From the NCBI GenBank assembly GCA_011056835.1, contig DSDU01000046.1, forward strand, positions 1 to 34,111: a stretch of DNA of 34,111 bases. The letters run 5' to 3'. Below the pieces are notes generated by a model, which worked only from the letters and a program-made list of their open reading frames with translations, had not been told where the DNA came from and made no database searches. Numbering within the stretch: the stretch's first letter is position 1; the number at the start of each line of letters is the position of its first letter. This document shows positions 1 through 34,111 of the stretch, piece after piece. The DNA comes from Deltaproteobacteria bacterium. Lineage in GTDB: Bacteria > Desulfobacterota > Syntrophia > Syntrophales > UBA6807. The position numbers and the translations under genes were made by a program.

Positions 1-1
1 A

Positions 2-62
2 CCTCCAAAAGAAAATTTTCTTCTGGAGGCCCATTGATAAATGGGCCGCGCGAATGCGCGGC
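2..62. repeat. Three abutting hairpins downstream of lysA
   Basis: Three inverted repeats follow each other with shared edges. Bases 2-29 form a 28-base near-perfect palindrome (13 of 14 pairs). Bases 28-34 pair with 41-47 (7 bp, loop TGATAA). Bases 45-51 pair with 56-62 (7 bp, GC-rich, loop GAAT). They lie 60-120 bases beyond the lysA stop in the direction of its transcription. None is followed by a T-tract on the minus strand, so a classic intrinsic terminator is not obvious. They could be a 3' processing or stabilising structure or a dispersed palindromic repeat. The pairing is seen directly; the role is inference. Confidence 0.6.
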
Positions 63-122
63 AAAGTCAAGTATTTTTTATAAATTTTAACCATTATTTT
101 ACGGGGAGACTCTAAACTCTAG

Positions 123-1391
123 TTATCCGTTCACGCCTGCGAAAAAAGAGGGAATCGCTTCGCCTTTCACAATATCTCCATACGTTTCCCGCCGTCTGAT
201 GACGTAATACCGGTCGTCCTTGACCAGTACTTCCGCAACCCTGGGCCTGGAATTGTAATTCGATGCCATGGTAAAACCATAGGCACCGGCACTCATAACC
301 GCCAGAAGATCGCCCCGCTCGAAACGAGGAATGGTGCGTTTCCTCGCCAGGTAATCTCCGGACTCGCATATAGGACCGACAATATCGGCATCAAAATGAT
401 CATCCGACTTCTCAACAACAGGCTGTATGGCGTGATATGAACCATACAGGCTGGGACGGATGAGATCATTCATCCCGGCATCGACAATGACGAAGTGCTT
501 TTCACTGCTTACCTTGGTGTAGAGAACTTCCGACACAAGGATCCCGGCATTTCCGATAACGACTCTCCCGGGCTCAAAGACCAAGGTACAGTCAATATCT
601 TTCGTCCGCCTTATGATCTCCTCGGCATACTCCGTCGGATGGGGGGGGGTTTCTTCCTTATACGTAATCCCAAGACCTCCCCCGAGATCAAGGTACCGTA
701 TATCGATACCGTCCTTTCGAAGACATCGTATGAGGTTTGTCAGCCGATCGAGGGCGTCGAGAAACGGAGACATTTCAGTGATCTGCGATCCTATATGGCA
801 GTCAACCCCCACGATATCAAGGTGTTCAAGTTCTCGTGCACGACGATACTGGTAACGTGATTTATTAATATCGATGCCGAACTTGTTTTCTTTCAAGCCG
901 GTGGATATATGGGGATGAGTCATGGGATCGACATCGGGATTCACCCTGAGGGATATTCTGGCTTTGCGCCTCAGTTCACCGGCACAGGCGTTGATCACCT
1001 CAAGTTCCTGTTCCGATTCCACATTGAACATCAGTATGTCGCTCTCAATGGCATAGCGGATTTCGTCCACTCGTTTCCCCACACCTGAATAGACAATCTT
1101 TCCAGGATTGACACCAGCCAAGAGCGCTCGATAGAGTTCTCCTCCCGATACGATATCGACGCCACCCCCCATGCCCGCCAGCATGCTCAGAATAGCAATA
1201 TTTGAATTCGCCTTTACCGAAAAACAGATGATATGGGGAACCGGGGCGAATGCCTCATCGAAAACGTTGAAGTGTCGTTCAATGGTTCTATAGCTGTAAA
1301 GGTATAAAGGTGTGCCGACATCTCGTGCTATCATTGATACGGGTACTTCCTCACACCATAATTCACTGTCTTTATAGTGGAAGTAATTCAT
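123..1391 (-). CDS. lysA: Diaminopimelate decarboxylase
   Basis: A cytoplasmic PLP enzyme that decarboxylates meso-diaminopimelate to L-lysine, the last step of lysine synthesis. The protein is 422 aa, normal for the family. The PLP lysine lies in FSVKAN (about K60), glycine-rich phosphate-binding segments follow, and the substrate-binding CESGD motif is near residue 340. I chose the ATG at 1391 because MNYFHYKDSEL matches the usual family N-terminus. A TTG three codons upstream (1400) is also open. It is the last gene of the arginine operon, 30 bases after the lipoprotein gene. A run of nine C (coding strand; positions 641-649) encodes part of a Thr-Pro-Pro stretch and is a possible slippage site. 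Confidence 0.96.
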   Translation of the reverse strand: MNYFHYKDSELWCEEVPVSMIARDVGTPLYLYSYRTIERHFNVFDEAFAPVPHIICFSVKANSNIAILSMLAGMGGGVDIVSGGELYRALLAGVNPGKIVYSGVGKRVDEIRYAIESDILMFNVESEQELEVINACAGELRRKARISLRVNPDVDPMTHPHISTGLKENKFGIDINKSRYQYRRARELEHLDIVGVDCHIGSQITEMSPFLDALDRLTNLIRCLRKDGIDIRYLDLGGGLGITYKEETPPHPTEYAEEIIRRTKDIDCTLVFEPGRVVIGNAGILVSEVLYTKVSSEKHFVIVDAGMNDLIRPSLYGSYHAIQPVVEKSDDHFDADIVGPICESGDYLARKRTIPRFERGDLLAVMSAGAYGFTMASNYNSRPRVAEVLVKDDRYYVIRRRETYGDIVKGEAIPSFFAGVNG

Positions 1392-1421
1392 AGCCTCCAA
1401 TTCCTCACCATGTTGTAACCG

Positions 1422-1868
1422 TTATGGAAATACTATATCAGCGCGATTGGATTCGTCACTGCAGATTTGTGATTCAGTGCAGGTAACCACCACATATGAG
1501 TAAGAATACCCATTCCTTACGTCTGAGTCTCGATAGGTCAGGCCGTTTCCTCCGGCCCGCTTCAGTCTTGGACTTTTATAGGGCAGTTGATCGATAAGAA
1601 CATATTCGCGTGGGCAGGTGAGGCATTCATCTGTTTTGAGTTCGCTTTTCAATATACGATATTTCACATCCTCACGCTCACCCTCACTAGCCGTCCAGCT
1701 TACATCGATTCCGTGTCCCCCGATACGGGCCTTCACATCGAAAACAACGCCGGGCTTGATGCTGCGGGGACACACAGGATCGTTTTTTTTGCCGCAACTC
1801 CTGGCAAAAAGCATTGTCACCGTAACGATGACGATAAGTCCGATCCTCAGGATGAGTCCCCTAGCCAA
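1422..1868 (-). CDS. Small exported lipoprotein-like protein between argH and lysA
   Basis: A 148-aa protein with a hydrophobic N-terminal segment (about residues 3-22) and then CGKKNDP, a pattern common after the lipidated cysteine of small lipoproteins. The preceding ARS is a weak lipobox, so lipidation is likely but not certain. The mature part looks like one fibronectin type III-type beta domain (VSWTAS near residue 57, then YRDSDVRNGYSYSYVV near the end) with several cysteines. It starts at a TTG that overlaps the argH stop by 8 bases, behind a GGAGG/AAAGGAG region, so it is translationally coupled. Geobacter-type genomes carry a similar lipoprotein gene at this same place between argH and lysA (recalled, not searched). 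Its role is unknown. Confidence 0.75.
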   Translation of the reverse strand: MARGLILRIGLIVIVTVTMLFARSCGKKNDPVCPRSIKPGVVFDVKARIGGHGIDVSWTASEGEREDVKYRILKSELKTDECLTCPREYVLIDQLPYKSPRLKRAGGNGLTYRDSDVRNGYSYSYVVVTCTESQICSDESNRADIVFP

Positions 1869-3243
1869 TCTCCTTTATCCTCCGCATAACCATTTCTTGC
1901 GATGTACCGCCCGGGATATTTCGAGCGTTGACGGATCGTTCCACGTCCACCCGCTCAAAAACATCATCGGCAAAACCGTCGTAAAACCGCTTGAATTCCT
2001 CTATTGTCAATGATTCCAACGTTTTTGCGTTTTCAATACAATATGAAACAAGGCGTCCCACGATCTCGTGGGCATCCCGAAAGGGCACACCATTCATAAC
2101 AAGATATTCGGCAATATCAGTAGCTGTGGAAAATCCCCTTTTCGCCTCGTTCAGCATTTTCTCCCGTTTAAAGGTAATTTTCTCCGTCATCCCGGAGAGA
2201 ACGGAAAGACATCCCGCCAGAGTATCAACGGTATCGAAAAGAGGTTCCTTATCTTCCTGCAGATCCCTGTTATACGTCATGGGCAACGCTTTCAGGATTG
2301 TCAGAATCGACACCAGGTTCCCGTAAATGCGGCCTGTCTTGCCCCGTATCAACTCAGCCACATCGGGGTTTTTCTTCTGCGGCATAATACTGCTGCCCGT
2401 CGTGTAGGAATCGGATATTTCAACGAAACCTACTTCCTCTGTCGACCAGATAACCATTTCCTCGCAGAACCGGCTCATGTGCATCATCAGCAGGCTGGCG
2501 GCAAATATGAATTCTGCAATAAAATCACGATCCGCCACTGCATCCATGCTGTTCTTCGTTATATCGGGAAACTGCAAAAGTTCAGCGACATATGCCCGGT
2601 CAAGAGGAATGCCCGTGCCGGCAAGAGCTGCCGAGCCGAGGGGCATGATATTGATGCGCTTATAACATTCTTCAAACCTTGCTTCATCGCGGTTGAACAT
2701 CTCCCAGTATGCCAGGAGATAGTGAGAAAGCAGGACGGGCTGAGCTTTCTGCATGTGGGTGTATCCTGGCATGATGACGCCGATCTCCGCTTTTGCCATC
2801 GCAAGAAACGACGATTTGAGCCGTCGTAGTAACTCAATGATTGTCTTCACCTCATTCCGGAGATACAGCCGTATGTCGAGACAGACCTGGTCATTCCTGC
2901 TCCGCCCCGCGTGAAGCTTTCCTCCCACGTCGCCGACACGGCTGATGAGGGATCGCTCGACGGCCATGTGAATATCCTCATCTTCAATGGAGAAGTCAAA
3001 TGTCCCCTCCTCTATGTCGGCAAGAACGTCGGTAAGGCCTTGGACTATCGTTTTTTCATCTGCGGCGGATATTATCTTCTGTTTGGCCAGCATCTTACAG
3101 TGGGCGATACTGCCTTCGATATCATGTCGATAGAGCCGCCGATCATAGTGTATCGATGCGGTAAATTCCTCTACCAGCCGGTCCGTTGATTCTTTGAAGC
3201 GTCCGTCCCAGGGTTTCTTTTTCGTCGTCATAATTACGCGCAC
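1861..3243 (-). CDS. argH: Argininosuccinate lyase
   Basis: Splits argininosuccinate into arginine and fumarate, the final step of arginine synthesis; a soluble homotetramer of the fumarase/aspartase superfamily. At 460 aa it is full length. The superfamily signature GSSIMPQKKNPD is at residues 283-294 with the catalytic serine, and GYTHMQ near residue 160 carries the second conserved catalytic region. The chosen start is GTG at 3243, which has GGAG 4 bases upstream; an ATG at 3231 (MTTKKK) gives a more typical N-terminus but has no well-placed ribosome site. argG ends 31 bases upstream. Confidence 0.97.
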   Translation of the reverse strand: MRVIMTTKKKPWDGRFKESTDRLVEEFTASIHYDRRLYRHDIEGSIAHCKMLAKQKIISAADEKTIVQGLTDVLADIEEGTFDFSIEDEDIHMAVERSLISRVGDVGGKLHAGRSRNDQVCLDIRLYLRNEVKTIIELLRRLKSSFLAMAKAEIGVIMPGYTHMQKAQPVLLSHYLLAYWEMFNRDEARFEECYKRINIMPLGSAALAGTGIPLDRAYVAELLQFPDITKNSMDAVADRDFIAEFIFAASLLMMHMSRFCEEMVIWSTEEVGFVEISDSYTTGSSIMPQKKNPDVAELIRGKTGRIYGNLVSILTILKALPMTYNRDLQEDKEPLFDTVDTLAGCLSVLSGMTEKITFKREKMLNEAKRGFSTATDIAEYLVMNGVPFRDAHEIVGRLVSYCIENAKTLESLTIEEFKRFYDGFADDVFERVDVERSVNARNIPGGTSQEMVMRRIKEIG

Positions 3244-3274
3244 TCAGCTCCGTGACTGCTTTCAACCCCCTGTC

Positions 3275-4480
3275 TTATCGTTTCAGCAGTGCCTGGATTC
3301 TCATTCTCAGAGCATTCAATTTGATGAATCCGGTCGCATCTTTCTGATCGTATACCTGATCCGTATCAAAGGTGGCAAAATCCTCACTATACAGCGAATT
3401 GGGAGATTTACGACCGACAATGATGCAATTCCCCTTATAGAGCTTAACACGAGCAGTTCCGGTTACGTTTTTCTGCGTTTCGTCAATCAGCTTCTGCATG
3501 ACTTCCATTTCCGGTGCATACCAGAATCCGTTATAGACAAGCTGTGAATATTTCGGAGTGAGGGAATCCCTCATGAGCATTACTTCCCGGTCCATGGTGA
3601 TTGACTCAACGGCACGATGAGCGGCCCACAGTACCGTTCCCCCCGGGGTTTCGTACACACCGCGAGACTTCATTCCCACAAAACGGTTTTCCACCATATC
3701 CACTCGTCCGACACCATTTGCACCGGCAAGGATGTTCATTCTTTCCAGAAGCGAAGCCGGCGATAGCCTTTCTCCGTCAATGGCCACGGGATTTCCAGCC
3801 TCGAAATCAATTTCCACGTAGGTCGGCTTATCCGGCGCTTTTTCGGGAGACACCGACAGGACGAATATCTCTTCCGGAGGTTCGGCCCACGGATCTTCGA
3901 GAATACCGCCTTCGTGTGAGATATGCAGGAGATTTCTGTCCTCACTGTAAGGTTTCTTCTTTGTTATGGTTATCGGGATATTGTGCTCTTCCGCATAATC
4001 AATCATGGCATCCCGTGATCTGAGTGTCCATCGATCGTCTTTCCAGGGAGAAATAATTTTGATATTCGGCTCCAGAGCATAGTACGTCATTTCGAACCGA
4101 ACCTGATCGTTTCCTTTCCCGGTTGCGCCGTGGCATACCGCATCGGCACCTTCCTGCCGGGCAATTTCAATCTGCCGTTTAGCGATGAGAGGTCGTGCCA
4201 GTGATGTTCCCAGAAGGTAGGTGCCTTCATATATTGCATTTGCTCTCAAAGAGGGGAAAACAAAATCACGGACGAACTCTTCCCTTAAATCATCGACATA
4301 GATCTTATCTGCTCCCGTATTAATGGCTTTCTCCTCAAGACCGTCGAGTTCCTCTTTCTGTCCCACATCTGCTGCAAAACAGATCACTTCACAATCAAAG
4401 ACATCAATCAGCCATCGCACGATAACGGAAGTGTCGAGTCCTCCTGAATAGGCCAGCACAACTTTTTTTACCCCACTCAT
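3275..4480 (-). CDS. argG: Argininosuccinate synthase
   Basis: Joins citrulline and aspartate using ATP to give argininosuccinate. The 401-aa protein is standard length for the type I family. The N-type ATP pyrophosphatase loop SGGLDTS is at residues 12-18, followed by the conserved AADVGQ and [10 protein letters not shown] segments that bind ATP, citrulline and aspartate. The ATG overlaps the argF stop (ATGA, 4 bases), and its ribosome site, GGAGGA, lies inside the end of argF, so the two are translationally coupled. Nothing is missing or broken. Confidence 0.98.
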
Positions 4481-5403
4481 TGTATTTTTCGTCCTCCTAT
4501 AAGAATCTCCATGACCGCCTTTTGAACATGGAGCCTATTCTCTGCTTGATCAATAACCACCGAATGCGGTCCATCCAGGACATCATCGGTTATTTCTTCT
4601 CCCCGATGAGCCGGAAGACAGTGCATGATGAGAGCATCTTTTCCGCCGTAAGCCGTCAATTGACTATTTACCTGATAATCTTTAAAAATGATATTTCTTT
4701 CTTCCTGCTCCGCTTCCTGTCCCATACTGGCCCACACATCCGTGTAGATAACATCGGCGCCGGCGACGGCATTCGCCGGTTCACGGAACAGGAATACACC
4801 ATGAGAAGCCTCGGCCACCCCTCTCTTGAAAATCGCTTCATCGGGGTCATATCCCTCAGGGCAGGCCAGCCTCAGGGCAAAGGGAAGTTTTGCCGCCGCA
4901 TTGATCCATGAATTGGCAATATTATTTCCGTCGCCGACATATGCCACGGTCAAGCCTTCATATCGGCCCTTCCTCTCTATGATCGTAAAGAGATCACTGA
5001 TAATCTGGCATGGATGGAGCAGATCGGTGAGACCGTTGATAACGGGAATCGTTGCATTGGCGGCGAAATCCTCGACCCATTCCTGTGCAAAGGTTCTGAT
5101 CATGACTCCGTCGAGATACCGTGACATGACACGGGCTGTATCGGCAATCGTTTCGCCCCTTCCGAGCTGAATATCCCGGCGACTGAGAAACATGGCGATG
5201 CCTCCGAGCTGAAACATGCCCACTTCAAAAGAAAGACGCGTTCTCGTTGACGACTTGTCGAATATCATGCCAAGTGTCTTGCCTGCCAGAGGGGTATACA
5301 AGATGCCATCCCTGGCCTTTTGTTTTAATGACTCCGACCGCTGAAATATTTCTTCAAAGTCTGATTTTTCCAGATCGTACAGGCTCAAAAAATCTTTTTT
5401 CAT
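4477..5403 (-). CDS. argF: Ornithine carbamoyltransferase
   Basis: Transfers the carbamoyl group from carbamoyl phosphate to ornithine, making citrulline. The carbamoyl-phosphate loop SSTRTR is at residues 51-56, HPCQ at 130-133 and the ornithine-side HCLP at 261-264, so both catalytic halves are intact. Length is 308 aa, as in the anabolic trimeric enzymes. The gene sits between argD and argG with ATGA overlaps on both sides, so it is cotranslated in the arginine operon. The placement in a biosynthetic cluster argues for an anabolic rather than catabolic role. Confidence 0.97.
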
Positions 5404-6590
5404 GCGTTGCCCATCACCTCATCGAGTACTTCAACTACCATATCAACATCGTCCCTGGTTATAATAAGAGGAGGAACAAATCTCAGAATATTACCGTTGG
5501 TACAGTTGATCAGAACACCCTTTTCCATCGCCCGTTCGACAATGGTGTCGCCGGCAATTGACAGCTCAATGCCCACAATCAATCCTCGTCCCCGAACATC
5601 GACAATAATGTCGTGGTCTTCCTTGAGATGTTTCAGCCTGTCAAGAAAGTACGAGCCGACGGCCTTACAGTTGTCGAGGACTCCTTCATTGAGTATCGTG
5701 TCGATCGTGATCAGACATGCCGCCATTCCGAGGGGGTTCCCGCCAAACGTGGATGCGTGGTTTCCCGGAACAAAGGCTGCTGCCGCCGCATCCGTAGCAA
5801 GCATGGCTCCCACGGGGAACCCGTTTCCCAGAGCCTTCGCAAGTGTCATGATATCGGGGTTTATCCCGCTCTGTTCGTAGGCGAAGAGCGTTCCCGTCCG
5901 TCCCATTCCAACCTGGACTTCGTCTAAGATCAGAAGAATTCCCTTGTCATCGCAGAGGCGTCGCAGACGCCGCAGATAATCATCGTCCGGGATGACGATA
6001 CCTCCCTCGGCCTGAATCGGCTCCACCATGACGGCGCAGGTATTCTCAGTAATTGCTTTTTCCACCGCGGATACATCGTTGAAGGGAACATATCGAAAAC
6101 CTTCCGGAAGCGGATCAAAACCCAGTTGAAACTTCCTCTGCCCTGTTGCAGTCACCGTTGTGAGGGTGCGGCCGTGAAAGGAGTTTTCCATGGTAATGAT
6201 CTCAAATCTCTTGCCGCCCATGATTTCATGACCGTACTTTCTGGCAAGCTTGATGGCCGCTTCATTTGCCTCGGCTCCGCTGTTGCAGAAGAATGCCTTA
6301 TCAGCAAACGAAAGCGTCACCAGGCGTTCTGCTACATGTATCTGTGGTTCGATATGATAGAGATTAGACACATGGCTGAGCGTCTCCGCCTGATTCCGAA
6401 TCGCCTCCGCTATGGCGGGATGAGAATGACCGAGACTGCACACGGCAATACCCGCCACGAAATCGAGGTATTCCCTGCCATTGGAATCCCATACTCGCGC
6501 CCCCTCCCCCTTTACGAGAACAATTGGAATGCGCCGATAGGTGTTCATTATGTACTGACTTGAACGTGCTAACAGTTCCTCCGTTGTCAT
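5400..6590 (-). CDS. argD: Acetylornithine aminotransferase (class III, PLP)
   Basis: Converts N-acetylglutamate semialdehyde and glutamate to N-acetylornithine and 2-oxoglutarate; members often also act as succinyl-diaminopimelate aminotransferase, which would fit the lysA gene in the same operon. The 396-aa protein has the PLP lysine at about K252 (LAKALGNG), the ring-nitrogen aspartate at about D223 (ILDEVQVGMGRTG), and NSGAEANEAA near residue 103 for cofactor phosphate. The stop overlaps the argF start (ATGA), and argB ends 50 bases upstream. The position between argB and argF favours ArgD over other class III transaminases. Confidence 0.96.
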   Translation of the reverse strand: MTTEELLARSSQYIMNTYRRIPIVLVKGEGARVWDSNGREYLDFVAGIAVCSLGHSHPAIAEAIRNQAETLSHVSNLYHIEPQIHVAERLVTLSFADKAFFCNSGAEANEAAIKLARKYGHEIMGGKRFEIITMENSFHGRTLTTVTATGQRKFQLGFDPLPEGFRYVPFNDVSAVEKAITENTCAVMVEPIQAEGGIVIPDDDYLRRLRRLCDDKGILLILDEVQVGMGRTGTLFAYEQSGINPDIMTLAKALGNGFPVGAMLATDAAAAAFVPGNHASTFGGNPLGMAACLITIDTILNEGVLDNCKAVGSYFLDRLKHLKEDHDIIVDVRGRGLIVGIELSIAGDTIVERAMEKGVLINCTNGNILRFVPPLIITRDDVDMVVEVLDEVMGNA

Positions 6591-6640
6591 TGCGCCGCAC
6601 CTTTCCTCGATGATTTCCCTTCGTGTTTACCCTCTCTTGT

Positions 6641-7588
<948 letters not shown>

Positions 7589-7605
7589 TCATTAACGGCG
7601 AATGA

Positions 7606-8985
7606 TTATAATACATACCTGCTCAAATCCTCATCCTCTACGATATCTTCCAGTTTTTTACGTACATACTCGGCATCGATGACCACGTCTTTCTCACTCA
7701 TATCGGGAGCATCAAATGATATATCTTCGAGGAGTGATTCCATGACCGTATACAGACGACGGGCGCCGATATTCTCCATCCGCTCATTGACGATGAAGGC
7801 GACCTCTGCAATTTCTTCAATGGCATCATCCTGAAACACCAGGTCGATTCCTTCCGTCGCCATCATCTCGCGGTATTGCTTCATGAGCGCATTATGAGGT
7901 TCCGTAAGTATCCGCACAAAATCATCTTTAGAAAGAGGATCAAGTTCCACCCGTATCGGGAAGCGTCCTTGCAGTTCCGGTATCAGATCTGACGGTTTTG
8001 AGAAGCTGAACGCTCCCGCCGCAATAAAGAGGATGTGGTCGCTTCTTACCATGCCGTACCGTGTATTCACGGTAGATCCTTCAACGATCGGCAGGAGATC
8101 TCTCTGAACCCCCTCACGGGAAACATCGGGACCACCGGAGGTATCGCTCCCAACAATTTTATCAATTTCGTCAAGAAAAATAATCCCGGACTGTTCAACC
8201 CGTTCCACCGCCGTCCTTGTCACCTTATCCATGTCCACCAACCGCTGGGCCTCTTCTTCTACAAGAATGTCCATGGCTTCCGATACGTTCACTTTTCTCT
8301 TTTTCTTTTTGCGGGGAAACATATTCCCGAACATTTCCTTGATGTTCAGACCCATATCTTCGACACCGCTTGACGAAAATATCTCTATCATCGGGCCGGT
8401 GCTGCTCTCAGTCACTTCCAGATCAACAACTCTTTCGTCGAGTTTGCCGCTCCGAAGCAGCCGGCGCAACTTCTCCCGCGTCTCATTGACAGGAACGACT
8501 TCCCCATCATGAGATATGTCCACAATGGGACTTTCCGATGCCGCCGCTTCCCGTTCAGCGTGTCGTGATGGGAGCAGAACATCAAGAAGCCGTTCTTCCG
8601 CTAATTCCATTGCCTTGTTCTTGACGGCTTCCTGCTCCTCCGATTTCACCATGTTAATTGACAGTTCTAAGAGATCACGAATCATGGATTCCACATCCCG
8701 ACCGACGTATCCCACTTCGGTAAATTTGGATGCCTCGATCTTCAGAAAGGGAGAATTATCAAGCTTTGCAAGTCGGCGGGCGATTTCCGTCTTTCCAACA
8801 CCCGTTGGGCCTATCATAATGATATTTTTGGGTGCGATTTCCTCCCTGAGTTCATCAGAGACATTCTGGCGTCTCCAACGATTTCTCAGGGCAATAGCAA
8901 CCGCCCTCTTTGCGTCGTCCTGTCCGATGATATATTTATCCAGCTCAGAAACAATTTCTCTCGGTGTCAAGTTTTTTGGTGACAT
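7606..8985 (-). CDS. hslU: HslU, ATPase subunit of the HslUV protease
   Basis: The AAA+ unfoldase that feeds substrates to the HslV peptidase. The 459-aa protein has Walker A GPTGVGKT (59-66), a Walker [10 protein letters not shown] near residue 270, the inserted I-domain between them, and an AAA+ C-terminal domain ending LSRYVL. HslU needs a free C-terminal tail to dock on HslV, and this one keeps the family form. The ATG has GGAG 6 bases upstream. Unusually, hslV lies 367 bases upstream rather than directly adjacent. argB follows 65 bases downstream. Confidence 0.98.
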
Positions 8986-9208
8986 ACGAAACTCCGCATA
9001 TTATGTATAAAAAGCTACTCCGCAACAAGCACACGCAGGCACAGCACGAAACGAGCCGGGCACAACCACCCCGAAAGCCCCGTTCAGATATCAACTGCCG
9101 TCGCAATTCTTTCTGCAGGCTCCCCCTGTCTTATCGCCGTTTCACAGGCAGGATTACCGGCGACCCGGGAGCCAATGTCACCTGCTTCTTCCTTCCCCTG
9201 CCGAAGCG

Positions 9209-9228
9209 AAAAAAGTGCTATATAGCAC
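9209..9228 (-). terminator. Palindrome with T-run, possible weak terminator after hslV
   Basis: GTGCTATATAGCAC (9215-9228) is a perfect 14-base palindrome. Read on the minus strand it is followed at once by TTTTTT, as in an intrinsic terminator. The stem is only 5 bp with a 4-base loop, so termination would be weak; the same palindrome could equally be an operator for hslU. The sequence is certain; the role is inference. Confidence 0.35.
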
Positions 9229-9257
9229 ATACGTATAAAAATAAAAACTATCCTCTT

Positions 9258-9284
9258 AAAACTCATCGCTAAAAAATGAGTTTT
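9258..9284. repeat. AT-rich inverted repeat downstream of hslV
   Basis: AAAACTCAT (9258-9266) pairs with ATGAGTTTT (9276-9284) across a 9-base loop; on the plus strand it runs into further T residues. It is AT-rich and would be a weak hairpin. It lies about 70 bases past the hslV stop in the direction of transcription, so it may contribute to 3'-end formation. Confidence 0.35.
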
Positions 9285-9352
9285 TTATCGGTTTCAAGAA
9301 AATTTTTTCGGGGATTTCTGTTGAGCGTTTAAGAAGCCGCCGTCAATACGCG

Positions 9353-9937
9353 CTACAATCTTTTTTTAATTCCCTTTTTGTTGGTATTCTCTTCTACTTC
9401 CGTTGTGTCTATTTCTTCAATGGTTATATTATTGTTGGTGTAAATACAGATACCCGCTGCAATGTTCATAGCCTCCTTGGCTATCTCCGATGCATCTAGA
9501 TCGGAGTATCGTATGAGAGCGCGGGCCGCCGCCAGGGCATAAGGTCCCCCGGAGCCGACCGCCATGACCTCATCATCGGACTCGACTACATCTCCGTTTC
9601 CTGAAATAATCAGCGACCTGTCCTGACTGACGGCGATCATGAGCGCCTCAAGGTGCCGCAGAACCCGATCGGTTCTCCAGTCTTTCGCCAGTTCAACCGC
9701 TGATCGGAGAAGATTTCCGCCGAATTGTTCGAGTTTCTGTTCAAACCGTTCAAAAAGGGTAAAGGCGTCGGCAGTGGCTCCTGCAAAACCGACAACGACT
9801 TTATTATGATATAACCGACGAACCTTTCTCGCGCCATGTTTCAATATGGTTACATCAAGCGTCACCTGACCATCGCCCGCCACCGTAACTTTTCCTTTGT
9901 GTCTCACCGCCAAGATGGTCGTTCCTCTCATATTCAT
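9353..9937 (-). CDS. hslV: HslV, proteolytic subunit of HslUV
   Basis: The proteasome-beta-like threonine peptidase that forms dodecamers with HslU. The processed N-terminal threonine is T6 (MNMRG before TTILAV), followed by the conserved [21 protein letters not shown] near residue 127 is the usual family segment. At 194 aa it is longer than typical (about 175-180) because of a lysine-rich tail after TTEVEEN. The ATG at 9937 is the first possible start, as an in-frame stop lies three codons upstream; a GGGAGG lies 13 bases before it, farther than ideal. It follows xerC by 6 bases, so the two are cotranscribed. Confidence 0.97.
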
Positions 9938-9943
9938 GTGTCT

Positions 9944-10870
9944 TTATGTACCTCCCTTTGCCTTTGGGTGTGCTTTGTCATATACTTCCAGTAGCTTGCC
10001 GATACTCATCGATGTATACTTCTGCGTTGTCGAAAGGCTCTCATGCCCCAGGAGTTCCTGTATTACCCGCATATCGGCACCACCATCCATCAAATGTGTG
10101 GCAAAGGTATGTCGAAGGGCATGGGGACTGATTTTTTTATTAATGCCGCTTATGAGCATATACTTATCAATAATGCGTGCTATGCTTCTCGTGGTGATCC
10201 GGGAACCGAAACGGTTGAGAAAAAGTGGATTTTCACCGTTACTGTTTTCCACCTGCAGCACCGTACTTCGTACCCCGGAATAGTCTTTCAGTGCTTTCAA
10301 AGCCGGCCCGCCGATCGGTACGATCCGCTCTTTCCGCCCCTTGCCGCGCACCTTCATGAGACTGGACGTCCAATTAATATCGTCCACATTCAATCCACTC
10401 AATTCACCGACGCGGATGCCCGACGAATAAAACAACTCTATTACTGCCTTGTCTCTCAACCCGAATACATCGTCGTTGAAGGTAACGCCGACCAGAGAGA
10501 ATGCTTCATCCACCGATAAAAAAGCGGGGAGATATTTCTCGATCTTCGGAGACTGAATCATATCCGCAGGATTATATGGAATTCGTCCTTCCCGCAGGAG
10601 GTATTTAAAAAAGGCCCTGAGGCTTGCGATTTTTCTCGATATGGTAACCTTCTTGACCTTCTGTTTGTAGAGAAATGCAAGAAAGGACCGCAGGATCATA
10701 TGATCTATGTGAATATGGCGATCGTCGATCTCTTTATTGATGGAAATATTGTTTTCGGAAAGAAATTCCTGAAATTGCCATATGTCGGCGATGTAGTTTC
10801 GTCTGGTATGAGGTGACAGATTTCGCTCCATCTCTATATAAGCTTCGAAATCTCTGACAGCCTGGTCCAC
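9944..10870 (-). CDS. xerC: XerC-type tyrosine recombinase
   Basis: Site-specific recombinase expected to resolve chromosome dimers at dif; the housekeeping position next to hslV argues for Xer rather than a mobile-element integrase. With a GTG start at 10870 the protein is 308 aa, the usual Xer length, and begins DQAVRDFEAYIEMERNLS, a standard SAM-like core-binding start. AGGAGGA lies about 10 bases upstream. The open frame extends to 11029, but that would overlap the preceding small gene by 79 bases and add 53 residues unlike any Xer N-terminus. Catalytic residues are all present: R153, K177, H250, R253, H276 and nucleophile Y285. Whether it acts as XerC, XerD or a single XerH-like enzyme cannot be told here. 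Confidence 0.92.
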   Translation of the reverse strand: MDQAVRDFEAYIEMERNLSPHTRRNYIADIWQFQEFLSENNISINKEIDDRHIHIDHMILRSFLAFLYKQKVKKVTISRKIASLRAFFKYLLREGRIPYNPADMIQSPKIEKYLPAFLSVDEAFSLVGVTFNDDVFGLRDKAVIELFYSSGIRVGELSGLNVDDINWTSSLMKVRGKGRKERIVPIGGPALKALKDYSGVRSTVLQVENSNGENPLFLNRFGSRITTRSIARIIDKYMLISGINKKISPHALRHTFATHLMDGGADMRVIQELLGHESLSTTQKYTSMSIGKLLEVYDKAHPKAKGGT

Positions 10871-10950
10871 GAAACGCTGTTCCTCCTGATGATTCCCGTA
10901 AGCGATGGCTGAAATCCATCCCTCTATCGATGTCTGTGAAGAGTGCCGGG

Positions 10951-11181
10951 CTAATCGGAACAACGCCGGATCCCCGCATGGTAACAGCAGCATGAGTTGG
11001 CGAAGTTGTTGTCGAATACCCGGGTGCATCCGTCTCTGAAGGTTATTTTAACGTATGACATTCCACCGAGAATGTTTGAATTACGTTCCTCGACGACGAT
11101 ACCGAATCCCCATTCGGGATAGCGGAGATGAACCACCTGATCACCTGTCTTTAAATAAAGGCGTCTGATTTCTTCCTTCAT
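10951..11181 (-). CDS. DUF3553-like small protein
   Basis: A 76-aa protein preceded by GGAG with 5-base spacing to its ATG, so likely translated. Residues 11-55 read as a small beta-barrel (GDQVVHLRYPEWGFGIVV, then YVKITFRDGCTRVF). This resembles the DUF3553/CarD-like domain that follows the pattern GD-V-H-PEWG-G-V. The C-terminal part contains an unusual CCC run (residues 64-66). DUF3553-type domains occur on DNA-associated proteins such as helicases, but no function is established for the free-standing form. Neighbours are a DUF151 nuclease-family gene upstream and xerC downstream, all same strand. Confidence 0.75.
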   Translation of the reverse strand: MKEEIRRLYLKTGDQVVHLRYPEWGFGIVVEERNSNILGGMSYVKITFRDGCTRVFDNNFANSCCCYHAGIRRCSD

Positions 11182-11223
11182 TACAACTCCACAAGACCGG
11201 TTCCACCCGACGAGGCTGAAAAA

Positions 11224-11724
11224 CTACATCTTATACTTGCCGAAATCCTCGGGAGACATATTTTCCAGAAGGTCCTTAAGTTTTTCTTTCGAGCATTGCC
11301 TGAGATCTTCCGTCTGTTTGGCGAAATCCAGGTTCATCGATTTTTCAATAACTTTCTCATCCACAAAAATGGTGGCATTCGCCCGCAACGCAAGGGCTAT
11401 CGCATCGCTGGGCCTTGAGTCGACGGTAATTGTCTTGCCGTCTCTCAACAAATGGATGACGGCAAAAAATGTATTATTCTTGAGGTCATTGATGACGATT
11501 TGTGAAATTTCCACATGAAGTGTCTTCAGCATGTGACTCACGAGATCGTGGGTCATCGGTCGTGAAAAACTGATTTTTTCCAGCTCCGTTGCAATAGCAC
11601 TCGCCTCGAACAAGCCGATCCAAATGGGAATCGCTTTCTTTTCATCAAGATCCTTCAGAATAACAATGGGGGTATTCGTAATTGGATCAATCGCCAAGAC
11701 GAAAACTTTCATTTCTATCAACAT
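11224..11724 (-). CDS. Bifunctional nuclease family protein (DUF151)
   Basis: A 166-aa protein with the complete DUF151 pattern: an N-terminal MKVFVLAIDPITNTPIVIL strand region, PIWIGLFEASAIA, then the highly conserved SRPSDAIALALRANATIFV (about residues 102-120). Plant members show RNase/DNase activity, and thermophile members bind acyl groups or DNA; the bacterial function is not settled. The ATG at 11724 overlaps the miaB stop by 7 bases and has AGAGG 8 bases upstream, supporting it over the ATG at 11712. An acidic tail with a UvrB/UvrC-like flavour (KEKLKDLLENMSPEDFGKYK) closes the protein, as in many family members. Confidence 0.93.
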   Translation of the reverse strand: MLIEMKVFVLAIDPITNTPIVILKDLDEKKAIPIWIGLFEASAIATELEKISFSRPMTHDLVSHMLKTLHVEISQIVINDLKNNTFFAVIHLLRDGKTITVDSRPSDAIALALRANATIFVDEKVIEKSMNLDFAKQTEDLRQCSKEKLKDLLENMSPEDFGKYKM

Positions 11725-13064
11725 TTTTGATTCCTCTCCTTCTCAAACAGTTTACCTCGGAGTGAATGGATATAAGTATTATGTATACTAACACATACAG
11801 TCTTCCCGATCAATTCTCTCTCACCTTCGAAGTTGACTATTCTGTTGGTCTTAGTTCTTCCCGAAACATCAGTGTGACTGTTTTTACTCAATCCGACAAC
11901 AAGGATATCCTCCACCATTCCTTTCAAGGCATGATTTTTCTCCACTGTATGTATTTGCTGAAGCTCCTGCACTCTCGTGAGGCGTTCCCGCTTTACCGGT
12001 TCGGGAATCCTATCATCAAGTTTTTCTGCAGCCGTCCCCGGCCTCGCAGAATATTTGAAAGAAAAAGCATTATCAAATCTTACTTCTTCCATAAGATCAA
12101 TCGTTTTTTGAAAATCACTTTCCGACTCCCCGGGGAATCCGACGATAAAATCAGTGCTGATACTGATGTAAGGACAAACCTCCCGCAGTTTATTTACCTT
12201 CCGCAGATAATCATCGGCATCATATCGTCTATTCATGCGTTTGAGCACCGAATCCGAACCGGATTGCACGGGAAGATGTATATGTTCACATAACTTATCC
12301 ACTGTGGCGAAACATTCGATGAGACCATCCGACAAATCCTTCGGATGTGACGTGGTAAAGCGAATCCGCTCGATACCCTCTATGTCGCCTATCTTTTTCA
12401 GTAACGATGGAAAATCCGCTCCATTATGTAATGTGTTGCCATACGAATTCACATTTTGACCAAGAAGGGTCACCTCTTTCACGCCATGGCTCGCCAATAT
12501 GGTAATTTCATCGACGATATCTTTTAGCTCACGGCTTTCTTCTCTTCCCCTCAGATAGGGAACAACACAGAACGAGCAAAAATTATTACATCCCTGCATA
12601 ATCGTCACAAATGAACTGACGGATCCATTGTGAGGCGGAGTCACGATGCCGATGGAATATACCGTATCATGAAAACAGGTTTCGACCCTTCGGGCCCTGT
12701 TCCGTTCCACATCTTTCACGATTTCAGGCAGCCGATGTATGTTATGAGTACCGAACACGAAATCAATATATGGTGCTCGGGCAAACAGTTCGGCTCCTTT
12801 CTGCTGAGCCATGCACCCACCAACACCGATAATCATACCCGGCCGTGCCTGTTTCAAACCACGATACCGTCCCAGAATACTGTATACTTTCTGCTCCGCT
12901 TTTTCTCGTATGCTGCAGGTGTTGACGATAATCAAATCCGCAGATTTATCAGTATCTGTGATACGGAATCCTTCTTTCATGAGGAGCGCTTCCATCTGCT
13001 CCGAATCATGGACATTCATCTGACATCCGAATGTCCTTATGTAAAGATGCCTTTCCTCTCTCAT
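11718..13064 (-). CDS. miaB: MiaB, tRNA-2-methylthio-N6-dimethylallyladenosine synthase
   Basis: Radical SAM methylthiotransferase acting on i6A37 of tRNA. Three N-terminal cysteines (C14 in FGCQMN, C50 in NTCSIRE, C84 in GGCMAQ) bind the auxiliary Fe-S cluster. C159, C163 and C166 (CNNFCSFC) form the SAM cluster, and a TRAM RNA-binding domain occupies roughly the last 65 residues. I chose ATG 13064 (448 aa; MREERHLYIRTFGC) because it matches the family; the frame stays open to a GTG at 13127 that adds 21 unconserved residues and has no ribosome site. It is closer to MiaB than to MtaB or RimO because of GCQMNVHDSE and the overall length. Confidence 0.95.
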   Translation of the reverse strand: MREERHLYIRTFGCQMNVHDSEQMEALLMKEGFRITDTDKSADLIIVNTCSIREKAEQKVYSILGRYRGLKQARPGMIIGVGGCMAQQKGAELFARAPYIDFVFGTHNIHRLPEIVKDVERNRARRVETCFHDTVYSIGIVTPPHNGSVSSFVTIMQGCNNFCSFCVVPYLRGREESRELKDIVDEITILASHGVKEVTLLGQNVNSYGNTLHNGADFPSLLKKIGDIEGIERIRFTTSHPKDLSDGLIECFATVDKLCEHIHLPVQSGSDSVLKRMNRRYDADDYLRKVNKLREVCPYISISTDFIVGFPGESESDFQKTIDLMEEVRFDNAFSFKYSARPGTAAEKLDDRIPEPVKRERLTRVQELQQIHTVEKNHALKGMVEDILVVGLSKNSHTDVSGRTKTNRIVNFEGERELIGKTVCVSIHNTYIHSLRGKLFEKERNQKC

Positions 13065-13217
13065 ACCGAAACAACCAGTTCCCGATAAGGTCTCTTTTCT
13101 CGCCGCGAGTACTACTTCACGGGACACAACGAGTCAATGTAATTTTGCTGCCCGCCTGCGTGCGGTTATACAAATCTTTATAGACGAACGGCTCAGGGCG
13201 CACAAAGAAGCGAAACA

Positions 13218-15371
13218 TCAGCTTGAACACCGTAATTTAAGCTCCGTATAGGGATGGAGCTTAAACATGAAGCCCCGTTTCTCAAAGAGGCGCAAGCATG
13301 CATCAACAACCTGAGGATCATATAAGATCCCTCGATTACTACGTATTTCTTCCAACGCCCTTTCTATGCCAAGGGCTGATCGATAAGGTCTGTGCGATGC
13401 CATCGCTTCCACCACATCGGCGACCGCAAGAATCCGAGCTTCAAGGAGAATTTCATCACCCTTCAAGCCTTCGGGATAGCCTGATCCATCATATCGTTCA
13501 TGATGCTGACGAACGATTTGAGCAACAGGCCACGGGAAATCTATGTTTTTCAAAATTTCATATCCTACATCCGGGTGAACTTTCATCATTAACATTTCTA
13601 TTTCAGTCAGAATATCGGGTTTGCTGAGAATTTCCGCCGGTTCATAAATCTTCCCGATATCATGGAGTGTCGCCGACACAACAATTCCTTCCGTTTGAGA
13701 TTCGGACAACTGCATCTCCTCGGCTATTGCACGGGCCAGCTGTGTTACCCGCTGCTGATGGCCTGCCGTATAGGGATCCCGCTTCTCCGTCATCGATGCC
13801 AGCGCATTGACCGTTTCTTCCAACCGCCTTTGAATCCGCTCGAAACTCTTTGTCAACTCTTCCTCAGCCCGCTTTCGCGCGGTGATATCCCTGACATAGC
13901 CCATATCTGCATGCTGCTTGTTGATCGTGATAATCCCGAAGGCAATCTCAACATCCTTTATCGTTCCGTCCTTGCATAAAATTTGTGATTCATAAAGCGG
14001 CAACACTTGTCTCCCCGACATTCTTCTCTTATATCGTTGCAAGACTACTTTCTGATAGTCGGGAGTAAAGATGTTGAGAAAGGGCATGCCGATCAATTCA
14101 TCTACTTTATATCCCGTTATATCGGTCATAGCCCTGTTGACGAAAGTATAGATCTCTTCCTGGATGATGACGACGCCGTACATGGCCTGTTCAACTACCG
14201 CAGCATATTTCTCTTCACTTTCCTTGAGTGATTCTTCGCCCGTTTTCCTTTCCGTTACATCTTCATAGACAACGACGATTCTCTTTTCTTCTAACCGACG
14301 GCCGACCCTGGAGGAGCTTACCGCACAAATGATGTCGGTTCCATCTTTTCGTCTGCACGGAAATTCTTCCCGATATGTTTCCTGCCTTTCAAGGACAGGG
14401 TAGAATCGCCGCCCGATTTCTTCAAAATCTTCATCGGATCGGTACAATATTCTTGTCCCCTTGCCGATAACTTCTTCCGGATCCCACCCAAACACATCCC
14501 GCACCGACTCATTGGCAAAAAATATCTTCCGGTTCTCCAAACCGATAACAGCATGTGGAATAGCGGACAGGATAGAAGATTCCAATGTTTCTATTTCTTC
14601 AAGTTTGATCCTGGCCTCACGCTCCCTGGTAATATCCATTGAGTTTCCCAAGGTGGCACGCTGTCCGAAGTAATCGATTGACGTGACATTTTCCAGAACC
14701 CATATAATGCGTCCATCTTTAGTGACGGTCCGATGTTCATAGGGAAAATGACGATTACCCTTCAACATTTTTACCGCTTCTTGTCTGACCATTTCCCTGT
14801 CTTCCGGATGCACGAGATCCATCGGGTCCATATTCAATAATTCCTGTTCGGAGTATCCCGAATGCTCGCACATATAAGGATTGACAAACCGGAACTTACC
14901 GTTCTGGTGTACGAATACCCCGGCCTGGGAACTGTGCGCCAGTTTGCTGTAGAGTTCTTCCGCCTGTTTTCTTTCGGTAATATTGTGTATTATTCCATTA
15001 TATCCCCATACACTCCCATCCTGGTAGATCGCTGTCATGGTAACGAGACATGACAGGTCCTTTCCGTCCCTTTTTTTAAATCTCATCTTGTAGTTCCTGA
15101 CCGAGCCATGCTTTTCCATTTCATTCTGGAAGCGCACTCGATCGCTGACATCAACGTAAAGTTGCTGCGCTTTCATCGTCATCATCTCTTCTCGAGAATA
15201 GCCGAATATTTCGATCATGGCCTTATTGAAATCGACAAAAGACCCGTCCTGTTTCGTGATAATGAAAGCATCGCTTGATTCTTCTATGAGCCTGCGATAC
15301 TTCTCCTCCCGTTGACGGAGGCTGCTGAGCTCACTGATGAGCTCTTTTTTTGTCTTTTTCTGTTCACCCAT
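13218..15371 (-). CDS. Multi-PAS HD-GYP cyclic-di-GMP phosphodiesterase
   Basis: A 717-aa soluble sensor enzyme with no membrane segment. Four PAS/PAC modules run in order at about residues 22-135, 138-255, 262-380 and 385-505, each closing with a PAC-type DITERK-like end. An HD-GYP domain fills about 515-705. The metal and catalytic signature is complete: HDIGK at 570-574, HH at 623-624 and GYP at 631-633, so hydrolysis of cyclic-di-GMP is expected. No response-regulator receiver domain is present; input must come through the PAS domains (no heme or flavin motif was identified). It starts 27 bases after the GGDEF gene, which makes the opposite reaction, so the pair is probably cotranscribed. 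Confidence 0.93.
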   Translation of the reverse strand: MGEQKKTKKELISELSSLRQREEKYRRLIEESSDAFIITKQDGSFVDFNKAMIEIFGYSREEMMTMKAQQLYVDVSDRVRFQNEMEKHGSVRNYKMRFKKRDGKDLSCLVTMTAIYQDGSVWGYNGIIHNITERKQAEELYSKLAHSSQAGVFVHQNGKFRFVNPYMCEHSGYSEQELLNMDPMDLVHPEDREMVRQEAVKMLKGNRHFPYEHRTVTKDGRIIWVLENVTSIDYFGQRATLGNSMDITREREARIKLEEIETLESSILSAIPHAVIGLENRKIFFANESVRDVFGWDPEEVIGKGTRILYRSDEDFEEIGRRFYPVLERQETYREEFPCRRKDGTDIICAVSSSRVGRRLEEKRIVVVYEDVTERKTGEESLKESEEKYAAVVEQAMYGVVIIQEEIYTFVNRAMTDITGYKVDELIGMPFLNIFTPDYQKVVLQRYKRRMSGRQVLPLYESQILCKDGTIKDVEIAFGIITINKQHADMGYVRDITARKRAEEELTKSFERIQRRLEETVNALASMTEKRDPYTAGHQQRVTQLARAIAEEMQLSESQTEGIVVSATLHDIGKIYEPAEILSKPDILTEIEMLMMKVHPDVGYEILKNIDFPWPVAQIVRQHHERYDGSGYPEGLKGDEILLEARILAVADVVEAMASHRPYRSALGIERALEEIRSNRGILYDPQVVDACLRLFEKRGFMFKLHPYTELKLRCSS

Positions 15372-15398
15372 ACGGATCTCCGTTGCACCGTTAAAATT

Positions 15399-16826
15399 TT
15401 ACTTCCCTGATATGGCTGAGTTTATCGCTTCAGAAAAAAGCCTGAAACTGTTTCTCCCCTCTTCCTTCGCCCGATACATAGCGACATCGGCGTTCCGCAT
15501 CAACGTGTCCATGTCTGTACCATCATCGGGATAAACAGCAACACCCACACTTGTGGTGATATGAAGACTGCGATTATTAATAATAAATGGATGCCCGAAA
15601 GAATCAACAATTTTCGTCGCTGTCGCCGATGCATCATCGATGGAGCCGATCTCCTGTAACAGAATCATGAATTCATCGCCACCCATTCTGGCAACGACAT
15701 CTTCCTTTCGCACAAGGTTCCTCAGACGATCCGCGACACCATTCAACAGATGATCACCCACATTATGTCCCAGGGTGTCGTTCACCTCTTTAAAATGATC
15801 AAGATCGAGAACTACAATGGCTAACATTTCCTTATGCCTCTGGGCTCGAGCTTGTGCCAGCGTAAACTGTTCATAGAAAAGAACCCGGTTCGGCAGTCCT
15901 GTCAATGCGTCATGATAGGCCAATCGTCGAATTTCCTCTTCAGCCTCTATACGTTCGGTAATATCCCGGATGAATGCCATATCAGCAGGTTTCCCATCGA
16001 TATAGTTTATAATTCCAAAGGATACTTCAACGTGCTTTTCAGCATTATTCTTCCGCATGATTTTCACTTCATAAACATGTGGAATTTCTTCTCCGGAAAG
16101 ACGGCGTTCATACCGCTGATTGATAAGATCCCGGTATTCGGGGGCAAAAATATCCAGGAAATTTCTTCCCATTAGTTCTTCTCGTCCGTAGCCTGTGATA
16201 TCGGACATAGCATTATTGACAAATTTATAAACGTAATCCTGAACAATGATGATGCCGTCCCGTGCTTTTTCCACCAAGGTGGAATATTTTGACTGACTTT
16301 CTCGCAGGGACTCCTCGGCATGTCTGCGTTCAATAATTCTGCCAAGGCGTTCGGCAATTGCCTTGATGAGATACTCTTTCTCTTTTACGATTTCACTTTT
16401 TTTGTTGTGGTGCGGTTCCACCAGGTAACAGACTTCGATTCCACCAGCAGTTTTGCCATCAACGATAATATGACGAAAAAGTTTGCCGGGGCTTTCGCTG
16501 AAATTTTCAGTTGTGTATACGTTATTTTTCACTGTTATGCGAGCACAGGATGTCTGAGGATAGCGCATTGCCCCGGGAATGAGTTCTACAATTCTCTGCA
16601 ACATGTCATCCAGGGACATTTCCGTCTCAACAAGTTCGGAGATGGTGTACATACACTTCAGTTCCTTGATGCGCTCATTAAGTGCTTCCGTATTTCTGAT
16701 AAGATTTTCTTCGGCCACCATGCATTGGTTTTCAAGGGTTTCCCATTCGGCTCTGCGCGTGCGGAGGCTTTCCAGTTCAGCTATGATCATGTCAATTTCC
16801 ATATGTTTGTGCTTTTCTTCGCTCAT
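15399..16826 (-). CDS. GAF/PAS-GGDEF diguanylate cyclase
   Basis: Expected to make cyclic-di-GMP from two GTP. The soluble 475-aa protein has an N-terminal coiled coil (about 10-55), a GAF-like region (about 55-170), one PAS domain (about 180-300), then a GGDEF domain. The active GGDEF is at 382-386 with R-x-x-D (RKED, 373-376) exactly five residues before it, so an intact allosteric inhibition site is visible. The PAS domain is clearly paralogous to PAS4 of the downstream phosphodiesterase. The start is uncertain: ATG 16826 (MSEEKHK) is preferred, but GTG 16841 is also open and neither has a strong ribosome site. Confidence 0.92.
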   Translation of the reverse strand: MSEEKHKHMEIDMIIAELESLRTRRAEWETLENQCMVAEENLIRNTEALNERIKELKCMYTISELVETEMSLDDMLQRIVELIPGAMRYPQTSCARITVKNNVYTTENFSESPGKLFRHIIVDGKTAGGIEVCYLVEPHHNKKSEIVKEKEYLIKAIAERLGRIIERRHAEESLRESQSKYSTLVEKARDGIIIVQDYVYKFVNNAMSDITGYGREELMGRNFLDIFAPEYRDLINQRYERRLSGEEIPHVYEVKIMRKNNAEKHVEVSFGIINYIDGKPADMAFIRDITERIEAEEEIRRLAYHDALTGLPNRVLFYEQFTLAQARAQRHKEMLAIVVLDLDHFKEVNDTLGHNVGDHLLNGVADRLRNLVRKEDVVARMGGDEFMILLQEIGSIDDASATATKIVDSFGHPFIINNRSLHITTSVGVAVYPDDGTDMDTLMRNADVAMYRAKEEGRNSFRLFSEAINSAISGK

Positions 16827-17227
16827 GGTTGCCGATGGCACCGCTCCGTTCGATGATACTGCGGGTATCTTGGCAATTACGATGTAAAGACTTCGCCGTT
16901 AGATCTTTCCTGCTCGCGTCTTTGCGGGCCGTTGAAAAACTCCGACATGAAGCTCTCTTAGATGTCGGACTGCAAGGCACCGAAATTCTTGATAGTCGTA
17001 TCATATGTACGTCGGAGCAACGAAAAATGAAGGTAATCCCGACATGTCGACGCAGATGGGTGCTTTCAGGTGCCTCTTTATGTCTTGTGTTGTCAGCTTA
17101 ATATATTATTATAATCCGGTCGAGAAATATTTATCTCCATACCGTAATTACTGACAAATTCACCCATCTAATCACGCAGTCGTCTGGTGAAGCCGCTGAG
17201 GTCTCTCTTCGTTAATGGTATATTTCT
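16827..17227. other. Intergenic region upstream of the c-di-GMP pair, with repeat-like segment
   Basis: About 400 bases with no supported gene. Bases 16930-17090 look like a dispersed intergenic repeat (next entry). The remainder, 17095-17227, is AT-rich and lies between the M50 protease stop and the cyclase gene, both minus. A TATAAT occurs on the minus strand (17108-17113) but has no recognisable -35 element at the right distance, so I do not call a promoter. Confidence 0.45.
16930..17090. repeat. Probable dispersed intergenic repeat with internal hairpin
   Basis: The segment begins GCCGTTGAAAAACTCCGACA and contains an 8-bp inverted repeat, TCCGACAT (16941-16948) with ATGTCGGA (16962-16969), then a related GTCGGA further on. 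From memory, similar GTTGAAAAACTCCGAC-type elements recur between genes in deltaproteobacterial genomes. Only one copy lies in this window, so the repeat status cannot be shown here. It carries no good reading frame. Confidence 0.35.
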
Positions 17228-18091
17228 TTAAAATGGAGCGGGCATAAAGGTAACAATGAAAACAACCATTGCGATCCATCCCGCAAGCCGTCTTTTGCGA
17301 TCAAGTGGTATCCAGTCATAGGTCACGGGTGGATGGTCAATCCCTATAATAAGAAGCAGGCCGAACCATACGAACCATCCCACCCAACCAAGAACTCCCA
17401 ACAAGAAGAGGATTCCCATAAAAAAACGGGCGACCGTCCGCTGCCTCAATCCGAAAATTGCATAAGCTACATGTCCGCCGTCAAGCTGCCCCACTGGTAT
17501 CAAGTTTAATGCCGTGACGAGAAGTCCTATCCACCCTGTAAAGGCGACCGGATGAAGCATCAGGCTTGCATTATCCGGCATCGGACCATTGACAACCCAG
17601 TTCAGACCGGAAAACAGCAAGCATGTACCGAGACTTATTCCCTCTTCACCGGTGTAAGGCACGATTTCCGAAAGGGAGAGTCCGACAGCAAGAACGGGAA
17701 TCGTAACGATAAGACCGGCGAAGGGACCGGCAACTCCGATATCAATCAGCGTTCTCCTATTATACAGGGGTGACTTCATCTTGATGACAGCTCCGAATGT
17801 TCCGATGAAAGACGGTGCCGGTATGAAATAAGGAAGAGTCACGTCGACGTGATGCCGTCGAGACATAATATAATGCCCCAATTCGTGTGTTCCCAGGATA
17901 AATATAAGAGAAAACGAAAAAGGTATTCCCCTCCATATGGACAGGGGTTCATCCAGGGGATTGATGCCTTGTTGAATTGCACCGGCAATTAATGTTGTAA
18001 ACAAGGTGATTACGAAGAGGAGTATATGAATGCGGGTGATGTTAGATTTATTCTTTTCCACGTGAGGAATTGAATCTACCTGATTTTCCAT
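17228..18091 (-). CDS. Site-2 protease family membrane metallopeptidase (M50)
   Basis: An integral membrane zinc protease of 287 aa with about six to seven hydrophobic segments. The zinc motif HELGH is at 69-73 inside a membrane helix, and the third ligand aspartate is D204 in NLIPVGQLDGGH, so the active site is complete. There is no PDZ domain, unlike RseP. It resembles the compact archaeal/cyanobacterial type of S2P. Substrates cannot be predicted; no anti-sigma factor lies nearby. The ATG at 18091 has no ribosome site: the bases just before it instead complement part of an upstream terminator hairpin (see that entry). The gene is separated from the IHF-like gene by that terminator and probably has its own expression control. 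Confidence 0.9.
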   Translation of the reverse strand: MENQVDSIPHVEKNKSNITRIHILLFVITLFTTLIAGAIQQGINPLDEPLSIWRGIPFSFSLIFILGTHELGHYIMSRRHHVDVTLPYFIPAPSFIGTFGAVIKMKSPLYNRRTLIDIGVAGPFAGLIVTIPVLAVGLSLSEIVPYTGEEGISLGTCLLFSGLNWVVNGPMPDNASLMLHPVAFTGWIGLLVTALNLIPVGQLDGGHVAYAIFGLRQRTVARFFMGILFLLGVLGWVGWFVWFGLLLIIGIDHPPVTYDWIPLDRKRRLAGWIAMVVFIVTFMPAPF

Positions 18092-18092
18092 A

Positions 18093-18132
18093 AGAACATC
18101 TGCGAAAAAAGAGGGGGGATGTTCTCCCCCCT
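18093..18132 (-). terminator. Intrinsic terminator, possibly an attenuator for the M50 gene
   Basis: On the minus strand AGGGGGGA (18132-18125) pairs perfectly with TCCCCCCT (18119-18112) across GAACA, followed by CTTTTTT (18111-18105). This is a textbook intrinsic terminator lying after the IHF-like gene. In addition AGAACATC (18125-18118, the loop plus start of the 3' stem) is exactly complementary to GATGTTCT (18100-18093), which ends two bases before the M50 start codon. Terminator and alternative hairpin cannot form together. The terminator is well supported; the switch is inference. Confidence 0.8.
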
Positions 18133-18317
18133 GTGTTATCCAAAATATTTTGCATATTCTAAAATAAATAATTTATTAGTATGAGTCCCTGACTGACTTC
18201 GATTTCACCTTTTGTATCCGATAATCAATCCGCTGAAGCAAACCGACCTGCATGGCGTGAACTCCTGTATAACGGGGGCGATAAACGAACCGGCACTGAA
18301 AAGATGTTAATGAACCC

Positions 18318-18599
18318 CTATTTCTTCGAATTGACTCTCTCTTTGAGTTCTTTACCTACCTTGAAGAACGGTAATTTCTTGGGGGCAACCTGAATGGTCC
18401 CACCTGTTTTCGGATTTCGTCCCGTGTAAGACCCATAATCCCTCACGACAAAACTCCCGAATCCCCGTATCTCTATTCGACCGCCATTCTTTAGTTCCTC
18501 GGTAAATCCTTTGAATATCAGATTCACAACATCGGTCGCTTGTCTTTCCGTCAGATTTTCCTTTTTACTCAACGCATCGATTAATTCGGATTTATTCAT
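18318..18599 (-). CDS. Integration host factor / HU-like DNA-binding protein
   Basis: A 93-aa DNA-bending histone-like protein. It begins MNKSELIDALSKKENL and contains RGFGSFVVRDYGSYTGRNPKTG, the beta-arm with the conserved RNP motif that inserts into the minor groove. GSF-x-x-R and the length suggest an IHF-type subunit rather than plain HU, but alpha or beta cannot be assigned. The start at 18599 is preferred; the frame opens to 18638 with unconserved residues. The leader contains a run of eight G directly before the start (18602-18609 on the complementary strand), which serves as the ribosome site. A strong terminator follows about 185 bases downstream. Confidence 0.93.
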   Translation of the reverse strand: MNKSELIDALSKKENLTERQATDVVNLIFKGFTEELKNGGRIEIRGFGSFVVRDYGSYTGRNPKTGGTIQVAPKKLPFFKVGKELKERVNSKK

Positions 18600-18611
18600 A
18601 AACCCCCCCCT

Positions 18612-18638
18612 TACATAACTGATTAATATATATGTCAA
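18612..18638 (-). promoter_or_regulatory. Possible sigma-70 promoter for the IHF-like gene
   Basis: A perfect TTGACA (complement of 18633-18638) lies 15 bases before TATGTA (complement of 18612-18617), just upstream of the IHF-like start at 18599. The spacing is short and the -10 match is partial, so this is a weak call. The transcript leader would be extremely short. Confidence 0.3.
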
Positions 18639-18833
18639 CTGTGTCTGTATCCGTTGTTACGAGAGCCCGTCAGCATTTTCAGACTAGCAATGTTATTTAA
18701 TGGTACGCCATGCAAACAACTCTTCGGAATAATAAATAAAACGCAACAATACCGCAATCCGGTATCAAAGATTGAGGAAGTATTATTCATTTCAATAGTA
18801 ATGTCAAGTAAATTTTCCTAAATATTCCTACTG

Positions 18834-19556
18834 TTATGCCTTGACAAGGGCCAGCATTTCTTTCACTTCTCTCCTCTCGAGATATCTGAAATCACCAGGC
18901 CTAAGATTTTCCAGTCTCATGTTTCCGATGGCAACACGTATCAATCTGGTTACATTATACCCATAAGCATCGAAAAATCTTTTAATAATGCGATTTTTCC
19001 CTTCGTGGATGGTAATCTCTACCCATGTGCTTTTCTGATTCACTTTATCAATTCGAAGCCGCTCCGGCTTAAAGTAACCATCTTCAAGTCGTGTCCCACA
19101 ACTCATTGCCTTCAATGTATCGCGTGTTATGAATCCCTTTACCTTAACCATATATGTTTTTGGAATCTCGAATTTCGGGTGCTGCATCCGATAAGCAAAA
19201 TTACCATCATTGGTCATGAGGAGAAGTCCCTCTGAATCATAATCCAGTCTCCCCACCGGGAAAATCCTTTCCGGTATGCTCTGGAGGAGATCTGTTACGA
19301 TCGGCCGATTCCTGTCGTCTCTCAGCGATGTGAGATACCCTGCCGGTTTGTTCAATAATACATATACGGTGGATGCGTCAACAGATATGAGTTTGCCGTC
19401 AACCCGTATCATGTCACTTCCACCTTTAACCTTTGTTCCCAGTTCAGTTACTATCCTGTCATTGACACTGACCCTGCCGTCCTTGATCATCTGTTCAGAA
19501 ACACGACGAGAAGCGATTCCGGCTCGTGCCATCACTTTCTGGAGACGTTCCTCCAT
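18834..19556 (-). CDS. rluB: Pseudouridine synthase, RluB/RsuA family
   Basis: Modifies uridine in large-subunit rRNA (RluB type, position 2605 in E. coli numbering) or a related site. The 240-aa protein has an N-terminal S4 RNA-binding domain (about 2-60) and a catalytic domain with the aspartate D105 in VGRLDYDSEGLLLMTNDG. The C-terminal basic IHEGKNRIIKRFFDAYG segment is typical of the RsuA/RluB group. It starts 7 bases after the scpB stop, completing a trpS-scpA-scpB-rluB operon. The specific target among RluB, RluE, RluF and RsuA is inferred from the scpAB linkage. Confidence 0.93.
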   Translation of the reverse strand: MEERLQKVMARAGIASRRVSEQMIKDGRVSVNDRIVTELGTKVKGGSDMIRVDGKLISVDASTVYVLLNKPAGYLTSLRDDRNRPIVTDLLQSIPERIFPVGRLDYDSEGLLLMTNDGNFAYRMQHPKFEIPKTYMVKVKGFITRDTLKAMSCGTRLEDGYFKPERLRIDKVNQKSTWVEITIHEGKNRIIKRFFDAYGYNVTRLIRVAIGNMRLENLRPGDFRYLERREVKEMLALVKA

Positions 19557-19563
19557 GTCACCA

Positions 19564-20085
19564 TTATTCTCCCAGTTCTTTTAATTCCCGGAGGGTAGGC
19601 AACTCAGACAAATCTTTCAGGTTGAATACCTCAAGGAATTTCTTTGTGGTCCCGTATATGATAGGCCGCCCCGGAACATCTTTTCGACCTACGATCCGTA
19701 TCATATTCTTTTCAAGGAGGCCTTTGAGTGTCCCGCTCACATTGACGCCACGGACTTTCTCGATTTCGGATTTCATGATGGGCTGCCGATAGGCGACGAC
19801 TGCCAGTGTCTCAAGGGCGGCCCGACTCAACGAAACAGGCTTCAGGCCTGTGAATTTTTTTATCCATTCCGCCACATCTTGATGAGTTCTCAATTGATAT
19901 CCACCGGCAACCTCAACAATACGCATGCCGCTCCGCCGTTCCTCATATTCACTTATAAGCAATTGAACAGTCTCCCTTATCTCCCGTTCGCTCATACCTT
20001 CAAGTACATGCGCAATTCTCTTCACCGTCAACGGCGACCCGGAAACGAATATAAGAGCTTCAATAACTGCTTTTCCATTATCCAT
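19564..20085 (-). CDS. scpB: Segregation and condensation protein B
   Basis: The winged-helix kleisin-interacting subunit of the SMC-ScpAB condensin that compacts and segregates the nucleoid. At 173 aa it has the two winged-helix domains, with the signature SRAALETLAVVAYRQPI-KSEIEKVRGV at about residues 88-115 and VGRKDVPGRPIIYGTT after it. The start codon directly follows the scpA stop codon, so translation is coupled. No smc gene lies in this window. Confidence 0.96.
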   Translation of the reverse strand: MDNGKAVIEALIFVSGSPLTVKRIAHVLEGMSEREIRETVQLLISEYEERRSGMRIVEVAGGYQLRTHQDVAEWIKKFTGLKPVSLSRAALETLAVVAYRQPIMKSEIEKVRGVNVSGTLKGLLEKNMIRIVGRKDVPGRPIIYGTTKKFLEVFNLKDLSELPTLRELKELGE

Positions 20086-20796
20086 TTATTCATCCACGGC
20101 AAGATATATTCGTATCGCCCCGAATGGCTCTACCTGATACGCCTTAACCATTCTGAGTTTTATCAGTTCCAACAGTGCAAGAAATGTATAGACTACTCTT
20201 AATCTATCAGTTATCTCACCCAACAAGTCAACAAAGGTAACCACCTTTTCTTCTGTCAGTTTTGCCATTATCTCATTGATGCGTTCTGAAAGTGAAATTT
20301 TCTCCGTGTCTATTTCCATGAGATCTTCGGCGATCATAGACGATACGATCTGCTTGAAGGCCTCGACCAATTGAAAAACGCTCATCTCCTCGAGCAGACA
20401 TTCATCATCTTCATGCTCATCCTCGCCGGATGCCGTCCGGCTGAAGACATCCCGACCGAGAATGCTCATTGTATCAAGATTCAAGGCCGCTTCCTTGTAT
20501 GATTGATACTCAAGCAGTTGCCGGGCCAGTTCATCCCGGGGATCAGCCGTCTCCTCCTCATCTTCATGAACGGGCAGGAGCATTTTCGACTTAATATGAA
20601 TGAGCGTCGAAGCCATGACCAGATACTCGCCGGCAACGTCCAGATTCATTGACTTCATGAAGTCAAGGTACTCCAGATATTGTTCTGTTACAATTGCAAT
20701 AGGAATATTATAGATGTCGATTTCGTTTTTCTTGATGAGATAAAGCAGAAGATCCAGCGGCCCTTGAAATATGTCTAATTTAATTTCATAGTTCAT
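20086..20796 (-). CDS. scpA: Segregation and condensation protein A (kleisin)
   Basis: The kleisin subunit that bridges the SMC heads in bacterial condensin. The 236-aa protein starts with the classic FQGPLDLLLYLIKKNEIDIYNIPIA-type N-terminal domain (residues 9-34), has an acidic linker (EDEEETADPRDE and EDEHEDDE), and ends in a winged-helix domain (VVTFVDLLGEI and FLALLELIKLRMV). Overall length is near the family norm. Two bases separate it from trpS and none from scpB. Confidence 0.97.
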   Translation of the reverse strand: MNYEIKLDIFQGPLDLLLYLIKKNEIDIYNIPIAIVTEQYLEYLDFMKSMNLDVAGEYLVMASTLIHIKSKMLLPVHEDEEETADPRDELARQLLEYQSYKEAALNLDTMSILGRDVFSRTASGEDEHEDDECLLEEMSVFQLVEAFKQIVSSMIAEDLMEIDTEKISLSERINEIMAKLTEEKVVTFVDLLGEITDRLRVVYTFLALLELIKLRMVKAYQVEPFGAIRIYLAVDE

Positions 20797-20798
20797 AG

Positions 20799-21788
20799 TC
20801 AGATCTTTATGGCATCCCTGACTTCTTTCATAGTCATTCTTGCTATCAGTGAAGCTCGTGCATTGCCGTCCGCAATAATTCCCTGCAGTTCGTCAGGATG
20901 ATCGCGAAAATAATCCTGGCGCTCATGAACCGGTTTCAACCGTTCGATTATTCGCTCGGCGAGGCGTTTTTTACATTCAACACAGCCGATAAGAGCCTGT
21001 CGACAGTCTTCGAATATTTCTTCAACATCTGATTGCGCTGTATAAATCTGGTGAAAGGTAAACACATTACATATTTCAGGTCTGCCCGGATCTGATTTTC
21101 TCATTCGCTGTGGATCCGTGAACATGGACGCTACTTTCTGTCTAAGTATATCTCCACGATCACTGATATAGATTGAATTGTTGTATGACTTGCTCATTTT
21201 TCTTCCATCGATCCCGAGCAGCTTAGGGACATCCGCAAGCAACGGTTCCGGAATAGGAAATATTTCTTTGTACAGGTAATTAAATCTGCGTGCAATTTCG
21301 CGGGTCAACTCCACATGAGGAAGCTGATCAACACCTACGGGCACTCCATATGCTTTGTACATGATAATATCCGCCGCCTGCAATACGGGGTAGCCAAGGA
21401 AACCAAAGGTTGAAAGATCTTTCTCGGCCAGTTCGGTTTTTATTTCCTTATAGGTCGGATTTCTTTCCAGCCATGAAAGTGGTGTTATCATTGACAGCAG
21501 GGTAAAAAGCTCGGCATGTTCCATGATTTGTGACTGAATGAAGAGAGTACTTTTTTCTGGATCAAGGCCGACACTGAGCCAATCAATAATCATGTCCTTT
21601 CCGAACTCCCGAAGGAATTCCGTATCGCTGTAATCACTTGTAAGTGCATGCCAGTCGGCGACAAAGTAGAAACAATCATACTTTTCTTCGTTTTGAAGTG
21701 CAACCCAGTTTTCCAATGCTCCATGCAAATTGCCGAGATGGAGCCTTCCCGTTGGACGCATACCACTCAATATTCTTTTTTTCTTCAC
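20799..21788 (-). CDS. trpS: Tryptophanyl-tRNA synthetase
   Basis: Charges tRNA(Trp); class Ic synthetase of 329 aa, a normal bacterial size. The HIGH-type motif is HLGN (residues 17-20, after SGMRPTGRL) and the KMSKS loop is at 197-201. The start is GTG at 21788 with AAGGA six bases upstream. A strong promoter lies just before it (separate entry), so trpS is the first gene of the trpS-scpA-scpB-rluB operon. No leader peptide or T-box structure fits in the short leader. Confidence 0.97.
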   Translation of the reverse strand: MKKKRILSGMRPTGRLHLGNLHGALENWVALQNEEKYDCFYFVADWHALTSDYSDTEFLREFGKDMIIDWLSVGLDPEKSTLFIQSQIMEHAELFTLLSMITPLSWLERNPTYKEIKTELAEKDLSTFGFLGYPVLQAADIIMYKAYGVPVGVDQLPHVELTREIARRFNYLYKEIFPIPEPLLADVPKLLGIDGRKMSKSYNNSIYISDRGDILRQKVASMFTDPQRMRKSDPGRPEICNVFTFHQIYTAQSDVEEIFEDCRQALIGCVECKKRLAERIIERLKPVHERQDYFRDHPDELQGIIADGNARASLIARMTMKEVRDAIKI

Positions 21789-21821
21789 GCTGTTTCCTTA
21801 TAGAATTTATAATGGGTGGGA

Positions 21822-21850
21822 CTTATAACAGAAAGGGTATACTCTGTCAA
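21822..21850 (-). promoter_or_regulatory. Sigma-70 promoter of the trpS-scpAB-rluB operon
   Basis: On the minus strand a perfect TTGACA (complement of 21845-21850) is followed after exactly 17 bases by TATAAG (complement of 21822-21827), a five-of-six match to the -10 consensus. Transcription would start near 21815, giving a leader of about 27 bases that ends with AAGGA and the GTG of trpS. Confidence 0.72.
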
Positions 21851-21902
21851 ACACAAGAAATCAGGGGGCAAAGCGATGCTGAAGCTATTGTCCGAGAGAT
21901 AT

Positions 21903-21936
21903 AAAAAACCCCCAACTCTGGCGATATTGGAGGTTT
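21903..21936 (-). terminator. Intrinsic terminator of the HU gene
   Basis: On the minus strand AAACCTCCAA (complement of 21927-21936) pairs with TTGGGGGTTT (complement of 21906-21915), ten pairs including one U-G wobble, around an 11-base loop. The stem runs into a T-tract (21903-21908). It lies about 27 bases after the HU stop, ahead of the trpS promoter. Confidence 0.8.
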
Positions 21937-21962
21937 CTTAACCAACTGTGATTTTGCCCGCT

Positions 21963-22235
21963 TTACTTTACCTTGTCGGTCAGTCCTTTTCCCGGTTTGA
22001 ATTTAACAACCTTCTTGGCCTTGATTTTGATTTTATCTCCCGTTTGAGGATTTCTGCCGGTTCTGGCTTTTCGCTTAACAACCGAGAACGTTCCGAACCC
22101 CACTAATCCCAGTTTGCCGTTTTTCTTGAGCTCCGTCGTCACCGTTTTAACGTAAGAGTCCAGCACCTTTGCCGCTGCGGCTTTCGAAATGTCAGCATCC
22201 TTTGCCATTACTGCAATCAGTTCCGCTTTTGTCAT
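21963..22235 (-). CDS. HU-type DNA-binding protein
   Basis: A 90-aa histone-like nucleoid protein. The start MTKAELIAVMAKDADISKAAAAKVLD, the GFGTFSVVKRKARTGRNPQTG arm with the minor-groove proline, and the lysine-rich end KIKAKKVVKFKPGKGL are all typical of HU. It is monocistronic: its own terminator follows, and the next gene upstream is divergent. A GGGGG stretch lies nine bases before the ATG. It is clearly distinct from the IHF-like protein at 18318-18599, so this organism has at least two family members in this region. Confidence 0.95.
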   Translation of the reverse strand: MTKAELIAVMAKDADISKAAAAKVLDSYVKTVTTELKKNGKLGLVGFGTFSVVKRKARTGRNPQTGDKIKIKAKKVVKFKPGKGLTDKVK

Positions 22236-22563
22236 ACCTTAATGCCCCCTTCCTTCTTTATAGTGTAGTTATTGCTGTATGACTGAAATATCTGACCCAT
22301 ACCCCCACGCAGACACGAATGATCGACATATTCAGCCATGGTCACCCCACCTTAGACAACATCAATATATCTAGAACGCGGCAATCGCTTAATTTTAAAA
22401 TCCTGTAGCATAATGCCTCCGAACAATCAAGGGAAAATACCAAAAAATCAATCGGGAATACAGGCATATCGTGAGATTCAACGACATTTGACAATCCCAT
22501 CCCTTTGTGCTACGTGGGCTCTGTGAGTGAGACAACCCTCCAATCAACCATGGCTGACATCTC
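22236..22563. other. Divergent intergenic region between HU and the prenyltransferase
   Basis: No supported gene in 328 bases. It must carry a promoter for HU (minus) and probably one for the plus-strand pair. A perfect TTGACA on the plus strand (22488-22493) lies about 70 bases before the prenyltransferase start, but the -10 position (TACGTG) is poor. A TATAAA on the minus strand near 22258-22263 could be an HU -10 element without a good -35. I see no strong hairpin or repeat. Confidence 0.5.
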
Positions 22564-23490
22564 ATGAAAAACCGCACTAAGCTCCGGGACAAAATAGTCG
22601 GCTGGATAAAGCTGTCGAGACTCCCATTTCATACCGTAGGAGTTCTTCCTTTCATACTCGGGACCCTCGTGGCATGGAAGATAGACGGTATATTCGTTTT
22701 CTCTGTTTTTTCAATCGGCGTCACGGCGGTTATCCTTACTATGCTTGCCACATACCAGGCAGGAGAATATTTCGATTATCACGAAGACACGATTTCAAAA
22801 TCCATATTTAAAAGTCGATTTGCCGGGGGATCGGGAGTGATTCAAGAAGGCACCGTGTCCCGTATCGTCCCGCTGAAAATCAGTGTTGCCGCTCTTATGG
22901 CCGCTGCCGGCATCGGATTATTCCTTCAGTTCTTTCTAAAGACAGGACCCTACACGATTCTACTCGGTGCTCTCGGTCTCTTCGGAGGATTCTTTTATTC
23001 GACGAAACCGGTTCGACTCGTGGACAGGGGGATTGGAGAGCTTGTGATAGGATTCTGTTACGGTTGGCTTCCCATCGCTTCCGCTTACTATATTCAGACA
23101 GGATATATACACCAGATTATATACTGGGTTTCCGTGCCCATCGGTATGACTATATTTAATGTCATTCTTCTCAACGAGTTTCTCGATTACCCCGGCGACA
23201 CGGCAGTTGGAAAGAAAAACCTTCTCGTCCGATTCGGAAAGAGACACGGCGCATATCTCTATGCTGCAGTATCGTTCTGTGCCTGGATATCCGTCGTTCT
23301 CTCACTGAACGCAGGTATTCATTATCGTGTGCTCTACGGCTATCTACCGATCATTTTCCTTTCAGCATTCATTGTCGGAGCGATCCTGAAAGGTAAGTAC
23401 GAAAATTATCAAACACTTGAGATCCTGTGCGGCTTCAACATTGTTGTAAACCTGGGAACGAACGGCTCGTTTATGCTCGCATTACTATAA
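22564..23490 (+). CDS. UbiA-family prenyltransferase
   Basis: A polytopic membrane enzyme of 308 aa with about eight to nine hydrophobic segments. UbiA-superfamily enzymes move isoprenoid chains onto aromatic or other acceptors. The first acidic motif reads GEYFDYHEDT (about residues 67-76), where most MenA/UbiA proteins have ND in place of GE; the rest, FAGGSGVIQEG, is typical of a MenA-like subgroup. The second motif is NEFLDYPGDTAVGKKNL (about 204-220). Both metal-binding sites thus keep their aspartates. The acceptor is unknown: a quinone step is possible, but no other men/mqn gene lies here. The radical SAM gene follows 70 bases downstream on the same strand. No clear ribosome site precedes the ATG. 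Confidence 0.85.
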   Translation: MKNRTKLRDKIVGWIKLSRLPFHTVGVLPFILGTLVAWKIDGIFVFSVFSIGVTAVILTMLATYQAGEYFDYHEDTISKSIFKSRFAGGSGVIQEGTVSRIVPLKISVAALMAAAGIGLFLQFFLKTGPYTILLGALGLFGGFFYSTKPVRLVDRGIGELVIGFCYGWLPIASAYYIQTGYIHQIIYWVSVPIGMTIFNVILLNEFLDYPGDTAVGKKNLLVRFGKRHGAYLYAAVSFCAWISVVLSLNAGIHYRVLYGYLPIIFLSAFIVGAILKGKYENYQTLEILCGFNIVVNLGTNGSFMLALL

Positions 23491-23560
23491 GGATCAGGAC
23501 ATCCTCGTATACGCTGTAAAAGAGGAACGACGAACGGATAAGGGAGGGCAAGACATAAGC

Positions 23561-24802
23561 GTGAAAAAAACGAATTCCGGAATACTGCGTCACCATCATC
23601 CAACTCCAAAGCGGGTCAAACCTCCATTCTTGCCGCCGTCACTGCTCTTCAAACAATTAGGAAGTGCTTTGCTGATGGGGTATCTCAACGGCTGGAGAAA
23701 ACTACCCCATTGGTTTATCCATAATGGGTTCAGATCCATTCCCGTGTCAAACGGTGCGCTCGGCATGGGCTGTATCGGCTATCCGGGACATCCTGCGTGG
23801 GAAGTTACATCGACGTGCAACTTGCGCTGTATTCACTGTCATGCGCTAAGCGGCAGGCCGAATCCAAACGACCTGACCACGGATGAAGCAAAAAAATTTA
23901 TTGATGACCTGGCGGAAGTAGAGGAATTCAGGGCTCTCGTATATACAGGGGGAGAGCCTCTGGTCAGGCCGGACATATTTGAACTGCTCAGGCATTCCCG
24001 GGATGTCGGTTTTGCGAATATCATCGCCACAAACGGGACCCTCATTGATGAAGAAATGGCCTTCAAACTGAAGGAGCACGGTGTTGTATGCAACGCCATC
24101 AGTCTTGATGCCGCTGACCGTGATATGCATAACTTTATAAGAAACAGTCCCGTTGTCTTTGATCTGGTTCTACGGGCCATCGAAGCAACCAAAAAAGCGG
24201 GGATTCTTCTTCAGCTGAACGCAACGGCAATGGAAATCACCATGCCGTACCTTTCTGACCTTATCGATTTTGCCGACATGAATGATGCTGCGATCATGCT
24301 TATGTACCAGCTCGTAGCCGTCGGCAGGGGCGAAAAAATAGAAGAGGTGACACTGAAAAAAACAACGAATCAGCAGCTCAGCGATCTCATCGCGTCAAAA
24401 CAAAAAGACATCAGCACCATCGTGGAACCCGTTGCAGGACCGCAATACTGGCCTCACATGCTTGAAGAAAAAGGATGGAATAACAACATATTGCTGAGAA
24501 TCGCGGAAACGGTGTTTCATGGGTGTTCCGCCGGAAGAGGTTTTGTCTATATCAAAGCAAACGGAGATGTCTGGCCGTGCCCGTTCGTTGAAGTTACCGC
24601 AGGAAACGTGCGTCGTATGTCATTTAAAAGAATATATGAAGAATCCGACGTCTTCGTCAATCTGAGGAATCGGGAAGACCGGCTGAAGGGTCGCTGCGGT
24701 GAGTGCCGTTATCGAACACTCTGCGGCGGATGCAGGGGAAGGGCTTGGGCGTACACGGGAGATTACATGGCAGAGGACCCGAGATGCTTTATCAAGAAAT
24801 AG
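23561..24802 (+). CDS. Radical SAM/SPASM protein, AhbD/NirJ-like
   Basis: A 413-aa radical SAM enzyme. The SAM-cluster cysteines are C86, C90 and C93 (CNLRCIHC), with YTGGEPLVRPDIFELL after them. A C-terminal SPASM domain has C322, C340, C379, C382, C388, C391 and C409, enough for auxiliary Fe-S clusters. The CGGCRGRAWAYTGD segment resembles the heme-pathway enzymes AhbC, AhbD and NirJ. The first 75 residues are an unusual basic/hydrophobic extension (two tryptophan-containing stretches near 38-57) that might associate with the membrane. No heme-synthesis gene is nearby, so heme function is not claimed; PqqE-like or other peptide modification is an alternative. GTG start at 23561; GGGAGG lies 13 bases upstream. 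Confidence 0.85.
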   Translation: MKKTNSGILRHHHPTPKRVKPPFLPPSLLFKQLGSALLMGYLNGWRKLPHWFIHNGFRSIPVSNGALGMGCIGYPGHPAWEVTSTCNLRCIHCHALSGRPNPNDLTTDEAKKFIDDLAEVEEFRALVYTGGEPLVRPDIFELLRHSRDVGFANIIATNGTLIDEEMAFKLKEHGVVCNAISLDAADRDMHNFIRNSPVVFDLVLRAIEATKKAGILLQLNATAMEITMPYLSDLIDFADMNDAAIMLMYQLVAVGRGEKIEEVTLKKTTNQQLSDLIASKQKDISTIVEPVAGPQYWPHMLEEKGWNNNILLRIAETVFHGCSAGRGFVYIKANGDVWPCPFVEVTAGNVRRMSFKRIYEESDVFVNLRNREDRLKGRCGECRYRTLCGGCRGRAWAYTGDYMAEDPRCFIKK

Positions 24803-24833
24803 CTTTCGAAGCCTGAGTTTTTCATCCCATCGT

Positions 24834-24865
24834 CTTTATTTTCTCTTCTTCACGAGAAAATAAAG
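24834..24865. terminator. Hairpin overlapping the mltA 3' end
   Basis: CTTTATTTTCTC (24834-24845) pairs perfectly with GAGAAAATAAAG (24854-24865): a 12-bp stem and 8-base loop between the convergent radical SAM and mltA genes. It includes the last codons and stop of mltA. On the plus strand it is followed by only TTT, so it may end or protect the radical SAM transcript weakly. Confidence 0.5.
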
Positions 24866-26023
24866 TTTGCCTTTCTCCTTCATATGCCCTGCCATAATGC
24901 CTGCGACGTGGCCATTACCGCAGAAGAGATCAACTCTGCCGGGACCTTTGATCGCGCCTCCCGTGTCCTGATTGAGAACAAACCGGGAAAAGGGCTCCCA
25001 TGCCGCGATTGAGCCATCTTCGGTAATAACCGGTTTTTTTGTTTGAATAAACGCCAGCACACCTTTCGGAAACAGTGACGAGTCGGTGGCAATGGACCGT
25101 CCCTCCGTAACGGGAACATTCAAACTTCCCACAGGTCCGTCTTCGACTATGCGGAAGAAAACATAGCTTTCATTATGATTCAATATGTCGGACATTTCTT
25201 CAGGATGCTCTCGAAGGTAGCGCTTGATACTCTTAAGCGACATGTTTTCGGCAGATATTTTTCCACGATCAATCAGGAGCCTGCCCACACTCCGATAGGG
25301 GTGACCGTTCGCCTGGTCATAGCTTATCTGGATATAAGAGCCATCCTGTAATCGTACTACTCCCGATCCCTGTATATGCAGAAAGAAAAGATCGACAGGA
25401 TCGGCCAGCCAGGCAATCTCAAGTCCTCTTCCCATCAGACGGCGTGCCGTATCAATTTCCTCACGGGTATAATACGGCAGGATCTTCCCGTCTTCGTATC
25501 GCGCAATTATCCGCTCTCCCGCATATTTTTCACGGAATACCTCCAGATTGACCACGATATGATCATCAGGTGTCTTGTAAACCGGGTAACGGTATTCCTC
25601 CGTTTCCTCGCGTGACCCATCAAGCACGGGGGCATAATATCCGGTAAACAAAACCCCTCCTACACCGTCACTGCCGACGGATTGATAAATGTCAAATAAC
25701 TCCTCAATCCTCTTACGAAAGGCTTCGGCAGAACCGGAATACCGAATGATGTCGAGAAAAACCAACAGCGATTCTTTGAGTTCAGCAACGGAATAATCCA
25801 CGTTGCCGAATCGACAGAGTCGATCCTCCGGCAGACGATCGAAATACTCCAGACTCCTCAGCACCGCCGGTTCAAGAAGTTTTCTATCAAGATCATCCGC
25901 AAACAAAGGATAATCCCGCGGTAAAATGGGGACAAGCGGCAGTTGCGGTTTCTCAACTGATACGGTGCACCCAAAAAACAGCAAAAACAAACAGAGAAAC
26001 AGGACACCATAACGGGAATTCAT
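24836..26023 (-). CDS. mltA: MltA-type lytic murein transglycosylase, lipoprotein
   Basis: Cleaves peptidoglycan glycan strands to 1,6-anhydro products. The 395-aa protein has a signal peptide with lipobox LFFGC (C19), so it is expected to be anchored to the outer membrane. The MltA domain starts near residue 115 (GVLFTGYYAPVLDGS) and ends with the 3D-type domain carrying the catalytic aspartate at about D365 in GRVDLFCGNG, after QDTGGAIKG. A GGAGTATAGGAG stretch lies just before the ATG. It is 180 bases downstream of the acetyltransferase gene and may or may not belong to that operon. Its last codons form one arm of a hairpin. Confidence 0.94.
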   Translation of the reverse strand: MNSRYGVLFLCLFLLFFGCTVSVEKPQLPLVPILPRDYPLFADDLDRKLLEPAVLRSLEYFDRLPEDRLCRFGNVDYSVAELKESLLVFLDIIRYSGSAEAFRKRIEELFDIYQSVGSDGVGGVLFTGYYAPVLDGSREETEEYRYPVYKTPDDHIVVNLEVFREKYAGERIIARYEDGKILPYYTREEIDTARRLMGRGLEIAWLADPVDLFFLHIQGSGVVRLQDGSYIQISYDQANGHPYRSVGRLLIDRGKISAENMSLKSIKRYLREHPEEMSDILNHNESYVFFRIVEDGPVGSLNVPVTEGRSIATDSSLFPKGVLAFIQTKKPVITEDGSIAAWEPFSRFVLNQDTGGAIKGPGRVDLFCGNGHVAGIMAGHMKEKGKLYFLVKKRK

Positions 26024-26203
26024 TTACTCCTATACTCCCCATGCACCGCAATAATTGCAGTTATTGTCATCATTATTTCTCCGATATCAGTTTCAATTTT
26101 TCACTACTATACCACACACTGATACCGCGCAGATTACAGAGATAACGAATATAAAGCCATTCCATCAGATTAAGGAGAGATCGTCACCCTGCACGATGTC
26201 GTC

Positions 26204-26662
26204 TTACAACTCAAGTATCATAGCCACTTCGTCACAGTAGTCGGGATACTTGGGACATTTAAAGCAATCGGACCATATCTTCTCGGGGAGCCCCTGCCTG
26301 TCAACCTCCACGAAACCGAGCGTTCCGAAGAATATGTTCTGATAGGTAAGAGTAAATATTTTCAGAAGATCCAATGTAATGGCTTCGGAAACACACGCCT
26401 CGACAAGCCTGCGTGCAATTCCTCTGCGCCTGAATTCATCCTTCACGAACAGCGACCGTATCTCTGCGAGGTTTTCCCAGAAAATATGCATGGCACAGAG
26501 TCCGACAATTGCATTGTCGGTCTCATCGACATAAACGAAGAAATCACGGAGGCTACCGTACAGGTCCATGAGGGACCGAGGAAGCATCTCACCTTTTGCC
26601 GCAGAATCATTGATCATTCTATGAATGATTTTTACATCACTGACCTTTGCTTTTCGTAACAT
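26204..26662 (-). CDS. GNAT acetyltransferase, ArgA-like (probable N-acetylglutamate synthase)
   Basis: A 152-aa stand-alone GNAT protein. Residues 76-84 carry the acetyl-CoA loop (EFRRRGIAR) after the beta-4 strand EIRSLFV. The N-terminal AAKGEMLPRSL and the C-terminal SDCFKCPKYPDYCDEVAM match, from memory, the short ArgA-type group (COG1246), members of which make N-acetylglutamate from glutamate in bacteria lacking classical ArgA. This would supply the substrate of the ArgB in this window. The biochemical assignment is by family resemblance only; other small-amine acetylation is possible. Four cysteines, three clustered (C124, C127, C134 approximately), are a feature of this subgroup. It follows recN by 42 bases on the same strand. 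Confidence 0.8.
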   Translation of the reverse strand: MLRKAKVSDVKIIHRMINDSAAKGEMLPRSLMDLYGSLRDFFVYVDETDNAIVGLCAMHIFWENLAEIRSLFVKDEFRRRGIARRLVEACVSEAITLDLLKIFTLTYQNIFFGTLGFVEVDRQGLPEKIWSDCFKCPKYPDYCDEVAMILEL

Positions 26663-26704
26663 TTCACATCTCCACCGTTCGGGACACGTTGATACATTCT
26701 GCGA

Positions 26705-28405
26705 TTACATTGCCTGCCGTTTGTGGCAGGCCGATCTCAACATCTCTTGGGCATGTTCCCTGGTTTTCTCGGTAATCTCCACGCCTCCGAGCATTCGCGT
26801 TATTTCATTCAGTCGTTCCTCTCCCGAAAGGAGACGTACTTCCGTGTTTGTTTTCTTCCCTTCAACTTTTTTTGCTACAAGAAAATGATGATCTCCGAAA
26901 CAGGCGATCTGTGGAAGATGACTGATGCAGATCACCTGATGGTGATTCGCCACCTCCTGAAGCTTGTGCCCGACGATCTCCGCCGTCGCACCCCCGATTC
27001 CCGTATCGACCTCGTCAAATATTATCGTACCGACCGATCCGGTTCGGGCAAGTACTTTTTTCATTGCCAAAACAATTCGTGACAGCTCCCCTCCCGAGGC
27101 TATTCGATTCAAAGGTTTCGGTTCCTCGCCGATATTCGTAGAAAGATAAAACTCGGGAATGTCACAACCCCTGTAATGAATCTGCGGTTCGCCTGCGGCA
27201 TTATCTAACGGCTGATGAAACCGAACCTCAAAAAATGCACTGGCCATACGGAGTGTGTGAATTTCCCGTTCGATTTCATCCTTGAGTCGTACAGCTACAT
27301 CAGCACGTCTTGCCGACAATTCACGAGCGCTTGCCATCACCCGTTCCTTCCGGCGGTCGATTTCCCCCGAAACGCGTTCGATTTCATCTTCAACGGATGA
27401 TATTGTTTTAAATTCATGTTCAATATCACATTGTTTTCTGAGAACTTCATCGAGTGTTGCCCCGTATTTCCGTTTCAACCTGCTCAGGTATTCCAGGCGA
27501 TTATCGACCTCCTCAAGCCGCTCAGGGTCGTACACTATTCTATAAGTGTAATCCCGCAACTCCAGGGCAGTCTCCTCCAGAGAGAAGTATATCGAATCAA
27601 GATCGTCTGTCGAAACACCAAGGCTCGTATCGATTTCACGTATTTCCTTGACATCCCCGATTACTCTGCTCAGTCGTTCCAGCACGGAATCTTCGCCCGC
27701 ATAGAGAATATCATGGGCGTTTCGCGCATGCTCATTTAATTGTTTTGCATTTCTCAGTATCTTCTTTTCGTCCAGTAAAGCAGTATCTTCACCGGGCGTA
27801 ATATGTGCATCGATGATTTCCTTCAATTGAAATTTCAGGAATCCTTCCCGTTCCTGCTTGTTTCCGTTTTGTAATTCAAGCTCGGCCAGATACCCCTGAA
27901 GATTACAAAAGTCCTTGTAGAGAAGGGAATACTGGTTTCGAAGGGGCATAAGTTGACCGAATTCATCGAGAATATCAATATGATTATCCGCATTCAAGAT
28001 TGTCTGGTGCTCGTGTTGACTGCACACGTTTACCAGCGACTCGCTCAATGATGAAAGACTTCCAAGCGTGGCGAGATTTCCGTTAATATATATTTTATTT
28101 TTCCCCGATCGAGAGACAATCCGCTTCACGACAAGATCGTCATCTCCGTCACATCCAATCTCTGCAAGTTTATCCTTTATTTCGTCTCTTCCTGTTATGT
28201 CAAACAAGGCTTCAACGACGGCGGTCTCTTCAGAGGATCGTATGAAGTCAGATGAAGCCCTGTCCCCCAGCAGCAGTCCCACCGCCCCGATAATAATGGA
28301 TTTCCCCGCTCCGGTTTCACCAGAAATAACATTGAGCCCCTCTACAAACGAAATTTCAAGGGTATCGATAATGGCGAGATTTTGTATTTTCAGCTCTCGT
28401 AACAT
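26705..28405 (-). CDS. recN: DNA repair protein RecN
   Basis: An SMC-like ATPase that acts early in double-strand-break repair. The 566-aa protein begins MLRELKIQNLAIID and has Walker A GETGAGKS (29-36), two long coiled-coil stretches between about 180 and 410, then the ABC signature ASGGELSRIVLAMK and Walker B TIIFDEVDTGIGG. I chose ATG 28405 because the 58 further residues that are open upstream overlap nadK and do not look like RecN. An AAAGGA precedes the start closely. It follows nadK by 7 bases, the common nadK-recN pairing. Confidence 0.97.
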   Translation of the reverse strand: MLRELKIQNLAIIDTLEISFVEGLNVISGETGAGKSIIIGAVGLLLGDRASSDFIRSSEETAVVEALFDITGRDEIKDKLAEIGCDGDDDLVVKRIVSRSGKNKIYINGNLATLGSLSSLSESLVNVCSQHEHQTILNADNHIDILDEFGQLMPLRNQYSLLYKDFCNLQGYLAELELQNGNKQEREGFLKFQLKEIIDAHITPGEDTALLDEKKILRNAKQLNEHARNAHDILYAGEDSVLERLSRVIGDVKEIREIDTSLGVSTDDLDSIYFSLEETALELRDYTYRIVYDPERLEEVDNRLEYLSRLKRKYGATLDEVLRKQCDIEHEFKTISSVEDEIERVSGEIDRRKERVMASARELSARRADVAVRLKDEIEREIHTLRMASAFFEVRFHQPLDNAAGEPQIHYRGCDIPEFYLSTNIGEEPKPLNRIASGGELSRIVLAMKKVLARTGSVGTIIFDEVDTGIGGATAEIVGHKLQEVANHHQVICISHLPQIACFGDHHFLVAKKVEGKKTNTEVRLLSGEERLNEITRMLGGVEITEKTREHAQEMLRSACHKRQAM

Positions 28406-28412
28406 AGTCCTT

Positions 28413-29282
28413 TTATGGTGATCCTCCCCATCCCAATTTTGTACGCAGAATTTCCAGGTAATCCCGATGAGGTGAATCGATGAGATTAATATAATAATTC
28501 GACTTGCTGACATGTATGGAATCACCGGACCGTATAATTTCGGAAATCTGTCCGTCCAGCGTCGCAGCAGCACTTTCATCGTTCGTCAATAACACGACCC
28601 TGACGTCGGAATAAGGCGGAAGCATAATCGGCCTGTTGGTCAGCGTGTGGGGGCATATGGGATTTATGATGATCGATTCGAGGTCCGGAATGACAATCGG
28701 TCCTCCTGCAGAGAGCGAGTAAGCTGTGGACCCCGTCGGAGTTGATACAATCAGACCATCTGCTTTGAATGTCGTCAGGTAGCGATCATTGACAAACGTT
28801 TCCAGATTAATCATACCCGACAGATTCCCCCTCGTAATGACAACGTCATTCAATACGGAATACTCGCGCGGCACGCTGTCTCCCGTCTCCATAACAACGT
28901 CGAGCATCATTCTCCTTGTCGTCGTATAGGCTCCATCAAGTATCAACTCCATGGCGCTGAATATTTCGTTCAGATTAACCACGGTCATGAATCCGAAACC
29001 ACCCAGGTTGATACCCACAACGGGAACCTCGCAACCCCTGAAAGAACGACCCGCCCTAAGAATCGTTCCGTCACCGCCGAAAACGACGATGAGATCGACT
29101 GCTGCAGAAAGTTTTGTTCCCTCAACAGCGGATGCGGAATCAATTTTTACGGCAATCTCATCGTCAAGCAGGACCTCCAGCCCCTTGTGTACGAGCCAGT
29201 CACGGAGGCGACAGGTATACTCAACGGCGCTTTCCTTGGTGACGTTTGCTATGATACCGACTTTCCCGATCGCTTTCCCCAT
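28413..29282 (-). CDS. nadK: NAD kinase
   Basis: Phosphorylates NAD to NADP using ATP or polyphosphate. The 289-aa protein has the catalytic GGDGT at 69-73, GINLGGFGFM after it, and the substrate segment TPTGSTAYSLSAGGPIV in the C-terminal beta domain. ATG 29282 (MGKAIGKVGIIANV) has AGAGG eight bases upstream; the frame continues to 29351 without family similarity. It heads an operon nadK-recN-acetyltransferase (possibly mltA), divergent from rdgC. Confidence 0.96.
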   Translation of the reverse strand: MGKAIGKVGIIANVTKESAVEYTCRLRDWLVHKGLEVLLDDEIAVKIDSASAVEGTKLSAAVDLIVVFGGDGTILRAGRSFRGCEVPVVGINLGGFGFMTVVNLNEIFSAMELILDGAYTTTRRMMLDVVMETGDSVPREYSVLNDVVITRGNLSGMINLETFVNDRYLTTFKADGLIVSTPTGSTAYSLSAGGPIVIPDLESIIINPICPHTLTNRPIMLPPYSDVRVVLLTNDESAAATLDGQISEIIRSGDSIHVSKSNYYINLIDSPHRDYLEILRTKLGWGGSP

Positions 29283-29547
29283 GATGCGCACCTCTCTCAC
29301 CGCCGCTGATGATTTATCACATTGTCCCATATCCGCGCTTTTGCCAAACACGCCGATTCCCCGTAAGTAACCATTTTATCGAATGATTACGGTGAGAAAA
29401 GACAATCAATCTGTCGGAATATCTATCACAAAACCATAAAGGTGTCTATTTGTAATTCCAAAAGGGCCGGCAATGAGTGTTATGGACTTGACAGGCTTAT
29501 GGAATCTGCGCTACGTAATCTTTCAGCAACGCGACTCGGAAGGAATT

Positions 29548-30687
29548 ATGGGATTACTGAAAGGACCTGTTACGGCAACAAAATATCGCGTCACCGGCAC
29601 TGTACCGGATGACTTCAGAAACTTTGTCGATGAACGGATCAAGCACTTTGCCTTCTCGGGATTATCAACAGGCGAGGCGGAAAAGTCCATAGGGTGGACC
29701 AGCATCGACAATATCCTTGATACCGATTTTTCATACGCCAATTATTCGATTGCCAATTACCTGATTTTCTCACTCAGGATTGATCGGAAGGTTGTTCCCA
29801 CGGCGCTGCTGAAATTAAAAGTCCTCGAAGCGGAAAAGGAGCTGTTGACGCAGCGTAACACCGAGAAAATCTATAAAGCTGAGAGGAATGATCTCAAAGA
29901 CCGGATACATTTGAGTCTTATGAACCAGACACCGCCCATCCCCGCAACGTTCGAGGTCTGCTGGAATGTCTCCGAAGGATGGCTCCTGTTCGGCTCTCTT
30001 TCCGAAAAGGTCAAGGAAGATTTTGTCGATCTCTTTTCAAGAACTTTTAACCTTTCCCTGCGGCCTTTTGTCCCGTGGGATATGAAGTATGCGGACCCCG
30101 TAACAGCCCGTCGTATTGCTTCCATTTTTGACGCCGGTCTTTCCGGCAGCGATCCCATAAAAGGCAGTGAAGACGCAGGGGGCACGGACCTCTCATTTCT
30201 GGGAAGGGATTTCCTGACGTGGCTTTGGTTTAAAAGTGAAGAACGTGGAGGGACTGTTATGGTTCCCGATGTGGGAGATGTGGCGATGCTCTTTGTTCGG
30301 AAACTGATTCTCGAATCGGGTGAAGGTCCCTATTCTGAAACAGTTTCATGTCAGGGAATGCATTCAAATCTGACGGAAGGAAAATCCGCCCTCCGACGTG
30401 GCAAGAAAATCAAAGAGGCGCGGATAAAACTCGCTGTCGGAACCGATGAAACCGAATTCAGCTTCAAGGCCGATACTTTTCAATTTCAGACCTTGAAATT
30501 TCCCCCGTCATTCACCATGGAAGAAGATGAGAACGATCGCGAAGGAAGAATCCTTGAAAGAATATCCATCGTGGAAAAGGGGATCGGGCTTATGGAACAA
30601 CTCTTTGCGTTTTTTCTCAGTAAGCGAACGCTGCCGGCATGGACAAGCGATGAGGTGCCCAGAATGGGCAAGTGGATGCAGGAATGA
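29548..30687 (+). CDS. rdgC: RdgC-like recombination-associated protein
   Basis: E. coli RdgC is a ring-shaped DNA-binding protein that restrains RecA. This protein resembles the family: it begins MGLLKGPVTATKYRV, has KSIGWTSIDNILDTDF (about 45-60), and a middle RIDRKVVPTALLKLKVLEAEKE region. At 379 aa it is somewhat longer than the E. coli form (about 300), mainly from an added C-terminal half. The assignment rests on recalled resemblance and is strong but unproven. ATG 29548 has GGAAGGA just upstream, and the open frame extends back to 29473 without family-like residues. It is divergent from nadK-recN, a DNA-repair context. Confidence 0.75.
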   Translation: MGLLKGPVTATKYRVTGTVPDDFRNFVDERIKHFAFSGLSTGEAEKSIGWTSIDNILDTDFSYANYSIANYLIFSLRIDRKVVPTALLKLKVLEAEKELLTQRNTEKIYKAERNDLKDRIHLSLMNQTPPIPATFEVCWNVSEGWLLFGSLSEKVKEDFVDLFSRTFNLSLRPFVPWDMKYADPVTARRIASIFDAGLSGSDPIKGSEDAGGTDLSFLGRDFLTWLWFKSEERGGTVMVPDVGDVAMLFVRKLILESGEGPYSETVSCQGMHSNLTEGKSALRRGKKIKEARIKLAVGTDETEFSFKADTFQFQTLKFPPSFTMEEDENDREGRILERISIVEKGIGLMEQLFAFFLSKRTLPAWTSDEVPRMGKWMQE

Positions 30688-30752
30688 TTTTCAGGACAGG
30701 ATATCATAGATCCTATGAATACCATATCGTTTGATTAGTCCGGCAGAGAACC

Positions 30753-30786
30753 AAAAAAAGCCGGCATGATGACTCACACCGGCTTT
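30753..30786. terminator. Bidirectional terminator between rdgC and the hsp20 operon
   Basis: AAAGCCGG (30757-30764) pairs perfectly with CCGGCTTT (30779-30786) over a 14-base loop. On the minus strand the stem ends in a run of seven T (30753-30759), ending the small heat-shock operon. On the plus strand it ends TTTCTT and could also stop rdgC transcription. Confidence 0.85.
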
Positions 30787-30795
30787 CTTACAGAA

Positions 30796-31305
30796 TTATT
30801 CGCCTGATTTTATGGCAATCTTCTTCCCGGCAGGCGTGGCCTTCGTCGTTTTCGGAACAGTTATATGAAGCACTCCCTTTTGGAATGCCGCTTCAATCTT
30901 CTCCTTCTCAACTTGCTCGGGGAGTGGGATTGACCGATGGAATGAACCATAGCATCGCTCAACATGCCAATAGTTTTTATCCTTTTCTTCTTTCTCCTCC
31001 TTTTTTTCTCCCTTCAGGATCAGAATATCTCGATCGAGAGAAACGTCAATGTCTCTTTCGTCCATACCGGGGAGCTCTGCAGTAATTTCTATCGCAGTCT
31101 CAGTTTCTTTCACATCGATCTGTGGTGAAAATTCCGGTCTCCATATACCAATATCTTCATGTCTCATCGCTTCACCGCCATGGAAAAGCGAATCAAACAA
31201 CTGGTTCATCTGTCGCTGCAGGGTTACAATCGGGTGTTCCTGCTCTCGTCGTTCAGGAAGATGTTTTCTCATTCTGTTTCTGGTTATGAGATCCCTTATT
31301 GTCAT
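30796..31305 (-). CDS. Small heat-shock protein (Hsp20), third of three
   Basis: An alpha-crystallin chaperone of 169 aa that should hold unfolding proteins for later refolding. The alpha-crystallin domain spans about 58-150 (QIDVKETETAIEITAELPGM through GVLHITVPK). The N-terminal arm contains VTLQRQMNQLFDSLF, an amphipathic helix typical of class A bacterial members, and the tail ends with the I-x-I anchor KIAIKSGE. The ATG at 31305 has AAGGAG about ten bases upstream; a GTG at 31332 is also open but overlaps the previous gene slightly. Last gene of the operon, followed by a strong terminator. Confidence 0.94.
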   Translation of the reverse strand: MTIRDLITRNRMRKHLPERREQEHPIVTLQRQMNQLFDSLFHGGEAMRHEDIGIWRPEFSPQIDVKETETAIEITAELPGMDERDIDVSLDRDILILKGEKKEEKEEKDKNYWHVERCYGSFHRSIPLPEQVEKEKIEAAFQKGVLHITVPKTTKATPAGKKIAIKSGE

Positions 31306-31324
31306 TATTTCACTTCTCCTTTCA

Positions 31325-31729
31325 TTATGCACCCTTAACCTTTATCTTTTTCGGCAGAAGCGGTTTGGCTTTGGGAAGTATAAGCTGTAAAACTCCATTC
31401 TTAACCCTTGCCTCGATATTGTCATGATCTATTTCATCGGAAATCGTAAATGAACGCCGATAATCGCCTATGCTGTATTCTGCATAGGCAAGTTCATAGT
31501 CCCTGTAACGCTCCGGTTCAACAGAACCAAGAATGGTCAGAACGCCTTTTTCCAGTGTAATATCGAGATGACGCTCGTCAACACCGGGAATATCTGCCAA
31601 AAGCACAATCGCATTGCCTTTTTCCATAATATCCACACGGGGGATAAAGACCGGTCTGTTCCTCGTTGTCTCCGTTTCCATGGGAGACATTTCTTTTGTA
31701 ACGTCTATATCTTTTTTTGTCTGATCCAT
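31325..31729 (-). CDS. Small heat-shock protein (Hsp20), second of three
   Basis: A 134-aa alpha-crystallin family chaperone with a short N-terminal arm. The core runs from about residue 27 (FIPRVDIMEKGNAIVLLADIPGV) to GVLQLILPKAK, with a C-terminal I-K-V anchor near the end. A GGGAGG lies seven bases before the ATG. The N-terminal arm lacks the long amphipathic helix seen in its two neighbours, so it may co-assemble with them; that is inference. Its 3' end is 20 bases from the start of the third gene. Confidence 0.93.
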   Translation of the reverse strand: MDQTKKDIDVTKEMSPMETETTRNRPVFIPRVDIMEKGNAIVLLADIPGVDERHLDITLEKGVLTILGSVEPERYRDYELAYAEYSIGDYRRSFTISDEIDHDNIEARVKNGVLQLILPKAKPLLPKKIKVKGA

Positions 31730-31742
31730 GCCGGCACCTCCC

Positions 31743-32186
31743 TTACTCGGTTTTGATTCGAATCTTTTGAGGTTTTTCTTCCTCGATGCGTGGAAGCATT
31801 ATTTTGAGGACTCCTTTTTCATACGTCGCGTCTACGTTGTTTGCATCGGCCCGGAACGGTAGCTTGATCTTCCGCTTAAAATTACCATGTGCCCTTTCCT
31901 GACGGTGATAGTGCTCATCTTCCCCAAGTTCCTCGCGGGGCCTACTGCCGCTGATGGTCAGCATGTCTCCCTCAACAGATATATCAACACTATCGGGATC
32001 AACGCCGGGAATTTCCGAAGTGAGTATGAGGTCATTTTCGCTCGACCACACATTGATTGCAGGATAACCCGTAGCATAGGCCACGCTCTCACCTGAAAAG
32101 AGCCGGTTCATCTCCCGTTGCACGCGATCCATTTCACTCCACATATCCGACATCCTTCCGAATCGTCTGTTTGATGGCAACCACAT
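31743..32186 (-). CDS. Small heat-shock protein (Hsp20), first of three
   Basis: A 147-aa alpha-crystallin chaperone. The N-terminal arm has MSDMWSEMDRVQREMNRLF (about 12-30); the core follows with YPAINVWSSENDLILTSEIPGV and GVLKIMLPR; the tail ends with the I-R-I anchor. ATG 32186 has GGAGG eight bases upstream, better than the GTG two codons earlier. First gene of three tandem hsp20 genes that differ from each other considerably, so the duplication is old. Confidence 0.94.
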   Translation of the reverse strand: MWLPSNRRFGRMSDMWSEMDRVQREMNRLFSGESVAYATGYPAINVWSSENDLILTSEIPGVDPDSVDISVEGDMLTISGSRPREELGEDEHYHRQERAHGNFKRKIKLPFRADANNVDATYEKGVLKIMLPRIEEEKPQKIRIKTE

Positions 32187-32260
32187 AAACACATCCTCCT
32201 TTCTTATGAGTTACTGTCAGTCGTCTTATCTCAATAAACCAATCATATTAGGCATTTGTT

Positions 32261-32291
32261 GATATAATAATCACGATGTACCTATTGTCAA
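32261..32291 (-). promoter_or_regulatory. Probable promoter of the hsp20 operon
   Basis: On the minus strand CTTGACA contains a perfect TTGACA (complement of 32286-32291). It is followed 17-19 bases later by an ATTATATC box whose best -10 reading, TATATC (complement of 32261-32266), matches four of six. CTTGACA also resembles the sigma-32 -35 element (CTTGAAA), but no CCCCAT-type -10 is present. No CIRCE element was seen. The leader to the first ATG would be about 70 bases. Confidence 0.45.
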
Positions 32292-32392
32292 GGTCCTGTC
32301 GACATGAAAGATTCCGGTCCAATCAGTAAAATTATTATATGGAGTTTCTGGATCACATCTGCTAATGAAACCGAGCGGAAATGAGGATTATT

Positions 32393-32614
32393 ATGAAGAT
32401 ACCATCAAGAACGGAGTTCTATCGAATTGTATGCGACATGGGAATGCCGGACCATATAATCATTCACTCACTTCAGGTGAGCCGGGTCGCCATATTACTG
32501 GTCGATGCGATTACCGCAACAGGTATCAGGATTAATCGCGATCTTGTCGATGCAGCGGTTCCGACGCAGTGTGGGACATCCTCTGCAATCCGATTCACCT
32601 CATCGACTTCTTGA
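32393..32614 (+). pseudogene. 3'-truncated HD-domain protein gene
   Basis: An open frame starting MKIPSRTEFYRIVCDMGM with a good GAGGA ribosome site (the frame is also open from ATG 32381). The first ~54 residues resemble the N-terminus of a family of small HD-domain phosphohydrolases, including the first metal histidine (HSLQVSRVAILL) and NRDLVDAA, after which family members continue ALLHDI. Here the reading changes abruptly to VPTQCGTSS and stops at 32612-32614, so the HD pair and the rest of the domain are absent. The break lies near 32555. I call it a remnant; the family match is from memory. Confidence 0.6.
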
Positions 32615-32651
32615 TCAACCGTGCAGAACGGTATCAGCCACATTGGCAGTC

Positions 32652-32816
32652 TCACGGGGCATCATCCTCTGTATGTTCTCGTTCTCTCAACTTCTTCAGA
32701 AGACTCTCCTCCCATTTCCTGTTTTTTTCTTTGATGCATTCGGAACAATAGGGTCCATAGCCACATTGCCCTTTGCAGTATTCGTAATAATCTTCGTGCT
32801 TCTTTTTTTTATCCAT
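32652..32816 (-). CDS. Small cysteine-rich, lysine-rich protein
   Basis: A hypothetical 54-aa protein with four cysteines in the order C-x3-C-x6-C-x2-C (CKGQCGYGPYCSEC), spaced as in a small zinc or Fe-S knuckle, followed by a charged helix (KEKNRKWEESLLKKLREREH). The composition looks like a real protein, but no family was recognised. ATG 32816 (MDKKKKHEDYYEYC) is preferred; ATG 32867 would add 17 residues; neither has a good ribosome site. It faces the HD-domain remnant. Confidence 0.5.
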   Translation of the reverse strand: MDKKKKHEDYYEYCKGQCGYGPYCSECIKEKNRKWEESLLKKLREREHTEDDAP

Positions 32817-32867
32817 AAGAATAGTCTTTCTTTCTGATTTATATTGCTTTTCATCGACAGATATCAT

Positions 32868-33224
32868 TCCGAGTGCCTGTCATCTTTGACCGGTCCGCAG
32901 TCAGCATTCAGCCCACAGAAGAATGCCACGGGAAAATGGAATTAATGTGTTATACAAACCACCCCTCTTCATTCGTCATTGGTCATTTCCAGCGCTGAGA
33001 TGACAGTATATATACGATACGATGCAATAATATAATCCCCCATTTAATGCTTTGCAACTTACAAATTCCTTGAATGCTGCTGCACCCTCTTTTTCGTTTC
33101 TGCCCGTTGCGAGCAACATCGATCAAAGATGCGCGACATGCAAAGTCCACCGATTCAGCTGTTGCAATGAAGGGGAAAATACTATATGTGCACTTGGAAA
33201 AGACAGGAGCAAATGGTGGAACAT
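32868..33224. other. Region without recognisable genes before the last gene
   Basis: About 357 bases between the Cys-rich gene and the nitronate monooxygenase gene, divergently oriented. I find no protein frame with gene-like content and no strong hairpin. A TATAAT on the plus strand near 33033-33038 has no good -35 partner. Together with the adjoining HD remnant this makes about 1 kb of eroded-looking sequence. Confidence 0.5.
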
Positions 33225-34111
33225 ATGAAAACGCGTATCACTGAACTCTTCGGAATCGAGTATCCCATACTGCTGTCGGGCATGAGTTGGATCAGTGTTC
33301 CCACAATGGTTGCGGCGGTTTCAAACGCCGGAGGTCTGGGAATTCTCGCAACAGGCCCCATGGATCCTGACCAGACGAGGCATGCAGTTCGTCAAATCAG
33401 AGAGCTGACAGATAAACCATTCGGCGCCAATGCAACGCTTCTCTTTCCGGGATCAGCGGATAATGCCAGAGTCCTTCTCGAAGAACGTGTTCCTGTTATT
33501 AACTTCTCCCTTGGAAAAGGCGATTGGATTGTCCAAACAGCACACGAATACGGCGGAAAAGTCATTGCCACCGTTGTGAACAGCAGACACGCCCGGCGAG
33601 CTCAGGACTACGAAGCGGACGGGGTGATTGCCACCGGTCATGAAGCCGCGGCACATGGAGAGGCGGTAACGTCGCTCGTCCTGATACCCAGCCTCGTTGA
33701 TTCCCTTGATATCCCCGTTATCGCTGCAGGAGGATTTGCCGATGGCAGAGGTCTCGCAGCGGCCCTTGCTCTCGGGGCGGACGGCATTGCCATGGGAACC
33801 CGCTTCATGACGACACAAGAAAGCCCCCTTCATGAAACGTACCAGAACCTGTCTCTTAAAAAAGACGTCTTCGATACAATTTACTCGGACCGCTTTGACG
33901 GAATCCCCTGCCGGATTCTGAAAACACCGGCAGCACATCGAGCAATCAAAAAGGGCCTCGATCTTCCCGCCGCTGTGATTAATTCCCAAGAAATCGCACG
34001 GCAACTCAAGCTTCCTTATTTCAAATTATTTCTCGGTGTCCTTGCGTCCGGATGGAAAAATGCCCGTATGCTTGCATTCATGGCTAATGCATTCAAGGCA
34101 ATCCGTATAGC
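33225..34111 (+). CDS. Nitronate monooxygenase / FabK-like FMN protein, incomplete
   Basis: An FMN-dependent TIM-barrel enzyme of the 2-nitropropane dioxygenase family, running off the window end after 295 codons. It starts MKTRITELFGIEYPILLSGM, has NAGGLGILATG (about 34-44), the catalytic-histidine segment ATGHEAAAHGE (137-146; H144) and the FMN-phosphate region IAAGGFADGRGLAAALALGADGIAMG (about 166-191). Members oxidise nitronates or, as FabK, reduce enoyl-ACP; the family usually reads EAGGH where this has EAAAH, so substrate cannot be assigned. Start ATG 33225 has GGTGGA five bases upstream; an in-frame ATG lies four codons earlier at 33213. Confidence 0.88.
   Translation, partial: MKTRITELFGIEYPILLSGMSWISVPTMVAAVSNAGGLGILATGPMDPDQTRHAVRQIRELTDKPFGANATLLFPGSADNARVLLEERVPVINFSLGKGDWIVQTAHEYGGKVIATVVNSRHARRAQDYEADGVIATGHEAAAHGEAVTSLVLIPSLVDSLDIPVIAAGGFADGRGLAAALALGADGIAMGTRFMTTQESPLHETYQNLSLKKDVFDTIYSDRFDGIPCRILKTPAAHRAIKKGLDLPAAVINSQEIARQLKLPYFKLFLGVLASGWKNARMLAFMANAFKAIRI

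Follow-up and report, generated by a model that had tools for sequence, protein, structure and literature searches.

The window (the whole stretch of DNA that was analysed, 34,111 nucleotides) contained two adjacent genes on the same strand, which encoded a UbiA-superfamily membrane prenyltransferase and a radical SAM/SPASM enzyme and were separated by 70 bp (Table 1). The flanking genes were HU, in divergent orientation, and mltA, in convergent orientation, and both were boundaries outside the unit. This arrangement had been described in an earlier note made from the sequence, and it was borne out by the open reading frame positions and the Pfam matches. The same note regarded the surrounding region as otherwise minus-strand, which was mostly correct; the exceptions were a few other plus-strand genes, such as an RdgC-like gene at 29473-30687 (+) that matched PF04381 at 41.6 bits. 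Two HU-type genes occurred a few kilobases apart (18318-18638 and 21963-22235), and both were kept in the syntenic block of the order. In a promoter scan, the number of sites was not above that of shuffled sequences.

Table 1. Positions of the gene pair, its motifs and domains, and its flanking genes in the window.
Feature	Position	Strand	Details and basis
HU DNA-binding protein gene, divergent, upstream; boundary, outside unit	21963..22235	-	PF00216
UbiA-superfamily membrane prenyltransferase gene, GExxD / NExxDxxxD subfamily	22564..23490	+	308 aa, ATG; PF01040
First Asp-rich motif GEYFDYHED, residues 67-75	22762..22788	+	Alignment of 40 relatives
Second motif NEFLDYPGD...K217, residues 204-217	23173..23214	+	Alignment of 40 relatives
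Radical SAM/SPASM gene, clade apart from AhbC/AhbD/NirJ1/NirJ2	23561..24802	+	413 aa, GTG; Pfam, NCBIfam, trees
N-terminal extension, residues 1-78, two predicted helices	23561..23794	+	Alignment, AF2 secondary structure
Radical SAM cluster motif CX3CX2C (C86, C90, C93)	23816..23839	+	Alignment
SPASM domain, seven cysteines C322, C340, C379, C382, C388, C391, C409	24524..24787	+	Alignment
mltA, convergent, downstream; boundary, outside unit	24836..26023	-	PF03562

The UbiA protein matched PF01040 with 82.5 bits (cut-off 34.2), and its AlphaFold2 model was all-helical with a mean pLDDT of 95.0. The nearest folds in the Foldseek search were DGGGP synthase (6m31), the top match by E-value, and UBIAD1 (8djk). 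The Pfam match, the fold matches and the two Asp-rich motifs placed the protein in the UbiA superfamily. MenA-like models were the best-scoring for this protein, with a best value of 89 bits against a curated MenA cut-off of 277, and the UbiA profile matched chlorophyll synthase distantly. The altered first motif, GEYFDY, which had been noticed earlier, was a property of the whole subfamily and no local oddity. G67-E68-x-x-D71 was invariant in 40/40 aligned members, and N204-E205-x-x-D208-x-x-x-D212 together with K217 was invariant in the same number; both GExxDxxxD and NExxDxxxD were conserved across the alignment. The usual NDxxD was found in most other UbiA proteins of the examined genomes. 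Judging from the alignment, the replacement of Asn-Asp by Gly-Glu would retain the acidic ligands, and UbiA activity is expected.

The second protein matched PF04055 (Radical_SAM) with 86.7 bits (cut-off 29.5) and PF13186 (SPASM) with 39 bits (cut-off 21.5). It possessed both the CX3CX2C motif and the seven-cysteine C-terminal domain of the radical SAM/SPASM superfamily, and all seven cysteines were invariant in a 32-sequence alignment of orthologues, which confirmed the SPASM domain as first described. The N-terminal extension reported with it was also real: about 78 residues preceded the radical SAM core and were conserved in the orthologues, with a start codon uncertain by some 10-15 residues. 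A GMGCIG stretch in this extension was invariant in the orthologue alignment, and its cysteine, Cys71, was specific to the family. An amphipathic membrane helix in the extension was considered and rejected; the hydrophobic moments of its helices were not above those of shuffled sequences in any member (p of about 0.1 upwards). The AlphaFold2 model had a mean pLDDT of 85.9, and its Foldseek neighbours were SPASM enzymes, mostly peptide maturases (SkfB, PqqE, SuiB). As far as the predicted models reach, the fold matches of neither protein named a substrate.

The column of the first AuxI cysteine was occupied by alanine (Ala292) in 34/34 orthologues, as opposed to cysteine in 11/11 AhbD proteins and in 19/19 AhbD and NirJ2 proteins taken together. 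Glu289 was tried as a substitute AuxI ligand and rejected, as AhbD has lysine at that position and the AhbD cysteine aligns with Ala292. The AuxI cluster of CteB has three cysteines (PMC10452713); if that of the window family is analogous, it may have an open iron site.

The relationship of the radical SAM protein with the named families was evaluated by two maximum-likelihood trees and by curated model scores. The orthologues formed one clade (support 98/98 and 100/100), which lay outside AhbD, AhbC, NirJ1 and NirJ2 in both trees and outside the archaeal Gms-like clade in the second. In the second tree, the clade was on the side of AhbD, NirJ2 and TIGR04053 (95/88), but the branch between was short. 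The window protein reached 278.8 bits with the AhbD model TIGR04545 (cut-off 500) and 193 bits with the AhbC model, far below its cut-off of 650; the own genome encoded a true AhbD (559 bits) and a true AhbC (747 bits) above these curated NCBIfam cut-offs. The latter two were encoded on a different contig from the pair, in a heme operon of the ahb type that comprised ccsA, hemA, hemC, a fused methyltransferase/hemD-like gene, ahbC, hemB, ahbD and an ahbA/B-type gene (AhbC and AhbD named by cut-off, the rest by reading of the sequences). The full eight-cysteine SPASM motif is present in AhbD of sulfate reducers and methanogens (PMC10452713), whereas the window protein had seven. Nor was the protein among the AhbC/NirJ1 proteins, which are recognised by a position inside their clade and by the lack of AuxI cysteines. 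A place inside the clade of proven AhbD had been named in the earlier note as an outcome that would speak against its proposal, and the trees, the scores and the separate ahb operon all differed from that outcome. On these sequence grounds, the window protein is judged not to be AhbD.

At 45-73% identity, with the N-terminal extension included, the radical SAM protein had orthologues in 17/60 examined genomes of the order, own genome counted, and in 18/395 genomes sampled from the phylum, a set that overlaps the first. They also occurred in genomes named as Smithella and Syntrophaceae and, outside this phylum, in two genomes of another, here called Acidobacteriota (reached via an Aminicenantes record). 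Synteny and the best matches among records named Smithella and Syntrophaceae suggest a Syntrophales-like position for the window. With each counted once, 32 numbered genomes carried an orthologue. The UbiA gene was immediately upstream and in the same direction in 29 of the 30 genomes with a resolvable locus; G208 and G270 were left out of this number because contig ends cut the locus, and a UbiA fragment was located at the end of another contig in G270. In the exception, G298, the radical SAM gene had no UbiA gene beside it, nor was one found elsewhere at E <= 1e-30. The linked loci spanned many Desulfobacterota families and the two Acidobacteriota genomes, so the absence of conserved linkage, the other adverse outcome named beforehand, did not occur. 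From the UbiA stop to the radical SAM start, many loci had 2-15 bp or an overlap, although the precise start positions were uncertain.

In Smithella-type loci, the upstream housekeeping genes were syntenic, and the downstream genes changed right after the radical SAM gene. Because the gene order breaks at this point in the home lineage, the unit was defined as two genes. In more distant genomes, both flanks differed and the pair persisted. A conserved third gene, for which a search had been proposed, did not emerge, as none was constant across the loci compared. Moreover, no small reading frame was conserved within 800 bp of the pair at 27 loci, where the only small frames to recur were overlapping ones and fragments of HU, TrpS and MltA.

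G045 is a genome of the window's order, but in each of the two gene trees its sequences fell with those of G165 and family f28 and not with their own order. Since both genes shared this placement, the trees indicate that the pair moved as one unit at least once. The two genes are well supported as a functionally coupled pair, and the claim that both proteins act in one pathway gained support from adjacency in two phyla, co-transfer and tight spacing. UbiA genes without a radical SAM gene were detected in G041/G059, G303 and G222, and the own genome had one as its second copy; several of these were nested in the paired clade. Evidently, the UbiA protein can work without its partner, with loss counts that rest on draft genomes. 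The second own copy, a GExxD UbiA without a radical SAM partner (G000:C37, L132: 8601-9557), was probably acquired, since it falls with paired UbiA proteins from other orders (G165 and f28). At another locus (G319:C68, L203: 9353-10112), a UbiA gene was followed by an N-run and an apparent radical SAM remnant, which would be explained by a gap in the assembly or by decay of the partner gene. Neighbourhood conservation alone cannot give the order of the steps. Because several lineages kept UbiA but had no radical SAM gene, and only one genome showed the opposite pattern, we infer with moderate confidence that UbiA acts first and that the radical SAM enzyme adds a step to that of UbiA and does not supply the UbiA acceptor.

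The relation of the pair to quinone biosynthesis was explored in the same genomes. UbiE/MenG exceeded its curated cut-off in 54/60 genomes of the order, with the pair or without it, and MqnC or MenD was present in only about 16/60. This discrepancy points to salvage, to diverged genes or to a quinone route not yet recognised. Of the 17 genomes of the order with the pair, 13 showed neither MqnC nor MenD; the other four carried an MqnC-type gene (G054, G056), MenD (G039) or a MenD fragment (G055). In the own genome, a 99% complete draft, no MenD or MqnC scored over the cut-off, so a recognised source of a DHNA or futalosine-derived head group for MenA was not found there. In G024, G040 and G043, UbiE adjoined another MenA-like UbiA gene. 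The pair therefore probably lies outside the known menaquinone routes.

These data bear on the possibility that the pair belongs to a respiratory quinone route, in which the radical SAM enzyme would build or decarboxylate the aromatic head group, the UbiA enzyme would prenylate it and UbiE would methylate it. The window UbiA protein is nearest the MenA/UBIAD1 kind, the excess of UbiE over MqnC and MenD leaves room for such a route, and UbiE followed the pair directly in G165. However, this adjacency occurred in one genome only, and the own genome had two further MenA-like UbiA genes. Moreover, most UbiE-bearing relatives were without the pair, and therefore the pair cannot be a general quinone route. 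We consider a respiratory quinone route improbable, although it is the strongest of the alternatives. The proposal that the pathway acts on a prenylated quinone or other lipid was accordingly upheld for the single pathway and not demonstrated for the prenylated quinone; most pair-bearing relatives were without the known menaquinone routes.

AhbD, the heme b synthase that decarboxylates Fe-coproporphyrin III, and NirJ act on heme-like propionate side chains, and heme O synthase and chlorophyll synthase prenylate the ring. A tetrapyrrole could thus be the substrate, with the radical SAM enzyme modifying a heme-like propionate side chain and the UbiA enzyme prenylating the ring. Among named families, AhbD and NirJ2 came closest to the radical SAM protein, the own genome makes ahb intermediates, and the distant match with chlorophyll synthase would fit. 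Nevertheless, the position outside the four heme-related clades, the alanine in place of the AuxI cysteine of AhbD, and the preference of the UbiA protein for MenA-like models argue against this substrate, and no tetrapyrrole gene was linked at the loci compared. Hence, a tetrapyrrole pathway appears quite improbable, clearly more so than a quinone route.

The archaeal GMGT synthase Gms likewise belongs to the SPASM radical SAM enzymes, carries added helices at its N terminus and acts on an isoprenoid lipid (PMC11186832). On this model, the radical SAM enzyme of the pair would cross-link or cyclise the isoprenoid chains of a lipid made with the UbiA enzyme, and the common architecture and the match of the UbiA model with DGGGP synthase are consistent with such a reaction. 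In contrast, the AuxI cluster of Gms has four cysteines (PMC11186832), one of which is replaced in the window family. The archaeal Gms-like clade was not sister to the window family, and the N-terminal parts were unrelated by profile comparison (probability 0.2%). Kinship with Gms was rejected on the tree and this comparison, in which Gms-like archaeal proteins picked by architecture stood in for the published Gms sequence. A Gms-like reaction is marginally less probable than tetrapyrrole modification. A SPASM radical SAM family in archaeal genomes (L229, L239-L268) was widespread, measured 460-520 residues, had a cysteine-bearing N-terminal domain that resembles the Gms description, and sometimes occurred as two copies per genome.

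Many SPASM enzymes mature ribosomal peptides, and the Foldseek neighbours were mostly of that type, but maturation of such a peptide, with the UbiA enzyme as a bystander or peptide prenylator, is very improbable since no precursor frame was conserved within 800 bp at the 27 loci and the UbiA linkage was too constant for a bystander.

The preferred reading is that the two genes form one transcription unit for two consecutive steps of an uncharacterised anaerobic membrane-lipid pathway, a proposal for which we consider the chances evenly balanced. Very probably, the pair makes an unfamiliar membrane molecule outside the heme and known menaquinone pathways, and the product is most likely a membrane compound that is prenylated and then completed by radical chemistry. 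The UbiA enzyme, on the basis of its family, its fold and its metal-binding motifs, which are intact in a GE variant, would condense a polyprenyl diphosphate with a membrane acceptor. The SPASM radical SAM enzyme, whose cluster motifs are intact, may then take a hydrogen from the prenylated product or its head group and complete an oxidative tailoring step, in which the auxiliary clusters would take up the electron. More specifically, the product could tentatively be a new prenylated membrane cofactor or lipid of syntrophic and other anaerobes, made through a GExxD UbiA and an enzyme of a new SPASM family whose three-cysteine AuxI cluster is open, which we consider possible but somewhat doubtful.

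Both enzymes belong to well-studied superfamilies. The pair had not been recognised as characterised when first noticed, and no description of it was found in the literature searched, which included work on UbiA with radical SAM and on the quinones of Syntrophus/Smithella and in which subscription papers were mostly beyond reach. Syntrophic bacteria grow at the thermodynamic limit, and little is known of the electron carriers in their membranes. Among relatives that carry the pair, many encode UbiE yet show no recognised quinone route, and the conserved pair points to a membrane compound that the annotated pathways do not explain.

The window UbiA subfamily has the fold of MenA/UBIAD1 (TM 0.70 to UBIAD1) and retains the second motif NExxDxxxD with its lysine, whereas the first motif is NDxxD in MenA/UBIAD1 and GExxD in every member of the window subfamily; unlike MenA, the subfamily occurs in genomes mostly without MenD or MqnC. 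The radical SAM protein resembles AhbD in the radical SAM and SPASM layout, CX3CX2C, the C-terminal CX2CX5CX2CX17C and about 33-36% identity over the core, but differs in the 78-residue N-terminal extension with the invariant Cys71 and in adjoining a UbiA gene rather than heme genes. NirJ2 (TIGR04055, 269 bits, cut-off 500) and TIGR04053 (249 bits, cut-off 395) formed clades separate from the window family, and NirJ2 retains the AuxI cysteine that is alanine in the window family. The main text of the Gms paper mentions no UbiA protein (PMC11186832), and in the second tree the window family and the Gms-like archaeal proteins were separate lineages.
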